From Mangrovibacterium lignilyticum (GTDB taxonomy: Bacteria; Bacteroidota; Bacteroidia; Bacteroidales; Prolixibacteraceae): a stretch of 64,000 nucleotides of DNA. Positions within the stretch are counted from its first letter, which is position 1; the number at the start of each line of letters is the position of its first letter. This document shows positions 1-64,000 of the stretch, piece after piece. The DNA is taken from assembly GCF_010882175.1 (NCBI RefSeq), contig NZ_WKLH01000001.1, positions 1,386,021-1,450,020 of the forward strand, written 5' to 3'. Both the position numbers and the translations under genes were made by a program. Below the pieces are notes generated by a model that saw only the letters and a list, made by a program, of their open reading frames with translations, had not been told where the DNA came from and did no database searches.

Positions 1-1557
1 ATCATTACATTGCACTGCTGTTGCCGTCGCACTGATTGTCAGTGCAGTGGCCGGATCTACAGTGGCGGATGTTACTGCCGTACATCCATTGGCATCTGTT
101 ACCGTTACTTCGTATGTTCCTGCCGTAAGCCCCGACTGATCTTCGTCACTGGCTGAAAGACCACTGCCGTCTGAGGTCGTCCAAGAGTAGGTATAACCCG
201 GGGTACCTCCGGAGATCGTTATATCGATTGTTCCGTCGCCGCCTCCAAAACAATTAACATCGTTCTTTGAATAGTCTATTATTGGTAATGAGTTAATGGT
301 AATTGTCACCACTTCCGATTGTGCATTATTACAAGCTGCACCATCAACAACGACACTATCTTTGTAATAAAATGATCCGGGCAAAGCAGTCGGAACGGAA
401 TAAGTGTCACCAGTCTCTCCCAAAATATCGTACCAAGGCCCTATGGGCGAATTACCAACTCTCCAATGATGATTGATTGTTCCTGTTCCATTCGTTACCG
501 TTGCAGCTAATTCTAACGTTCCGTTTTGGCAAACATCACCTTCTCCTGATACAGTAGTCGTAGGATCTGGTACCACCGTAATACTCTTGGCTGTCGAATA
601 AACAATATCGTTACAACTATCAGAGACAGCAACCCTGAACTCGTGCAAGCCTACAGTTAATATATTCGGTGGATCATATGAAGTCCCTGTTTCCCCGGGG
701 ATATCTGTCCACCCCGAATTATCTATGTTCTCTTGCCACCGAAACGAATAAGAAGGCGTACCCCCACTGGTCGCTATGCTAAAAGTTAAAACATCGGGAT
801 TAAAATTGGTGCAAACTCTAAGTACATTTGTGTTGTGAACGGGCGGAGTAAGTGGATCAGGCTCATTAACAGTAAAAGTCGATTCTTCGGGTATACCAGC
901 TTGATCTGTTACAATAACAGTATAATCTCCTGCAATCAAACTCGGAATAGTATCGCTAGTTCCAGTTAATCCACTTTGGCTTCCATCATTTGCCTCCGGG
1001 CCATCCCAGCTAACGGTGTAGGGCTCATTCGTACTCGTAATTGACAAAACAATACTACCATCATTTCCTCCACGACAAGTCACATTACTAACGGTCCCAC
1101 TCAGGGTGGTAATAGTGCTAGTTTCAGAGTAGTCATTGCTAATCTCTGGCGCTGATCCTTCGTCCTCGTTTTTAGCAACTTCATTCTTTATTGAAAATAC
1201 ACCTGGCGGTGGCAAAGCCAGCACCAAAGGGGATAAAGTTTCCGAGGCACCTTCGAAATCGTAGTTGAAAGCTAGCAGTTGAGATTGTGGTATAAAAAGC
1301 GGAGAAAGATTGCTATTGGAACGATCGACACTTGAATTTACGGAAGAACTAGTAGAGGAGCTGAAAACAGAGGAATTTTGAGTGGGGAAATGGACGTGGC
1401 TACCAGATAAAACTATGGACTTGGCCATACCGTCTCCTTTAGGAGCAAATATTAAGCTACTTCCGTTAGTCTTTTGTGATGTACCCAAAATAAGAATGAC
1501 AATCAGCAAGCATCCCACGCACATCGCACCGACGTATCTCACCTCGCTTTTATCCAT
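1..1557 (-). CDS. SprB-repeat surface protein, 3' end outside the window
   Basis: This is a leftward open frame of 519 codons without a stop, so it runs off the left edge. It starts at the ATG at 1557-1555. The N-terminus is a short basic stretch followed by a hydrophobic segment (residues about 8-25), consistent with a signal peptide or signal anchor. After a Ser-rich linker come repeats of about 80 residues, each with a conserved Cys followed by Gly, Asn, Asp, Gly (for example the C-R-G-G-N-D-G stretch near 1060-1080) and an aromatic W-x-G/T segment. This is the pattern of SprB repeats found in gliding adhesins and other type IX-secreted proteins of Bacteroidota. A T9SS sorting domain would be expected beyond the window. 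Family call is from repeat pattern recognition; the substrate or ligand is unknown. Confidence 0.8.
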   Translation of the reverse strand, partial: MDKSEVRYVGAMCVGCLLIVILILGTSQKTNGSSLIFAPKGDGMAKSIVLSGSHVHFPTQNSSVFSSSTSSSVNSSVDRSNSNLSPLFIPQSQLLAFNYDFEGASETLSPLVLALPPPGVFSIKNEVAKNEDEGSAPEISNDYSETSTITTLSGTVSNVTCRGGNDGSIVLSITSTNEPYTVSWDGPEANDGSQSGLTGTSDTIPSLIAGDYTVIVTDQAGIPEESTFTVNEPDPLTPPVHNTNVLRVCTNFNPDVLTFSIATSGGTPSYSFRWQENIDNSGWTDIPGETGTSYDPPNILTVGLHEFRVAVSDSCNDIVYSTAKSITVVPDPTTTVSGEGDVCQNGTLELAATVTNGTGTINHHWRVGNSPIGPWYDILGETGDTYSVPTALPGSFYYKDSVVVDGAACNNAQSEVVTITINSLPIIDYSKNDVNCFGGGDGTIDITISGGTPGYTYSWTTSDGSGLSASDEDQSGLTAGTYEVTVTDANGCTAVTSATVDPATALTISATATAVQCND

Positions 1558-2118
1558 AAGTCTAGAGATATACCAACTCTCGTCCTCCAAACAGCACTTA
1601 TCGCATAGTTAGTTTTTTTGCCTGTTTGAACTAACAAGTTACAATATTTCATCCGGTTTTGCACAATCGATCATCAACGCAAAACATACACAATCAGCGT
1701 TTTATGGTCAATAGCCTTGTTTTTATCGACAAACAGTCCTTTTTACTCGATAAAACAACTCGAAATTTGTGCAAATCGGGATTCAAACACCTGATAAACT
1801 GCACAAAACGACTCAAAATACATAACATAAGTCAGAATAAAGATGCTAGGGAACATAGTTTTACAACACAAACCGGCGTTTTTCGACGATGAAAAGAGAA
1901 GAGAAATTATTGTCCGGGAAAGACGTAATATTTTATTTAGTATCCCCTTAAATTTCAAAAATCAAGATTCAACCAAAACAAGATTTTCTAGTCGGGAAAA
2001 TGACTTTACGTCTTGAGAATGGGTAATTCAGAACAATTCGTAATCGGATAGGATAATCTGCTACTGGTTTCATCTTAAAAAATGCAGATTTTTTCATCGA
2101 TTTGGAAAGTTTGTTGCG
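1558..2118. other. AT-rich intergenic region, no gene seen
   Basis: Between the SprB-repeat gene and the PorP-like gene lie about 560 bases without a supportable gene. The short frames on either strand have low-complexity or unlikely composition. The length suggests a separate promoter for the left-hand giant gene, but I cannot pick a convincing -33/-7 pair. Confidence 0.5.
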
Positions 2119-3120
2119 CTAAAAATATTGCTTCCGGGTATAGGGTCTGCGATAGAAGTCGAATTCGTAAACGACGCGTATTTCGTGGGTTTGGAGTTGG
2201 TATTTAAAGATTTCACGCCCAAAGGGAAGCTCCATCGCATAACCGAAGCGAATATTTTTCATCATTACAAATTGGGTTACAATAGCTGCCGTGTTGTTGG
2301 TTCGGTACATGGCACCTACCCAAAATTTATCGTAAAAAAGCCAGTTTGCCGCAAAATCGGCGGTGATCGGCTCTCCAATAGCTGCTTTAACTAATAGGGT
2401 TGGTTTAAAACGGACTTGCCGTTGTCTTCCGAAGAAATACCCCCCCAACAAATAGAGATAACGCACATCGGCCAACGATGAAAAGTTGATGACATCGGCC
2501 CGAAATTTATTGGAGATAATTTGCGGAATAGATAAACCAATATAATAGTCGCGGGTGTAGACCAAGGCACCTACGCCCCACTTTAACATCATCCGTTGGT
2601 GAATATCGGTTGCAAAAGCCTCGTCCGGATCATCCTGTCCCCAATCCAGATCGTAACGGGTCAACAGGTTATCGTAATTAATGACCCCCACTTTCAAACC
2701 TAAGCGCAGGTTGGTTTTCCAGTCTAATCGAACCTGGTACGAATAGTCGGCCGCAATGGTCAGCTTGTTTTCATAACCAATGTGCTCCTCTGTAATATTC
2801 AAGCCCATGCCGTTATTGTCATTCTTAACGGGTTTGTACCAGCTCGCAGCCATCATAAGAGGCGCACCATCTTGCCCAACAAAATAACGACGGGTAAAAA
2901 CCTGCACCCCCACTTTTTCCCACATCCCTGCATAGGCCGGGTTAATGGTTTGCATGCCATTCATATATTGGGTAAAAACCGGCTCAGTATATATTTTATG
3001 CGAGCGATCGCGGTCAATCTGCCCTTGGGCATTCAAACTCAACAACAGCAGCAGCAGTCCGAATGCGAACTGTAGGCGAATTGCCGGAATCAATAAATAT
3101 GTCGCTCGTTTGTTCTTCAT
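2119..3120 (-). CDS. PorP/SprF family type IX secretion system membrane protein
   Basis: The predicted protein has 333 residues from the ATG at 3120. A longer in-frame extension from 3258 is possible but its sequence is shadow of the preceding gene; the chosen start gives a clean signal peptide (MKNKRATY, hydrophobic core, cut near ...NAQGQ). The mature part begins with the family hallmark Y-x-x-P-V-F-x-Q-Y followed by N-P-A-Y-A-G, then amphipathic beta strands of an outer membrane barrel. PorP/SprF-like proteins are encoded beside large adhesins with type B sorting domains and are thought to bind them at the outer membrane. The start codon overlaps the stop of the preceding CHU_C gene by one base (TAATG), so the two are probably co-translated partners. 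Confidence 0.93.
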   Translation of the reverse strand: MKNKRATYLLIPAIRLQFAFGLLLLLLSLNAQGQIDRDRSHKIYTEPVFTQYMNGMQTINPAYAGMWEKVGVQVFTRRYFVGQDGAPLMMAASWYKPVKNDNNGMGLNITEEHIGYENKLTIAADYSYQVRLDWKTNLRLGLKVGVINYDNLLTRYDLDWGQDDPDEAFATDIHQRMMLKWGVGALVYTRDYYIGLSIPQIISNKFRADVINFSSLADVRYLYLLGGYFFGRQRQVRFKPTLLVKAAIGEPITADFAANWLFYDKFWVGAMYRTNNTAAIVTQFVMMKNIRFGYAMELPFGREIFKYQLQTHEIRVVYEFDFYRRPYTRKQYF

Positions 3121-4151
3121 TAATTTCCCCTTCCATAGGATACCATAACGAAGCCTCTTGCTAAATCGCCGTTTCCTTTGTCTAAGACATACAAATACAC
3201 GCCAGGGATGACCATCTGGTCTGCATTGTGGTGATGTTTGGTCGTTTGACCACCCCACCAGAGGTCGGCCTCACTGTAGCCCCAAATATTTGTATTACCA
3301 TAATTCTCTTTCCCGTACAGCAAATATCCCTGTTTGTCAAAAATCATCAATTTCGCATTCGGATATTGCTCAATACAATCAATCACGAAGTAGTCGTGCG
3401 CACCATCGCCGTTCGGAGAGAATCCTTCAGGGATAAAGAAATGACAAGTTGTATCGGGTGGTGCTGCCGGCGATTCTGCCGGATTACAATTCAAATGATC
3501 CGGAATAGTGATGTGGACAGTTGCCGTATCGCACAATGTTTGCTCCATATCAAGACATAGCGTATAAGTGAATGAATCGGTGCCTTGGGCTAACATGTTT
3601 ATCGTATAGCTTACGGTTCCCTGGTCATCCAACTCCTGCAGTATACCTTGAGTGGGCCATTCTAAGATACTGACGAAATAGTCATAATTTCCTTCATTTT
3701 CATCGTTGTCGGTGACAAAAAAGAATTGCTCTTCACAATCGACAGTGTATTCATCGTCAATGGCTACAGGCGGAATAATTTCATTCGAAACTTCCTGAAT
3801 ACTGATTAGGCCCATTTTAATGTTGTTTGTACAAGCCAGCTCATCAACTGCGGTTACTTTATAATAATAGACTCCCGGCACATGCCAAATAACCTGAACC
3901 TTAGATCCTTGCTTTATGCCGTTTACAAACTCTGCCAGATCGGCGGTCACATCCCCCGGCTCAGCTACGAAATCGATTGTAGAATCACTGTAAAGCTCCC
4001 AGGTGTAGGTTACCCCAGGCTCTTGGTCAACTGTCAAATCAATTACCTGACCTTGAGACACAGCAAGCTGGGCCGTGGCGGAAGCCGCAACCAAAAGTAC
4101 CGGTATAATTACCAATCCCCATCTGCTGATATGGTACCAAAGTCGGTTCAT
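3120..4151 (-). CDS. Secreted protein with gliding motility-associated C-terminal domain
   Basis: The product has 343 residues and an N-terminal signal peptide (hydrophobic to about residue 28, ending ATAQ). The middle is Ig/cadherin-like beta sequence with paired Cys residues. The last ~95 residues begin with F-I-P-E-G-F-S-P-N-G-D-G, then N-A-K-L-M-I-F-D-K-Q-G and a G-V-Y-L-Y-V-L strand. That is the gliding motility-associated C-terminal (CHU_C, type B sorting) domain of T9SS substrates. The gene ends one base into the PorP/SprF-like gene, which fits the known pairing of type B domains with a cognate PorP-like partner. It is small for a type B substrate; it may act as a sorting or anchoring module for other products of this cluster (inference). 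Confidence 0.88.
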   Translation of the reverse strand: MNRLWYHISRWGLVIIPVLLVAASATAQLAVSQGQVIDLTVDQEPGVTYTWELYSDSTIDFVAEPGDVTADLAEFVNGIKQGSKVQVIWHVPGVYYYKVTAVDELACTNNIKMGLISIQEVSNEIIPPVAIDDEYTVDCEEQFFFVTDNDENEGNYDYFVSILEWPTQGILQELDDQGTVSYTINMLAQGTDSFTYTLCLDMEQTLCDTATVHITIPDHLNCNPAESPAAPPDTTCHFFIPEGFSPNGDGAHDYFVIDCIEQYPNAKLMIFDKQGYLLYGKENYGNTNIWGYSEADLWWGGQTTKHHHNADQMVIPGVYLYVLDKGNGDLARGFVMVSYGRGN

Positions 4152-4563
4152 GAATTTAATTCAGTTTCAATTTCTTGTTATTGTTTTTGAATTTGAATTC
4201 TTCTTGCCTAGCTGCCTGCACTCTTTCTTGCAGGCTGTTTTCATATTATATATTCTCATCGCCCTCAAGCATCGGACTTTATCTTTTCCCCTTGGAGGAC
4301 AATCGAATCAGGTTTTGATCTTAAACTCAACTCCGGAAAGCAATACACCGAAGATCTTCTGATTAATCCCTTGCGGATTATTTCCATATTCGAGATTTCA
4401 GCAACAACGGTATAGCTCGGTTAAATGATCCATGTGTTCCAACGGAACGAACATTCACTGCCAATTCACAATCCCAAAAGCCTCAGCCAAGCCCAACCCC
4501 TTCAAAAAAGGAAGGGCTTGGCGAGTATATTCTGGTTATGAAAAAGCATTTTTCGTCAAACGA
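4152..4563. other. Intergenic region with a stem-loop
   Basis: About 410 bases without a supportable gene separate the CHU_C gene from the secreted unknown upstream. The only structure I see is the long inverted repeat at 4486-4522, listed separately. The gap makes it likely that the CHU_C-PorP pair has its own promoter here. Confidence 0.5.
4486..4522 (-). terminator. Stem-loop downstream of the secreted unknown gene
   Basis: A perfect 9-bp inverted repeat (GCCAAGCCC / GGGCTTGGC) encloses an inner CTTC/GAAG pairing with an A-rich (minus strand T-rich) loop. It lies 41 bases past the stop of the gene at 4564-5673 in the leftward direction. No strong U-run follows on the minus strand, so it could be a terminator or an mRNA-stabilizing hairpin. 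Confidence 0.5.
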
Positions 4564-5673
4564 CTAGTTTGTTTCGTTTCCTGTCGTAAACTTTGGAGCC
4601 GGCATACTTGTGTCTGTAACTGTCGGACGTGGATCGATTTTAGAATCAGCTGTATCTGCTTTATCTGCTGCACCAGGGTCTGAACAATCAGCATTTACCA
4701 CATCATAAGTACCATCGGCAAGTTTACCATCCAAGGTCATGGTGAAAGTTTGGCCGTTTTTGTTTTCATAATTCGCGTGGTCAACCAATACGCGAACAAA
4801 AACCGATACGCCTTTATCAGTCGCATCCTTCACGCTTGTAGCCGGTGTGATATGTGTTTTTCCAGATTCAAGAGTAGTCCAATTCGTTGAAGAGCCCCAA
4901 GTATCCGGAGTATCATAAGTATATTGATAGGTTAGGGTCTGCGCTGAATTTTCCCCGGTTACTGTAAATTCCGGGATCCAGTAGTCTGTGAAGTTTGCAG
5001 CTACAAATTCAAAATACAGGTAGTTATCACCGTAATCGTAGACAATACCTTTGCCTGATTCATATTTGATTGATTCAACAACGTCAACACAAGTTGTTGG
5101 CGTAACATTATACTTATCTATTGAGCTTTCCGGAGTCGCAACATCCATTGCAATGATGTCAACGGTGAACGCATTTTGGGGATCCAGTTCCCAAATTTTC
5201 ATATTGTCCGTACACTCAGAACCACTTACGTAATAGGCTACAACGAACAATTTTTCTTCCGTCCCGGCAATTACAGAATTCAGCATACCCGAGGTCCATG
5301 TTAACTGAATCGTTCCTTCTGTATTTACATTGGAGTTGCCAACACCGACTTCAATATTATAGTTAGCTGAAGCTGTCAAAAGCTCATTTGAGCCCACTAT
5401 CAATGCTGTTGCTGTGTTAAATTCGGGCTCTCCCGCGTTGTTCACGACAAAACTCGAATCATTGGTTGCCCAAAAACGCCATTCTCCGGTTCCTGTCAAA
5501 TCGCTAACTTCAGCTTTATAAGTATACTGCACACCCGCAAATGGGTGTAGCGCATCGCTCGTACAGCTTAAGGTTTGAGGAGTTGACCACTTAACACCTT
5601 GTGCGTTCGACTCGTTAATTCCCGCAAATACTGCAAGCAGGAAAATTGCTAATGATAAAAATTGCTTTTTCAT
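4564..5673 (-). CDS. Secreted protein of unknown function in the adhesin cluster
   Basis: The 369-residue product has a clear signal peptide (MKKQFLSLAIFLLAVFAG, cut near SNAQG). The mature part is acidic, rich in Thr, Ser and Asn, with Ig-like beta-strand patterning and three spaced Cys residues. The C-terminal 40 residues are Asp/Ala/Lys/Thr-rich and disordered-looking, with no recognisable T9SS sorting domain. It starts 50 bases after the stop of the giant gene on the same strand, so the two are probably one transcript. I do not recognise a named family. Its position suggests an accessory surface or fimbria-like component made with the giant. Confidence 0.8.
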   Translation of the reverse strand: MKKQFLSLAIFLLAVFAGINESNAQGVKWSTPQTLSCTSDALHPFAGVQYTYKAEVSDLTGTGEWRFWATNDSSFVVNNAGEPEFNTATALIVGSNELLTASANYNIEVGVGNSNVNTEGTIQLTWTSGMLNSVIAGTEEKLFVVAYYVSGSECTDNMKIWELDPQNAFTVDIIAMDVATPESSIDKYNVTPTTCVDVVESIKYESGKGIVYDYGDNYLYFEFVAANFTDYWIPEFTVTGENSAQTLTYQYTYDTPDTWGSSTNWTTLESGKTHITPATSVKDATDKGVSVFVRVLVDHANYENKNGQTFTMTLDGKLADGTYDVVNADCSDPGAADKADTADSKIDPRPTVTDTSMPAPKFTTGNETN

Positions 5674-5723
5674 AATACACTTGTTTTAAACGGTTATTTT
5701 ATTTCTCTTATTTATTATTATTC

Positions 5724-8700
5724 TTATGGCCAATTACCTGAAAAGGCCGAATCATTCATTCTTATAATTTCGGGACGCGGAGTCACCATAATAAAAATCA
5801 CAAAGTCCATTTCCGACGAATTTCCGCAACCGTCAACCAACCAATAAATCAGGGTATACAACCGGTCTCCATTGGCATCACCCTGAAGGGTAATTGGATG
5901 GTCAGTAATCGCATCAGACTTATCTGACAGCAAGTCTGAATTATCATCACGAACCGGATTATTGTCGCTGTCAAGCAAAGACCAATGCAGCGCTGCTTCA
6001 CAGTTATCGGTAAAGCTGATGTTCGCCAAAGTTTCCTTTTCGAGATCGGTTAAAATGTGATAGTCGGGACGATTCGGGGTAATATCAGTATTGGGTTCGG
6101 ACAACCCGTTATGGCTCGCCTCGATTAAGTGATTCACACAAAAACTATAATTCTGGGCCGGTGTATTCACAAAAGACGGTTTGTTCGTGTCCAAAATATT
6201 GATCTCCTGCGTGCACTCGGAATAATTACCCGCGTAATCGGTTGCCCGATAGGTACGTCGTACATTCCCGTTACACAGAGAGCCGTCCACCAACTCGTCG
6301 CTATAGCTGATCTGGATTTCATTGAAGGCGGTACAGTTGTCTGACACGGCCGACTGCGAATCAATGGCAACAAAGTCTTCCGGACTTGTAGCTCCATCAG
6401 GAACATCTTCATAGCAACTTACCTCAATGGTTTCCGGGCAGCTGATCGTCGGTGCCACTTCATCACCAACCGTCACAGAGGCTGTATTTTCCACACAAGT
6501 ATGGCCAGCCACCTGAACTTCAATCTGAAAATCGGTCTGCTGTAAGCTGTTCGGATATTTACTTTGCAATTGACCCGAAATACGATATTGATCATTCACA
6601 TCCGGAAGCCCGTCGCCGCTTTCAGCAATTGCCGGTGGCGCCGGAGCATTGATAAAACTTGCTGTATTTGTTCTGTTCCAGACAAAGGATACGTCATTGA
6701 CATCGTTCAACAAAGTCAGCGTAATTGGAGCAATTTGCGAATCATCTGACGGACATATGATTTGTGTCTCATTTATGATCGAAACATCAGGAACCGGTTG
6801 AACACGTAATTCAAATGTTATCGGTGTCGCAGGACAATCACCGGCATGAGGTGTGATCGTGTAGTACACAATCGCTTCCTGAGTTGACGTATTTACGACC
6901 GGATCCATAATAATACTTCCACAGCCGGAAGAACAGGAGGTATAGCCAGAAGCCAATCCATCAGGGTTACTGGCTTCCCAGGTATAGGTCACCAAGCCGG
7001 GCTCTACCACATTGCCGTAAAGATCAATACTTCCTATCCGAATATCAGTCGTTTCGCCGGAGCAGGTCACATCCGTTCCGCTAGTTGTTGCCGTTGGGAC
7101 AGGATAAATCGTAAAATGCACTTCCTCTTTACAAGTAGACTCATCACCACAGGAAACATAGAAGCTCCAATCTCCGGGAGTTTCTGTATTTTCGATCACA
7201 CCTGATGCAACCGGATCGAATTCCTCACCTTCAGCAACGGCATTCCCATTTTCGTCATACCAGGTAACTTCAGAGTATGTCTTCTTAATAAATAAAGGCT
7301 TATCATTTTGGTTAAACTGAACGTTTACATCAACATCCGAATCGAGCGTATAATCGTTAATTACCAATTGGTAGTAACTATTGGGATCTAAATTGTCGAT
7401 GGTTAATTTCGGACAAGCAGCACCGACGGGAATTAATCGAAGAAAACCTTCTTCCGGGTTATTCGGATCAAACGGATACTCGTAGAGAGAATAGCTGAAG
7501 TAATCTTTTTGGTTACAATCATTAAACGTAAAGCCTCCATCTTTTTCATCAACCATGAAAATGTCAGTCACCGCATAAGAGACTTCATCGCCGGCACTAT
7601 ATACATAATCCTGACTTGACACGTAATAGGTCGAGTTTTCGTCCGGGTCCAATTTGGTCACGTGAGATGCTTCATCCCACTCCACACAAAGCGACAGGGC
7701 ATCCATCGCCTCCGACTCTCCTCCCTGACAAATCGCCACATCGTTGGCAAAAGCCGAGGCAAAGCCAATATCAGCTGTAATCGACTGGGCGCAATCCGGA
7801 TGAGCACTGTTACGTCCCAACACGGTCACAGATCCGTAGGGTAAATCAGGACCATAATAATCATCGGTTGTCCAGGTGGAACCTCCATCGTAAGAGTACT
7901 CAACGACTCCTAAATCGCTGGTCGAAAAATTCAGTGGATTGTCGGTTGAGCCTCCCATAGCCGCATCCATCGTAACAGAACGTTCAAAACAGGATGGAGA
8001 AATATAAAGATCAGGAGTTCCATATATTTTCACCGGAATATCATATGAAGCAGAACAACCATCTGTAGTAGTAGCCGACAGGGTATAAACCTGAAAACCG
8101 GCTACAGGAATAAAACTGAAGCTACCTGTTGTATTGTCTGTAAAGGTCGGCACCGCAAGCCCCTGCATTTCATAGGATCCGGAAGCATAGCTCAGCGAAT
8201 ATGTCACATCTGCGGTTGTAGATGTTGCCTGGATAGAAATTGACTCGTCTTCGCAAACAATCTGACTACTGATGGTATAACTCAGGTTTGCCGACGGATA
8301 AACCGTAAGATTTAAGCTTGCTGTATTTTCTTTACCATCAGGGGAAGTAATCGTGATCAAATAGGGTACATTAACCGGCGTAGTTCCGGTATTTAAAAGA
8401 ACCTCATCAATCGGGCCATTCCCGCTTCTCGCTGCATTACTGATGTTTGCAACAGCCGGTCTCTCCCATTCAAACGAGCAACCATCGACATCAGCCGTTG
8501 GAAAATAGCTAAACTCGTCGTTACTGCAGACTTCAGCTTCAGTCGCAGAAGTCAGGCTAGGCAATTCCCCCACTGCAATTGTTACAGTGCTTGTCAATTC
8601 ACTTGCCAATGCCGAGCAATAGGCTCCTCTCAATGATGTTATCGCATATTGCGTGGTCGCCGTCGGACTTAGTGTAATTTTTTCAGGGTTGCCGGTATTT

Positions 8701-11700
8701 GTTGCTACCGAGCCACCATTAATTGAATATTGAAATGGGCCTGTCCCCGTAAAGCTGATCCAAAGTGTAGCCGTCTGCCCCGCAATTATAGTTACCTGGT
8801 TCGTTGACGTGCCATTCACTGTCAGTATTGCCGTCGGACTTGCGTTCATTACAACGTTCTTTAATCCCGACATTGTTCGTTCGCAACCTGTTGTTGAATT
8901 AGTTGCAATGACGGTATAACTACCAGCTTCAGTTTGCTCGCCAAAACTAATGGCTGTGCCGTCGCCAACTACTGGAGTACCGACAGCTGTTCCGTTGCGA
9001 TAAAGTTGGTATGAAGTTCCGGATACGCTGCCAGATAATCCAACCAACACGCCAGCATCACCTTCACAGTAGCTGCCTCCACCTGTCACACCAAATTGCT
9101 GAGGCAAAGGATTGACGGTAACAGTTGCAGTACCTGCCATATCCTGCAAGCAGGTAGTCCCGGAATCTGTTGCCTTCACCGTATAAACTCCTGCATTCGA
9201 CTGATTCGGAAAATTAATTGCACTTCCGGTGCCGCCTATCGAACCGCCAACCGCAGATCCATCGCGATACAGCTGGTACATTACGCCACTTTCACTTCCA
9301 TCTAAACCAACCGATGCGCTTCCACCTCCACTACAGAACGAACCTCCACCTGTCAGGTTATAAACAGCAGGTCCTTCGGTTACAGTTACCGTTGCCGTTT
9401 TACCGCTGATCGCTTGTAAACATCCGCCTGCATCGGCCACACTAACCAGTTCGTAAACATAACTACCGGAAACCAACGAACTTTGGCTAACCGTCGCCGA
9501 ATTACCTGAAGAAGTCAGGGGTGTAGGACTTCCTCCATTTAAGCGGTAGGTAAATTCAAAAGGAGCAGTTCCGGTCGTTCCGGTGAAGGTTATTGGTGCA
9601 TCACCACTATCAGCACAAATCGTTGTTGTACCGGCGATCGTTGCATCCGGTGCAGCGTAAACAGAAATAATATCAACAGAAGAATAAGCTTGGGAACAAC
9701 TTCCATTTTGTACTAAAACCCGGTAACGTGTATCGACAGTTAAATCGGTCGCGGTATAAGTAGTTGATGTATTCGCTACTGAAATCCAGGTAGCCCCTCC
9801 ATTCTCTGAGTATTCCCACTGAACAACATCACCGATATGACCCGATAACGTTAGCGTAGTCGAATTGCTTCCTTTACATACATTTGTCCCACCGGAGATA
9901 CTTCCACCAACACTGGCTTCATCAACTGCGACAGTCACAATTGTACCGGTAACCGTTCCCGCAATATTCGCATCAGAAACTGAAACGAGAGAATAAGTTG
10001 TCGTTGCCGATGGGTATACTTTTATGTTGTAGGCCGAAGTAACTCCTGTCAAGCTATAATTTGACGTTCCATCCGTATAAACCACATTCCAATTAGCTGC
10101 TCCGGTCAACTCCAGGTTCAAGGTTGCCGAAGCTCCCTCGCAAATCGTCGTGTCACCAATCAAATTAGCAGTTGGCTTCACGATCGCAGCAAGCGAAAGG
10201 GATGGGCTCGTTATTCCGGTGGCGATAATACTCGAACTCCCAACCGATCCGATAGCACTCCAGGCTGTTCCGTCCCAGCTGGCAGCAACCAACGACGAAT
10301 AAATGGTACTGTTTGGAGACAACGCTGCAGATGGATACAATGCCGTGACGTTATAACTGGAAATTCCATTGGTATTGATCTCCCAATAACGATTCATGTA
10401 ATTGGTTGAATTCGCATCATTAGGATGCTGTGCTTCGTGCATCGACAAGGTAATTGCGCCTCCGCTGCCAACAATGCCTGAAAACGCCACTGAAGACTTT
10501 TTAGCATTCGAATCAACAAGATTGAAGGTAACATTTGATGAACTTGCCGGAAGTGTTAAACTGAAATCATGCAGGAGAATCAGGCTGCCGCTACCAGCGC
10601 TGAAAGAACTGCTCACATCCAAATCAGATGCTAATTCCAAATGCACATTGGGTTCTGTTATTATCTCAGGAATAGTAATCGCGCTATTGATGACGAAATA
10701 TTCGCCGGAAGTCGTGTTGGCATTCCCAAACTGGAATGCCCCCCCGGTGATTGTCTTGGTTCCTTTTGCTGAAGCAACTGCGGCAATCGACAAATCAACT
10801 GCCGTGCCGCTGCTTGAATTTGCATTTTCAAATACGATGGTGCCTCCGGCGAAGTTGAAATAGGCATAACCGTTTATATCCAAGCTTCCTTTGCCACTCG
10901 TCCCGTTGCCTTCCGTTGCGAGAGCTATAGTTCCTCCATTTATGGTTATTCCGGATTGAATTCCTGCACCGCCATCCGACAAGGTACCAGCGGCAGCACT
11001 CTGCAGCCCACCCGCAATAGTTACATTTCCGCTATTCACGATAAAAGCACCCCCAGTATCCACAGTCACATGGTTGTCAGCAGCAATTCCAAAATTTACA
11101 GTTCCGCCTTCTACCCGGATTAATCCTTTATTATTGACGGTATAATCTCCGGTATTCAATGTCCCGCCCGCAGAAACCTGAAGTCCCGCAGAAGCTGGAA
11201 TATTGAAGCTATTCGTTACACTTGTTGTTCCACCGGCGATATCCAGCAGTCCATTCAAAAGGTTCAAGCTTGTAACGGTAACATCAGACGAAATCGTAAC
11301 AACCGAAGAAACATTTGCTCCGGCATCAATCACCAAATTATTAAATATCGTAGTTGAAGTCCCGCTGACAGTGCTTCCTGCAGCTGTTAAGGTAATCGTT
11401 CCGCTATCGTCCAGCGTGCCATTATTCCCAAAACTACCATTGACGGTCAGTGTTGCTCCCGCTGCTAAAATCAACGTTCCACCCGACTCAATGGTCAGGT
11501 TTTGACAAACAGCACTACCAGTGATTGTAATTGTTTCTCCGGAAGGAATGGTTACGTCGTCGGTACTTGTCGGCACGAGGTTGGAATCCCAGGTCGATGC
11601 GGTATTCCAGTCCGTGCCGCCAGGCTGCACGGTAACGTTTAATGGAAGTGCCAAAAGATACTCGGTGAGGGACGACGCGGACTTCTCTCTTTCTGTTGTA

Positions 11701-11813
11701 GCGAAAGAAGAGTCAGCTCCTTTTACCAGAAATGACAGCCCTGCAAAAAGTACGATCAACATCGTCCTTCCGGCGCAAATCCAACTGATATGTTTTCCTC
11801 TAGTTTTAGCCAT
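5724..11813 (-). CDS. Giant Ig-like/HYR surface protein (~2030 residues)
   Basis: The frame is open for 2029 codons from the ATG at 11813 (a GTG at 11834 adds seven residues). A signal peptide lies at about residues 10-33. Residues about 60-400 are Gly/Thr/Ser/Asn-rich repeating beta sequence of the parallel beta-helix or filamentous type, with the N-T-A-S-T-W-D motif often seen at the start of T9SS-secreted Bacteroidota proteins. The middle holds Ig-like repeats, including two obvious tandem copies of an ~85-residue unit with a shared Y-Q-L-Y-R core (DNA about 8880-9400). Near the C-terminus is an HYR-type domain (ISCPETIEVSC and SDNC motifs). The protein ends without a recognisable T9SS sorting domain. 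It heads a leftward gene set with a secreted unknown, a CHU_C protein and a PorP-like protein. Likely an extracellular adhesin or matrix protein; ligand unknown. Confidence 0.88.
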   Translation of the reverse strand: MAKTRGKHISWICAGRTMLIVLFAGLSFLVKGADSSFATTEREKSASSLTEYLLALPLNVTVQPGGTDWNTASTWDSNLVPTSTDDVTIPSGETITITGSAVCQNLTIESGGTLILAAGATLTVNGSFGNNGTLDDSGTITLTAAGSTVSGTSTTIFNNLVIDAGANVSSVVTISSDVTVTSLNLLNGLLDIAGGTTSVTNSFNIPASAGLQVSAGGTLNTGDYTVNNKGLIRVEGGTVNFGIAADNHVTVDTGGAFIVNSGNVTIAGGLQSAAAGTLSDGGAGIQSGITINGGTIALATEGNGTSGKGSLDINGYAYFNFAGGTIVFENANSSSGTAVDLSIAAVASAKGTKTITGGAFQFGNANTTSGEYFVINSAITIPEIITEPNVHLELASDLDVSSSFSAGSGSLILLHDFSLTLPASSSNVTFNLVDSNAKKSSVAFSGIVGSGGAITLSMHEAQHPNDANSTNYMNRYWEINTNGISSYNVTALYPSAALSPNSTIYSSLVAASWDGTAWSAIGSVGSSSIIATGITSPSLSLAAIVKPTANLIGDTTICEGASATLNLELTGAANWNVVYTDGTSNYSLTGVTSAYNIKVYPSATTTYSLVSVSDANIAGTVTGTIVTVAVDEASVGGSISGGTNVCKGSNSTTLTLSGHIGDVVQWEYSENGGATWISVANTSTTYTATDLTVDTRYRVLVQNGSCSQAYSSVDIISVYAAPDATIAGTTTICADSGDAPITFTGTTGTAPFEFTYRLNGGSPTPLTSSGNSATVSQSSLVSGSYVYELVSVADAGGCLQAISGKTATVTVTEGPAVYNLTGGGSFCSGGGSASVGLDGSESGVMYQLYRDGSAVGGSIGGTGSAINFPNQSNAGVYTVKATDSGTTCLQDMAGTATVTVNPLPQQFGVTGGGSYCEGDAGVLVGLSGSVSGTSYQLYRNGTAVGTPVVGDGTAISFGEQTEAGSYTVIATNSTTGCERTMSGLKNVVMNASPTAILTVNGTSTNQVTIIAGQTATLWISFTGTGPFQYSINGGSVATNTGNPEKITLSPTATTQYAITSLRGAYCSALASELTSTVTIAVGELPSLTSATEAEVCSNDEFSYFPTADVDGCSFEWERPAVANISNAARSGNGPIDEVLLNTGTTPVNVPYLITITSPDGKENTASLNLTVYPSANLSYTISSQIVCEDESISIQATSTTADVTYSLSYASGSYEMQGLAVPTFTDNTTGSFSFIPVAGFQVYTLSATTTDGCSASYDIPVKIYGTPDLYISPSCFERSVTMDAAMGGSTDNPLNFSTSDLGVVEYSYDGGSTWTTDDYYGPDLPYGSVTVLGRNSAHPDCAQSITADIGFASAFANDVAICQGGESEAMDALSLCVEWDEASHVTKLDPDENSTYYVSSQDYVYSAGDEVSYAVTDIFMVDEKDGGFTFNDCNQKDYFSYSLYEYPFDPNNPEEGFLRLIPVGAACPKLTIDNLDPNSYYQLVINDYTLDSDVDVNVQFNQNDKPLFIKKTYSEVTWYDENGNAVAEGEEFDPVASGVIENTETPGDWSFYVSCGDESTCKEEVHFTIYPVPTATTSGTDVTCSGETTDIRIGSIDLYGNVVEPGLVTYTWEASNPDGLASGYTSCSSGCGSIIMDPVVNTSTQEAIVYYTITPHAGDCPATPITFELRVQPVPDVSIINETQIICPSDDSQIAPITLTLLNDVNDVSFVWNRTNTASFINAPAPPAIAESGDGLPDVNDQYRISGQLQSKYPNSLQQTDFQIEVQVAGHTCVENTASVTVGDEVAPTISCPETIEVSCYEDVPDGATSPEDFVAIDSQSAVSDNCTAFNEIQISYSDELVDGSLCNGNVRRTYRATDYAGNYSECTQEINILDTNKPSFVNTPAQNYSFCVNHLIEASHNGLSEPNTDITPNRPDYHILTDLEKETLANISFTDNCEAALHWSLLDSDNNPVRDDNSDLLSDKSDAITDHPITLQGDANGDRLYTLIYWLVDGCGNSSEMDFVIFIMVTPRPEIIRMNDSAFSGNWP

Positions 11814-11834
11814 TATACCACATTTCTTGCTCAC

Positions 11835-12614
11835 AGTATCAAGTCAACCCCTTTTTCAAATCGCTTGTATACTTTTCCAGGTTAAAAATTCGTAGGGAAA
11901 AATTCATTCAGGCTTTCCTGTCTATCAATCGCACAAAAAACCGATTGACAGGACCTTAAGATCGAGCCGTTTCCGGTTAATTAATCAACAAAACTTCGGT
12001 TTGCGAATTCGCGAGAAGGACAAGCTTTTTTGAAAATAGCTTTTTGCTCGCTGCGTAAATGAAACATTACTGAATTGAAGTAAATTTTTTCCATAGCATT
12101 CCTCAATTTTGTTTTTACTAATTATGCTCATCATACAATCAAAAAAGACTTGACAAAACAATCTTTCTTAATGTTGTTAGCGCGGTCTGCTCTCCGGTCT
12201 ATACTTCTGTTTAAAGTAGCAAAACCGGGTCACTGACATTTTCGCTTTCATCAGTTAATTACGATTTTTGATAATTGGTAACCCGTGTTTGATCAATGAA
12301 AAAGGCTTTTTGATATCAAAAAACGACAATGCTCGACCAACGCCCTGAATACAAGAAGGTTGAAAAATCACCATTTACTATAAATTTTTGCATATGGAAA
12401 GCACGCGGAAGTGATTTACATCTAAAAGCGGGGACAGGCAGTCAAACCCGATAGAGAGCGATAAGATTATGTATTTACAACATATGTTCAACCATCATCT
12501 ATAAGACTACTGAAAAACAACAATCTAGGCCATTACAGAAATGGACCGACATTTTTGAAATAAAAAAAGCAGACCCTTAAAAGGATCTGCTTTGCTATTT
12601 GTTGGATGTAATTC
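11835..12614. other. Long intergenic region with the tpx terminator
   Basis: About 780 bases separate the giant surface gene from tpx. I see no supportable gene. The part near 11.84-12.3 kb should hold the leftward promoter and leader for the adhesin cluster, but no single promoter pair is convincing. The hairpin at 12561-12593 belongs to tpx. Confidence 0.5.
12561..12593 (-). terminator. Rho-independent terminator of tpx
   Basis: An 8-bp perfect stem (AAAGCAGA / TCTGCTTT) with additional CC/GG pairing is followed on the minus strand by seven T residues. It lies 22 bases past the tpx stop codon. Confidence 0.85.
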
Positions 12615-13127
12615 TTACAACAATTCTTTCACTACTTCCAAGGCTCCGTCGTAATTTGGCTCATCTGTTACTTCAGGGCAAATCTCAGCATACTGAATTA
12701 CACCTTCTTTGTCCACGATGATGGTACCGCGAGTCAATAAACGTAGCTCTTTGATCAGATAACCATATTTGGTTCCAAATTCTACATCTCTATGATCTGA
12801 AGCCGTAACTACCTTATCCAACCCTTCAGCTGCACAAAAACGACTTTGCGCAAAAGGCAAATCACAAGAAATTGAAAGGACTACGGTATCTCCCAAATTA
12901 GCAGCTTCAGCATTAAAACGCTTATTCTGCAACTGGCAAACACCTGTGTCAATTGATGGATAAAGAGCCAATACACGAACTTTACCATCGTAATCACTTA
13001 ATTTAATCGGGTTCAGCCCTGCCCCGATCACCGTAAAATCCGGAGCTTTCTGTCCAACTTTAACGTCATCACCCAATAGTGTTAATGGACCACCTTTGAA
13101 GGTAATCTTTCCGGTTGTTTCTTTCAT
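12615..13127 (-). CDS. tpx: Thiol peroxidase (Tpx, atypical 2-Cys peroxiredoxin)
   Basis: The 170-residue product matches the family length. It has the A-P-D-F segment, the peroxidatic site P-S-I-D-T-G-V-C (Cys64) and the resolving site L-P-F-A-Q-S-R-F-C (Cys98), with a further Cys88. Tpx reduces hydrogen peroxide and organic hydroperoxides in the cytoplasm (periplasm in some species) using thioredoxin; there is no signal peptide here, so it should be cytoplasmic. It stands alone between its own terminator and a ~215-base upstream gap, so it is probably monocistronic. Redox-responsive control would be expected, but I cannot see a specific operator. Confidence 0.97.
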   Translation of the reverse strand: MKETTGKITFKGGPLTLLGDDVKVGQKAPDFTVIGAGLNPIKLSDYDGKVRVLALYPSIDTGVCQLQNKRFNAEAANLGDTVVLSISCDLPFAQSRFCAAEGLDKVVTASDHRDVEFGTKYGYLIKELRLLTRGTIIVDKEGVIQYAEICPEVTDEPNYDGALEVVKELL

Positions 13128-13342
13128 TGTTTTTTTTTTGATTTTATTTAATTCTGCGCAGACAATCCTGTCTGTCTGTTAATTCATAAACGCCACAATC
13201 GCCCGATCAAAGATCATGTACAGCGATTATGAACGTGAAAGACTAAAACAACAAAAATTCATTCTTGTTTGAAAGGAAATAGACTTTTTATGGAAATATT
13301 TTTTCATCCCATCGTTGGACGATAATCCCCGGCTAGCGCGCT

Positions 13343-13951
13343 TCATAGCGCTAGCGTCAAGCCAACAGACAGATTATTAACCGCTGCTTCAGCCCACATA
13401 AACCATTTCTCATTTAACCGATAGCGGGCCCCAAAATGGATATCGCCCAAAAATTTCTTTTCATGCCAGTCTTTCTCTCCCGGACCAATTGCCACCTCGC
13501 AACTAACACCGGTATAAACGTTCCAGGGATTCTGTTTGCGATGTAGCTTCGCCCGAATCAAATGGTAACTCACCCGAATGCCCAGGTAGCTCGAAAGGTA
13601 CTTCCCTTCGTCTTTTTTCATTTGATAAAGACCTGACTGAGCGCCAATCGACAACTGGTCTTCGACCATATAATCGAGCACCATTTTCCCACCCAAAGCA
13701 CTTCCGTATTTAAAATCGGTTGAATACCCCCCGGAAAGGTAGAGCTCACCAACATAGCGATTCCAAAACGTGTAACTCGGATGGTAATTCTTCGGAACAG
13801 GCGAAGCCGGCGCCTCTCCCTCCTCCGAAGCTGGCGTGACAATCTGATCGGATTTCTGTATCGAAAACCCGCTTAATGTTCCAGTTAATATAATTCCCAA
13901 AAATAAAAGACGAATCAGCAATTTCCGCGTAAATGCAGATAAGGTAATCAT
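13343..13951 (-). CDS. Outer membrane beta-barrel protein of unknown function
   Basis: The 202-residue product from the ATG at 13951 (a TTG at 13981 adds ten residues) has an N-terminal hydrophobic signal segment (L-L-I-R-L-L-F-L-G-I-I-L), a Pro/Glu/Ala-rich linker, and then alternating strands with aromatic residues (Y-V-G-E-L-Y-L-S-G-G-Y, L-S-I-G-A-Q-S-G-L-Y, F-G-A-R-Y-R). That pattern is typical of small 8-stranded outer membrane barrels. The C-terminus ends in a strand (LSVGLTLAL). I do not recognise a specific family. An 8-bp palindrome overlaps the stop codon region. Confidence 0.7.
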   Translation of the reverse strand: MITLSAFTRKLLIRLLFLGIILTGTLSGFSIQKSDQIVTPASEEGEAPASPVPKNYHPSYTFWNRYVGELYLSGGYSTDFKYGSALGGKMVLDYMVEDQLSIGAQSGLYQMKKDEGKYLSSYLGIRVSYHLIRAKLHRKQNPWNVYTGVSCEVAIGPGEKDWHEKKFLGDIHFGARYRLNEKWFMWAEAAVNNLSVGLTLAL

Positions 13952-14250
13952 GGATGAATCGGATATTGAAACCTCCGGCAACTGACCCGATCTTCCGGCT
14001 CAGTCCTCAGCTTCAGTCTACAAATTTTCTCTTTTCACTCTCCGCAATAATACGAAGTTTTAAGTCGCTTTATTGCGCGACAGGCGAAACTTTCGAAATG
14101 GAAATCGCCCGCTATTCTTCAACAGCACTCAGTTTCTGTTCAAAAACAGTCGTTTGTCCCAAGTCCAATTACTGAAAAAATATCAAATTTCGGATTGGAA
14201 TATTCTTCGGCTATTCACAGTGGAGCAACCTCCCCATATCGACTCAGCCC

Positions 14251-14826
14251 TTACTTCAGCCGTTTAATATTGTAGATCTGTACCGGCTCAGTGAGGTATT
14301 GCTCTTCATCCTCTTGCTGCTGGATTTGGCGAACCACGTCCATTCCCTGAAGAACCTTTCCGAATGCAGCAAATCCTTGCCCATCGGGATTCCGTTTGCC
14401 GTCGAAGTCCAATTCAGGCTGATCACCAACGCAGATAAAAAATTCAGTAGAAGCGGTTCCCGGGGAATAACGGGCCATCGAAAGTGTGCCATCCAAATGC
14501 TTCAGTCCGGTTTTTTTTGTCGTTTCATGCAAAATAGCCGGGTAACTCTCTATGAGCTTGTCATCATTCAGCCCACCCTGAATCACTTCTATTTTCACGG
14601 GACTTTGAGGCTGATTATCCATTCGAACAACGCGATAGAATGTTGCATTCAGGTAGACACCCTTGTCAACTAACTCCAAAAAATTGCCGCCTGTCACCGG
14701 TGCATGCACCGTATCAACTTCCAACAAAATGTTCCCCATCGAACTTTCAATCTCCACCTTTGGAAGAGTCGTATTACCGCACGATACGAATACCATCAGC
14801 AGCATTCCAATCACTAAGTTTCTCAT
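14251..14826 (-). CDS. Cyclophilin-type peptidyl-prolyl isomerase lipoprotein
   Basis: The product has 191 residues. The N-terminus is a lipoprotein signal with lipobox V-S-C-G (Cys16), so the protein is membrane-anchored in the cell envelope. The rest is a cyclophilin domain: A-P-V-T-G-G-N-F-L-E-L-V, G-V-Y-L-N-A-T-F-Y-R-V-V, then D-G-T-L-S-M-A-R, S-T-E-F-F-I-C-V and G-F-A-A-F-G-K-V-L-Q-G-M-D-V-V. Some positions differ from the standard enzyme (the usual F-H-R is F-Y-R and the Q-x-F-I segment is E-F-F-I), as is common in Bacteroidota homologues. Expected role is folding of envelope proteins. It appears monocistronic. Confidence 0.93.
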   Translation of the reverse strand: MRNLVIGMLLMVFVSCGNTTLPKVEIESSMGNILLEVDTVHAPVTGGNFLELVDKGVYLNATFYRVVRMDNQPQSPVKIEVIQGGLNDDKLIESYPAILHETTKKTGLKHLDGTLSMARYSPGTASTEFFICVGDQPELDFDGKRNPDGQGFAAFGKVLQGMDVVRQIQQQEDEEQYLTEPVQIYNIKRLK

Positions 14827-15095
14827 CTCTTTATTGTTTCATATTAACTCCCTGTACTTCCGGTATTTTGCAGAATCTCGTTCACTTACTCTGCCAACGG
14901 ATGAAACTCGCCAAAAAACCTCCCCTGTGTTTCGTAAGTCTTTGTTAGGGCTCGTTTCATAATTTCTTTACACGGATTTCAGTTTCTGTTCACAAACTTA
15001 GTGGTTTTTAGCGTCTTTTCGTGTCCATTATTTCATTTTAGCTTAATCACTGCTTAATAAGTAAGCCGGATATTGCAGTAGTTATTTATTGAAAT

Positions 15096-15929
15096 ATGAA
15101 AGCGAGAAAGCTCGAAGTATCGGTCATTTCCGATTTGCATTTGGCGACGCGTGCCTGCAAAGCCAAAACGATCCTGAAATATCTAAAGTCGATTAACCCA
15201 GGAATCTTAGTACTGAACGGCGACATCATTGACTCCTGGCGTTTCAGCCGCAACTACTTCCCAAAGCCCCAGTTGAAGGTTGTCCGGCAAATCATTAAAA
15301 TGCTGGAGAAAGGTGTTCATGTGTTTTACATCACCGGCAATCACGATGAGTTTCTTCGGAAATTCAACCAAACAGAAATTGGGAAGCTAAAGATCGTCAA
15401 CCAACTAATTTTGGAATTGGACGGCAAGAAAACCTGGGTTTTTCATGGCGACCTGTTCGACCACATTATCCACAAAGCAAAGTGGTTGGCCAAAATCGGA
15501 GCCGCAGCCTATGGTTTGTTGACTGTTATTAACAATGGTCTCAACTTCATATTAAAACCTTTTGGAGTGAAAGAGTTTATCCTGTACAAAAGCCTGAAGA
15601 AAAAAAGCGGGAACGACAGTCGTCCATCGGCGTTCGAAAGAGCGATTGCCGCTACGGCAGCCGCCCAAAATTACCAAACGGTAATCTGCGGACACACCCA
15701 CGCTCCAAAAGATAAAATCGTAATGATGCCGGGCAAACCGGTTCACTACATCAACTGTGGCGATTGGGTGGAGCATTTCACAGCAGCGGAGTACAACGAT
15801 GGCAAATGGGAACTGCACTATTTTGAAGACAGCGATGAAGAAAATTCGACCGACGAGCCCGACATCCCGGATCACAAACAAGTCTACCAATCGCTGTTTC
15901 GTGAGTTGGCCATGGCAAACTGCCTCTAG
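15096..15929 (+). CDS. LpxH-like metallophosphoesterase (UDP-2,3-diacylglucosamine diphosphatase family)
   Basis: The 277-residue product has all the calcineurin-like motifs: D-L-H (residue ~13), G-D-I-I-D (~42), G-N-H-D (~82), H-G-D (~116) and a C-terminal G-H-T-H (~202). This is the COG2908 group, often annotated as UDP-2,3-diacylglucosamine diphosphatase, although this branch is not proved to act in lipid A synthesis. The glycosyltransferase gene starts 33 bases downstream, so both probably act on the same glycolipid or envelope glycan (inference). The start is supported by the early D-L-H motif. Confidence 0.88.
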   Translation: MKARKLEVSVISDLHLATRACKAKTILKYLKSINPGILVLNGDIIDSWRFSRNYFPKPQLKVVRQIIKMLEKGVHVFYITGNHDEFLRKFNQTEIGKLKIVNQLILELDGKKTWVFHGDLFDHIIHKAKWLAKIGAAAYGLLTVINNGLNFILKPFGVKEFILYKSLKKKSGNDSRPSAFERAIAATAAAQNYQTVICGHTHAPKDKIVMMPGKPVHYINCGDWVEHFTAAEYNDGKWELHYFEDSDEENSTDEPDIPDHKQVYQSLFRELAMANCL

Positions 15930-15962
15930 ACGCTGACATTGAACCGAGCAAAACATCAGCAA

Positions 15963-17024
15963 ATGCAACAGACAAAAAAAACAAATCTTCGCATATTATA
16001 CGCCATTCAGGGAACCGGGAACGGGCACCTGGCCAGAGCTACAGAGATCGTCCCAATCTTGAACAGACTGGGACACACCGACGTCCTGGTCAGCGGAATT
16101 CAGGGAGATATCCAATTACCCTTTCCGGTGAAATACCATTTTTACGGACTGAGTTTTATTTTCGGCAAACACGGTGGAGTCAGTTTGTGGCAAACAGTGA
16201 AACGGTCGAGACCCTTCCGGTTTTTTCGAGACATGATGAACCTTCCTGTCAAAGATTACGACCTGGTGATTTGCGATTTTGAGCCAGTAACTGCCTGGGC
16301 TTGCCGCTTTCGCGGGAAAACCTGTATCGGGTTGAGCCACCAGAATGCCGTGCTTCACCCCAAATCACCCAAACCTTCGCACACCGACTGGCCAGGACTT
16401 TTCATTTTGAAAAATTACGCACCGGCAACAATCAAATATGGCTTTCATTTCAAAAGGCTTGATGAGCTGAACTTCACCCCGGTGATCCGATCGGCAATAC
16501 GCCAATCGAAACCAAGTAACCAGGGACACTACACCGTTTACCTCCCGGCATACAGCAACGAGGATATCGAACAAGTCTTGAGTTTATTCCCGCAGTTCCA
16601 ATGGGAAGTTTTCTCGAAACATAACAAAGAAAGCTACCGCAAAGGCTCAATCTGGTTCCGACCGGTTTCGCTGAATGACTTCAGCGAATCGTTTGTGCAT
16701 TGCGCCGGGATTATCTCTACCGCCGGTTTCGAAACACCAGCCGAAGCAATTCACATGGGGAAGAAACTGTGTGTTATCCCGATGAGAAAGCAATACGAGC
16801 AAGCCTGCAATGCAGCTTTCCTTGGAAATATGGGTGTCCGTGTGCTCACAAACTGGCACGACTCACCAAAACAACTGGCAGACTGGCTGCAACTTGATGA
16901 ACCGCTGCGTACCAACTACCCCGACGAAACGTTCCACATTTTGGAACAGGTCGTTGAACGGGCTGAGGCTGAACTTTATCAAAAAATGATTTCTTCAGCA
17001 GAATCAGCCAATCCTCCAATTTGA
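15963..17024 (+). CDS. GT-B fold glycosyltransferase (MurG-like family)
   Basis: The 353-residue product from the ATG at 15963 (an alternative TTG at 15939 lies near the previous stop) has the N-terminal nucleotide-sugar transferase motif Y-A-I-Q-G-T-G-N-G-H-L-A-R-A and a C-terminal donor-binding segment with S-T-A-G-F-E-T-P-A-E-A and Q-Y-E-Q-A-x-N-A. This layout (G-x-G-H near the N-terminus; acidic/Gly-rich donor loop near residue 260) is that of GT-B enzymes related to MurG/GT28. The acceptor is unknown. It follows the LpxH-like phosphoesterase directly, pointing to a glycolipid or exported glycan. Confidence 0.85.
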   Translation: MQQTKKTNLRILYAIQGTGNGHLARATEIVPILNRLGHTDVLVSGIQGDIQLPFPVKYHFYGLSFIFGKHGGVSLWQTVKRSRPFRFFRDMMNLPVKDYDLVICDFEPVTAWACRFRGKTCIGLSHQNAVLHPKSPKPSHTDWPGLFILKNYAPATIKYGFHFKRLDELNFTPVIRSAIRQSKPSNQGHYTVYLPAYSNEDIEQVLSLFPQFQWEVFSKHNKESYRKGSIWFRPVSLNDFSESFVHCAGIISTAGFETPAEAIHMGKKLCVIPMRKQYEQACNAAFLGNMGVRVLTNWHDSPKQLADWLQLDEPLRTNYPDETFHILEQVVERAEAELYQKMISSAESANPPI

Positions 17025-17051
17025 ATATTTCACCCTTAAAACCAAACAGAC

Positions 17052-17606
17052 ATGCGAAAAATAAGCTTAAACCTCCTTTTGCTAGTCGCGCTTTTCACGG
17101 GAATTGGTTATTTGCTTCCCAACGAAGTCAAAGTAGAAAAGATAATCCGCATTCAAGCCCCGATAACTGAGGTCTACCAGCAAGTTAACAATCTAAAAAA
17201 CTGGGACAAATGGTCAGGAATGGTTCCCCTCGACAGCGCAATGAACCTGGAATTTATAGCGACAAAGCAAGGCGATACCGGATTTTGTTGGAAAACAACC
17301 GGAATGAACCCACAAAAACGCCGCCTGTTGGTTACCGGCACTTCCTGGTGTGACTCGCTGAGCGCCAAAATGAGTTTCAATAAAGATGATATTGCAAGCA
17401 GCTGCTTCCACTTTTCCGAAAATGACGGAACAACTGTGGTCAGTTGGGTTTTCCGAACCAAACTGAATAACGACCTGATTAGCCGGTGGAGCGGACCATT
17501 TATTCACAATTTGATTGCACCGGATTTAAACCACGGACTCACGAAACTGAAAACAATCAGCGAAGAACAAAACAACGATTCCAGCCCCCAATATTCTGAG
17601 CTTTAG
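17052..17606 (+). CDS. SRPBCC family protein (polyketide cyclase/START-like), first of two tandem copies
   Basis: The 184-residue product starts with a hydrophobic N-terminal helix (residues 4-24), then the SRPBCC start I-R-I-Q-A-P-I-T-E-V-Y-Q-Q-V-N-N-L-K-N-W-x-K-W-S. It ends with the long C-terminal helix (G-P-F-I-H-N-L-I-A-P-D-L-N-H-G-L-x-K-L). SRPBCC proteins bind hydrophobic ligands in a cavity; no enzymatic role can be assigned here. It lies 27 bases after the glycosyltransferase and is clearly paralogous to the next gene. Confidence 0.85.
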   Translation: MRKISLNLLLLVALFTGIGYLLPNEVKVEKIIRIQAPITEVYQQVNNLKNWDKWSGMVPLDSAMNLEFIATKQGDTGFCWKTTGMNPQKRRLLVTGTSWCDSLSAKMSFNKDDIASSCFHFSENDGTTVVSWVFRTKLNNDLISRWSGPFIHNLIAPDLNHGLTKLKTISEEQNNDSSPQYSEL

Positions 17607-17723
17607 CCCAATTGTAAAACATTACCGGGGTTCGCATTTTGCCATCATATTGAACAAAATTGAAAGGCAGGTCGTTTTAAGTGAAGATTAACTAAAAAAC
17701 CACTCACCTTTAAAATCGAACAG

Positions 17724-18731
17724 ATGAAAACCCTGAAGAAAATCCTTACGGCAATTGCGGTGCTACTCCTTTTGTTTGTGATCATTGCCTGGTTTCTACC
17801 CCAAACCGTTGAGATCAAGCGCCACATCACAATCGACGCTCCGGTTCGCGTTGTTTACAACCAAATAAACGATTTGCACAGTTGGCAAAAATGGGCAGTC
17901 TGGAACCAAATTGATCCGGATATGAAAACGACCTACCATCAACTGGGTATTGGCGAAGGTGCCGGATATGATTGGGAAAGTGAACATGAACAGGTTGGAC
18001 ACGGGTCGTTAAAAATCCGTAGCTCCGTTCCATATGATTCAATCCTGGTAGATCTGGATTTCGGAGAGAAAGGTGTTGCAGAAAGTCCTTTTTACTTTTC
18101 AGAGGAAAACAACCAGACGTCGGTCGTCTGGAGCTTCAAAACAGATCTGGGCATGAACCCGCTACACCGTTGGATGGGTCTGCTTTTTGATTCGATGATT
18201 GGTCCCGATCTGAGAAAAGGCCTGGAAAATCTGAAAGTCGTCGCGGAAACAATTTGGCAGGAAAAACAGCCGTTGGTGGAACTCCAAACACTTCCGGATA
18301 TGAACTATATCAGCGTTCGCGGAAATGTTGTTTTTTCAATGATCTCGGCAGAAATGGCTCGCATGTATGGCGATCTCTACGGGTTGATTCAAAAAGACGG
18401 TTTGCAAATGACCGACATGCCTTTTGCGATTTACCACAAAATAGACGGTGACATGATTGATCTGGAATGCGGCATTCCTGTCGCTGAAAAGATTGATAGT
18501 ACCGATAAAATCCATGCAGGAACGATGGTTAGCCGCACTTACGTTGAAGCTGACCACATCGGCTCCTACAACACCTTGAGACAAACCCATGAGTTTATTC
18601 AGAAATGGCTGAAGGATCACCAGATTACGCTGGCCGGCTCTCCAATGGAAAAATATTTGACTGATCCGTACGAAGTAACCGATACCGCACAGTGGATCAC
18701 TGCTGTCTTTTATCCGGTAGTTGTGCAATAA
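17724..18731 (+). CDS. SRPBCC plus GyrI-like effector-binding domain fusion
   Basis: The 335-residue product has an N-terminal membrane anchor (residues 5-26, L-T-A-I-A-V-L-L-L-L-F-V-I-I-A-W-F), an SRPBCC domain (about 30-170) very similar to that of the preceding gene (I-T-I-D-A-P-V-R-V-V-Y-N-Q-I-N-D-L-H-S-W-x-K-W), and a C-terminal GyrI/AraC-effector-binding-like domain (about 185-335; D-M-N-Y-I-S-V-R-G, A-I-Y-H-K, G-x-Y-N-T-L, and a final D-P-Y-E-V-T-D-T-A-Q-W-I-T-A-V-F-Y-P). Both domains bind small hydrophobic molecules. Tandem arrangement suggests duplication. Regulation not visible. Confidence 0.88.
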   Translation: MKTLKKILTAIAVLLLLFVIIAWFLPQTVEIKRHITIDAPVRVVYNQINDLHSWQKWAVWNQIDPDMKTTYHQLGIGEGAGYDWESEHEQVGHGSLKIRSSVPYDSILVDLDFGEKGVAESPFYFSEENNQTSVVWSFKTDLGMNPLHRWMGLLFDSMIGPDLRKGLENLKVVAETIWQEKQPLVELQTLPDMNYISVRGNVVFSMISAEMARMYGDLYGLIQKDGLQMTDMPFAIYHKIDGDMIDLECGIPVAEKIDSTDKIHAGTMVSRTYVEADHIGSYNTLRQTHEFIQKWLKDHQITLAGSPMEKYLTDPYEVTDTAQWITAVFYPVVVQ

Positions 18732-18833
18732 GCCAACGCAGAGGGCCTGGAAAACAGACTTGAAATCGACTGGCGACGAACTTCGTTTTTTCGCAGCCAT
18801 TTTGATCCGCTTATCCATGCCCTTTGCCCTTCT

Positions 18834-19562
18834 CTAGTCAACTACCCGACTGTCCAGGAACTTTCTTATCCAACTCAGCTCGCCATGCTCAACTCGAAGT
18901 TTCGCCAACAACGAGTGGAATTGCACCTCATCTTCATTTTCGAAATAAGCCTTCAGCAAAAATAGCTGAACCATCATCTCAAACCAGTCACAATCGCCAA
19001 CTTCTTGCCGATGTAATAACTCCAGGCTCTTTTGATAATATTCAATCGCTTTCTCTTTATCACGTCCTAAAAGACGAGGTTTATAGAAAAGCATATTCGC
19101 TTTTTCAAACCAAAGGAGCGGCTCGTCCTCCGATAGTTTTTGAGCTTTTCGGATAGCCGACTGATGCTTCGGATATAAAATCGGAGCCTGAACCATCGAC
19201 AAGGCAATTTGATAGGAATGGAAGCAGGCATCCAGGCAATAAAAAGCAGCAACATCCGGGTATTTCGTCCGAAGTTTCTCAAGCTGAACGAATGCTTTTT
19301 CCAATTCATCGCGCGCCTCATCTTCCAATCTGTTTCCCAAATAAAAACCTGCCACACCATAACGAGCCAAAAGAATCTCCTTTTGCCAAACCACTGAAGA
19401 GTCCTTCATACTTTCCATTTCCTGAATTATTGCCGGCCAACGCTGCATTTCATCATTCACATAAGTCTGGTAAAGCCGACATTCCAGATCAGCCTGATTG
19501 GGCTGTCCCAAAACTTCAAAGAGAAAGCAAAAATTAAGAAGGATGATCAAAAGCAAGCGCAT
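18834..19562 (-). CDS. Secreted TPR-like protein at the end of the crtD-cruF-crtW operon
   Basis: The 242-residue product has a signal peptide (MRLLLIILLNFCFLFEVLG, cut near QPNQ) followed by helical pairs with TPR-like spacing (A-I-E-Y-Y-Q-K-S-L-E-L-L; L-L-W-F-E-K-A-N-M-L). Its ATG lies 2 bases after the crtW stop codon, so it is translationally linked to carotenoid genes. It is not a known carotenoid enzyme; it may act in membrane placement of the pigment or be an unrelated passenger. Function unknown. Confidence 0.75.
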   Translation of the reverse strand: MRLLLIILLNFCFLFEVLGQPNQADLECRLYQTYVNDEMQRWPAIIQEMESMKDSSVVWQKEILLARYGVAGFYLGNRLEDEARDELEKAFVQLEKLRTKYPDVAAFYCLDACFHSYQIALSMVQAPILYPKHQSAIRKAQKLSEDEPLLWFEKANMLFYKPRLLGRDKEKAIEYYQKSLELLHRQEVGDCDWFEMMVQLFLLKAYFENEDEVQFHSLLAKLRVEHGELSWIRKFLDSRVVD

Positions 19563-19564
19563 AG

Positions 19565-20263
19565 CTATTCGCCCTCCGTTTTATGGATTGAATGATTTTT
19601 TTCGCGATACAGCTGCCACCAAGGAATACGCGGTATTTCGTGATGTTCCCAGTGGTAACCAAAAAAATAACAACTCAACATAGCCCACCAATGCGGTCCG
19701 TTTTGGCTACGGGCCCGATGGGGCTGCATCGTTTCCTCATGCGGTTTCCGATGTGGCAAATAGGTTCCGACAAAAAACAGTTGAAAGCTGGATAAAACTG
19801 CCGGGACAATCCAGAAAAGGACCAGCCGCGGAACTTCAACCCAAATTTTGAGCACGTTAAAGACAACTGCCATAAACACAAACTGCCAAATGGTCGCGTA
19901 ACGCATCAAAAAAACGAACCACCAGACGAACACATTTTGCGAACGAATATAGTAATCGGGATCGTTTTCTGTAGCCGGAAACTGGTGATGTAAATAATGG
20001 TTCGTGCGCAATTTACGGAATGAAAGCCCTGCAAAAAAGAGGGAGGCCAGCCAACCGAAAAAATCGTTCACCCGCCGATTCGAACTTACTAATCCATGCA
20101 TGGCATCGTGCCCCGTGATGAATAAGCCAGTGTACAAATAGGCCTGCAGCAGGACGTGAAAATAACTCCAGCCTGAAGTTAGGGCGAGCGGCGAATATAG
20201 CAAGCTCCATACGAGATGGAATGCCCAACACAGCAAAATCACAATGGCTATAAAAACTCCCAT
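19565..20263 (-). CDS. crtW: Beta-carotene ketolase-like fatty acid desaturase family enzyme (CrtW type)
   Basis: The product has 232 residues from the ATG at 20263. It carries the three His boxes of the diiron membrane hydroxylase/ketolase family: H-D-A-M-H (after T-G), N-H-Y-L-H-H, and Y-H-W-E-H-H-E-I-P, with the CrtW-specific segments G-T-Y-L-P-H-R and a following H-R-A-R-S. Four to five hydrophobic segments are expected. CrtW adds a 4-keto group to the beta-ionone ring. It overlaps the cruF stop by TGATG and lies upstream of the TPR gene. Alternative: a ring hydroxylase, but the G-T-Y-L-P-H-R motif favours ketolase. Confidence 0.88.
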   Translation of the reverse strand: MGVFIAIVILLCWAFHLVWSLLYSPLALTSGWSYFHVLLQAYLYTGLFITGHDAMHGLVSSNRRVNDFFGWLASLFFAGLSFRKLRTNHYLHHQFPATENDPDYYIRSQNVFVWWFVFLMRYATIWQFVFMAVVFNVLKIWVEVPRLVLFWIVPAVLSSFQLFFVGTYLPHRKPHEETMQPHRARSQNGPHWWAMLSCYFFGYHWEHHEIPRIPWWQLYREKNHSIHKTEGE

Positions 20264-20907
20264 CACAGCAAATTCAAACTAAAATTCAACACTAAAAAGA
20301 AGATAAATTGGCACATAATAATCCAAACAGCGAGTTGGTTCCGGAGGTTCAGTTTCAAAAAATTCATACCGGCAAATAAAAAAAAGGAGACCAAAAACCA
20401 ATCAAGGTAATTTTTAAAAGGAATGTGCCCATCCTGCCAACTCCAAATATTGAGCTGAGTAGCTACCGGTTCCATCACAAAATCGAACGCAACCATTAGA
20501 GCAGCACCAACAACCGGCAGTCTCCATTGCAAACGAAACCGCGATAACAACACATAAATACCGTAGCACAATACCAACCAATTGGCTCCGATGAGCAAGG
20601 GCGTCTCCCAAACCTTAATTCCTAACACAGGACCGTATTTATAATTTCCGAAAAGCAGCCCGGTACGCGTTCCCAACAGTTCGGCTCCAAATCCAATCAA
20701 CACAACAATAACGATACTCAGGAGAGTTTTGACCGACCAGTGCTCCTGAAACCAAAGCAGCAAAACCACCGACAAACATAAATTCAATGGACTAAGCTCA
20801 GCAAAAAGTTCCCGGCTTGCAGGCATACTAAAGCCGACAATCCCAACCAAATACAGGATGGCTATTACAGCTCGGGCCGCGACTACAAGTTTACTTCTCT
20901 CAGGCAT
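20263..20907 (-). CDS. cruF: Carotenoid 1',2'-hydratase CruF-like membrane protein
   Basis: The 214-residue integral membrane protein (about seven hydrophobic segments) starts at the ATG at 20907, overlapping the crtD 3' end by 8 bases; a longer upstream extension is crtD shadow. It has the family signature G-F-G-A-E-L-L-G-T-R-T-G-L-L-F-G-x-Y-x-Y-G, then L-L-I-G-A-N-W-L-V-L and D-F-V-M-E-P-V-A-T-Q. CruF-type enzymes hydrate the psi end of gamma-carotene or bacterioruberin precursors to give a 1'-hydroxyl. Position between crtD and crtW fits a monocyclic hydroxylated carotenoid. Confidence 0.88.
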   Translation of the reverse strand: MPERSKLVVAARAVIAILYLVGIVGFSMPASRELFAELSPLNLCLSVVLLLWFQEHWSVKTLLSIVIVVLIGFGAELLGTRTGLLFGNYKYGPVLGIKVWETPLLIGANWLVLCYGIYVLLSRFRLQWRLPVVGAALMVAFDFVMEPVATQLNIWSWQDGHIPFKNYLDWFLVSFFLFAGMNFLKLNLRNQLAVWIIMCQFIFFLVLNFSLNLL

Positions 20908-22381
20908 AGCCACCCTCCTTCTCACCCACCAAGTCACCAACAATTTTTGCAGATGCCAGACACAATGGAATACCACCTCCCGGATGCACACTGCCACCCA
21001 CAAAATAAACCCCCGGCAATTCGTTTCTAAAATTCGGATGGCGACGAAAGGCCGAAAACATACTGTTTGAGCTGGCCCCATAAATGGCTCCCCCTACCGA
21101 CGCTGTTTTTCTTTCAATACCAGGCGGGTCCCAAACTTGCTCTGAAACAATATTGGCTCCTACCGGCTGCTCCAGTAATCGTTCCAATTTCTGAATAATC
21201 TGCGTTCGAACCTGATTTCGTATATCCGCCCAATTCTGCCCAATATCAGCCGGAGCATTCACCATCACAAACCAATTCTCCATACCATCGGGAGCATCCT
21301 CCGCATTTAGCTTGCTGCTAACATACACATAAACCGTCGGGTCGTCGCTTATCGTTTTTTGCTGAAATAAACAGTCGAACTCGGTCTTATAACTTTTACT
21401 GAAGAAGATATTGTGCAAATCCAATTGCGAATACTGCTCCTTCATTCCCCAATAAAAAATCAATGCCGAGCTCGACGGATCATCTTGCCTCAGCTTCTTG
21501 AAACGACCGGAATCGGCCAACAGCGTTTCGTAAAAATAATGAATATCAACATCGCTCACCAGCAAATCAAAATCCCGTTGCTGTCCATCAATCATCAAGG
21601 TTTTAGGTCCTTGTTTACCAGCCAGAACCAGCTCGACAGGCGTTGAAAAATGAAACTGAACAGCCAACCGTTCTGCTTGCTGCTGCAACACCTCAACAAT
21701 CGCGTACATCCCCTTCTCCGGGAAATAAGCACCCAAATTATGCTCCAGGTGAGCAATCACCTGCAAGGTCGCGGGAGCCGCGAAAGGATTGGAACCGTTG
21801 TAAGTTGCAAATCGGTCGAATAGTTGAATGATCCGCGGATCTGAAAACGCAGAACTATTTTTAGTGTGAAAATTGGACGTTGCCTGTATCCGTGGCAATT
21901 GCAATGCCCTTTTGAGATTTCCGAGTGTCAACAACTTTTTTAAACGATGAAGCGAATTGAAGATAAAGACGGGCGACGTGATCCTGTATATTAAAGCCGC
22001 TTTCTTCAAATAACGCAAAACAGCTGATTGAGAATCGGATGATTTTTCCGCAACTTCAGCGGCGAAACGCTCCGGATCGGCAAAAGCATTAATGACAATT
22101 CCATCTTCGTAAAAATAACGAGTCACCACCTCAAGCTTTCGGATTGGAATGCGCAAATCGTCGTCGAGCAGTTCATACAGCAAGTGTGGCAACGTGAACA
22201 ATGACGGTCCTGTGTCGAACCGAAATCCATCCAAGCTGAACTCATTTAACTTTCCTCCTGCATTTCCAGCTTGCTCAAAAACATCCACATCCCAACCCGA
22301 TCGCGCCAATCGAATGGCAACCGCTAAACCCGCTATTCCGGCCCCGATGATCCCGGCATTTTTCATGCTTTTTCTTTTCAT
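20900..22381 (-). CDS. crtD: CrtD-type carotenoid 3,4-desaturase (CrtI family)
   Basis: The 493-residue product starts with the FAD-binding motif I-I-G-A-G-I-A-G-L-A-V-A and an acidic residue 20 further on (V-D-V-F-E-Q-A-G-N-A-G-G-K). The C-terminus has the CrtI family end motif F-V-G-G-S-V-H-P-G-G-G-I-P-L. Compared with the rightward CrtI it is the diverged member: co-transcribed with cruF, it best fits the 1'-hydroxycarotenoid 3',4'-desaturase (CrtD). It is transcribed divergently from crtI across a 97-base AT-rich gap that must contain both promoters. Assignment of CrtD rather than a second CrtI is inferred from operon context. Confidence 0.85.
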   Translation of the reverse strand: MKRKSMKNAGIIGAGIAGLAVAIRLARSGWDVDVFEQAGNAGGKLNEFSLDGFRFDTGPSLFTLPHLLYELLDDDLRIPIRKLEVVTRYFYEDGIVINAFADPERFAAEVAEKSSDSQSAVLRYLKKAALIYRITSPVFIFNSLHRLKKLLTLGNLKRALQLPRIQATSNFHTKNSSAFSDPRIIQLFDRFATYNGSNPFAAPATLQVIAHLEHNLGAYFPEKGMYAIVEVLQQQAERLAVQFHFSTPVELVLAGKQGPKTLMIDGQQRDFDLLVSDVDIHYFYETLLADSGRFKKLRQDDPSSSALIFYWGMKEQYSQLDLHNIFFSKSYKTEFDCLFQQKTISDDPTVYVYVSSKLNAEDAPDGMENWFVMVNAPADIGQNWADIRNQVRTQIIQKLERLLEQPVGANIVSEQVWDPPGIERKTASVGGAIYGASSNSMFSAFRRHPNFRNELPGVYFVGGSVHPGGGIPLCLASAKIVGDLVGEKEGGYA

Positions 22382-22478
22382 TAATAACTAATTAAACACT
22401 CTCATCTAAAAAATTCCTCATCTAAGTAAAACTTTTTCATACTTATTTGTTTAATATTTTAGATCATCCATTAAACAA

Positions 22479-23963
22479 ATGAAACAAAAAGCACTGATTA
22501 TTGGAACGGGATTGGCCGGTCTATCCACCGCTCTTCGCCTTACAACTGACGGATACGAGGTTGAAATGGTTGAAAAATACTATCAACCTGGCGGACGACT
22601 CAACTTACTTGAAAAAGATGGTTTCAAATTCGACATGGCCCCCACTTTTTTCAGCATGAGCTACGAATTCAAGGAACTGGCCAACTATTGCAAAATTGAT
22701 ATGCCATTTGAATTTGTTGAATTAGATCCGCTCTATGCGGTTCATTTTGAGGGCGACAAACGATCGTACCTGATCTACAAAGATTTAAAAAAACTTGCTG
22801 AAGAATTCAAGGAACTGGAGGTAGGACTGGAAAAGAAATTACGCCGCTTTTTGGAAGCCGCAGGAGAAATATTCCACGACACGGAGAATATTGTCATCAA
22901 GCAAAATTTCGACAGTTTGCTCGGATACTTGCTTCAACTCACTCGCGTACCAGTCAAGCATGCCCCAAAAATGTTCCGCTCAATGTGGACTGAGATGGAG
23001 AAAAACTTCGATTCGTTCGAAGTGAAAGTCATCTTCTCGCTGGTCGGATTTTTTCTGGGCTCAACACCTTTCGACACCCCCGCGGTCTATTCAATGCTGA
23101 ACTACACCGAGCTGGTACACGATGGTTATTACAACGTAAAAGGCGGCATGTATAAAATTGTGGAAGGATTGGTGAAAGAACTGAAGAAAAGAAATGTTAA
23201 AATGCACTTCAACGTGGAGATTGACCGGTTTGAAGAGCAAAAAGGCAAGCTAAAATCCTTCACAGATACCAACGGCAAAAAATGGAACGCAGATGTTTTT
23301 GTTGTTAATGCCGATGCCGCTTCGTTCCGGGGACAGGTCCTTCAACGTAAAAAATATACACCCGAAAAACTCGACAGCAAAAAGTGGACGCTCGCTCCAC
23401 TGACCATCTACCTGGGGCTCGATACAAAAGTCAACAACATGTATCACCATAACTATTTTTTAAGACGAAATTTCGAAGAGTACGCCCATAAAATTTTCAA
23501 AAACAGCATCAAGTTAGACAAACCGTATTACTACGTCAACATTCAATCGATGCACAATCCCGGCTATGCACCACCAGGTAAAGAAAGTGTTTTCATTCTT
23601 TGCCCGGTTCCTGATTTGCGCTACAAGGCCGACTGGCAGGACGCGGAACGCATTGCCGACGCGATTGTGCAAGACATGAGCGAACGTACCGGTTTCGATT
23701 TCAATTCGCACACCGAGACTAGGGTTGTGTATGATCCTCAGCAATGGGAAAGCATGTTCAACCTTTATCGCGGAAGTGGGCTTGGCCTGGCTCACGACCT
23801 GAACCAGGTTGGTGGCTTTCGTCCTTCGAACAAGGACGAAAAGCTAACCAACTTGTATTACACCGGTGCATCAACTGTTCCCGGAACAGGGTTGCCGATG
23901 ACCGTAATTTCCTCACGTTTAGTAACCGAACGAATTTTGAAAGACCATGGAACTTTATCGTAA
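22479..23963 (+). CDS. crtI: Phytoene desaturase
   Basis: The 494-residue product has the N-terminal FAD motif I-I-G-T-G-L-A-G-L-S-T-A, the K-Y-Y-Q-P-G-G-R-L substrate segment, and the C-terminal CrtI motif Y-T-G-A-S-T-V-P-G-T-G-L-P-M. CrtI converts phytoene to lycopene by successive desaturations. It is the first gene of the rightward crtI-crtB-crtY set and overlaps crtB by 17 bases. The direct linkage to phytoene synthase supports phytoene as substrate. Confidence 0.93.
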   Translation: MKQKALIIGTGLAGLSTALRLTTDGYEVEMVEKYYQPGGRLNLLEKDGFKFDMAPTFFSMSYEFKELANYCKIDMPFEFVELDPLYAVHFEGDKRSYLIYKDLKKLAEEFKELEVGLEKKLRRFLEAAGEIFHDTENIVIKQNFDSLLGYLLQLTRVPVKHAPKMFRSMWTEMEKNFDSFEVKVIFSLVGFFLGSTPFDTPAVYSMLNYTELVHDGYYNVKGGMYKIVEGLVKELKKRNVKMHFNVEIDRFEEQKGKLKSFTDTNGKKWNADVFVVNADAASFRGQVLQRKKYTPEKLDSKKWTLAPLTIYLGLDTKVNNMYHHNYFLRRNFEEYAHKIFKNSIKLDKPYYYVNIQSMHNPGYAPPGKESVFILCPVPDLRYKADWQDAERIADAIVQDMSERTGFDFNSHTETRVVYDPQQWESMFNLYRGSGLGLAHDLNQVGGFRPSNKDEKLTNLYYTGASTVPGTGLPMTVISSRLVTERILKDHGTLS

Positions 23964-24780
23964 AAACAACCTGGACTGCAGTCGGATTACGACTAAAAAC
24001 TACAGCACCTCATTTTCACTTGGGGTGCGGATGCTCAACCCGAAATATCGCACAGGGATTTACAGCATCTACGGTTTTGTCCGCTATGCGGACGAAATTG
24101 TTGACACCTTTATTGAGCAGGACCAGCGAACAATTTTCGATGAATTTACCCGGGAAACATGGAAAGCCATTGATCGGGGATTCAGCATCAACCCGATTAT
24201 CGACAGCTTTCAGGAAGCAGTTCGACACTTTGGCATTGATCATCACCTGATCAAAGCTTTTCTGAAAAGTATGGAAATGGACCTTTACGAAAATGCCTAT
24301 GATCCGAACCAACTGGAAACCTACATTTACGGCTCTGCCGAAGTGGTTGGGTTAATGTGTTTGCGGGTATTCTATTTTGATGAGCCTGAAAAGTATGACC
24401 AACTCATTGAGCCGGCACGAAAACTGGGAGCAGCCTTCCAAAAGGTGAATTTTCTGCGCGATGCTCAGGATGATTTCGAGAACAAAGGGCGGATTTATTT
24501 CCAGGATATCGATTTCAACAATTTCGATCTGGAAACAAAAAAACAAATTGAACAGGAGATTGAACAAGATTTCAGAGAGGCCTATCAAGGAATCAAAGCA
24601 TTAAAAAAGGAAGTTCGTTTCGGTGTTTACCTTGCATACATTTATTACCTTCGCCTCTTCAGGAAGATCAGGCGTGCCTTGCCCGTTGATATTTTAAAAC
24701 AGCGGTACCGGGTTTCCAATCCCAAGAAAATGTATCTCTTGGCGAACGCTTATTTGAAGAACGCTTTTAACATTTTGTAG
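23947..24780 (+). CDS. crtB: Phytoene synthase
   Basis: The 277-residue product is a squalene/phytoene synthase: first Asp-rich motif Y-A-D-E-I-V-D-T (residues about 46-53), second Asp-rich motif F-L-R-D-A-Q-D-D-F (about 171-179) followed by G-R-I-Y-F. It condenses two geranylgeranyl diphosphate molecules to phytoene. The ATG lies inside the 3' end of crtI (17-base overlap) and the stop directly abuts the next ATG. No crtE (GGPP synthase) is present in the window. Confidence 0.95.
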   Translation: MELYRKNNLDCSRITTKNYSTSFSLGVRMLNPKYRTGIYSIYGFVRYADEIVDTFIEQDQRTIFDEFTRETWKAIDRGFSINPIIDSFQEAVRHFGIDHHLIKAFLKSMEMDLYENAYDPNQLETYIYGSAEVVGLMCLRVFYFDEPEKYDQLIEPARKLGAAFQKVNFLRDAQDDFENKGRIYFQDIDFNNFDLETKKQIEQEIEQDFREAYQGIKALKKEVRFGVYLAYIYYLRLFRKIRRALPVDILKQRYRVSNPKKMYLLANAYLKNAFNIL

Positions 24781-25470
24781 ATGCAGGCAGCACAATTTAC
24801 TTATGCCGGTCTTTTGCTGGCGACCCTGGCCATACCTTTGGCTCTAAGTTTTGACAAAAAAGTACATTTTTACACCAACTGGAGATATGTGTTTCCGTCA
24901 ATTTTCATAACCGGGTTGATATTTATTCTCTGGGATATTCGGTTCACAAAAGTTGGAATCTGGAGTTTTAGCCCCGATTACACGCTGGGCTTTTCATGCT
25001 GGGGCTTGCCGATTGAAGAATGGGCGTTTTTTATCATCATTCCCTATTCGTGTTTATTCATCTACGAGGTTTTAAAAGCTTACATTCCTGCCTTTGACAA
25101 AGGAAATTTATTTGCGGCAGTCAGCCTCGGACTACTCGTTATTTTCGCTGCAATTTGCTACTTCAACCGATCACACGCTTACACTTTTTTCAATTTCCTA
25201 TTTCTAACGGTTTACCTGGGGTACACGGTTTTCCGAAACCGCTTCAAGCAACACCTAACCAAGTTTTACCTGACGTTCCTGATTGGGTTAATTCCATTTC
25301 TCATCATCAACGGTGTATTGACTGCCTTACCGGTGGTTGAATATCACCCCGATCACATCATGAATATCCGGTTTTTGAGTATTCCCTTTGAAGATTTTGG
25401 CTATTTCTTCTTGATTCTGTTGATGAATTGCACCATTTATGAAACCTTGAAAGAGGGCCGGTTCTTTTAG
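24781..25470 (+). CDS. crtY: Lycopene cyclase, fused CrtYc-CrtYd type
   Basis: The 229-residue integral membrane protein has about seven hydrophobic segments and two related halves. The first half carries P-D-Y-T-L-G and G-L-P-I-E-E-W-A-F-F, the second D-H-I-M-N-I-R-F-L-S-I-P-F-E-D-F-G-Y-F. These are signatures of the CrtYcd lycopene cyclases found in Bacteroidota, where the two subunits of the actinobacterial enzyme are fused. It makes beta-ionone rings on lycopene. The ATG follows the crtB stop with no gap, so expression is translationally coupled. Confidence 0.92.
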   Translation: MQAAQFTYAGLLLATLAIPLALSFDKKVHFYTNWRYVFPSIFITGLIFILWDIRFTKVGIWSFSPDYTLGFSCWGLPIEEWAFFIIIPYSCLFIYEVLKAYIPAFDKGNLFAAVSLGLLVIFAAICYFNRSHAYTFFNFLFLTVYLGYTVFRNRFKQHLTKFYLTFLIGLIPFLIINGVLTALPVVEYHPDHIMNIRFLSIPFEDFGYFFLILLMNCTIYETLKEGRFF

Positions 25471-25508
25471 CTTAAGGTAGTGCTTGAAACCCCGGGAAGA
25501 CAAACAAA

Positions 25509-25546
25509 AAGGTGAATCCCGTCTTCATTCAGACCAGTTTCACCTT
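25509..25546. terminator. Bidirectional stem-loop between crtY and the YhcH-family gene
   Basis: An 8-bp perfect inverted repeat (AAGGTGAA / TTCACCTT) with an internal GTCT/AGAC pairing lies between two convergent genes. It is flanked by A-runs on the left, giving T-runs on the minus strand for the YhcH-family gene. Confidence 0.65.
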
Positions 25547-25567
25547 CAAAATATTATTGATTAAAAT

Positions 25568-26089
25568 TTATTTTGCCACCGCGATTTTAGCAACCAGCTT
25601 CTTCACCGGAGCCGACTCATCAACCTTAATACAGGGACGATGAACATCTTCGGGGAAAAACAGGAAAAAAGCTTCAGGCGTTGCCATGTGTAAATCGCCA
25701 TCGTTTTCACCATAAAAAATCAAATCTTTCTGCTCATTATACTCCATGGCATTTTGAGCCTCGCTCAACGGGAAGATCCCCATCTTCTCTTCACCTGAAA
25801 TCACATATTGCAGGTCAATATACTTTTTGTGGGCTTCCCACTTGGCATTCTCCGGCTCCTTGGTATCATATTCTGAGATCATCGCAAAAGCCTGATCACC
25901 TGCCAAAGGATATTTACCAACTTCCAGCGCTGAAAGATCTTGTTTCATAAACTCGAAAACCGCCTTCCAGGCCTCGGTATTCGCTTGATATTGCTTGTAA
26001 AATTCATCAATATTAACCGATTCGTGAGCGGCCACACTAATACCTTCAGACCAGCTCCCTGCTGCAAACCATTCTTTCGTAGTACTCAT
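25568..26089 (-). CDS. YhcH/YjgK/YiaL family protein
   Basis: The 173-residue product from the ATG at 26089 (a TTG at 26110 adds seven residues) has the family pattern: Y-P-L-A-G-D-Q-A-F-A-M-I-S-E-Y-x-T, W-E-A-H-K-K-Y-I-D-L-Q-Y-V-I-S-G-E-E-K-M-G, and F-F-L-F-F-P-E-D-V-H-R-P. This is a cupin-like fold with conserved E, H, H that binds metal. Relatives include NanQ, an anomerase in sialic acid use, and biofilm-associated TabA. The in vivo substrate here is unknown; no sugar operon is adjacent. Confidence 0.9.
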   Translation of the reverse strand: MSTTKEWFAAGSWSEGISVAAHESVNIDEFYKQYQANTEAWKAVFEFMKQDLSALEVGKYPLAGDQAFAMISEYDTKEPENAKWEAHKKYIDLQYVISGEEKMGIFPLSEAQNAMEYNEQKDLIFYGENDGDLHMATPEAFFLFFPEDVHRPCIKVDESAPVKKLVAKIAVAK

Positions 26090-26281
26090 TTTTGGTGTTT
26101 TAATTTTCAACCAAAATTAGGCAATGTTTCATCAATCCGGAGCAAATTAGCTTCGGGAAATTCAATTAAAAACCAAGGAATCGTTAATAAATTCTAAAAT
26201 CAAACTAATAGCCAGCATCTTATAAAATATTTTTCTGATATTTGAGTTGTTGCATTTAAAAAGATAGGAGATTTGTCGGGT

Positions 26282-26791
26282 ATGAGTTTTGCAGCCATCT
26301 TAAAATTATTTCACGTTTATTTATTAGCCACTGTTAAGTATTTTTTGACCTTTCCGTATTCCATGCTGATTGGTCTTAATTTTTTGCAGACGCTGATCAC
26401 CGTCACGATTGGCGGAATCACAGGTTTCTACTTTTTCTATTACTTAAGTGGATATCTGATCCGTTTTTACCAAAATCACCACGGAACAGTGTTGTGTGCA
26501 CTGAAAAATTATACCCGGATTGATCTGTGTCATCTCATAAACAAGAACCCAGCTGTAGTAACCGTCAAGGTAAACCGAAAAATGCGTTTGATTGTAAAAC
26601 TCCGGGCGAAATACGGTTTCTGGGGCATTATCATCATGACTCCATCTCTGTTAAGCATGCCGATCGGGGCATTTCTACTGAATAAATATTATTCTCGCCA
26701 AAAAAATACCGTTGCCTACATGACCCTTTCTATTTTAGGGTGGGCGCTGCTGTATTCATCGATCTTCATTATTTTCCCGAAGCCGTTGTGA
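26282..26791 (+). CDS. Small membrane protein of unknown function
   Basis: The 169-residue product from the ATG at 26282 has three hydrophobic segments (about residues 20-60 and 135-165) around a basic central loop (T-V-K-V-N-R-K-M-R-L-I-V-K-L-R). An AGGAG stretch lies 11 bases before this ATG, and a TTG at 26273 is too close to it, so the ATG is preferred. Its 3' end overlaps the convergent Nudix gene by 36 bases. I do not recognise the family. Confidence 0.65.
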   Translation: MSFAAILKLFHVYLLATVKYFLTFPYSMLIGLNFLQTLITVTIGGITGFYFFYYLSGYLIRFYQNHHGTVLCALKNYTRIDLCHLINKNPAVVTVKVNRKMRLIVKLRAKYGFWGIIIMTPSLLSMPIGAFLLNKYYSRQKNTVAYMTLSILGWALLYSSIFIIFPKPL

Positions 26792-27172
26792 AACCGCAAT
26801 TTGATTAAGTTGAAGTAATTTACGGTCAGCAACCTGCCAGTCCGGTTTTTCCAGATCATCGGCATCCAGCCAGCAAAAATTCGTATGTTCATCAAGCACT
26901 ATTACTCCATTTTGAATGGAACAGACAAACGGATGCAGCCGAATTTGTTTGATGCCGTAGTCGTGGCAAACGGGGAACAAATAAGCTTCAACAACTACCG
27001 AAACCGCCAACTCTTCCACTATCTCCCGCTTAATGCAAGCAACTGCGCTTTCACCGGGTTCGATTTTTCCTCCCGGAAATTCCCACTCTCCCGGATGATC
27101 TGAATCGGCTCCCCGCTGAACGGCCAACAAACGGTTATTACAAACAATTAAAGCACAACAAACGTCAATCAT
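26756..27172 (-). CDS. Nudix hydrolase, MutT-like (8-oxo-dGTP diphosphatase family)
   Basis: The 138-residue product carries a complete Nudix box: G-K-I-E-P-G-E-S-A-V-A-C-I-K-R-E-I-V-E-E-L, with the preceding P-G-E-W-E-F-P-G-G. Length and the N-terminal D-V-C-C-A-L-I-V-C-N-N-R-L-L-A-V-Q-R are typical of MutT/CTP-pyrophosphohydrolase-type enzymes that clear oxidized nucleotides. Its 3' end overlaps the convergent membrane protein gene by 36 bases, and its start faces the next rightward gene. Confidence 0.9.
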   Translation of the reverse strand: MIDVCCALIVCNNRLLAVQRGADSDHPGEWEFPGGKIEPGESAVACIKREIVEELAVSVVVEAYLFPVCHDYGIKQIRLHPFVCSIQNGVIVLDEHTNFCWLDADDLEKPDWQVADRKLLQLNQIAVSQRLRENNEDR

Positions 27173-27229
27173 AAACTTTCGGCCTTGGTGTAAATGCTTA
27201 AATTTATGCTTTCATTTCAAAATACGGCC

Positions 27230-27757
27230 ATGACTTCAGCTGAAATTCAAGAACTCTTAAGGAATTGGGAAAACAGTGAACTCCTCTTTTCCCATTTTGC
27301 GAACCAGCCCAAAGACTTTGAAAAATTATTGCAGCTTGTTTTCGACGATAGCCAGGCAATAAACTGGCGCGCCGCATGGATTTTAGACCACGTAAACGAC
27401 CGAAACAGCCTTTTGGTCGGTATATACCTCCCCCGTATTATAGAAGCGGCTCTACAAAGCAAAAACGCTTCGAAATTGCGCCATTATTTGAAAATCATCA
27501 GTACACACCCAATTCCTACTGAATCAGCAGGCTTTTTATTCGATCGTGCTACAGCTATTTTTACTGATGCAGAATGTCCGATTGCCGTCCGTGTGCATGC
27601 CATGCAGGTTTTATATGAAATCTCCCAAATGGAACCGGATCTTAAATCCGAACTCATCCAATTAATCGAACATGAAATGGAATTTCACCCATCAGCAGGG
27701 ATCAAATCGCGGGGAAAACGACTTCTTAAACGCCTCAACACTCAAATCCGATCCTGA
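27230..27757 (+). CDS. Helical-repeat protein of unknown function
   Basis: The 175-residue product from the ATG at 27230 (an in-frame start at 27194 lies close to the divergent Nudix start) is predicted all-helical with HEAT-like pairs (I-N-W-R-A-A-W-I-L-D-H-V-N-D; I-A-V-R-V-H-A-M-Q-V-L-Y-E-I-S). The W-R-A-A/V-R-x-H-A-M patterns resemble HEAT/adenylosuccinate-lyase-like helical repeats in uncharacterized Bacteroidota proteins. It is the last chromosomal gene before tRNA-Gln. Function unknown. Confidence 0.75.
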   Translation: MTSAEIQELLRNWENSELLFSHFANQPKDFEKLLQLVFDDSQAINWRAAWILDHVNDRNSLLVGIYLPRIIEAALQSKNASKLRHYLKIISTHPIPTESAGFLFDRATAIFTDAECPIAVRVHAMQVLYEISQMEPDLKSELIQLIEHEMEFHPSAGIKSRGKRLLKRLNTQIRS

Positions 27758-27857
27758 TTTCAAAATCGACAGATTTTTTTTGAAATTGTATTTCATTCAT
27801 TTTCAATATACCTTTCAAAAAAACATGCTGTCCAACCTAAAAAACTTCAAAAAAGTA

Positions 27858-27887
27858 TTTTGGGAATTGAAAAATTTTATACTTTTG
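27858..27887 (+). promoter_or_regulatory. Bacteroidota-type promoter for tRNA-Gln
   Basis: TTTTG at 27858-27862 and TACTTTTG at 27880-27887 are 17 bases apart. They fit the -33 (TTTG) and -7 (TAnnTTTG) elements known for Bacteroidota, slightly short in spacing. Transcription would start about 25 bases before the tRNA. Confidence 0.6.
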
Positions 27888-27918
27888 CCGCTGTCTTTAA
27901 ACAAAAGACAATAATGAT

Positions 27919-27991
27919 TGACCCGTGGTGTAATTGGCAACACGTCTGGTTTTGGTCCAGAAGAGTCCAGGTTCGAGCCCTGGCGGGTCAA
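27919..27991 (+). tRNA. tRNA-Gln (anticodon TTG)
   Basis: A full cloverleaf is visible. The 7-bp acceptor stem is TGACCCG at 27919-27925 with CGGGTCA at 27984-27990; the anticodon stem is TCTGG/CCAGA with loop TTTTGGT, giving anticodon TTG (reads CAA, Gln). The T-arm contains GTTCGAG. The discriminator is A at 27991 and CCA is not encoded. The 3' part of this gene is the insertion site of the element to the right; its last 15 bases plus flank are duplicated at 40746-40760. Confidence 0.96.
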
Positions 27992-27993
27992 CA
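27979..27993 (+). repeat. Left attachment site (attL) inside tRNA-Gln
   Basis: The 15 bases CCTGGCGGGTCAACA overlap the T-arm 3' strand, acceptor 3' strand and discriminator of tRNA-Gln and extend 2 bases beyond. An identical copy lies at 40746-40760. Insertion therefore rebuilds an intact tRNA at the left end. Confidence 0.9.
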
Positions 27994-27995
27994 AA

Positions 27996-28023
27996 AAGAG
28001 CTGATTTTCAGCTCTTTTTTTTT
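27996..28023 (+). terminator. Terminator after tRNA-Gln, element-borne copy
   Basis: A 9-bp stem (AAGAGCTGA / TCAGCTCTT) with a 3-base loop is followed by a run of eight or more T. It lies just inside the left end of the element, so it replaces the native tRNA terminator now stranded at 40764-40795. Confidence 0.88.
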
Positions 28024-28025
28024 GC

Positions 28026-28045
28026 TTGCACCCGAATTTGCACCC
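28026..28045. promoter_or_regulatory. Paired TTGCACCC motifs near attL (candidate integrase arm sites)
   Basis: TTGCACCC occurs at 28026-28033 and again at 28038-28045, a direct repeat with 12-base period, about 35 bases inside attL. The same octamer occurs as an inverted pair near the right end at 40587-40617. Tyrosine recombinases of this class bind arm sites with an N-terminal domain, so this shared motif is a good candidate. Function is inferred. Confidence 0.6.
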
Positions 28046-28197
28046 CTTGTTATTAAAAATTGCCTCATCCGGCATATACCTTTACCCAAAAAGAAATATC
28101 AACGGGACCACTTATTTCTTCCCCGTTCCAGCAGATTACTTTCATTGCTATTTTGTATATTTAACTAATAATCACCAAGCTATAATCCAAAGTCTGC

Positions 28198-28593
28198 ATG
28201 TTTAATCGGATTGAGAAAAACTTATTGCAAGTCGCCAATGGCCTTAACAATATAAACCAGGAAGCAAAAGAAAGATTGGTTAAAACCATTAAAGACCATT
28301 TCGAAGCAATGAGAACAATTAATCGGATTCTTATAATAGGGATCGTACTTTGGATATTGCTACTTAGATACTCCAATGATACAAACAACGTAATTCCTCT
28401 GTTTGGAGTCATGTTCATTTTGGGGTACTATGCATTAATCGCAAAAAACCGAGACATCAAGAAAGCGATTCGTCATTTATCTGACGACAACGATTATTAC
28501 AAGAACAAGCCTCACTTACATAAATCAACATACGAATACGATTCAGAAATCAGAAAACTACTTGGTTGGGACAATTCCGAATGGCGACGATGA
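28198..28593 (+). CDS. Small membrane protein of unknown function (element cargo)
   Basis: The 131-residue product has an amphipathic N-terminal helix, two close hydrophobic segments (about residues 42-75: I-L-I-I-G-I-V-L-W-I-L-L-L and V-I-P-L-F-G-V-M-F-I-L-G-Y-Y-A-L-I) and a charged C-terminus. It is the first gene inside the left end of the element. No family is recognised. Its orientation opposes most of the element's genes. Confidence 0.6.
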   Translation: MFNRIEKNLLQVANGLNNINQEAKERLVKTIKDHFEAMRTINRILIIGIVLWILLLRYSNDTNNVIPLFGVMFILGYYALIAKNRDIKKAIRHLSDDNDYYKNKPHLHKSTYEYDSEIRKLLGWDNSEWRR

Positions 28594-28893
28594 CAAAAAC
28601 CACCAACTATACGGTAATGCCCGTGTAATCCCGCCCTTTTCCATCGCTAATAACTAGGATGCAACATACTTTTATTGATAAACCTGGCAGCCATTTTCCC
28701 CGACCATCAAGACAAACATCAAGCAACGCTAACGGTGCATCGGCACCCCACTGGCTTACTACTCTACGGGGAAAACCCCACCAAATAAATAGATATCATC
28801 CCCTTGGGGCCTATTAATAAGCTGACACATTATAGAAACCAATATGGTCAACAACGCATTAAAACAGTGATTTAACACAAAAAACTAACAATC
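28594..28893. other. Intergenic region in the element, no gene seen
   Basis: About 300 bases between two small rightward genes. I see no credible frame or strong hairpin. It may hold the promoter for the gene at 28894. Confidence 0.45.
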
Positions 28894-29217
28894 ATGGCAA
28901 CCTCTAAGTTGAGACCACTAATTGAGAGCCGAATGGCCCGAACGGCAATCGAACACCTAAACGAGACGAACCCTGATTATCTGCGGGCTATGTTTAAGGA
29001 CAATCCCAAGGAACTAAAAGACCAAATTGAGCAAAAAGTAATGATCGCTTTCGACTTGAAGGAAAGGTATTTAAAAACAGGCATGAGCAACGATCAAGTG
29101 ATGGAACTATTAAACCTATACCTCGCAGATCCTGAAGAATTACCGCTAGAAGACATAAACGAAATTAGTCAGGCAAAAATCAGCCATATGATAAAGAAGA
29201 TGGCAAACCTGAAGTAA
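28894..29217 (+). CDS. Small helical cytoplasmic protein of unknown function (element cargo)
   Basis: The 107-residue product is charged and predicted all-helical (A-R-T-A-I-E-H-L-N-E; Y-L-R-A-M-F-K-D-N-P-K-E-L-K-D-Q-I-E-Q-K-V-M-I-A). No signal peptide or membrane segment. No family is recognised. It is convergent with the DUF1643-like gene, whose stop lies 46 bases away. Confidence 0.6.
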   Translation: MATSKLRPLIESRMARTAIEHLNETNPDYLRAMFKDNPKELKDQIEQKVMIAFDLKERYLKTGMSNDQVMELLNLYLADPEELPLEDINEISQAKISHMIKKMANLK

Positions 29218-29263
29218 CATGCCGCTATAACCAAAGCGGGAGCAAGGCGATATCGTGCTGATA

Positions 29264-30355
29264 CTAAAAGCCACCGATAAGACTATCGAGTTCCTTAAAA
29301 ATAGCTTCAACTATTGATTCTGCATCTGTCTTCCCAAGATCTATGTCAGCAATTTTTTTGGTTCCTAACCAGGGATTTTTCGGGGGTGAAAACTTCAACT
29401 TTTGCAGTAGCTGCTCATAATCACGCCTGAACGCAAGAGAGTTATTCCAATCGCCTCCTGCTTTTGATGCGCTGCGAAGGCCTATATAGCGGCCGCCTGA
29501 GGATGTAATTATAAATTCAAGTTTATCATCTCCACGCCCTTCAAAATGAATACGAACAGTCTTGTCTCCCTTCTCGGATAACCTGAGGGTGCTGTTGTTT
29601 CCCGTAAAGCGAGAACTTCGTCCGATAACTTCTATTACTTCAGCTAGTGTTTCCTTTGTAATGCTTGTACAGCGTGCTCCATCAGCACCAAAAAATTGAT
29701 CAGACGTATAGATGCTCGTGTTTTCAACGAAATTACTTAACAAGGCTTTCGATCTAGGCCTTTTGTGCTGCACATTAAGGTATCGGGGGTGATAGAATGG
29801 GTTCTTATCAAACTCATCGTGTAAATACGCATTATTCTTTTTTACATAGTCAAAAATGCGTGATGCCTTATCCCGAAGTTCAACTCCACTAGATTTACCT
29901 GCGCTACCCCAGCCGAGATATACAGGCTTATCTCGAAACAACTGCACGTCCTCCTCTAGCGAGAACAAGTGTTTACTTTGCATGTTTTGAAAGCTGTTCA
30001 GAGCCTCTCCCAAATGTTGGTTTCGCAAGTTGAATAGGTTCAATAACTGAATTACACCATTCAGCTTTTTCTGGCTATCTGCTTTGACGTAATAACCATC
30101 GAATATTTTTGTTATCCACCCCATTGTTGGATCTGGACGGAATTCATACCAATCATTGGTGTATCCTGTCCCCAGGAAAGAACAGATCTCACTGAGCTTT
30201 GAGCCTTTGATAGGCTCCTCTGTTATGGGTGCAGCACTTCCAGGGTTAATAAGAACTGCACTTCCAATGAGATCCCAACTATTCCCAAGTTGAATTAAAG
30301 TTGTTCGACGAAAGTTAAAATTGTCTTCTGAGAAGTATCTTGCAAAGACACGCAT
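29264..30355 (-). CDS. DUF1643-like protein with an extra C-terminal domain (element cargo)
   Basis: The 363-residue product has an N-terminal half (about residues 1-205) that resembles DUF1643 in order of motifs: an R-T-T-L-I-Q-L-G start strand, the S-A-V-L-I-N-P-G-S-A segment (DUF1643 usually has L-N-P-S-T-A), V-Y-L-G-W-G-S-A-G, and a closing Y-H-P-R-Y-L. The C-terminal ~150 residues (with T-G-N-N-S-T-L-R-L and I-G-L-R-S-A-S) form a separate beta-rich domain I do not recognise. DUF1643 proteins have no proved function and are frequent in mobile and defence regions. The match is remote and from memory. The 5' leader contains short tandem repeats. Confidence 0.55.
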   Translation of the reverse strand: MRVFARYFSEDNFNFRRTTLIQLGNSWDLIGSAVLINPGSAAPITEEPIKGSKLSEICSFLGTGYTNDWYEFRPDPTMGWITKIFDGYYVKADSQKKLNGVIQLLNLFNLRNQHLGEALNSFQNMQSKHLFSLEEDVQLFRDKPVYLGWGSAGKSSGVELRDKASRIFDYVKKNNAYLHDEFDKNPFYHPRYLNVQHKRPRSKALLSNFVENTSIYTSDQFFGADGARCTSITKETLAEVIEVIGRSSRFTGNNSTLRLSEKGDKTVRIHFEGRGDDKLEFIITSSGGRYIGLRSASKAGGDWNNSLAFRRDYEQLLQKLKFSPPKNPWLGTKKIADIDLGKTDAESIVEAIFKELDSLIGGF

Positions 30356-30368
30356 AGTGGAGGTTTTA

Positions 30369-30410
30369 GTTGTTGTTGTTGTTGAAGGTTAAAGGTTAAA
30401 GGTTAAAGGT
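30369..30410. repeat. Short tandem repeats in the leader of the DUF1643-like gene
   Basis: About five GTT/TTG triplets (30369-30384) are followed by three and a half copies of the heptamer AGGTTAA (30386-30410). They sit 14-55 bases upstream of the ATG at 30355 on the minus strand, where slippage could change leader length or spacing. Confidence 0.8.
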
Positions 30411-30455
30411 ACCATTAATGCAGCCAAATTGATTCTATTTTTATGACAGTTGTGT

Positions 30456-31310
30456 TTAACTCTTCTCGGTCACCGTCCAGCTGGCGCAATTCAATACACC
30501 GCCATATTCAGCAATCCAGCATGCATTGTAAGGAACAACTTGATGCGAGCGACCAAATAACTTGTTCATGACCTCCAAGGCTTTCACATCTTCTTTTTGA
30601 TCAAACTGCGATACAACAATCAAGTTACCCACATGGAGGTAATTGATGTAAAGCCCGATGGCATTCCCTTGGTCCATTTCAACAGTGCATGGAATATCAT
30701 GGTAGGCCAGGTTATGAGCTGAAAGTATTGCTAATACTTGCTTTAACCACTCTTTCTCCGGCTCTTCGTGGGTATCGTTCAGCAGCACAGCTTTATCGTC
30801 CACAAAACGAATTAAACCATCCGCATGGCCGGTTGCCTCATTGGGGTATGCCGGTATCACAATCACCTTACATTGCAGGTCTTTTTCCAGCTCAGCAATC
30901 ACGTCTCCATCAGAATTAAATTGATAGCGGTTGTCGGCTATTATCTTGTCTGTAACGATCACTTTATCGCTTGCCTTAGCCAAGTTTCCCCCATCTAGAA
31001 CGAGTCGGCTAAAACGCGGCAAAGCCAGTTTGTTAACCGCATTTATTACGACCGGGTTGATGATGCTCCAAACTTGATTACCGTTGTAATAGTCCACCGG
31101 GCGAAATACAAACCGCACATAGTCATTGTCTGCAACTTGTACTGGCATGTAATCTCGACAATAATAGTCTTCATCTGTTGTGGAGATGAGGAGTTTTACC
31201 TGTTATCCGGCACCTTCGATAATTGACTGTAACTCGTCAAATCGCTCTTGGTTCTCTTCGGGCCATAAGTTCGAGAAGTATACCGTGTTGTAGACAGAGT
31301 CTTTTTTCAT
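30456..31310 (-). pseudogene. Agmatine/peptidyl-arginine deiminase family gene with an in-frame TAA
   Basis: The full frame runs from the ATG at 31310 to the stop at 30456, 284 sense positions interrupted by TAA at 31203-31205 (codon 36). The part before the stop reads as a family N-terminus (Y-F-S-N-L-W-P-E-E-N-Q-E-R-F) and the part after it begins V-K-L-L-I-S and reaches Y-Y-C-R-D-Y-M-P-V-Q, the conserved substrate-guanidine motif. Downstream are L-D-G-G-N, G-H-A-D-G, G-L-Y-I-N-Y-L and the catalytic G-G-V-L-N-C, so the active-site His, Asp and Cys are present. A shorter product could begin at the ATG at 31148 (230 residues), but this lacks the C-R-D part of the site. Most likely a recent nonsense mutation; the alternatives are sequencing error or readthrough. 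Family members hydrolyse agmatine or arginine-like guanidines; the substrate here is unknown. Confidence 0.82.
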
Positions 31311-31356
31311 ACACACATTATTTTGTTTTAATACTATTACCCACGCTCAATTAACT

Positions 31357-32139
31357 TTAATCTCGGATCATACCATAAGGTGAAACTTTCCCTTCCGTCA
31401 AAAAGAGGTACAATGCATTAATGCAGTTTACTTCACTATCATAATAATGAACACGAGTCATCCACGTAGGTAGTAGATCTTTTTCTTTGAAGTAGTAATG
31501 TTCGTAAACTATATTGTTACGGACGATTCCAATTTTGCCATCTGAAAATCGGACCGTTATCTCCATGATCTCATCAGAGTACGCAACTCTTGAAACTGAC
31601 CATGAAACCTTGATCCTTTCATCATTTGTCGTATTTTTTCCTCCCGAGCTGTTTTCTGGGTTTGAATCTAATATTGAAGGAAAATCGTGTCTTAGCTTTG
31701 GATCGCTTGCTGTTTTCTCTTTTTCTCTGTTAGACGAAATCTTATCAACGTAAGTATTTACCAAAAAATCTCGAACCTCTTCAATCGAATTTAATGGCAC
31801 TGGGATTTTATCTTCATTATACAGAATCACATACTCGTCAGCGCTGTCAACCTTTAAAGCCAGTATCTTTTCATCGAAAAACCCATGCTTAAACAAAAAG
31901 CACTCTTCTCCTTGATCAATTAGGATAGAGTTATTACCAAGATACTCCCACTTGGCTTTTTGTACTCGACCATTCACTGATAATAGTAGATCGTTGTTTT
32001 GTCGAAAAATATACACTGTTTTTGAGTTTTGCAACTCATCAACAGTCACCCAATGTTGATTGACAAGTAGTGCTGTCTCGTCCAACTTTTTCGAGTAGCG
32101 TTGCAGTTTTGGAAAAATATCTAAGAAGAATGTTTTCAT
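31357..32139 (-). CDS. Unknown 260-residue protein (element cargo)
   Basis: No signal peptide or membrane segment. The N-terminal ~120 residues are beta-rich with alternating short strands (T-V-Y-I-F-R-Q-N-N-D-L-L-L-S-V-N-G, K-A-K-W-E-Y-L-G-N-N-S-I-L-I-D). A Ser/Asn/Lys-rich linker (about 135-170) leads to a second beta-rich part ending in W-M-T-R-V-H-Y-Y-D-S-E. I recall similar uncharacterized Bacteroidota proteins with this N-terminal pattern but no function. It is downstream of the pentapeptide-repeat gene (74-base gap) and upstream of the deiminase, all leftward, so the three may be co-transcribed. Confidence 0.7.
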   Translation of the reverse strand: MKTFFLDIFPKLQRYSKKLDETALLVNQHWVTVDELQNSKTVYIFRQNNDLLLSVNGRVQKAKWEYLGNNSILIDQGEECFLFKHGFFDEKILALKVDSADEYVILYNEDKIPVPLNSIEEVRDFLVNTYVDKISSNREKEKTASDPKLRHDFPSILDSNPENSSGGKNTTNDERIKVSWSVSRVAYSDEIMEITVRFSDGKIGIVRNNIVYEHYYFKEKDLLPTWMTRVHYYDSEVNCINALYLFLTEGKVSPYGMIRD

Positions 32140-32212
32140 TGATTAGTAATTAATGGCATAAATATCGAATACACTCTATGTTGTCGAATTTTGAACAAAA
32201 CCTATTGTTATC

Positions 32213-33700
32213 CTAAAATCGCCCATACTTCCTGAAGGCCTGTATAGTTTGATATATGAGTAGTCCTACAATCAGCCTTACAAGAATGTCTGTGGCATAC
32301 GACCAAGAACCAGAGTATACTTCCATGAATTCGATGTCGTGGGCAGGATTAGTGAACTGTAAATAGTAACCAATAACCTTACCAACAGACATAAATGTAT
32401 CTGATAGCGTCGTATCCAGTGTAGGTATGATTGGACGACTAGATAGCAAAAGCCAGTAAACAATAAAGCCCAGTACTGAGATACCGAACAGCCAACCCAA
32501 CCCTCTTCGCCAGCTAAGTCCGTAGTTATTTGACAACCGGTTAAAACCTGTAATAAATCGGTCATTTTCATACCATTTACAGCCATTGTCGCGCAGTTCT
32601 ATCCGATATGCTTCCATTTCCAGAGCATGATATGCCAGCGCTTGTATTCGGTTATTTTGCTTTAACGACTCGTGCTTTAATATGCGGTAGGTTTCTCTCT
32701 TTTGGTAGTGAGTAACTGTTTTCCAGTCATCGTTTTGATCGATGTCGTAGTTCAGAGGTGCCGACACAGATACGAAGCCTTTAGTGTCTATATTGAGTCC
32801 GAATAATTCCAAAAAACCATCGCTAATAAAATTTATGTAGGCCATGTTTACCCCACCGTTAAAAGCAGTCTCTCTCAAAATCATGTTCTTCGCTACTTTG
32901 GCATAATGAAAGACAACCGCAGCGGAAAAGACAGCTTTTGAGAATACAGCTGTTTCAAGAAAGTCTGTTTTGTAAAAGCGAGTTTCGGCATTGAATCGAG
33001 TGTTGTAAAAATCCACTAAGCCTTCAAATTTTGTGTTTTCGAAGGTGCATTCGGGGAAATGTCTGTGGTAAAATATTACTTTCTTTTTGAAGGTGGTGTC
33101 CTTAAAGCTGCAATTCATAGGGTGATAATATGGCATTTCCGTTTTGTCCCGATATGAATCAGTTAAACGAAAGTCAGCAGCGTCTTCAAAGGTGCACCTG
33201 ACAAACTCTACTTTATCCCCAAATACGGTATTCTCAAAACTCACGTACTTATTAAATGTACAACCAATAAACTTAACACTTTGTCCAAACTTAGCATCGT
33301 AAAAGTCAACTGTACCTTCAAATGTAACACCCGAGAACATGACAACATCATTGAAGATTGTCTTGTTAAATTTGACATCTTCTTCTATCGTTGCTCCGTA
33401 GTGTGTAAACTCCTTTTCAAAAAACGAATCAGTGATTCGCAGTTGACCTACAATGTCAGTACCCTCAAAATCAAGTTTACATTTGAACAGGCACTTCAAA
33501 GCAGTGAAGCTCTCTACAAGTTCCTGAGTAAGGAAGTCGTATTGATCAGTTATGATTCTATTCTCATAGTAGGGGGTATTTATAAACACAGACACTTCTT
33601 CAGCGGCACCGTTGTAGCTCTCTCGTTTTTGTTTGATTAGTTCATACAATGGGAGTAGTGAAGGACCTTTGGGGTGATATGCTTTAGAGTTAACGCTCAT
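32213..33700 (-). CDS. Pentapeptide-repeat protein with C-terminal two-helix membrane domain
   Basis: The 495-residue product has degenerate pentapeptide repeats from about residue 60 to 320 (C-K-L-D-F, V-K-F-N-K-T-I-F, V-D-F-Y-D-A-K-F, V-S-F-E-N-T-V-F and many more), which form a right-handed quadrilateral beta-helix. A helical region follows, then two hydrophobic segments (about 410-430 and 465-487) around a loop with L-Q-F-T-N-P-A-H-D and an end motif F-R-K-Y-G-R-F. This two-TM plus loop layout resembles ion-channel-like C-termini seen in other pentapeptide proteins, but no T-V-G-Y-G filter is present. It may be a membrane-acting effector gated by the beta-helix (inference). Full length, with a clean ATG. 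Confidence 0.8.
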   Translation of the reverse strand: MSVNSKAYHPKGPSLLPLYELIKQKRESYNGAAEEVSVFINTPYYENRIITDQYDFLTQELVESFTALKCLFKCKLDFEGTDIVGQLRITDSFFEKEFTHYGATIEEDVKFNKTIFNDVVMFSGVTFEGTVDFYDAKFGQSVKFIGCTFNKYVSFENTVFGDKVEFVRCTFEDAADFRLTDSYRDKTEMPYYHPMNCSFKDTTFKKKVIFYHRHFPECTFENTKFEGLVDFYNTRFNAETRFYKTDFLETAVFSKAVFSAAVVFHYAKVAKNMILRETAFNGGVNMAYINFISDGFLELFGLNIDTKGFVSVSAPLNYDIDQNDDWKTVTHYQKRETYRILKHESLKQNNRIQALAYHALEMEAYRIELRDNGCKWYENDRFITGFNRLSNNYGLSWRRGLGWLFGISVLGFIVYWLLLSSRPIIPTLDTTLSDTFMSVGKVIGYYLQFTNPAHDIEFMEVYSGSWSYATDILVRLIVGLLIYQTIQAFRKYGRF

Positions 33701-33760
33701 TGTTCAAAAATTATTTACCGGTACTATTAAAATTGTTTGATGTTTACTCTCGCGCATTAA

Positions 33761-33880
33761 CTACTTCTCCCCCCCTAGTACCTCCTTCAAACAACACTGC
33801 ATCAGTTCCTCCATTTGCTGGGTACTACGCTCTATTTCCTGCTCCAACCGGTCGCATAAGGCCATTAGGCTGCGTACTAT
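33761..33880 (-). pseudogene. C-terminal remnant of a type I restriction specificity subunit (hsdS)
   Basis: The minus-strand frame reads L-M-A-L-C-D-R-L-E-Q-E-I-E-R-S-T-Q-Q-M and then E-E-L-M-Q-C-C-L-K-E-V-L before a TAG at 33761-33763. This is the hallmark C-terminal coiled coil of HsdS proteins (usual form: L-x-A-L-C-D-x-L-E-x-x-I ... L-M-x-x-V-L-K-E). The frame is closed by a TAA at 33881-33883 with L-P-S-K-T-K-T-D-T-P upstream, so only the last ~40 codons survive. No TRD domains remain. Together with the HsdR remnant just to the right it marks a lost type I R-M system. Confidence 0.8.
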
Positions 33881-34058
33881 TTACAATGGCGTATCGGTCT
33901 TCGTTTTGGAAGGTAGGGACACAACATTCATCAGCGGAAGTTAGTTATAGAAAGTAAAAATAGCTATTTTATTGTAAAATTGTCTTTTCCATTTGTAATA
34001 TGTTGTTCAGCGCAAAGTTCTTAATATGACATAACCGAAATTACTGAAGACAACTAAC

Positions 34059-34619
34059 TTCAAAAAATTACTTGAAATGGCCATCAAAAAGCTGCTTAAC
34101 GACGAAATTAAAATGCGGCAGAAAACCAACCTCGTTCAGTCTAAGAAATTCTCCGAAATGATTGAGAACGCCGTCCGGAATTATCAAAACAACCTGATAA
34201 CATCGGCTGAAGTCATCGAAGAGCTGATTCGCTTGGCTAAAGAAATCAAAGATGCCGACCGTAAAGGGCACGACCTCGGTCTCGACTTCCGCTAATATGC
34301 CTTTTACTCAGCACTCGAAGTCAACGACAGTGCCGTAGCGGTACTTGGAGACGAAATCCTGCGCCACATCGCCCGCGAACTGGTCGACACCGTGCGTAAA
34401 AACACCAGCATCGACTGGACCGTCCGCGAAAACGTACAGGCCAAAATGCGTATCGCCGTCAAAAAGATCCTGCCCAAACACGGCTACCCGCCCGACATGC
34501 AGGCCAAAGCCACCGAAACCGTCCTCGCCCAGGCAAAACTCCTGGACAACGACTTTAATCGGAAGGACTATGACATTTCAATCGGGGTTTATTCGGTAGC
34601 TGCTGAACCGGGAGAGTAA
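34059..34619 (+). pseudogene. C-terminal remnant of a type I restriction endonuclease subunit (hsdR), with in-frame TAA
   Basis: The frame reads L-L-E-M-A-I-K-K-L-L-N-D-E-I-K, then a helical stretch ending L-G-L-D-F-R, a TAA at 34293-34295, and continues in the same frame with [26 protein letters not shown] and I-D-W-T-V-R-E-N-V. This is the conserved C-terminal helical domain of HsdR (A-F-Y-x-A-L, I-A-R-E-L-V, D-W-T-x-R-E). Only ~185 C-terminal codons remain; the nuclease and helicase domains are absent. Base composition is noticeably more G+C-rich than neighbouring element genes, suggesting separate origin. Non-functional. Confidence 0.85.
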
Positions 34620-34856
34620 TAAAAATAAGTAGCATCCATTGCAACATTAGCTATATCATTACAAGGCCATATAGAGACTTTACTTTTTACTATACTTTAC
34701 CTCTAAGTGGTAGAGGATGATATATTGGGGGCATATCTACTCATTTATCCCTCATTAGCCAAACTATCGCATAAACCGTGCAATTTCAGACTGAATCAGC
34801 GCCTTGGTCAGTCTAAAAGAGTGTATTTACAATACGATGTCCACGCATCGACAATG

Positions 34857-35726
34857 CTATTTTTGCCCTATTGGGGCTATGAAAACATCCGCCAAATCAG
34901 TTCCTGCCGGATAACCTTCCAACTGTCTATCAACAAATGCCGCAGTTCCTCGTGCCTTTTCAGCCCATTTATCAGCACAACCTGCATCCGGGAACAGGAT
35001 CACCTTCCTCAGCCCAAGCGCCTCAATACGGCCTCTATTCAAATTGCTTAATCCGCCTGTTGCCAGTCAGATATAATCCGGTTCTTTAATGGCCATTATT
35101 AGGGCTGTTTTTTCGCTTTCAACGATACAAGCAGGCTTTGTATTACCAGCAAGGAGATGTTCGCCAAAAAGGCATTGTTTCAGGTTAAAATCAAGTATAT
35201 CGCTATGCACCCATGCTATGTGGTTAAAAGGCTCTTTTATGCGCCGTCCGGTAATCGGGTTATAGGCCATTATTTTACCCGTTCGATAGCGTCCCCAATG
35301 GTCAATCTGGTAAAATGTAACCGCTTTGGACCATTTAGTTGAACTACCAACACGATAGAGCTTCATCACCCGATCTACATCATTCGCATCAAAATGACTG
35401 CATAAAAAGTCGTAGAGATTGCTTTCCTTGAAATTAGTATTGATCGCATGACCTGGAAGAAATGACATCGGCCTCACCTTGGCTTCGACCATCACGAAGT
35501 CATTGGATTGGGGCATACCGTTATCTGCAAAATATTCTCTCGGGGGATAGTGGTAACCGCATTTATTTTCTCGGTTACACTTCCCTACGTCGGGGTGAAT
35601 GTACTGACCGGTCTCGACGTCGATATAACGCGTAAACTGATGCTCCTCACAGCATCGTGGACACGCGTATCGGGAACTTGGATTAGTATACTTCTCAAGT
35701 TGGTACTTATAAGTTGAGGTTTTCAT
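34857..35726 (-). pseudogene. DUF6371-type Toprim/primase-like protein interrupted by in-frame TGA
   Basis: One frame of 289 sense codons runs from the ATG at 35726 to the TAG at 34857, broken by TGA at 35067-35069. The N-terminus has a zinc-ribbon (C-P-R-C ... C-N-R-E-N-K-C-G-Y-H-Y), the middle K-E-P-F-N-H-I-A-W-V-H and L-K-Q-C-L-F-G-E-H-L-L, then I-V-E-S-E-K-T-A-L-I-M-A of the Toprim domain. The TGA falls in D-Y-I-stop-L-A-T-G-G, where relatives have Trp (D-F-I-W-L-A-T-G), so a single TGG to TGA change explains it. The frame then continues through V-I-L-F-P-D-A-G to a normal C-terminus (D-L-A-D). Such proteins are thought to be replication primases of mobile elements. Truncated after the first Toprim motif, the product is probably inactive. 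Confidence 0.85.
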
Positions 35727-35957
35727 TTTTTACTGGATTTAGTCTAAGGTTTTACTTCGTTCGGGGAATATCTAATATCCCAAAAGAAAGAGTCACAAGC
35801 GTCACGATTCGCATAACGACATAAACATCAAACAAATAGCTATGTCAACAAAGTAAATAGAGGCGTCATGCGTTATACAAATGCTCCAACCAATTAAAAT
35901 TACCTTGCCTAACAATGACGCCTCATCGTCACACTTATGACTCCTAAATAGTCTGAT

Positions 35958-37418
35958 TTAAAACAGCTTGACACTAGTGACAGGATGTTCAGACTTTGAT
36001 TTATTTTTCTCTTCCCTCATGGGCAATATAATAAAGCCACGCATTTCTGATTTTCGTTCGGATCTGAACTCCAACCCTTTCAACTTGCAATAGATCTTCA
36101 CCCATTTGATAAACTTTTTATCTCCAATGGCTGCGTTGATACCTGACTGATATAGGTACTCTCCCTTGGTTTGGGAAGTAGGATTAAACCTTCCTCCAAT
36201 AAGGCCTTCTATGCTGTCCTCTATCCAATCAGCAAAAGTTTCGCAAGTTGATCGGATTAGTTCTTTCCGTTCATGGTCCGATTCAGCGGCCTCAACAATA
36301 CCTTCAGCCAAATATTGCTTCACACATGCTAGCATAAAGCTGTCAAACCTCTCCCATTCAGCAGAATCCCAGTCAACAAAGAAAGTGTGACCAAACTCAT
36401 CAATCGGCGTATGGTTCGCGGAAAAGTATTTGCCGATATCAACGCAGTACTGTCTTCGTTTGTAAGAACTACTGTTACCACGAATAATCGTATTTGCCGT
36501 AATTACAACTAGTGGACTCTTTTCCACTGGCAACCGGTACTCATCTTTTTGCTTACGATTGATGTTAAAACCATTGGTAATTGCACTAAACAGGCCCTCG
36601 AACTTAAACCCTTGTTTAATATCGTCAAGCAGCAATATATCGGTACTCTCATCAACACTTGCATAGGCAAATTCGTGCGTTGGATCAAACTTTTTACCAT
36701 CCCGCTCTACAACGTTCCTGATTTTTCCGATACCTTTCACAACTAAGCTCTTTCCGGTACCCCCTTCGGGTTCATCACTTACATTTTCATCATTTAATAT
36801 GACCGCCCTGGTGTTTGCCGAAGTCCGGTAATTATGCATCATATACCCGATTAAACCACGCAGATGAATAAATCGATCTTCCTTCGCGTTCGATATTAGT
36901 TTACAAAACTTCTCAAACACACTGGTGTCAAACACATGTTTAAAATTACGCGGAACAATCTGACTACTCCATACTAATCGCCCAAACTGTTCATATGGCA
37001 CAGGATCTAATATTCCACCCTTGGTGACCTCAACAACACCGTTCTGATAAAAGAAATAAGCGGAAGTCTCAGTATCCCTCAGTATCTTAGGCTCAACCGT
37101 AGCTAGCGAACTAAGATAAAACACACTAAAAAGATTGTTTTTGGATAAATAAAAGTCCACAGCTTCATTCGACATATTCTTCCTCACAAATCCTAGCACG
37201 AAATGTCTGATTTGAATATGATCGACCGTTGAAATCACATTTCCTTCTATTCGAACGAGCTCCAGGTTACTTCCGTTACGAACAGTCCGATACCCGTTAA
37301 ATTCAAGAAATTCAAAAAACAAACCATCATAGTGCCTAACCTCTCCCTTCTCCGATACAGAACAAAAGGTAAGCATCGGAGCAGCCGAAACTGCTCCGTT
37401 AATAGATATTGGATTCAT
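35958..37418 (-). CDS. SF3-type / VirE-D5-like replicative helicase of the element
   Basis: The 486-residue product has Walker A P-E-G-G-T-G-K-S (about 217-224), Walker B I-L-L-L-D-D-I (about 261-267) and a sensor-like S-P-L-V-V-I-T-A-N-T segment (~300), the order of superfamily 3 and D5/VirE-type helicases of phages, satellites and plasmids. The N-terminal 200 residues resemble the D5 N-terminal region. It would unwind the element for replication together with the Toprim/primase-like product encoded next. Its ATG overlaps the HNH gene stop (TAATG), so the two are co-translated. Confidence 0.85.
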   Translation of the reverse strand: MNPISINGAVSAAPMLTFCSVSEKGEVRHYDGLFFEFLEFNGYRTVRNGSNLELVRIEGNVISTVDHIQIRHFVLGFVRKNMSNEAVDFYLSKNNLFSVFYLSSLATVEPKILRDTETSAYFFYQNGVVEVTKGGILDPVPYEQFGRLVWSSQIVPRNFKHVFDTSVFEKFCKLISNAKEDRFIHLRGLIGYMMHNYRTSANTRAVILNDENVSDEPEGGTGKSLVVKGIGKIRNVVERDGKKFDPTHEFAYASVDESTDILLLDDIKQGFKFEGLFSAITNGFNINRKQKDEYRLPVEKSPLVVITANTIIRGNSSSYKRRQYCVDIGKYFSANHTPIDEFGHTFFVDWDSAEWERFDSFMLACVKQYLAEGIVEAAESDHERKELIRSTCETFADWIEDSIEGLIGGRFNPTSQTKGEYLYQSGINAAIGDKKFIKWVKIYCKLKGLEFRSERKSEMRGFIILPMREEKNKSKSEHPVTSVKLF

Positions 37419-38104
37419 TAGTGCTGCCCTCCCTTTAATTTATTTTCGTGGTAATGACGGATATTCTCTAACTGTGTAACCCACTCCAAGTTATCTAAGG
37501 TATTATTCGTCTTATCCAAATCTTTGTGATTGATTTGACCTTTCCCTTCAATTCTTGACAAAAATGTATTCCCCACAGCCCTATGCACATACTCGCTAGT
37601 TTTTACTCCCTCCAAATAAGGAGAAAAGACAAGATATCCACCACCATTTTTAGACGGGTTAATAAACTGAGCTTTCTCCCTTTTTGTCGACACAATTCGG
37701 CCTGTCATAGATGCAAAATAATCTGACATCCCAGGTATCTCCCGAACAAGATGCCCGATCGGCACTCGATCTCGTCCGGCAAACAACTTAAAGATCTGTG
37801 AAAGCGGTGTCGAATTTCGGATAGTTGTTGATTTGATAAATAGGCAGGCGATCATTCCACCAATGCGTAACCTTGCAGCCTTGTCCTTTGCATGACAATA
37901 GTCTACCAATAGTAGGTTCCACATCTCCAAGTGACAGCCTTTATTTACTCCCCATTCAACAAACTCTGCCAGTTTAGGGTAGTCCACCATAAAGCGTTTT
38001 CCGAGCTCAACAAAAATGCGTATATTGTTTCTCGTATCCTTCGTATCGTTTCGAACAATGTTTGCCTCCGAATGTCTAGCGGGGGCTTCTTTTTTTACAG
38101 CCAT
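37418..38104 (-). CDS. HNH endonuclease domain protein
   Basis: The 228-residue product from the ATG at 38104, 4 bases after the HTH gene stop (an upstream TTG at 38140 overlaps that gene), has a helical N-terminal ~120 residues and a C-terminal HNH_3-type nuclease: V-H-R-A-V-G-N-T-F-L, then G-Q-I-N-H-K-D-L-D-K-T-N-N, and L-D-N-L-E-W-V-T-Q-L-E-N-I-R-H. This C-terminal pattern is that of phage and homing-type HNH nucleases with a NUMOD-like companion. In the element it may process DNA during replication or exclude competitors. Confidence 0.88.
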   Translation of the reverse strand: MAVKKEAPARHSEANIVRNDTKDTRNNIRIFVELGKRFMVDYPKLAEFVEWGVNKGCHLEMWNLLLVDYCHAKDKAARLRIGGMIACLFIKSTTIRNSTPLSQIFKLFAGRDRVPIGHLVREIPGMSDYFASMTGRIVSTKREKAQFINPSKNGGGYLVFSPYLEGVKTSEYVHRAVGNTFLSRIEGKGQINHKDLDKTNNTLDNLEWVTQLENIRHYHENKLKGGQH

Positions 38105-38108
38105 ATCA

Positions 38109-38381
38109 TTAGTTTTTTCGTTCAAATGATTCAGCTGCACTCAGTACATTTTCCTTTTGATACATGATCTTAGCCCCCACCCGAATGGGAGTTAACATAC
38201 CTTTGGCTTCCCACCTGATCATAGTTAGGTCGGACCGCACACCAAGGATTTTCTTTGCTTCTTTTCTTGATATCAGTTCAGGACTGGTTTCTTTAACCGG
38301 CATATATGCCTTGACTGCGGAATAGATCATTTCTTTAAGCTGATCTGGGCTTAACTGAACTACGGTAATGTGGTTGTCCAT
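38109..38381 (-). CDS. Helix-turn-helix protein, excisionase-like
   Basis: The 90-residue product from the ATG at 38381 (a TTG at 38390 adds three residues) has a MerR/HTH_17-type DNA-binding helix pair: I-S-R-K-E-A-K-K-I-L-G-V-R, then T-M-I-R-W-E-A-K-G-M-L-T-P-I-R and I-M-Y-Q-K-E-N-V-L. Such small HTH proteins sit near the integrase in Bacteroidota elements and act as Xis or replication regulators. It precedes the HNH gene by a few bases. Confidence 0.85.
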   Translation of the reverse strand: MDNHITVVQLSPDQLKEMIYSAVKAYMPVKETSPELISRKEAKKILGVRSDLTMIRWEAKGMLTPIRVGAKIMYQKENVLSAAESFERKN

Positions 38382-38479
38382 GAGGTTCAAATTTGATTGT
38401 GTTAGTAATTAAAATCAAATGTAAGGGCACCACCTCCGTGTCCAGTGGACAAAAGTTTCACTTCATACCAAGAAGAAGA

Positions 38480-39364
38480 CTAAACAATGATACCAACCTT
38501 CACTTTAACGTATGTTCTGACTTTCTCAGCATCGGCTTCTGGGATGAATGGTAAGTATATGCTACAGGTGTCTTTGATCAATTTAGTGTCTTCCTTAGCG
38601 ATAGGCAACCGATCTATGTTCGAATAATTCTTCCGGGCGTTGCCGGGCGTCCCAAAGTCATAATGCGCTAAAATCACAGTAAAACTTCGATCTACACTTG
38701 TAAAGTCGATGGGAATATCAACCCCCGACTCGATGACAAGTCTACAAAACATCGCTTTTTTAGGTGCTGGAATCTTCTGCCAAAAGGCTTTTTCCTTTTT
38801 ATTAATCTCGATAAGATTCCGTCGCCACAACTCACAAGCTTCGCTTTGATTATCATATTCAAGAATCAATTCCAACTCATCCACCATGAAAAGTCTTACA
38901 AAGCCAGATGATACTGTTGCCGAAACAACACCTTCAGTAAGCTGCGACAAATCAACGTCTATATCATCTGACAGACGAGGCACAAACTCCCTTCCTTGTA
39001 TAGTTATCGGCTTACTAAAAAATTCACGCATCAATTCAATTTCTGGTGCTATTGCTTTAGCAAGTTCTTCTGCATATTCGGGATCCGCACCACCAAAATA
39101 CCCTGCACCAGTGTCAGGATTGGTAAATACATCCGCTAACTTATCTGGGTCAGTACTCAACAACTGCTTAATCAAGGCGTCTTCCTGCTGGTTTGCAAAA
39201 TTAACTATACTTGATACGGCTTCCTTCAGATCTCCATATAACCTCATCTTTTCTGTATTCGATGCACAACTCTCGTATGCCTCCATGATCGGCGAGCGAC
39301 TTTCAGCCTCACAACAGTCTGCAATTAGCCTATAACCTTTAAATTCAGCACTCATACTTTTCAT
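38480..39364 (-). CDS. Unknown protein linked to the integrase
   Basis: The 294-residue product starts 20 bases inside the 3' end of the integrase gene, so it is probably co-expressed. It is acidic, without signal peptide or membrane segment, mostly helical. The N-terminal ~90 residues have few landmarks apart from two Cys residues near 17-18 and one near 33; the C-terminal part has V-I-E-S-G-V-D-I-P and H-Y-D-F-G-T-P. I do not recognise a family. Confidence 0.65.
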   Translation of the reverse strand: MKSMSAEFKGYRLIADCCEAESRSPIMEAYESCASNTEKMRLYGDLKEAVSSIVNFANQQEDALIKQLLSTDPDKLADVFTNPDTGAGYFGGADPEYAEELAKAIAPEIELMREFFSKPITIQGREFVPRLSDDIDVDLSQLTEGVVSATVSSGFVRLFMVDELELILEYDNQSEACELWRRNLIEINKKEKAFWQKIPAPKKAMFCRLVIESGVDIPIDFTSVDRSFTVILAHYDFGTPGNARKNYSNIDRLPIAKEDTKLIKDTCSIYLPFIPEADAEKVRTYVKVKVGIIV

Positions 39365-40550
39365 TCCAAAATTTTGCTAACATTTCTGCTTGTTGTTCTT
39401 TTGATACCTTTATATATTTCAGGAAAGCGGCCTGTGTTCTGTGACCGGTCATATTCATTATCGTAATCTCGGAAACACCTTCTTTAAAAAGATTACTTGC
39501 AAAACTCCTACGAGCAGTATGGCTACTTACAAGCTCCCACTTCTCGTATTTAACTTCCGAATAAACTCCACCGACTGTCTTTCCAACAGTCTCCTTCTGC
39601 CTCAAGCTCGCTGCTTTAGCAATGAGCTTCACTTCCCTGTTAAACGGCTGATTCGCTATTGTTTTTGGCAATACCCAGTTATACTTATCAAATATCTCAC
39701 GCACCACTGGGTGTATCGGAATAACCACGGGATCTTTGGTCTTTGTTTGCTTAAAGTAGATTAAGCCGTTCTTTACGGTCTCCTGTCTTATTTTGCCTAA
39801 ATCGCTATGCCTACACCCCACCCAGCAAGCAATGACAAACAAGTCTCTGGTTTTTTCAAGATGAGGATGCCGCGATAAATTGGCTCGATAAATCCGGTTA
39901 ATCTCGGATTCGTTCAGATATACGTTGTCGCTATCCTCCGTCTCCTTCTTAAATTGGAGGTAATCGTCATACCGGTTAACCTTATGAAGTGCTCCAGCCT
40001 TACATATAGCTTTTATTGCCTTGACGTGGTCTGCGATAGTGTTTTTCGCAAGCCCCCTCTGTTGCAAAAACGCAATATACCTGTCGTAAAATTGATAATT
40101 GATGTGCTGCCAGTCCAAGTCGGGATCGAATTCCCGGAGTCTTTTAAGGACTATATTGTACTTGGCTATCGACTGCTGTTTAATGTTTAGATTGGCAACG
40201 TGCCTGGCCGACCAGATGAAGAAGTCGTCAACAACCCTCGTTTCATGCTTCTCCGGATACCTGAACCGATCAACTACGTCCAACAACCACCCCGCTTTTT
40301 TCTCAGACGATTGTTCGGCCCAATTATGGATATGCTCTTTAAGCTGCCTCAGCCGACCTACCAAACGATCTTTGCCAGGGAACGTAGTTTTCCTGAACTC
40401 TTGCTTTTCCAAGTTCCAATGCCTTAGCTTTACAACCTCCCCGGTCTTGGCAATCTGATCAACATTTGCGTCCTTAAATCGGACGCGGATTGACACGTCG
40501 CTTTCCGGGTGACTTAGTTTAGTTCGAACCTTAAAATAGACTTTAGCCAT
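39345..40550 (-). CDS. Tyrosine recombinase (site-specific integrase)
   Basis: The 401-residue product has an N-terminal arm-binding domain (about 1-95), a SAM-like core-binding domain (about 105-205) and a C-terminal catalytic domain. Catalytic residues are visible: Arg247 (G-C-R-H-S-D), a Lys in Q-T-K-T-K-D (~270), His344 and Arg347 (S-H-T-A-R-R-S-F), His370 (T-G-H-R-T-Q) and nucleophile Tyr379 (F-L-K-Y-I-K). This is the Bacteroidota mobile-element integrase type. It lies next to attR and would recombine the 15-bp tRNA-Gln core. All catalytic residues are present, so it looks active. Confidence 0.95.
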   Translation of the reverse strand: MAKVYFKVRTKLSHPESDVSIRVRFKDANVDQIAKTGEVVKLRHWNLEKQEFRKTTFPGKDRLVGRLRQLKEHIHNWAEQSSEKKAGWLLDVVDRFRYPEKHETRVVDDFFIWSARHVANLNIKQQSIAKYNIVLKRLREFDPDLDWQHINYQFYDRYIAFLQQRGLAKNTIADHVKAIKAICKAGALHKVNRYDDYLQFKKETEDSDNVYLNESEINRIYRANLSRHPHLEKTRDLFVIACWVGCRHSDLGKIRQETVKNGLIYFKQTKTKDPVVIPIHPVVREIFDKYNWVLPKTIANQPFNREVKLIAKAASLRQKETVGKTVGGVYSEVKYEKWELVSSHTARRSFASNLFKEGVSEITIMNMTGHRTQAAFLKYIKVSKEQQAEMLAKFWNEKYEC

Positions 40551-40586
40551 ATGGTAGTTAATCTAGTTACCCACTAAATTACGAAA

Positions 40587-40617
40587 TAGGGTGCAACTAC
40601 TATTCATTTGCACCCTA
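40587..40617. promoter_or_regulatory. Perfect inverted repeat upstream of the integrase (candidate arm sites or operator)
   Basis: TAGGGTGCAA at 40587-40596 and TTGCACCCTA at 40608-40617 form a perfect 10-bp inverted repeat with an 11-base spacer, 37 bases upstream of the integrase ATG. The core octamer matches the two motifs just inside attL. It could be an integrase arm site, an autoregulatory operator, or both. Confidence 0.65.
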
Positions 40618-40745
40618 AAATAGTGAAAAGAATTAAAAAGCAGTGAAGAATAACTTTTTACAAAAACATTTAGAAAGCCTATAAATAGTACATTACATAA
40701 CCTTTTAGTTAATAATTGTTTTTTATCTTAATTAACTATTTAAGA

Positions 40746-40760
40746 CCTGGCGGGTCAACA
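40746..40760 (+). repeat. Right attachment site (attR)
   Basis: CCTGGCGGGTCAACA is identical to the 3' end of tRNA-Gln at 27979-27993. It is the displaced end of the original tRNA gene; no other part of a tRNA is present here. Confidence 0.92.
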
Positions 40761-40763
40761 GAT

Positions 40764-40795
40764 AAAGCAACTCAATTTGGGTTGCTTTTTTCGTT
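40764..40795 (+). terminator. Stranded native tRNA-Gln terminator
   Basis: The stem AGCAAC / GTTGCT (with flanking AA/TT pairs) followed by six T lies right after attR. Before insertion it would have followed tRNA-Gln directly. It now sits between the element and the LysR gene end and may act for LysR on the other strand. Confidence 0.8.
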
Positions 40796-40796
40796 T

Positions 40797-41681
40797 TCAA
40801 GAGTACAGAGACTGTAAGGCATTCTGCAAAGCAGGGTTCCGGTTATTCTCTTTCCAAACGGCATACAATCCGGTTCGCTGTGTAAGATGATCAAGTGGCA
40901 CTTGTTTTATCTTCAAATCGTACCCTTCTTTCAGTGAACTCGGCACAATTGCCAATCCGATTCCCTCTTCTACCAATTTAAAAATAGTGAGCGCATTTAC
41001 TGATTTATGCAAAACTTTGGGTTGAAAATGGTGATCCTCAAAAATGCTCATGATCAAATCGTAGTAAAACGAGCTGTATTCGCTCGAAAAGAGGATGAAC
41101 TGTTCCTCTTTCAGCTGTTCCAGACTTTCAAAATTGTCACAGTTAATGGCATGGGATTCGGGAAGAATCACGGCAAACGACTCATCGGAGATCTTTAATT
41201 TTTGAATCCCAGCCGGAACATTCGGCATGCGCACAAAGCCCAAATCAATTTTGTGATTAAGCAACATCTCCAACTGCTGGCTATTCGACGTTTCTTCCAG
41301 TACCGCCTGAATATCCGGGAACTTGTGTTTTAAATCGAGTAATAAATCGGGGATGACCTTTTGAGCGGCCGAACCGATAAAACCAATTCGCAATTCGGCC
41401 TCCTTCCCCATCGAAATACTCTCAAGGTGGTGCTGCACCATGTCCAAATGGTTAAAAATGAAATCGACTTCGTGCTTCAAAAATTGCCCTGCCGGAGTCA
41501 ATTCCACGTGGCGTTTACTCCGTTCAAACAGCTTTACACCGTACAATTCCTCCATCTGTTTAATCTGCCGTGTCAGTCCTGGTTGCGAAATAAACAAGCG
41601 CTCAGCAGCTCGCCTAAAACGCAATTCTTCGGCTAAAACCTGAAAATATCTTAAATGGCGAAGCTCAATATGATAACTCAT
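40797..41681 (-). CDS. LysR-type transcriptional regulator beside the hut operon
   Basis: The 294-residue product from the ATG at 41681 has the LysR winged helix: L-R-H-L-R-Y-F-Q-V-L-A-E-E, then A-A-E-R-L-F-I-S-Q-P-G-L-T-R-Q-I-K and G-V-K-L-F-E-R. The rest is the periplasmic-binding-like inducer domain (L-R-I-G-F-I-G-S-A-A near 90). It is divergent from hutH across a 137-base region with a 20-bp imperfect palindrome, so it probably controls hut, perhaps with urocanate as inducer (inference; HutC-type GntR repressors are more usual for hut). Confidence 0.93.
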   Translation of the reverse strand: MSYHIELRHLRYFQVLAEELRFRRAAERLFISQPGLTRQIKQMEELYGVKLFERSKRHVELTPAGQFLKHEVDFIFNHLDMVQHHLESISMGKEAELRIGFIGSAAQKVIPDLLLDLKHKFPDIQAVLEETSNSQQLEMLLNHKIDLGFVRMPNVPAGIQKLKISDESFAVILPESHAINCDNFESLEQLKEEQFILFSSEYSSFYYDLIMSIFEDHHFQPKVLHKSVNALTIFKLVEEGIGLAIVPSSLKEGYDLKIKQVPLDHLTQRTGLYAVWKENNRNPALQNALQSLYS

Positions 41682-41702
41682 GGTTATTAACAATTGACAA
41701 AA

Positions 41703-41749
41703 TTGGTATTTATAATTATCAAATATAAGCTGTAATTTTGAATTACCAA
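41703..41749. promoter_or_regulatory. Candidate LysR operator between LysR and hutH
   Basis: The 20 bases at 41703-41722 form an imperfect palindrome (TTGGTATTTA / TAATTATCAA, with 16 of 20 positions symmetric) of the T-N11-A type. A second TTGGTA half-site in inverted orientation (TACCAA) lies at 41744-41749. This is the usual layout of LysR recognition and activation sites. Confidence 0.6.
41733..41740 (+). promoter_or_regulatory. -7 element for the hut operon
   Basis: TAATTTTG fits the Bacteroidota -7 consensus TAnnTTTG exactly. No good -33 element is found at the expected distance, where the LysR palindrome lies instead; that agrees with an activator-dependent promoter. Confidence 0.55.
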
Positions 41750-41818
41750 GACCCGAGAATACATACCTATACTCAGCCTCAATCGTATAAATAATCGACT
41801 AAAGAATAATAGCAAGAT

Positions 41819-43393
41819 ATGTCCCAGGAAGTATTTCATTACGGAGAAGATTTCCTCACAGCCTCAAAAGCACTGGCTTTGAGCTGTGGAGAACTAAAAG
41901 GTGAGTTAAGCAAAACTGCCCGTGAAGGAATCAGAAAATGCCAGCAGATTGTAGAAGACATTACAGAATCAGACCAAGCTGTTTATGGCATCAATACGGG
42001 CTTTGGCCCACTGTGTACAACGCGTGTTTCGGCTGCCGACACCAAAAAACTGCAGGAGAATATTTTAAAGAGTCATGCGGTAGGAACCGGCGATCCAATC
42101 CCGACTTCCATTGCTGCACTCATGCTGGTGCTGAAAGTTCATGCGCTGGCCAAAGGTTTTTCGGGTATTCAGGAAGCCACTATCGACCGCATTATCTGGC
42201 ATATTGACCAAGCCGCAATTCCCGTTGTTCCCAAACAGGGCTCAGTTGGTGCATCCGGTGATCTGGCGCCGCTTTCACACCTTTTTCTGCCGTTGATTGG
42301 CTACGGCAAGCTTGATTACAAAGGAAAAAGAAGAGATGCAGAGACCGTTCTTTCTGAATTGAATCAGGAACCGTTGAAACTGAATGGGAAAGAAGGATTG
42401 GCGCTCATAAACGGAACCCAATTTATGGCAGCCCATGCGGTCACTGCCGTGATCAAGATGCAAAACCTGATCGCTTCAGCCGATCTCATTGGAGCGATGA
42501 TGATTGAAGGGCTCACCGGTTCGGCGCGACCTTTTCTGCCTCAACTGCACAAAATCCGTCCGTTTAAAGGCAACCGCCACACGGCTGAAACAGTCACCAA
42601 TCTCTTGACAAATTCGGAGGTCGTTCAATCACACGCCGGATGTACCCGTGTTCAGGATCCTTACTCACTACGCTGTATGCCGCAAGTGCACGGAGCTTCG
42701 TGGAATGCCTGGCTACACCTAAAGGAAACCGTTGAAATTGAAATCAATTCGGTGACCGACAATCCGATTGTCTTTGACGACGGATCAACCATCAGTGGCG
42801 GAAATTTCCACGGGCAGCCCATCGCACTTCCCATGGATTATGCCTGCTTAGCAGCTTCCGAAATCGGGAATATTTCCGACCGCCGCATTTATTTGTCGTT
42901 GATGGGAAACTACCCCGGCGTACCGAAACTGCTGCTCAAAGAAACCGGTCTAAACTCCGGATTCATGATTGTTCAGTACACATCGGCTGCTTTAGCCAGC
43001 GAAAACAAAAGCTTGTGCTACCCGGCCAGCGCCGACAGTATTCCAACTTCCATGGGGCAAGAAGATCATGTAAGCATGGGCTCCATTAGCGGCCGCAAAT
43101 TACTGACAGTTATCGACAATGTTGAACGGGTTCTGGGACTGGAGTTGTTTTGCGCAGCCCAGGCGCTGGATTTCCATGCACCACTTCGCCCAACTCCGAT
43201 TCTTGACGGTCTGCAAAAACACATTCGCAAACAAATTCCTCACATAACCGAGGATGAACTGATCAACGACTATATGCACCACGCCATCAACTTTGTCAAA
43301 AATGCCGACCTGGTAAAACTGGCGAAAGAAATTTCAGCCATTTCAGGTGCGCCCTACAGAACAACGCTTAGCAACTTATTTGACGAATTTTAA
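41819..43393 (+). CDS. hutH: Histidine ammonia-lyase
   Basis: The 524-residue product has the MIO active-site triad Ala145-Ser146-Gly147 in G-S-V-G-A-S-G-D-L-A-P-L-S-H, the Y-G-I-N-T-G-F-G segment and N-G-T-Q-F-M-A. It deaminates L-histidine to urocanate, step 1 of the hut pathway. It is first in a five-gene operon (12 bases before hutI). Confidence 0.97.
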   Translation: MSQEVFHYGEDFLTASKALALSCGELKGELSKTAREGIRKCQQIVEDITESDQAVYGINTGFGPLCTTRVSAADTKKLQENILKSHAVGTGDPIPTSIAALMLVLKVHALAKGFSGIQEATIDRIIWHIDQAAIPVVPKQGSVGASGDLAPLSHLFLPLIGYGKLDYKGKRRDAETVLSELNQEPLKLNGKEGLALINGTQFMAAHAVTAVIKMQNLIASADLIGAMMIEGLTGSARPFLPQLHKIRPFKGNRHTAETVTNLLTNSEVVQSHAGCTRVQDPYSLRCMPQVHGASWNAWLHLKETVEIEINSVTDNPIVFDDGSTISGGNFHGQPIALPMDYACLAASEIGNISDRRIYLSLMGNYPGVPKLLLKETGLNSGFMIVQYTSAALASENKSLCYPASADSIPTSMGQEDHVSMGSISGRKLLTVIDNVERVLGLELFCAAQALDFHAPLRPTPILDGLQKHIRKQIPHITEDELINDYMHHAINFVKNADLVKLAKEISAISGAPYRTTLSNLFDEF

Positions 43394-43405
43394 TTTGACG
43401 TTGAC

Positions 43406-44641
43406 ATGACTTATTTAATTGGTCCACTGACGCAACTCCTGACATTGGAAGACCTTCCTGCCAAAGGCCCCATCGCTGATGACCTTTTGAAACCTTTTCC
43501 GAATGGAGGAATTCTGTTTGATGAGCACGGGATTCTGGAAACCGGCGATTTTGAAAAACTTAAAGCCGAAGTCAACGACCGACAAGTACGAACGATTGAG
43601 CTAAACGAAGATTTCGTTTGCCTCCCGGGATTGGTAGACAGCCACACCCACATTTGCTTCGGAGGATCGCGTGCACGTGACTATGCCATGCGTACTGCAG
43701 GGAAGAGCTATCTTGAAATCGCCGCTGAAGGTGGTGGCATTCTGGACACCGTTGGTCAAACAAGGAAGGCCAGCTTAGAGGAATTGGTCGACGGTATTAC
43801 AACCCGAATTTCACGGCACCTCTCCGAAGGCGTAACTACCTGCGAGGTAAAAAGTGGCTACGGGCTTTCCGTCGATGAAGAACTGAAAATGTTACGAGCC
43901 ATTCAGCAGGCCAACACCCGAACCCCTGCCGACCTCATCGCGACCTGTCTGGCAGCACACACAGTGCCTTCCGATTTTGCAGGTACCAAACAAGAATACC
44001 TAAGCAAAATAATTGAAAAGCTTTTCCCTGTTATCGTGGAAGAGAAACTAGCTTCCCGAATCGATGCCTTTATCGAACAAGGAGCTTTTCAAGCAGAAGA
44101 TGTTGTTGATTATTTCACCAAGGCCCAAGAATTGGGTTTCGACATTACGGTACATGCCGATCAATTTACAGCAACAGGGAGTAACGTAGCCGCCCGATAC
44201 GATGCAATGAGCGCGGATCATCTGGAAGCCAGCACCGATAAAGAAATAGCTTGTTTAGCAGCAGCCAATGTCGCTCCCGTTGTCTTACCCGGAGCTTCTT
44301 TAGGCCTGGGATGCAACTACGCGCCGGCGCGAAAACTGCTCAATGCCGGATTGCCCCTGGTCATTGCCAGTGATTGGAATCCCGGCTCAGCACCAATGGG
44401 CGATTTACTTTGCCAGGCTGCTATTTTGGGAGCAGCTGAAAAACTGAGTGCTGCGGAGATCTTCGCTGCCATCACTTATCGTGCAGCCCGTGTGCTCGGC
44501 CTAAACGACCGCGGTCAACTGGCAAAAGGACAAAAAGCTGATTTCATTCTCTTCCCAACTTCCGACTACCGGGAAATTTTATACCATCAGGGTAAGTTAA
44601 AGCCTGCTCATGTTTATAAAAACGGACAAAAAATCAACTAG
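43406..44641 (+). CDS. hutI: Imidazolonepropionase
   Basis: The 411-residue amidohydrolase-fold enzyme has the metal-binding V-D-S-H-T-H-I-C-F-G-G motif, V-K-S-G-Y-G-L, A-A-H-T-V-P, V-H-A-D-Q-F and S-D-W-N-P-G-S. It opens imidazolone propionate to N-formiminoglutamate, step 3 of hut. Four bases separate its stop from the hutU ATG. Confidence 0.97.
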   Translation: MTYLIGPLTQLLTLEDLPAKGPIADDLLKPFPNGGILFDEHGILETGDFEKLKAEVNDRQVRTIELNEDFVCLPGLVDSHTHICFGGSRARDYAMRTAGKSYLEIAAEGGGILDTVGQTRKASLEELVDGITTRISRHLSEGVTTCEVKSGYGLSVDEELKMLRAIQQANTRTPADLIATCLAAHTVPSDFAGTKQEYLSKIIEKLFPVIVEEKLASRIDAFIEQGAFQAEDVVDYFTKAQELGFDITVHADQFTATGSNVAARYDAMSADHLEASTDKEIACLAAANVAPVVLPGASLGLGCNYAPARKLLNAGLPLVIASDWNPGSAPMGDLLCQAAILGAAEKLSAAEIFAAITYRAARVLGLNDRGQLAKGQKADFILFPTSDYREILYHQGKLKPAHVYKNGQKIN

Positions 44642-44645
44642 CATC

Positions 44646-46646
44646 ATGAATTTCAAAGCACAAATATTACAGGGAATCCCCAACCAGCTACCATCACCGA
44701 AAACCTACGACACGACAATTAGCCATGCGCCAAAACGAAAGAACATTCTCACTGCTGCCGAGAAGAAACTGAGCATTGAGAACGCACTCCGTTACTTCCC
44801 GAAGGAATGGCATGCCGAGCTGGCATCAGAGTTTATGCAGGAGTTGAAAGATTACGGTCGCATTTACATGTACCGTTTTCGCCCCAACTACGACATGTAT
44901 GCCCGCCCGATAAACGAATACCCCGCACAATTGAACCATGCAGCCTGCATGATGATGATGATCCAAAACAACCTGGATCCAGCTGTCGCACAGCACCCAC
45001 ACGAGTTAATCACTTATGGAGGCAACGGTGCGGTATTTCAAAACTGGGCACAATACCTGCTCACCATGAAATACCTGGCAGAAATGTCCAATGAGCAAAC
45101 CCTGCATATGTACAGCGGACACCCCATGGGCCTGTTCCCGTCATTCAAATCATCCCCTCGCGTGATCATCAGCAACGGGATGATGATTCCCAACTACTCC
45201 AAACCCGACGATTGGGAGAAATTCAACGCACTGGGTGTTACCCAATACGGGCAGATGACTGCCGGATCATGGATGTACATTGGCCCGCAAGGAATTATTC
45301 ACGGCACAACAATTACCGTGATGAACGCCTTCCGTAAAAAGTTAGGCTTCGATGAAACGCCAAAAGGAAAGATCTTCCTGACAGCCGGACTCGGTGGGAT
45401 GAGTGGTGCCCAGCCGAAAGCCGGAAACATCGTCGGTTGTATTTCGGTGTGTGCCGAAGTCAATTTCCAGGCAATTAAAAAACGGTATGAACAAGGTTGG
45501 GTCGATGAAATTATCGAAAATCTGGATGACTTGGTAATCCGTGTAACCGAAGCCAAAGAAAAGACCGAAACAGTATCAATCGCGTACTGGGGCAATGTGG
45601 TGGACGTTTGGGAACATTTCGACAAAGTTGGGTTGTATGTTGAAATCGGATCGGATCAAACTTCGCTACACAATCCTTATTCCGGAGGCTACTACCCGGT
45701 TAGCCTGAGCTTTGAAGCGGCTCAGAAAATGATTTCGGAAGATCCGGAACAGTTTAAGATTGAAGTACAAAAGTCCTTACGCCGTCATGCTGCGGCTGTG
45801 AATCGACATGCCGCAAAGGGTACTTATTTCTTCGATTATGGCAATGCTTTCTTACTGGAATGCAGCAAAGCCAATGCCGATGTAATGACCGAAGACAAAC
45901 AGACGTTCCGCTACCCATCATACGTTCAGGACATATTAGGCCCTATGTATTTTGATTATGGCTTTGGCCCCTTCCGCTGGGTGTGCTGCTCTTGCAATCC
46001 GACTGATTTAGAATTATCGGATCAGATTGCGCTGGATGTTTTGCGCGAAATGCACCAAAAAGCACCGACGGAAACCCGCATGCAACTCGCCGACAACATC
46101 CACTGGATGGAAGAAGCCGGCAAAAATAAAATGGTGGTTGGCTCGCAAGCCCGTATTTTGTATGCCAATTCCGATGCCCGTATTGAAATTGCCCTGCGTT
46201 TCAACCAAGCGATTCGCAATAAAAAAATTTCAGCGCCGATTGTACTCGGGCGTGATCACCACGATGTAAGCGGCACCGACTCCCCTTTCCGCGAAACCAG
46301 CAATATCTACGATGGCAGCAGCTTTACGGCTGACATGGCTGTTCAAAATGTGATTGGCGATGCCAGTCGCGGAGCAACCTGGGTATCGCTGCACAATGGA
46401 GGTGGCGTGGGCTGGGGCGAGGTCATCAACGGTGGTTTCGGCATGGTCCTCGATGGCTCGGACGAAACCGATGAAAAACTAAAAATGATGCTTTTGTTTG
46501 ATGTCAACAACGGCATTGCCCGACGCTCCTGGGCCAGAAACAAAGAAGCCAACTTCGCTATTCAGGAGGAAATGAAGCAAACACCGGGCTTGAGAGTCAC
46601 CGTACCCAATTTGGTAGACACCGAAATTTTGGACAAGCTGAACTAA
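44646..46646 (+). CDS. hutU: Urocanate hydratase
   Basis: The 666-residue product from the ATG at 44646 (a TTG at 44610 lies inside hutI) has the urocanase segments H-M-Y-S-G-H-P-M-G-L-F-P, Y-G-Q-M-T-A-G-S-W-M-Y-I-G-P-Q-G, and S-G-A-Q-P-K. It is longer than the ~550-residue proteobacterial enzyme, as in many Bacteroidota. It binds NAD as an electrophile and hydrates urocanate, step 2. Confidence 0.96.
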   Translation: MNFKAQILQGIPNQLPSPKTYDTTISHAPKRKNILTAAEKKLSIENALRYFPKEWHAELASEFMQELKDYGRIYMYRFRPNYDMYARPINEYPAQLNHAACMMMMIQNNLDPAVAQHPHELITYGGNGAVFQNWAQYLLTMKYLAEMSNEQTLHMYSGHPMGLFPSFKSSPRVIISNGMMIPNYSKPDDWEKFNALGVTQYGQMTAGSWMYIGPQGIIHGTTITVMNAFRKKLGFDETPKGKIFLTAGLGGMSGAQPKAGNIVGCISVCAEVNFQAIKKRYEQGWVDEIIENLDDLVIRVTEAKEKTETVSIAYWGNVVDVWEHFDKVGLYVEIGSDQTSLHNPYSGGYYPVSLSFEAAQKMISEDPEQFKIEVQKSLRRHAAAVNRHAAKGTYFFDYGNAFLLECSKANADVMTEDKQTFRYPSYVQDILGPMYFDYGFGPFRWVCCSCNPTDLELSDQIALDVLREMHQKAPTETRMQLADNIHWMEEAGKNKMVVGSQARILYANSDARIEIALRFNQAIRNKKISAPIVLGRDHHDVSGTDSPFRETSNIYDGSSFTADMAVQNVIGDASRGATWVSLHNGGGVGWGEVINGGFGMVLDGSDETDEKLKMMLLFDVNNGIARRSWARNKEANFAIQEEMKQTPGLRVTVPNLVDTEILDKLN

Positions 46647-46657
46647 GAAATTGAACA

Positions 46658-47458
46658 ATGACAAATTATATCATCACCCGCCCGGCGAAAATTCTGTCAC
46701 CGGTTGTGCTAAGTATACCACACAGCGGCACAGGGATACCGGAAGAACTGGCTACTGACTTTAAGCCGGAGATCCTTCCGGCCGACGACACCGATTGGTT
46801 TATTGACGACCTGTACGCATTTGGGCGAGAATTGGGCATGCTAACCATCAAAGCAAATATCAGCCGCCTGGTTATCGACCTGAATCGGAATCCGAACGGA
46901 GTGCCGCTTTATAACGATGGCCGGGTAATCACCTCCGTCTGCCCCGCCACCGATTTCAACGGAAATTTAATTTACGTGGACGAAAGGCAAGCTGTTTCAG
47001 ACCAAGAAATCGGACGCCGAAAGGAAAAATACTTCAGCCCCTATTACACCGGCGTACAACAATTGCTGGATGAAGTGCATCAGAAATTTGGCGTCGCGTT
47101 GCTTTGGGATTGCCACTCCATTCGTCGCTATGTTCCGGGAATCCGGAACGTAGCATTTCCGGACCTGATATTGGGAACGGCCGATAGCACCACGATTCCA
47201 GCCAAACACGAGAAACTGGTTACCCGGAAACTGGCTTCCGGTAATTACCAGCTGAGTTTGAATACACCTTTCAAAGGCGGCAACATTACCCGCACATTCG
47301 GCAAGCCGGATTCAAAGCAATATGCGATTCAACTCGAAATGTCGAAGGATGTTTACATGGACGATTCTGAAACACGATATCACCCGGCAAGAGCAGAAAA
47401 GATCCAGCAACTGCTTCGTGAAACGCTACAGAAGTTGAGCCAACAACTACTTGACTAA
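46658..47458 (+). CDS. hutG: N-formylglutamate amidohydrolase
   Basis: The 266-residue product has P-V-V-L-S-I-P-H-S-G-T-G-I-P, D-T-D-W-F-I-D-D-L-Y, and D-L-N-R-N-P with D-C-H-S-I. This is the HutG family that hydrolyses N-formylglutamate to glutamate and formate, the last step. It lies between hutU and hutF in the operon. Confidence 0.94.
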   Translation: MTNYIITRPAKILSPVVLSIPHSGTGIPEELATDFKPEILPADDTDWFIDDLYAFGRELGMLTIKANISRLVIDLNRNPNGVPLYNDGRVITSVCPATDFNGNLIYVDERQAVSDQEIGRRKEKYFSPYYTGVQQLLDEVHQKFGVALLWDCHSIRRYVPGIRNVAFPDLILGTADSTTIPAKHEKLVTRKLASGNYQLSLNTPFKGGNITRTFGKPDSKQYAIQLEMSKDVYMDDSETRYHPARAEKIQQLLRETLQKLSQQLLD

Positions 47459-47491
47459 ATCCCATTACCGAACCCCAATCACAATCAAATT

Positions 47492-48832
47492 ATGAAACTC
47501 TTTCAATTCTCTGCTCTTTTCACCGAAGAGGGCTGGATCAGTCCGGCTTATGTCGGCATCAATACATCCGGTGAAATCACTTATCTCGATCAGGTACAAC
47601 CAAGCGAACTATTTCCCGATTTCGAGAAAATTGACGGTTACGTACTGCCGGGATTTCAAAATGCGCACTCACATGCCTTTCAGTATGGGATGGCAGGTAT
47701 GGCCGAAACGCACATGCCGGGAACGGATGATGATTTTTGGAGCTGGCGTGAAGCCATGTACCGGTGCGCTTTATCGTTCAGCCCGGACGACATGAAAAAG
47801 GTCGCCGTGCAACTATACCAGCATATGCTGCGGAACGGATACACCGAAGTAGCCGAGTTCCATTACCTGCATCATGACAAGGACGGAAAGCCCTACGCCA
47901 ACCTGGCCGAAACCGGAACTGCGCTGATTGAGGCAGCAGCTGAAGCCGGAATAAAAATCACCTTGGTACCGGTATTCTATCAACGTGGAAATTTCGGTAC
48001 TGAATTCTATCCGCAACAACGTCGGTTCATTTCTGCAACGCCCGACGATTATTTCAACCTTTTGGAGAGCAGTAAAAAGGCGGTCGACTACTACGAAAAC
48101 GCACGATTAGGTTTTGGCGTTCATTCGCTGCGAGCAGTCGATGCGGTAGATATTATTGCCACCGCGACAAAAGGACCAACGGATTTACCCTTCCACATTC
48201 ATGCGGCCGAACAACTGAAAGAGTTGGAAGACTGTAGAAATCATTTGGGAACCACACCTGTTGATTGGCTACTCAATAATTTGGACTTGAATGAACGATT
48301 TCACCTTATTCATTGCACCCATTTGTCTGACAAGGAATTGGAAGGGCTGGCCAGATCGAAAGCGAACGTTGTGCTTTGCCCCGGCACAGAAGGCAACCTC
48401 GGAGACGGCATTTTCAGGCTGAAGGAATATCATGAGGCCGGAGGAAACTGGTCCATCGGAACAGACAGCCACATCAGCCTCAATCCGCTCGAAGATTTCC
48501 GCTGGATGGACTACGCGCAACGATTGATGAGTCATAAACGGAATACGTTTGCCGACGGCGGAAAAACCTTATTACACCAGGCGCTGGTGAACGGACGAAA
48601 AGCAATGGGAGTTGACAACAAAAGCTATTTCAAAATCGGTTCGGCTTTCGACGCCGTTGTGTACAACGCGAAGAACCTGCTTTACCGGCAGGCTGGCCCT
48701 GATCATTTACTTCCGGCTATCATTTACAATTCCGATTCCACGAACATACTGGGAACAATTGTGGCCGGGGAATGGATTTTCAGAGATGCTGAATATTGCC
48801 CGTCTTGCAAGCAGGCATCCCTCAACTATTAA
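47492..48832 (+). CDS. hutF: Formiminoglutamate deiminase
   Basis: The 446-residue amidohydrolase has the HutF motif P-G-F-Q-N-A-H-S-H-A-F-Q, T-E-V-A-E-F-H-Y-L-H-H, H-I-H-A-A-E-Q, H-C-T-H-L and G-T-D-S-H-I-S-L. HutF deiminates N-formiminoglutamate to N-formylglutamate, which HutG then hydrolyses. This gives the five-step pathway without formiminotransferase. Many Bacteroidota use a tetrahydrofolate-dependent route instead. Confidence 0.93.
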   Translation: MKLFQFSALFTEEGWISPAYVGINTSGEITYLDQVQPSELFPDFEKIDGYVLPGFQNAHSHAFQYGMAGMAETHMPGTDDDFWSWREAMYRCALSFSPDDMKKVAVQLYQHMLRNGYTEVAEFHYLHHDKDGKPYANLAETGTALIEAAAEAGIKITLVPVFYQRGNFGTEFYPQQRRFISATPDDYFNLLESSKKAVDYYENARLGFGVHSLRAVDAVDIIATATKGPTDLPFHIHAAEQLKELEDCRNHLGTTPVDWLLNNLDLNERFHLIHCTHLSDKELEGLARSKANVVLCPGTEGNLGDGIFRLKEYHEAGGNWSIGTDSHISLNPLEDFRWMDYAQRLMSHKRNTFADGGKTLLHQALVNGRKAMGVDNKSYFKIGSAFDAVVYNAKNLLYRQAGPDHLLPAIIYNSDSTNILGTIVAGEWIFRDAEYCPSCKQASLNY

Positions 48833-49058
48833 GTCAGCGAACAGTTCCAGCTAAATAGGGAATTCGAGGCTTCGGCTTCCGTATTGCTCAAATAAGGGTT
48901 GAAATTTTTCTGTCCAATTTATTTCCATAACTCATTGCTTAATTGTAGCATGTTGCCTTTTCACCTAAAACCAAGATACTGAAAATACCAACATTTAGCG
49001 ATTGCACAGCTCGGAAAACAATTGTTATTTTGAATCGTTTTAAATAGAAAAAGATAAA

Positions 49059-49424
49059 ATGATTCAAGGAAGAGGAGAACTTACGATTAATCAAACAATA
49101 AACGGGCGGATTTACAAGTGTTCTGAATGCAATAAAATTCACGTGGACTACAAAAATCTGAATTTTAGTTTCACCCAAAAGGAATACAATAATTTCCAGA
49201 CTTACATTCAGAATCTTGATGGCAAATACTGGATCCGACAAAATGAGGATCATTCGGGCGAACGAAAGATACTCATCCCTATCAATCATCCGAACCTACT
49301 CATTGGGTTCAACCTGGAGGAACTTTATGAGTTGAAAGAACTACTGGTCGCCAATTTGTTTCCGCCCAGAAAGTTCAAATTGATTAAGCCGCGAACAGTT
49401 GAACTCAACATTTCTAAAAATTAA
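49059..49424 (+). CDS. DUF6686-like small protein
   Basis: The 121-residue product has an N-terminal Y-K-C-S-E-C-N-K-I-H (possible zinc site with two Cys and a His), then F-S-F-T-Q-K-E-Y-N-N-F and helical F-N-L-E-E-L-Y-E-L-K-E-L-L. These are features of a small uncharacterized Bacteroidota family (DUF6686-like, from memory). It lies between hutF and pflB, probably a separate unit. Function unknown. Confidence 0.7.
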   Translation: MIQGRGELTINQTINGRIYKCSECNKIHVDYKNLNFSFTQKEYNNFQTYIQNLDGKYWIRQNEDHSGERKILIPINHPNLLIGFNLEELYELKELLVANLFPPRKFKLIKPRTVELNISKN

Positions 49425-49475
49425 AAACGGTTGATTTGAATCACCCCGGATCAACTGCTAACATAAACACTACAC

Positions 49476-51707
49476 ATGATGAAATCGACATACCCATTTA
49501 AAGAAGGACACTGGAATGAAGCCATTGATGTCCGTGACTTTGTTTCCAAAAACATTAGTACCTACTCCGGTGATCACCATTTTCTGGAAGGACCAACCGA
49601 AAATACACAAGCACTCTGGGAAATTTGCAAGGCAGCCCTAAAAGAAGAACGGGCAAAAAAAGGCTTATTGGCTGTTGACACCAAGATCGTTTCCACGATT
49701 AGCTCCTTTCCTGCCGGATATATCGATAAGGACAAGGAAGTGATTGTTGGTTTGCAAACTGACCAGCTTCTAAAACGGGCGATGAAGCCTTACGGTGGTT
49801 TCAAAGTGGTGAGCCGCGCCTTGGCTGAACATGGATACCAACCGGATGCGAATATTGCCGAAACCTTCGAGAAATATGCCAAAACCCATAACGACGGCGT
49901 TTTTGATACCTACACATCTGAGATCAGAACTTTCCGTTCACTTGGATTTTTAACCGGCCTTCCGGACAATTACGCTCGCGGACGAATCATTGGAGATTAC
50001 CGACGGGTTGCACTTTACGGCATCAACCGGTTGATTGAAGGCAAAAAAGAAGACCTCGAAAATATTACCGGTCCGATGACCGACGCGACCATTCGTTTGC
50101 GTGAGGAAGTGGCTGAACAGATCAAAGCCTTGTACGACATGATTAAAATGGGTAAGGCTTACGGTTTGGATCTGTCCCGTCCTGCAGAAAACGGACAGGA
50201 AGCCGTTCAGTGGACCTATATGGGCTACCTGGCAGCTGTGAAAGAACAAGACGGTGCCGCCATGTCGCTGGGAAGTGTTTCTTCATTCCTCGATATTTTT
50301 ATTGAACGCGACCTGCAGGCCGGCATCATTACCGAAGATCAGGCGCAGGAATACATCGACCAGTTTGTGATGAAATTGCGCATGGTCCGTCACCTGCGTA
50401 TGGAAGCTTACGAACAGATTTTTGCGGGTGATCCAACCTGGGTTACCGAATCGATCGGTGGCATGTTAATGGATGGTCGCAGTAAAGTAACCAAAACGGC
50501 TTTCCGTTTCCTGAACACCCTTTACAACCTGGGACCGTCACCCGAGCCGAACATTACCATTTTGTGGTCGCAACAATTGCCTGAACCTTTCAAGGCTTAT
50601 TGCGCCAAAGTATCGATCGACACCTCATCCATTCAATATGAGAACGACGACCTGATGCGAACCACCAGCTGCTCCGATGACTATGGAATCGCTTGTTGCG
50701 TATCGTTCCAGGAATTGGGTAAACACATTCAGTTTTTCGGTGCCCGTACCAACCTGGCAAAAACACTGTTGCTGGCCCTTAACAAAGGGAAATGCGAAAA
50801 TACCGGAACTCAGGTGGTCAATGGAATCCCCGCGATTGCGAGTGACTACCTTGATTACGACGAAGTGATTTCGAATTTCAAAATAGCCATGAAAGAAGTT
50901 GCCCGTGTGTACAATGAATCGATGAACATCATTCATTACATGCACGACAAATATTATTACGAGAAAGGACAAATGGCGTTGATTGATACCAATCCGCGTA
51001 TCAACCTGGCTTATGGTATTGCGGGCTTATCGATTGTGGCCGACTCACTTTCTGCGATCAAACATGCCAAAGTGAAACCTGTTCGGAATGAAGATGGGCT
51101 GACCATTGACTTCCAGATTGAAGGAGATTTCCCGAAATACGGAAACGACGATGACCGTGTAGACCATATTGCCCGCGATGTGGTTGCCCACTTCAGCAAT
51201 GAACTGAAGAAACTACCGGTTTACAAAAACGCCAATCCAACCATGTCGGTGTTAACCATTACATCGAATGTGGTGTATGGTAAGAAAACCGGCGCTACGC
51301 CCGACGGACGTGGTAAAGGAGTACCTTTTGCACCGGGAGCAAATCCCATGCACGGACGCGACACGCATGGTGCAATTGCATCGCTGAACTCGGTCGCAAA
51401 GATTGACTACAAGGATTCGCAGGATGGTATTTCAAACACCTTCTCGATCGTTCCAAAATCATTGGGAAGAAACGAGGAAGAACGCATTGCCAACCTGGTC
51501 GCCACACTCGATGGTTACTTTGGAAAGAATGCGCAACACCTGAATGTGAATGTGCTCGATCGCGAACTGCTGGAAGATGCGATGGCTCATCCGGAGGAAT
51601 ACCCGCAGTTGACAATCCGTGTTTCAGGCTATGCGGTGAACTTTGTCCGTTTGTCGCGCGAACAGCAAATGGAAGTGCTTACCCGCTCTTTCCACGATTC
51701 GATGTAA
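49476..51707 (+). CDS. pflB: Formate C-acetyltransferase (pyruvate formate-lyase)
   Basis: The 743-residue glycyl radical enzyme has the catalytic double Cys in [11 protein letters not shown] and the C-terminal glycyl radical loop [11 protein letters not shown]. It converts pyruvate and CoA to acetyl-CoA and formate under anaerobic conditions. The activase gene follows 98 bases downstream across a stem-loop. Both radical-site Gly and active Cys are present. An anaerobic or oxygen-sensitive lifestyle is indicated. Confidence 0.97.
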
Positions 51708-51737
51708 TTGAAATTTGAACAATCACGCATAAAATAA

Positions 51738-51771
51738 ACCCGTGTTTCGGACTGAACAGCCGGACACGGGT
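51738..51771 (+). terminator. Stem-loop between pflB and pflA
   Basis: ACCCGTGT / ACACGGGT (8 bp) with inner CGG/CCG pairs is followed by a short T-rich stretch (ATCTTTTCC). It may be a partial terminator or processing site giving more pflB than pflA transcript, as expected for catalyst versus activase. Confidence 0.65.
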
Positions 51772-51805
51772 ATCTTTTCCTTAATCAGAACAACCAAAAC
51801 CAACG

Positions 51806-52555
51806 ATGAGCGATTCCGCCGACATGCTAAACATTCATTCCATCGAGTCCTTTGGCACCCATGATGGCCCCGGCATCCGGCTGGTCGTTTTTCTGCAAGG
51901 TTGCAACCTGAAATGCCTCTATTGTCAAAATGCCGATACCATTAAAAACGAAGGTGGACGATTGATTGAAACCGAAGAGCTTGTCAGGCGGGCGGTCAAT
52001 ATGAAAACTTACTTCGGAAAAACAGGAGGAGTCACGGTTTCGGGAGGCGAACCTTTGCTGCAAAGTAAAAAGCTCATTCCACTTTTCGAAAAGCTTCGGC
52101 AGGAAGGCATTCATACCAATATCGACACGAACGCAACGGTTTCGAATGTTTATTCACAACAGTTAATCAGTGAGCTGTCCGATTTGGTCATGTTCGACAT
52201 GAAAAATACAACCAGCGACGGTTTTGAAAAACTAACAGGCCGCGATGGCTTGCAAACCGCTTTGGACTTAATCGCCTTGCGGGAGAAAAGTCAAAAGCCC
52301 TACTGGCTGCGCTATGTGCTAATCCCGGGCTACACGGATCATCCGGATCAGCTGAATTGGCTGGGAAAGAAGTTAGGAACAAATACCTGGCTGGAACGGG
52401 TGGAATTGCTGCCCTATCACAAACTCGGGGAATATAAATGGGAAGCTTTAGGCGAAAAGTACCAACTAACCGATGTGTCTGAAAATACACCCGAACAGAT
52501 TCAACAGGCGCACGAAATTCTGAAGAAATACTTTAAGCTGGTCATCGCTAAATAA
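51806..52555 (+). CDS. pflA: Pyruvate formate-lyase activating enzyme
   Basis: The 249-residue radical SAM protein has the cluster motif C-N-L-K-C-L-Y-C (C-x3-C-x2-C), G-G-V-T-V-S-G-G-E-P-L, and the start S-F-G-T-H-D-G-P-G-I-R. It forms the glycyl radical on PflB. An internal ATG at 51824 is an alternative start. It is followed by the formate channel gene after 24 bases. Confidence 0.95.
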   Translation: MSDSADMLNIHSIESFGTHDGPGIRLVVFLQGCNLKCLYCQNADTIKNEGGRLIETEELVRRAVNMKTYFGKTGGVTVSGGEPLLQSKKLIPLFEKLRQEGIHTNIDTNATVSNVYSQQLISELSDLVMFDMKNTTSDGFEKLTGRDGLQTALDLIALREKSQKPYWLRYVLIPGYTDHPDQLNWLGKKLGTNTWLERVELLPYHKLGEYKWEALGEKYQLTDVSENTPEQIQQAHEILKKYFKLVIAK

Positions 52556-52579
52556 ACCGAAACACTAACATCAACACCT

Positions 52580-53374
52580 ATGAGCTTAAACACACCACCA
52601 CGGATACTGGAAATTGCCGGCGAAACGGCCATCACAAAGGACAACTATTCAGTTAAAAAGATCTTGGTACTCAGCTTTCTGGCCGGCGCTTATATTTCCT
52701 TCGGGGGTCTGCTGTCCATTATCGTGGGCGGAGGTATTCCCGAAATTGCAGCCACCAATCCCGGTATTGCCAAATTCATTTTTGGAGCGACTTTCCCGGT
52801 GGGACTGATGATGGTGGTGATGGCAGGTGCCGAACTGTTTACCGGGAACAATGCCTATTTTATGCCGAATGTTCTTAATGGCAGCCAAAGCTGGACAGCA
52901 CCGCTGCGTAACTGGATCCTGGTATATATCGGTAACTTTATCGGCTCCATATTGGTCGCCTATTTTTTGGTTCACCTCACTGATCTGGTCAGTCAGGAGC
53001 CCTGGCATCAAACGGTGATGAATATTGCTGAAAGCAAAACGTCAAACCCGTTCTACAAAACATTCCTAAAAGGGATTGGCGCTAACTGGCTGGTTTGCCT
53101 GGCCATGTGGATGGGGATGTCGGCACAGCACACAACAGGAAAAATACTGGGAATCTGGTGGCCGGTCATGACTTTCGTCGCCCTGGGCTACGAACACTCC
53201 ATCGCCAACATGTTTTTCATCCCGCTGGCTATTTTTGAGGGCTCATCGGTCACCTGGTCCGATTTTGTCTTCCAAAACCTGATTGGTGCGACATTAGGCA
53301 ACATTGTTGGAGGTGCTTTCTTTGTGGGCACGTTGTATTGGTATGCTTACGGCAAACGAAAAACAGATCGCTAG
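52580..53374 (+). CDS. focA: Formate/nitrite transporter family channel
   Basis: The 264-residue product has six hydrophobic segments and FNT family motifs: A-G-A-Y-I-S-F-G-G, G-A-E-L-F-T-G-N-N, N-W-I-L-V-Y-I-G-N-F-I-G-S, N-W-L-V-C-L-A-M-W-M and G-A-T-L-G-N-I-V-G-G-A. It passes formate across the inner membrane. Following pflB-pflA, it should handle formate from pyruvate and from HutG. Confidence 0.94.
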   Translation: MSLNTPPRILEIAGETAITKDNYSVKKILVLSFLAGAYISFGGLLSIIVGGGIPEIAATNPGIAKFIFGATFPVGLMMVVMAGAELFTGNNAYFMPNVLNGSQSWTAPLRNWILVYIGNFIGSILVAYFLVHLTDLVSQEPWHQTVMNIAESKTSNPFYKTFLKGIGANWLVCLAMWMGMSAQHTTGKILGIWWPVMTFVALGYEHSIANMFFIPLAIFEGSSVTWSDFVFQNLIGATLGNIVGGAFFVGTLYWYAYGKRKTDR

Positions 53375-53664
53375 CCGACGGAAACAAGCTCAATTTACCG
53401 GTTACACGACAACAACGCACTTTCGTTTGGCAGAATCGTGCCGTTTCCAATGATCATCCCGGAGCACAGCATCGTAAATTTCAGTTATCAATCCGGCGGC
53501 CAGCGGCATCTTGTCGTTCCGGCAGCATGTAAGGTTTATAACGAGAAAGATATAACCAATAAAGATGCCTGTCTGATTTACAGTGGGATAAACACGAGTT
53601 ACAACGCCCCATCTCTTGTTTACTAAACCGTTTTCCCTGTTTATATTGGCAGCGATACCGTCTA

Positions 53665-54153
53665 TTACCAAGATGTACAATGTATATGAGCCCATATACG
53701 ACCATATTTTAAGCGGATACAATTAACAATTTTGAAGATATGGTTGTATATGCCAATTATACGGTCATACAATTCATTTATATGGTTGTATATGCCATTT
53801 ATATGGTCATATAATTCAGTTATATGGTTGTACATGCCATTTATATGGTCATATAATTCATTTATATGGTTGTATATGCCATTTATATGGTCGTATAATT
53901 CAGTTATATGGTTGTACATGCCATTTATATGGTCGTATAATTCGTTTATATGGTTGTATATGCCATTTATATGGTCGTATAATTCGTTTATATGGTTGTA
54001 TATGCCATTTATATGGTTGTACTTTAGTGGATATTGTTCAATAAAAGCCCCTCCCCGGCCGTCATTTTGCCCGGAAGGCTTTGTTTTTAACTTTTCACGG
54101 AGGTAGGTGTCAGCAAAATTGATGAATACCCGTCTTTGATCGGCAGTGCCGCA
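53665..54153 (-). pseudogene. Start-less coiled-coil frame over the 42-bp repeats
   Basis: The frame is open for 162 codons from 54153 to a stop at 53665. Its first ~50 codons read like genuine protein (V-F-I-N-F-A-D-T-Y-L-R-E-K-L-K-T, then G-G-A-F-I-E-Q-Y-P-L-K) and lead into about twelve heptads of the type Y-N-H-I-N-E-L, Y-D-H-I-N-G-I. Ile occupies position a and Leu/Ile/Met position d, a textbook coiled coil. No ATG, GTG or TTG occurs before the repeats; the first in-frame start is an ATG inside them at 53919. It is either a 5'-truncated gene, a gene with a frameshift near 54154, or one with an unusual start. Family unknown. Confidence 0.55.
53738..54022. repeat. 42-bp tandem repeat array
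   Basis: Six full 42-bp units and a partial seventh are laid head to tail, starting at 53738, 53780, 53822, 53864, 53906, 53948 and 53990. Each unit is made of two related 21-bp halves. Base differences are mainly silent or conservative on the minus strand (T/N, G/E, I/M swaps in the heptad). Confidence 0.95.
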
Positions 54154-54239
54154 CTAATTTCGGTTTCCCAAATGCGCTAAGATCTTCGAAATTGCCGCAA
54201 GTGTTTCTTCCGGGCTTATTTTCCCGGCTCCTGCTGCAT

Positions 54240-54422
54240 CTATTCCATCTCTGCCATTAACTGCAGAATACACTTTCGGCACAGGCAACGACTGAAAGTA
54301 GCGCCAATAAAGTCCTGAATCTTTTCAGGAATCTGCAGATCGGCACATTCACAAGTCAGATCGCCGTAGCAATTCAGATCGGCGCCGCAATTATCACAGG
54401 CTGGTGCTTCGTAGTTATTCAT
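54240..54422 (-). CDS. Small cysteine-rich CWC-type protein
   Basis: The 60-residue product has C-D-N-C, C-x-C (E-C-A) and C-L-C-R-K-C motifs in the order of the cysteine-rich CWC family, with F-I-G-A-T-F-S-R-C-L-C before the last pair. Likely a zinc-binding small protein; function unknown. It stands alone on the minus strand. Confidence 0.75.
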   Translation of the reverse strand: MNNYEAPACDNCGADLNCYGDLTCECADLQIPEKIQDFIGATFSRCLCRKCILQLMAEME

Positions 54423-54491
54423 GGCTATTCCCTTAAACTCACAATTGTATTCGGAAGCTAAACACGCAAGTTTCCCGGCGGTTCAAAAAAA

Positions 54492-54521
54492 AGAACCCAC
54501 CGGGGCCCGATGAGTTCTCTT
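54492..54521 (-). terminator. Terminator of the SnoaL-like gene
   Basis: On the minus strand AGAACTCATCGG pairs with CCGGTGGGTTCT (with G-U pairs) around a 4-base loop, followed by a T-run. It lies 24 bases after the stop codon of the gene at 54545. Confidence 0.75.
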
Positions 54522-54544
54522 TTTTAGTTGTTCAGAGTGCAATG

Positions 54545-55456
54545 CTATTCCATGTGGTTGCTACTGTAGTAAGCCATATCATAGTCAATTTTGCCATCCT
54601 TGTCAAATGAAGTGGACAACATGATCGGCAAAGCAATTTTTTTACCGTCTTCTTTCATCGTTGTATGCAAAATCCACCAGCTGTACACATTATAGCCATC
54701 ATTTTTCGCATAATAAACGCAGTCCGGATAACCGATCTGTTCAAAAGAAATTTCGTCGGTTTTGTCGAAAAAGGCCTGCCAACTTTTAGCAACTTCGTCC
54801 CAACCAATACTTTCACGCCACTTCATGGTTGAATTACTAAACCGGGCATCTTCGGCATAAAACCCTTCCAAGGCTACCAAGTCCTTGGCACAATAAGCAT
54901 TAACGGCCTTGCGAACAACGTTGATATACGCATGTTGAATGTATACTTTCCCGTTTTCAATCGTTCCGCCACTGGTATTAATTGCCTCAAAAACATCATT
55001 GTTGTAGTAATAGTGTATCGAGGAAATTTTCCCGTCATCGTTAAAACTGTATAGGTGATGAACCCTCAAATTGAGATTAATTCCGGACTTGGTGTGCGTT
55101 CCGGTCATTTTCATCCAGTCCTGAACCCACATTCCTCCTTCGTCATAATCAATCGCATCGGCATAAGCCGGTGTATCCGTAACAACCTTCAGGTTTTCAA
55201 ACTCTTTGGCCCACCAATCCAAGCTTTTTACAACTTCAGCCTTGGGCTGGAAAAAGAAACGACCATTCCTGTCGATACGAACCGAGTCGGCCAGCAAAGC
55301 ACCAAAGGCATCTTTATCACCAATTTCGAAGGCTGCCCAAAGTTGACTGACTTTGTCCAAATCAGGATGTTCAATATAAACCGTCCCGTTTTTCTTTTGT
55401 GCGTAACTTGATGCCATTAAAAACACCATGAGAAACAAAATAGATAGTTTTTTCAT
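54545..55456 (-). CDS. Secreted SnoaL/NTF2-like protein with two domains
   Basis: The 303-residue product from the ATG at 55456 has a signal peptide (MKKLSILFLMVFLMASSYA). Two NTF2-like halves follow, each with a helix then beta sheet (V-S-Q-L-W-A-A-F-E-I-G-D-K-D-A-F; V-N-A-Y-C-A-K-D-L-V-A-L-E-G-F-Y). Such domains bind small ligands or act as isomerase-like scaffolds. Substrate is unknown. An in-frame start at 55537 exists but gives no signal peptide. Confidence 0.8.
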   Translation of the reverse strand: MKKLSILFLMVFLMASSYAQKKNGTVYIEHPDLDKVSQLWAAFEIGDKDAFGALLADSVRIDRNGRFFFQPKAEVVKSLDWWAKEFENLKVVTDTPAYADAIDYDEGGMWVQDWMKMTGTHTKSGINLNLRVHHLYSFNDDGKISSIHYYYNNDVFEAINTSGGTIENGKVYIQHAYINVVRKAVNAYCAKDLVALEGFYAEDARFSNSTMKWRESIGWDEVAKSWQAFFDKTDEISFEQIGYPDCVYYAKNDGYNVYSWWILHTTMKEDGKKIALPIMLSTSFDKDGKIDYDMAYYSSNHME

Positions 55457-55948
55457 ACGTCTGAGAATTTTGATAAATAATTTAATTTGAATACACGTAG
55501 TGTATCTAACTAAATTTACGAAAAAGGGGACAAACATGCTACACTATTTCATTGACCCTCAAGAGACTAAACAAAACAAACTAAAACATTATACTATTTA
55601 AGACTCAATTGTCTTAAAACAAAAACGGCTCATCATGTACTTAAAGGATGGAATAACGGGAGCTACAGGGCAGCAAACAGAAAACGACAAAGAGACAAGT
55701 AAATGATAGTTATGATCATGTAAAAGACACATTTGTCTTAATTTATTTTAGAAAGTATCAAAACGAAAGCAGTTTTAACTAAACAATAGGCCTAAAAGCG
55801 AGCAAATTCACGAATAATAAAATATAATGATAAATCGGAATACCTGATTTTCAGGAACAAACACGAACCTTTATGCCAATCAAAAAAAAAAACGGGTGCA
55901 GCTGGTCAATACCAGACTTGCACCCGTTTTCATATCTAAAAATTACGT
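55457..55948. other. Intergenic region with GH27 terminator
   Basis: About 490 bases between two leftward genes. AT-rich; no credible frame. The right end holds the strong hairpin of the alpha-galactosidase gene, and the left part should contain the promoter of the SnoaL-like gene. Confidence 0.5.
55882..55930 (-). terminator. Terminator of the alpha-galactosidase gene
   Basis: AAAACGGGTGCA / TGCACCCGTTTT (12 bp) with inner CTGGT/ACCAG pairing is followed on the minus strand by nine or more T. Strong intrinsic terminator 19 bases after the stop. Confidence 0.92.
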
Positions 55949-57154
55949 TTACATCGAACTTATACGTAACATGAGCACATCATGTGACGGTATTTTTGCA
56001 TTTATTGCTTTTTTTGTTGTTCCCTCATTCTTTTTCGTCCAAACATTGAATAGCGAATAAACCGTTTCACCGGCGTTCAGATCTCTTTTTGAAAGTTCAT
56101 CATACACCTTGGTATTCCAGTCGAAATCAACGTTAGCGACTTTCGATGAACGATTCAGAAAACAAACGGCCCAGTCTCCGTCTTCCAAGGGTTTGAACCA
56201 GGTTTCCAGGCTGTCTTTTTCAGCAAATTTGAACCCTTGAATTCCGAGTTTATCCTGGTTAACGGCAATTGCATCCTGATTTGTCAGAATCTCAAGTGTC
56301 TCTTTACTCATATCGCGAACATCATTCCCGGCAATCAGCGGAGCTGCAATCATGCACCACATTGAAAAATGAGCCCGGTCTTCGTTCTGTGTCATTCCAC
56401 CGTTTCCAACTTCCATCATGTCCGGATCGTTCCAATGATCCGGTCCGGCATATTGGCGCAATCCGTCCTGCATGTCCAGGATCTTCATTACTCCCCAACT
56501 CGACCAGGTTCCGTGGTTCACCTCGCAATCGAAGCAATCGTAAATATCGCCGGTCGTACGCCACAAATGACCAACATTGGCTCCCCACTTCCAGGGATCG
56601 TTATCGCCCCACTCGCAAAGGCTGAAAACAATCGGACGACCTGCTGCATACAGCGCATCGCGCATGGTTGTATAGGCCGCTTCGGCATTCAGTCCTTCGG
56701 TATCACACCAATCGTATTTCAGATAGTCGACACCCCACTTGGCGTATTGCAAAGCATCCTGATACTGGTGACCGCGACTGGCAGGTTTCCCGGCACAGGT
56801 CGTATTTCCGGCACAAGAGTATATCCCAAATTTCAAACCTTTGGAATGAATGTAATCGGTTAGGGCTTTTATTCCGTTTGGAAAATGCTCAGGTGAGGCT
56901 TGAATAAAACCGAGGCTATCCCGTTCGCCATGCCAGCAATCGTCAACAACGATATATTCGTATCCGGCATCACGCATACCGTTTGCCACCATCGCATCGG
57001 CAACTTCCATCAACATTTTTTCATTGACATCACAAGCAAATTTGTTCCAGCTGTTCCAGCCCATTGGCGGAGTTGGCGCCAGCCCTTCAAACTTCTGACT
57101 AAAGCCACTCAGGCCTGTCAAAAGCACCATTAAAACAATTAAACTTCTTTTCAT
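55949..57154 (-). CDS. Alpha-galactosidase, glycoside hydrolase family 27
   Basis: The 401-residue product has a signal peptide (MKRSLIVLMVLLTGLSGFSQ) and the GH27 start P-P-M-G-W-N-S-W-N. The catalytic nucleophile is Asp148 in Y-L-K-Y-D-W-C and the acid/base Asp245 in W-N-D-P-D-M-M-E-V-G-N. A C-terminal beta domain completes the enzyme. It cleaves terminal alpha-galactose from plant or algal glycans outside the inner membrane. It lies 99 bases downstream of the esterase gene, probably in one transcript. Confidence 0.96.
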   Translation of the reverse strand: MKRSLIVLMVLLTGLSGFSQKFEGLAPTPPMGWNSWNKFACDVNEKMLMEVADAMVANGMRDAGYEYIVVDDCWHGERDSLGFIQASPEHFPNGIKALTDYIHSKGLKFGIYSCAGNTTCAGKPASRGHQYQDALQYAKWGVDYLKYDWCDTEGLNAEAAYTTMRDALYAAGRPIVFSLCEWGDNDPWKWGANVGHLWRTTGDIYDCFDCEVNHGTWSSWGVMKILDMQDGLRQYAGPDHWNDPDMMEVGNGGMTQNEDRAHFSMWCMIAAPLIAGNDVRDMSKETLEILTNQDAIAVNQDKLGIQGFKFAEKDSLETWFKPLEDGDWAVCFLNRSSKVANVDFDWNTKVYDELSKRDLNAGETVYSLFNVWTKKNEGTTKKAINAKIPSHDVLMLRISSM

Positions 57155-57253
57155 CTTTTATCAAATAAGTGTTTGGGTTGAAGTGTTGGCATATCAACAC
57201 TGGTTGGGTTTATGAATTTGACGAATATGCCCGTTTTAATACATGCTGAAAAT

Positions 57254-58639
57254 CTATTTATTCCAGTCGACCGTTGTAAAGCTCGACGCCGGAAGATCCG
57301 CCCCATTGAACAGTTTCGGAACACATGCATTCCCCCAGGCATAGCGAATATTCACCGGAGCCTCAACTTTCGGGTTCGATAGCACAACGGTTTCATTTTT
57401 TACTTTCGCTTTTGCAGGATACCACTCGCCATCATTCCCGGCAATCTCAAACTGGGTCAAATCATCTTTTGCATAAAGTCCTTCACTATGTTCAAAGGCC
57501 ACAATCGCCTTCCCTTTCTCTACTTTAAAGCCGGAAAACAGCGGACTTGAGTAAGCCAGGTTACTCATTCCATAAGCTTGATTCAGAGCCAGATTTGCGA
57601 ACCGATGACCAACATCGATTTTATTGCGCGGATGTATGTCTACTGTGTCGCCAACATCGGCCACCACAACCATACCAGTTTTGGGTTCGGACAAGACGCG
57701 CCGCTGGGCATCCCGAATTTTCACCCCTGTATCGCCACCATAACCGTTGTAAGGCGCTATTTGTGCCAGGTAAAAAGGAAATTCAATTCCAAAACCAACC
57801 CGCCAGCTGCGAATCATTGTTTTCAGCATCGCCTCATAGGTGTCCGGATTGGCCGTATTGGCTTCTCCCTGGTACCACAACGCACCGGCAATATTGAACG
57901 GCATTAGTGGTGCAATCATAGCATTGTAAGCACGCCCCGGCTCTACCGGTCCCCATGGAACAGGTTCCAATTTGGCAGCCCCTTCGCGCAAGTTTTCATT
58001 TTGAACAATTTCATCCTTCGGAGTCCAAACCTCAACAGGTGTTCCACCCCAGGCTGAGCAAATCAATCCAACGGGCTGATCTAATTGCTCCTGTAATTGT
58101 CGGCCGAAGAAAAATCCAACGGCGCTAAAGTCCATCACCGATTCCGGAGAACAGACCATCCAATGTCCATCGACATCATAAGCCGGACAGGAAGAGGTAC
58201 GGTGTTCTACAATAAAAAGCCGAAGCTCCGGATTTGAAGCCTCTTTCACTTCCTTTTCGCCTCCTTTGAGTCCGCCCCGAGGCGACCACTCCATGTTTGA
58301 TTGTCCGGATAACAGCCAAACTTCCCCAATTAATACATCTTCAATTTGAAGGGTGTTATAACCCTGTACGGTAAACGAATAAGGACCTCCGGCCTCCGGG
58401 GTCTCCATCATCAGGGACCAGTTGGCTTGATTATCGACCTCCGTTTTTAGCGTGTCTGTGCTCCATGATGTTGTTATTGAAATTTTTTCCTGTGGTTTCC
58501 CCCAGCCCCATATTTTGATTTTGGAGTTTTGCTGCATGACCATGTGGTCACCATAAATCGCAGGGAGAGAAACAGCCTGACTGAAAAGTGATAGACATAG
58601 CAAGAGGATACAACTCAGGCTAAAGATTTTGATATTCAT
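57254..58639 (-). CDS. Sialate O-acetylesterase-type SGNH esterase
   Basis: The 461-residue product has a signal peptide, then L-P-A-I-Y-G-D-H-M-V-M-Q, an Ig-like insert (about 40-100) and the catalytic S-G-Q-S-N-M-E-W (Ser of the SGNH triad); G-G-T-P-V-E-V-W and W-Y-Q-G-E-A-N follow. Family members remove acetyl groups from sialic acid or other sugars. With the GH27 gene downstream, an acetylated galactose-bearing glycan is a plausible substrate (inference). Confidence 0.93.
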   Translation of the reverse strand: MNIKIFSLSCILLLCLSLFSQAVSLPAIYGDHMVMQQNSKIKIWGWGKPQEKISITTSWSTDTLKTEVDNQANWSLMMETPEAGGPYSFTVQGYNTLQIEDVLIGEVWLLSGQSNMEWSPRGGLKGGEKEVKEASNPELRLFIVEHRTSSCPAYDVDGHWMVCSPESVMDFSAVGFFFGRQLQEQLDQPVGLICSAWGGTPVEVWTPKDEIVQNENLREGAAKLEPVPWGPVEPGRAYNAMIAPLMPFNIAGALWYQGEANTANPDTYEAMLKTMIRSWRVGFGIEFPFYLAQIAPYNGYGGDTGVKIRDAQRRVLSEPKTGMVVVADVGDTVDIHPRNKIDVGHRFANLALNQAYGMSNLAYSSPLFSGFKVEKGKAIVAFEHSEGLYAKDDLTQFEIAGNDGEWYPAKAKVKNETVVLSNPKVEAPVNIRYAWGNACVPKLFNGADLPASSFTTVDWNK

Positions 58640-58794
58640 GCTCGTGTAGGTTTATACAGCATGCAATACACCCCCGAAAGAGAGGGATATATTCATGTGT
58701 TGGGTTTATAAAAAGTTGTTGTTCTAAAAACGCAATGAATTTAATTCAAATTCTGCAATTAGCCGAATCAAATCGGGGCCGGGATACTAAAAAC

Positions 58795-58828
58795 CATAAA
58801 AAAAGGCCTTCCACCAGGAAGACCTTTA
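58795..58828 (-). terminator. Terminator of the TPR gene
   Basis: AAAGGTCTTCC / GGAAGGCCTTT on the minus strand (one G-U pair) with a T-run after it, 20 bases past the stop at 58848. Confidence 0.85.
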
Positions 58829-58847
58829 CAAAGCTATATCGGAAATA

Positions 58848-59729
58848 TTACTTCATTCTTTTTTTCATTTGCTCGGCTTTATCTTCTTTAAATTGCTTTT
58901 TATAAAGCTGATAAAGCGATGTAATCACCAACTGGTCATTCGGATACTCAGTCAAAGACTCTTCCAAAATCACCCGGGCGTGTTCATACCCTTCGTTGAT
59001 ATCTTCCAGCCTTTTTTTGGTACCAATATAATCTTCCAGTTTGGCCTTCTTGTTCTCTTCGTAACGTTTAACCTCTGCTTCATTCTGAACATCGGTTTTC
59101 TCAAACATGGTTACACCCAACATCTTCTTTGACCGTTTATCGCCTGGAAATTGCTCTTGCATCGTTTCGAAAATGGCAATCGCCTCATCATATTTTTTAA
59201 TTCGCTCTAAGCTGAACCCATACAAATACATATAACTTTTTTTGCCTGGATTAGCTTCATTTACAATACCAAAGCTTTCTGCAGCTTTCTCGTATTGTCC
59301 GGTATTAAAATATAAATAGGCCAGCTTTTTGTCAAATTCAACGGCTTCGGCCGGAACCGATTCTTTTCCTTTTAACAACACTTCTTCTGATTTTTCCGGT
59401 TGCTTTAAGCCATAATAGGCATCGGCTAACAGGCGGGAAGTACGGCCGGTATTATAATTCAATCCGTAAACTTCTTCCAACAGCGGAAGAGCCTTCTCAA
59501 ATTGATCAAGCTTCACATAGTTCATTCCAGCTCGGTAAACACAAACTGTGTCCAACTGATTTTGTGCTTTATAGGCCGCATGTGCTTCCTCGAAAAGACG
59601 AGCAGCATCAGCATATTGTTCCTGCGATTCAGCGCTAATCGCATCACTTTTCAAAACATCAGCATTCTGCGCTGCTGCTATCCCCAAACCGGTTAGCAGC
59701 ATAAAAATTGATAAAATGGTTCTTTTCAT
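58848..59729 (-). CDS. Secreted TPR protein
   Basis: The 293-residue product has a signal peptide (MKRTILSIFMLLTGLGIAAA) and five or more TPR helix pairs (Y-A-D-A-A-R-L-F-E-E-A; F-E-K-A-L-P-L-L-E-E-V-Y; Y-L-Y-F-N-T-G-Q-Y-E-K-A-A-E-S-F; Y-D-E-A-I-A-I-F-E-T-M). The C-terminal ~70 residues are charged and helical. It is likely a periplasmic scaffold; no partner is shown by the context. Confidence 0.88.
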   Translation of the reverse strand: MKRTILSIFMLLTGLGIAAAQNADVLKSDAISAESQEQYADAARLFEEAHAAYKAQNQLDTVCVYRAGMNYVKLDQFEKALPLLEEVYGLNYNTGRTSRLLADAYYGLKQPEKSEEVLLKGKESVPAEAVEFDKKLAYLYFNTGQYEKAAESFGIVNEANPGKKSYMYLYGFSLERIKKYDEAIAIFETMQEQFPGDKRSKKMLGVTMFEKTDVQNEAEVKRYEENKKAKLEDYIGTKKRLEDINEGYEHARVILEESLTEYPNDQLVITSLYQLYKKQFKEDKAEQMKKRMK

Positions 59730-60038
59730 TGTTGTAAAAATTGACTTGTAATCGAGTTAGTAATAATAGTGTCCGCAAGATACTTGAAATTTAGCAGTTA
59801 TTAAAGCTTCAGGAATTCTGAAAAGTGAGCGGAATCGGTCACTCCGACTATTATTGGAACTATCGACCAACTTCGAATCACTTCTTCCCTGAAATTCGGT
59901 TCCAATCACAGAAAAGAACGCGAAGCGATCAGGAGTAAAAAATAACCCGACTTTAAGAGCGCTGAATTTCTCAGAAACATCTTAAAAGCCGGGATATTAG
60001 AAAGTGCCCAACGATTTATTTTTGAGCAAAAGCTGCTG
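59730..60038. other. Intergenic region, no gene seen
   Basis: About 310 bases between the M16 peptidase end and the TPR gene start. No credible frame; presumably carries the TPR gene promoter. Confidence 0.45.
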
Positions 60039-62882
60039 TTAATTATTACTATGAATTGTGAGGGACTGTTTATCACTTTCAGGCAAGAAAACAACATCCA
60101 ACACATCAGCATTCTTCAGAAATTTCTTCGCTGCTTTCGCAATGTCTTTGGTGGTCACTCTCTCTATAATATCTTCGTAGTAGCCCGGATCCAACTTGTT
60201 CTCGTTGGTTGAGTAATACGTTTGAAGAACTGACATCCAATAGCCGTTATTTTCAACCTTCTGCCCGTAGTTCTTTTTCATATTCAGGACTACTTTGTCG
60301 AGATCGGAAGATTGAACATTCTTTTGAATGACATCCAATTCTTTATAAACCAATTCCTTTAAATGATCGGCTTTTGTGGGGTCGCAATCAAACTGAATAT
60401 TCAGTCCGTACTTCATATTCGGAATGCGCGAAACCGTAGGTTTTACCGTTACTCCGTAGGTACCGCCTTCTTTTTCGCGAATGTTCTCGGTGTAACGAAG
60501 GTTCAGAATTGAACCAATAATTTGTTGGTAGATCACCGCTTCGCGCGAGTAGTCAAACTCATTTCTAAATTTCAAAACAATGGTCGCTTTCGGATCCTGC
60601 ATCGGAACCTCAATGCGGTATTCGTGTTTGCCGGTTGGGTAGTAATTGCCATTGTCAACCCACTTTTCCGTTTTGCCGTTCGAGTGGATTGAACCGATGT
60701 ATTGCTCCACCAGTGGTTTCAATTCTTCTTCGGGCACATCACCAACTATAAAGAAGGTGAAGTCGCCAGCGTTGGCAAAACGTTCCTGGTAAATCTCCTT
60801 CATCCGCTCGAAATTGATCCGGTCGAGGTATTCTTTGCTGAACTTCAGAGATCTCGGGTTTCCGTTACTGATAATGGTATTTAGCGTGTCGCGCATGATC
60901 GACTTAGCCGTTTTCACTTCATTTGCCGCATTCCGGTAATTGATCTCCATCAAACGGTCAAAATTTTCTTTGTCGAAGCGTGGTTCTTCGAACCGCATGT
61001 ACACCAATTGCAACATAGTTTCCAGGTCGACAACCTTTGTACTGCCCGAAACGGACTCGGAATAACCACCAATATTAAAGCCACAAGCCGCAGTTTTACC
61101 GGTGGTTACCTTTTTAAACTGCACGGCATCGAAGTCGCCGATACCGAAACCGCCAACAAAGTCGGCTGCCGCGTTGAATGAAGGAATATCTTCCACACCG
61201 TACAACGAGCTGCCGCCGTTACTTTGTCCGGTCAACACCACGGCTTCTTTCACGTAATCGTCGAACTTATACACCACTTTAGCTCCGTTTGACAAGGTCC
61301 ACTCAGTGGCATTAAACTCCTCAATTTTCTTTTCCGAAACAATCTCTCCCGCTTCAGGCAAGCTGCTCAACAATTCTGTTGATACCGGTGCGTTATCGAC
61401 ATACGGTGCTAAATCACTGTTTTGCACATTGGCAACAATGTCTTCAATTTCCTTTTGCGAAATAAACACGGTTCCCGGTTCTCGTTCCGGACCAGTGATT
61501 ACATAAGAGCGGTTACGATCGGTCAAATATTTTTGGGCTACAGCCGATACTTCCTCAGCCGTAATTCCCGGAATGATTGCTTTGGCAAACTGATATTTGA
61601 ACTCGCCGTCAGGAATTGACACTTGTTGGAGGTAAGCCGTTTTTATGGCTTTGCAATAGGATTCGGCGCCGATCAGATCGCGCTTTTTGTAGCTATTCTC
61701 CACGCTTACCAACATGTTTGTTTTCAAACGCTCGAGCTCCGTTTCGGTAAATCCGTATCGAAGCACACGCTCCAACTCGGTGTAAGCAGCTTCAAATGCC
61801 GCAGCTTCTTTTCCCGGCTCGCAACTTGCAAACACATCGAAAGTTCCGTAACCGCGTTCCAAACTGCCCAAACCGACACTTGCGCGTTGGTAAGGCTGCT
61901 TGCTTTCCTGCACCAGTTCTTTAATACGACCACTTAACAACGCATTGAAAAAGCTATTGATATAGTTTTCGCGTAAACCAGCCAAGGTATTATCATTCTG
62001 CTTCTTGTAACGTATTTTCAGATCGATAGTCACATTTTTATATTCAGGCTCCATGACCTGCACATACCTGGGTTCTTCGTTATCCGGAATAGCTACTACC
62101 GCCCGCTCCTTTGGGTTTTCAATGGCCGGAATGGCAGAGAACAATGCCTTTACTTTTGCCTCGATGGTATCCACATCAATATCGCCCACAATCGCTACGG
62201 CCTGCAAGTCGGTACGGTACCATTCGTGGTAAAACGAACGCAATTCTTTCGGGTCGAAGTTTTTGATAACATCCAGCTCGCCGATAGCATCGCGCTGTGC
62301 GTAAATGGTATTATTGAAGATGATTGGCGCCGTTTTAGCCTGCACCCGAAATGACGCATTTCTGCGCGTACGCCATTCTTCGGAAATTACGCCTCTTTCG
62401 GCATCGATCTCTGCTTCTTCGAGCGAGAGCTCATCACACCAGTCGCGCAGGACCAGTAGACAAGAGTCCACCAAACCTTCGCGCGAAGTCGGGACACGGC
62501 TCATGTTATAAACCGTTTCGTTCCGTGTGGTGTAAGCATTCACATCGCGACCGAATTTCACCCCGTTTTTTTCGAGCATGTCCAACATGGATTTCCCGGG
62601 GAATGTTGTTGTACCGTTGAACGCCATGTGTTCGAGGAAGTGCGCCAGACCATCCTGCTCATCGGTTTCAAGCGATGCACCCACGTTTTGATAGATGTAG
62701 AAGCTGGCCGCCCCTTTCGGGTTCTCGTTGTGCTTGATGTAGTAGCTCAAGCCATTGGGCAATACTCCTCGTCTGATCGATGAATCAAAAGGAACTTCCT
62801 GCGATAAATCGGTAAATTGTTGTCCGAACGACAACGTGCCAATGAGAACAACTCCCATCAGCGAAAAAAATAGTTTTCTCAT
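60039..62882 (-). CDS. M16 family zinc metallopeptidase
   Basis: The 947-residue product from the ATG at 62882 (the frame extends to 62951 but loses the signal peptide) begins MRKLFFSLMGVVLIGTLSFG and has the inverted zinc motif H81-F-L-E84-H85 with a following M-A-F-N-G-T. It has the two-homologue layout of M16 (pitrilysin/insulinase) enzymes; the second half (R-F-A-N-A-G-D-F-T-F-F-I-V-G-D) lacks the zinc site, as is usual. An outer-membrane or periplasmic peptide-degrading role is likely. Confidence 0.94.
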   Translation of the reverse strand: MRKLFFSLMGVVLIGTLSFGQQFTDLSQEVPFDSSIRRGVLPNGLSYYIKHNENPKGAASFYIYQNVGASLETDEQDGLAHFLEHMAFNGTTTFPGKSMLDMLEKNGVKFGRDVNAYTTRNETVYNMSRVPTSREGLVDSCLLVLRDWCDELSLEEAEIDAERGVISEEWRTRRNASFRVQAKTAPIIFNNTIYAQRDAIGELDVIKNFDPKELRSFYHEWYRTDLQAVAIVGDIDVDTIEAKVKALFSAIPAIENPKERAVVAIPDNEEPRYVQVMEPEYKNVTIDLKIRYKKQNDNTLAGLRENYINSFFNALLSGRIKELVQESKQPYQRASVGLGSLERGYGTFDVFASCEPGKEAAAFEAAYTELERVLRYGFTETELERLKTNMLVSVENSYKKRDLIGAESYCKAIKTAYLQQVSIPDGEFKYQFAKAIIPGITAEEVSAVAQKYLTDRNRSYVITGPEREPGTVFISQKEIEDIVANVQNSDLAPYVDNAPVSTELLSSLPEAGEIVSEKKIEEFNATEWTLSNGAKVVYKFDDYVKEAVVLTGQSNGGSSLYGVEDIPSFNAAADFVGGFGIGDFDAVQFKKVTTGKTAACGFNIGGYSESVSGSTKVVDLETMLQLVYMRFEEPRFDKENFDRLMEINYRNAANEVKTAKSIMRDTLNTIISNGNPRSLKFSKEYLDRINFERMKEIYQERFANAGDFTFFIVGDVPEEELKPLVEQYIGSIHSNGKTEKWVDNGNYYPTGKHEYRIEVPMQDPKATIVLKFRNEFDYSREAVIYQQIIGSILNLRYTENIREKEGGTYGVTVKPTVSRIPNMKYGLNIQFDCDPTKADHLKELVYKELDVIQKNVQSSDLDKVVLNMKKNYGQKVENNGYWMSVLQTYYSTNENKLDPGYYEDIIERVTTKDIAKAAKKFLKNADVLDVVFLPESDKQSLTIHSNN

Positions 62883-63090
62883 AGCTGATTCAATTTTCGG
62901 CTGAAAATTATTTTGATGTTTATACTGTTCAAGCTCTGAATTAGAAAGCAATTGTGTTGCCTTCTCACATCCCGCTGTTAGAAAAAAAGAGCGCCTGACA
63001 CAATCTTCGAATTAAAAAAATGCTCAGAGCGCTCAATATGAAGCTGTTTAAAAAATCCTTAAATATTTATTTCGCTGATCGGTGCTTGAA

Positions 63091-64000
63091 TCAATTTTCG
63101 TTCTGCACCATCACGTCCAGTTCATGCTGAAAATTCACCTTTTTCTTGACCGTAAAAGGCATCTTTTCGATGGCGGTTCCTTTCAACGCAATCGCCTCTT
63201 TGGTTTTACCTTCTTTGTATAGCAAATCTGCTTTCAGGTTATCCACCCAGTATTGTCCGGGAATCAATTCGTAGCAGTAATCAATCCACTTGTTCAGCGT
63301 CTTCGTTTCTTTTTTACCCTCCATCACGGCCAAATAATTTTGGCCTACTTCTGCAATTGCATCTACAAGTTTGTTCGCCGTCAAGCCCTCCTTGTATTTT
63401 TGTAGCATCAGGTCGGTATAGGCATCTTTACCCTTCTCTTTCCCTTTGGAGTACCACTCGTAGCTTTCAGCGTCCTGCTGGTGTATTTTCGCTACCGACT
63501 CCAGCCCCATTAAACTATCCACATAGTTTTCCGCCAATTGCTTAAAAGCATCGTAATCCTTTGAAAAACGATAGTAATCCATTTGGAAGGTTTGCAAGTT
63601 TTCGTTCCCTCTCGGCTTTATTCCATATTGTTGATAGCGATCAATCACAACTTGCATCAAAGAAGCACTTTCGCTTCTCTTCGCCTTTTTCACCGTACGG
63701 GCAAACATGCCTTGGCGAAATCGCTCAACATTAATTTTCTGAGTACCGGATGCCAGGGTCAAGTAATGATCGTAGTTGGCATTGAAGATCTCTTCCGCCC
63801 TTGTACCGCAATACACGTTCCCTTGATTCTTCAGCAAAAACTGCATCATCTCTTCACTCGAGTCTTCCATTTCCGTTTGCACCTTCAGCCAGGCATCGAT
63901 GCCTTCTGAAGCATCTGTACCAAACTCTTTCATCTTCTGAAAATACAACTTCAGGAAAGCTTCGTCATCCTGCTTATTCGGATACATGGCCTGCAGCTTT
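63091..64000 (-). CDS. Helical protein of unknown function, 5' end outside the window
   Basis: The frame is open to the right edge (codons K-L-Q-A precede the M at 63987), so the start and about half the protein may be missing. The visible ~303 residues are charged and helical with TPR-like segments (A-F-K-Q-L-A-E-N-Y; L-L-Y-K-E-G-K-T-K-E-A-I-A-L). Such tails occur in secreted thioredoxin-like proteins of Bacteroidota, but no thioredoxin fold is seen here. Function unknown. Confidence 0.65.
   Translation of the reverse strand, partial: KLQAMYPNKQDDEAFLKLYFQKMKEFGTDASEGIDAWLKVQTEMEDSSEEMMQFLLKNQGNVYCGTRAEEIFNANYDHYLTLASGTQKINVERFRQGMFARTVKKAKRSESASLMQVVIDRYQQYGIKPRGNENLQTFQMDYYRFSKDYDAFKQLAENYVDSLMGLESVAKIHQQDAESYEWYSKGKEKGKDAYTDLMLQKYKEGLTANKLVDAIAEVGQNYLAVMEGKKETKTLNKWIDYCYELIPGQYWVDNLKADLLYKEGKTKEAIALKGTAIEKMPFTVKKKVNFQHELDVMVQNEN

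Follow-up and report, generated by a model that had tools for sequence, protein, structure and literature searches.

A tandem array in Mangrovibacterium lignilyticum that translates into coiled-coil heptads is very probably an orphan copy of a gene-associated array, and it is probably non-coding. Coordinates are those of the window, the whole stretch of 64,000 nucleotides that was analysed, and the features are collected in Table 1. The window array would be a truncated orphan, with parent arrays that belong upstream of genes for proteins of ~206 aa containing a helical bundle and an fn3 domain. Such arrays vary in sequence from locus to locus but mostly repeat every two helical turns, which favours a DNA device over a decayed coiled-coil protein. 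The full explanation, in which a non-coding orphan of an fn3-gene-associated array acts as a phased double-stranded DNA platform, is the best that we can offer, and it is held tentatively, a little short of an even chance.

Table 1. Features of the array region in the window
Feature	Position	Strand	Remarks
Tandem array	53738-54021	minus	21-bp unit alternating as 42-bp pairs; core ACCATATAA nearly invariant (TRF, unit table)
379-bp unit (leader remnant, array and tail)	53674-54052	minus	also at C11 (91%) and C9 (89%)
Leader motif TATTGAACAATATCC	54029-54043	minus	
Degenerate tail of the unit	53674-53737	minus	ends ...ATACATTGTACA
Longest start-codon ORF in the heptad frame	53665-53919	minus	84 aa, ATG within the array; judged no gene
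Apparent lineage-specific insertion	53370-54245		stretch missing in two of three other same-genus genomes
Left neighbour, formate/nitrite-transporter-like gene	52580-53374	plus	points at the array
Right neighbour, 60-aa cysteine-rich CWC protein (PF14375)	54240-54422	minus	points at the array

The window array and its copies

An earlier note on this DNA had described a 42-bp array encoding heptads on the minus strand, with no start codon ahead of it, and on both counts it was right. The array is real, its minus-strand translation reads Y[ND]HI[NT][GE][ILM] in a frame that is open over 53665-54153 right after a stop, and the first ATG, GTG or TTG of that frame, at 53919, already lies within the array. 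TRF places the array at 53738-54017 with period 42 (6.7 copies, 94% match, 0% indels, score 476) and, at period 21, counts 13.5 copies over 53738-54021. The open frame is itself unremarkable, since the plus strand also has an open ORF of 124 aa, and further frames of the array are likewise stop-free over long stretches. Searches of Pfam and NCBIfam for homologues of the heptad protein returned matches of the coiled-coil kind, all of them below curated cut-offs, and a pattern scan of a genome-contig collection for the array unit found none.

A search of the genome with this stretch of the window gave two more long matches, at C11:116094-116471 (91%) and C9:1691000-1691377 (89%), and all three copies have the 379-bp unit of Table 1 in common. 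The C11 and C9 copies sit inside an 1838-bp segment that is 98.3% identical between two unlike genomic sites and that includes a 206-aa gene (helical bundle and fn3), with the array upstream of the gene. The motif TATTGAACAATATNC occurs at five places in the genome, each of which starts a 21-bp array; these are the three copies of the unit and two other 21-bp arrays with unrelated repeat units. Homology of the window copy with the other two begins at 54052, about ten codons ahead of the array. The roughly 50 plausible leading codons that had been proposed are indeed open (44 codons before the array), but for about 34 of these 44 the other copies offer nothing comparable. The suggestion of a sequencing indel or a non-standard start near 54154 is rejected, as neither of the other copies shows homology at that point. 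As for a truncated fibre or oligomerisation protein, the truncation stands, given two longer copies in the genome, but the fibre or oligomerisation protein is unsupported.

The window copy is intergenic, between two convergent genes. The product encoded on its left is one that we take to be a formate/nitrite transporter, judging by its translation and neighbours, and the row at 49476-53374 presumably consists of a pyruvate-formate-lyase-like gene, a radical-SAM activator and the formate-transporter-like gene, all named from their translations. Two of the three other genomes in the genus lack about 800 bp at this site; matched neighbours lie 75 bases apart in one (G003) and 40 in the other (G002), against 875 and 888, respectively, for the same neighbours in the window. 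Because the site is apparently empty in G003 and G002, the window array most likely arrived with a lineage-specific insertion, the alternative, on this comparison of sequences, being loss in both relatives. In the third genome of the genus (G001; L178, 2366-3029), 7-bp tandem repeats were observed at the site homologous to the window insertion. No fn3-family gene or clear remnant of one was found in the window (best E 0.026), which makes the window array an orphan, and no gene remnant with E < 0.025 was found beside 14 orphan arrays.

A search of relatives for heptad proteins also turned up other 21-bp arrays, but that search was biased by its query and was replaced by sampling of the own genome. 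A lag scan of forty evenly spaced 20-kb samples (800 kb; threshold 62 of 120) found 21 arrays, 13 of them with a lag of 21, 22, 41, 42, 82, 83 or 105; lags of 41, 82 and 22 are no multiples of three. The same scan gave 8 arrays in 400 kb of G085, one of the helical kind (lag 42), 6 in 200 kb of G200 (two at lag 11, one at 126), and 8 in 200 kb of G231 (one at 126). Orphan arrays occur in convergent intergenic regions at the window, L035, L039 and L067, where they are not upstream operators. Those at L035 (8650-9060), L039 (11760-11945) and L045 (10630-10850) repeat every 41 bp and contain two palindromes, TCGAAANTTTCGA and GTTAAAATTTAAC, and the two array types adjoin in L035. Repeats of other kinds were also seen: at L058 (6742-8636 and 8789-11443), a tandem repeat with a 352-bp unit extends for about 1.9 kb (97% match), with 8-bp TCGTGTCT repeats no more than a few kilobases away, and the G866 samples (L239-L258) hold many 7-, 8-, 14- and 16-bp tandem repeats, a class apart from the two-turn arrays.

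Arrays upstream of the helix-bundle and fn3 genes

The pairing seen in the longer copies recurs widely, as 88 of 110 distinct loci from Bacteroidota and Methylococcaceae have a tandem array of helical lag within 1.2 kb upstream of the family gene. The first set had one upstream in 40 of 46 loci and downstream in none, the misses being L084 (lag 7), L087, L092, L093 and the partial gene matches L105 and L110. The list of helical lags was drawn up after early loci had been seen, and further loci were therefore tested with the list unchanged; arrays were found at 21 of 27 loci in one Bacteroidota family, 21 of 29 in two Methylococcaceae genomes, and 9 of 12 further loci. An any-lag test, independent of the list and run at a higher threshold, found arrays upstream at 82 of 109 loci and downstream at 4 (two loci counted twice); with the helical-lag list, a downstream array occurred at 1 of the 109 loci with enough sequence. 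Of 516 control genes in the own genome, 16 had an array, and in G866 the array was present at 9 of 10 family genes versus 0 of 263 control genes. Paralogues are not independent of one another; the association recurs in several families of two phyla. The 22 loci that lack an array by this test include full-length members (e.g., L186, L231 and L266).

Several decisions define these counts. Repeated loci were removed from the 110, namely L209, L210 and L182 (hits) and L183 (a miss), which equal L091, L095, L089 and L087, respectively; L101, L111 and L074 were omitted as duplicates of L081, L082 and L073, and L234 was omitted with 5 bp of upstream sequence. The decayed own copies L079 and L080 lie outside the 46. 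Counted as misses were the partial matches already named, L084 (although TRF also gives 21), L190 (lag 88), L192 (lag 43), and four loci with less than 700 bp upstream (L093, L224, L227 and L268). The loci tested cover 30 of the 37 matches in G873 and G874 and, for the one family, 27 plus 12 among the matches listed. The gene coordinate is the start of the profile match, so that distances carry an uncertainty of a few tens of bases; the median array edges lie 511 and 149 bases upstream of it, and promoter-like sites showed no enrichment between array and gene.

Members of the gene family, including the relative of the 206-aa gene that lies downstream of the L040 array, were found in Sunxiuqinia, Paludibacter, Parapedobacter, Niastella, Longitalea and other Bacteroidota and in metagenome-assembled genomes of Methylococcaceae/Crenothrix. 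The family is rare in a sample of the phylum, with matches in 9 of 395 genomes, two of which (G468 and G503) match in the C-terminal part only; within one family of genomes it occurs in 42 of 294 among the matches listed. Two Methylococcaceae genomes carry 24 (G873, all in one 4.3-Mb genome) and 13 (G874) family matches, and, most of the loci found being in Bacteroidota, these gammaproteobacterial copies possibly reflect transfer and expansion. An AlphaFold2 model built with 19 relatives (mean pLDDT 90.2, pTM 0.54) predicts an N-terminal helical bundle and a C-terminal fn3 domain. Sequence searches against Pfam, NCBIfam, PHROGs and PDB gave nothing convincing past the fn3 part, which is also what all of the best 50 Foldseek matches in the PDB cover. 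The proteins are not consistently basic, and many of the N-terminal halves are acidic. Carriage by phages, plasmids or viruses was considered and rejected, with no match when one member served as query, including against a plasmid collection, and a profile in one search; a comparison of 19 members with the PADLOC models of known anti-phage defence likewise gave no match (best E 0.015). Decayed remnants of fn3-family genes occur in the own genome at L080 (1501-1988), beside an array, and at L079 (1501-1587), where there is none.

What is conserved in the arrays is their period. When fitted over the range 14-30 bp, it was 21.0 in 72 of 94 arrays and 20.0-20.5 in 14 of 94 (one array counted twice), and the best TRF rows of most family arrays have few or no indels. 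The sequences, by comparison, turn over. Motifs were compared for 17 loci of G873, 12 of G874 and 5 of the own genome, with arrays in 15, 7 and 5 of them; at least three recurrent 8-mers were held in common by 1 of 105, 0 of 21 and 0 of 10 array pairs, respectively, the test being weak for G874 because several of its arrays have no 8-mer that recurs three times. Arrays beside proteins of 83% and 78% identity (L211/L213 and L237/L238) share no motif, and at L081/L082, where the proteins are 88% identical, unlike arrays are flanked by DNA of 78% identity on the upstream side and 85% on the downstream side. The unit consensus is dyad-symmetric at p<0.05 in 22 of 64 arrays and without a significant dyad in 42 of 64, and the window's own unit has none. 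The L077 palindrome with its A/T flanks was counted 8 times across the genome; two arrays (L077 and L080) account for 7 of these and one further 21-bp array for the last. As the palindrome is confined to three 21-bp arrays, the idea that one array motif serves a chromosome-wide regulon was rejected.

Coding, RNA and known repeat systems

The array could conceivably be a coiled-coil-like protein repeat, translated in the longer copies (L009/L010) and coupled to the fn3 gene, with the window copy a 5′-truncated pseudogene. We regard this as improbable, while the window's own lineage offers what signal there is. Both longer copies possess an ATG-started 246-aa frame that runs through the array to a stop overlapping the fn3 start, and all five substitutions in the non-array part of this frame are synonymous (about 0.001 if a quarter of changes are silent). 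Of 9 loci from the window's genus, 8 have a sense frame without stops over 90% or more of the array, and 3 have such an antisense frame. The silent-type variation that had been reported between units depends on the counting scheme: with 42-bp units, 9 of 12 base differences are third positions, an excess, with six distinct variant codons and 5 synonymous to 5 nonsynonymous differences, whereas with 21-bp units 5 codon differences are synonymous and 24 nonsynonymous. Elsewhere the codon signal is absent. The homologous leader of L081/L082 has 3 synonymous and 18 nonsynonymous differences, spread 6/7/8 over the codon positions without bias, and the alignment of their linkers contains frame-changing gaps. 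Seventeen open sense arrays vary by 1.15, 1.10 and 1.16 bits at the three codon positions (p 0.46), with no third-position excess, and the sense frame is stop-free across 95% or more of the array at 13 of 40 loci, the antisense frame at 8 of 40. At L077, in the same genome, the fn3 gene is intact, yet the longest open sense frame spans 0.34 of the array, and the frame tail of L073 bears no resemblance, by eye, to that of L076. Related arrays have lags of 40, 41, 62, 80 and 81 bp, and at 40, 41 or 80 a single reading frame cannot repeat. The signs of purifying selection on the heptad frame are mixed, with the L009/L010 comparison in favour, the window units weakly so, and the open-frame counts, the L081/L082 leader and the variation by codon position against. 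In general the arrays are not coding, although the two results from the window's lineage point the other way there. A warning follows, as 21-bp arrays mimic coiled-coil heptads when translated. An RNA device, in which transcription of the array would yield the 5′ leader of the fn3 mRNA, with dyads folding into hairpins that attenuate or recruit a protein, is just as doubtful. Its position upstream of the gene match, the dyad-symmetric units in one third of arrays and the stem-loop layout of some units (e.g., L089, by eye) would suit such a leader. However, mismatched dyad positions number 337 for G-T and 320 for A-C, with no preference for G.U on the sense strand (of 29 arrays used, G-T exceeds A-C in 10 and A-C exceeds G-T in 18), the window unit folds only moderately better than its shuffles (z -1.73), and arrays from five loci have no Rfam match at the gathering threshold. 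Moreover, a period of two DNA turns has no obvious meaning for single-stranded RNA.

To our knowledge, a pairing of array and gene in which geometry is conserved and sequence is not matches no known system, and the best-ranked results from the open-access literature, with most subscription papers outside its scope, hold no account of the arrays or of their link to the fn3 gene. Iterons of plasmid replication origins are direct repeats about two helical turns apart, with a sequence proper to each replicon, that are read by the neighbouring Rep protein. The present arrays resemble them as direct repeats of whole-turn spacing beside a gene, with a sequence that differs by locus, but the neighbouring protein here is a helix-bundle and fn3 protein without a Rep-like Pfam match, and proteins of 78-88% identity face unlike arrays. 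REP sequences (REP/BIME) are conserved, and their RAYT partner is a Y1 transposase. The present arrays resemble that system in that a gene has repeats of its own while orphan repeats lie at other genomic sites, but their sequences are unconserved, and no Y1-type transposase was detected in the family by Pfam, PHROGs or NCBIfam or among the best 50 Foldseek matches in the PDB.

Two further kinds of tandem repeat are also close in some respects. The TAACTGA heptamers have a fixed 7-bp unit that, in the principal genome of that study, is found for the most part immediately ahead of start codons (PMC4679880). They are likewise intergenic tandem repeats of gammaproteobacteria and some Bacteroidetes, but they have one fixed unit, and no linked gene family is named in the abstract (PMC4679880). 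BrickBuilt of Porphyromonas gingivalis has a 23-nt unit and 19 copies in strain ATCC 33277, and it is similar in that a leader and a tail flank short tandem repeats, with copies that are dispersed and intergenic, in a member of the Bacteroidota (PMC4596501). Here too there are dispersed copies, three of them, with a leader and a tail in common; of the small terminal inverted repeats and target-site duplication that mark a BrickBuilt-type MITE, no clear sign was seen by eye. BrickBuilt differs in its single 23-nt unit, and the part of its description consulted mentions no associated gene family (PMC4596501); the window unit is 21/42 bp, family arrays are mostly 20-21 bp, different loci have unrelated units, and the array is followed by a gene family. 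On this model the arrays would be selfish minisatellites, neutral repeats spread by a MITE-like or cassette element, with the 21-bp period reflecting how repeats arise or persist and no function for the host. Where orphan copies like the window's are concerned it is the chief competing view, and, taken alone, the window orphan would be a BrickBuilt-like minisatellite, with its leader-array-tail layout, dispersed orphan copies and intergenic position, to which the fast turnover of array sequence may be added. For the arrays at large we think it unlikely, if less so than a protein or RNA role. A 20-21 bp period across two phyla with unrelated units is hard to explain by drift, as is the steady position upstream of one gene family, and few or no indels are found in the best TRF rows of most family arrays.

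A phased platform and its possible meaning

The reading preferred here is that the array works as double-stranded DNA and that its conserved property would be geometry, not sequence, namely sites every 20-21 bp, dyad-symmetric in about a third of arrays. Sites with this spacing would therefore lie on one face of the helix. The two-turn period and the location ahead of a single gene family are the most constant observations, and the simplest mechanism to go with them is a phased one. Most likely, such an array would be a phased platform for the assembly of a cooperative DNA-binding protein, much like an operator or iteron cluster, and it may control or serve the downstream cassette. The window copy would have entered with its insertion and has no gene of its own. 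The protein-binding platform is putative and a shade more tentative than the explanation as a whole; that protein binds there, that the array controls the fn3 gene and that the cassette is mobile are all points that we infer. It is possible that the fn3 protein reads its own array, but this is not favoured because closely related proteins face unlike arrays and the proteins are not consistently basic. A bolder idea, to which we give little credence, is that of a dispersed element in which the helix-bundle and fn3 protein is paired with a locus-specific array, its sequence rewritten repeatedly and its two-turn geometry kept. Each array might then be a private address for one paralogue, with up to two dozen in a genome, read or written by a machine that responds to helical phase and not to any set sequence.

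The family occurs in two phyla, and beside most of its tested members the spacing of the array is conserved and its sequence is not, which is the reverse of ordinary regulatory DNA, in which it is the sequence that is kept. If this geometry is read by a protein, then loci would be marked in a way that is invisible to sequence-motif searches. If the geometry is a mere by-product, it would tell how tandem repeats arise with a two-turn step. Under either reading, the pairing of array and gene provides an exact starting point for experiments.
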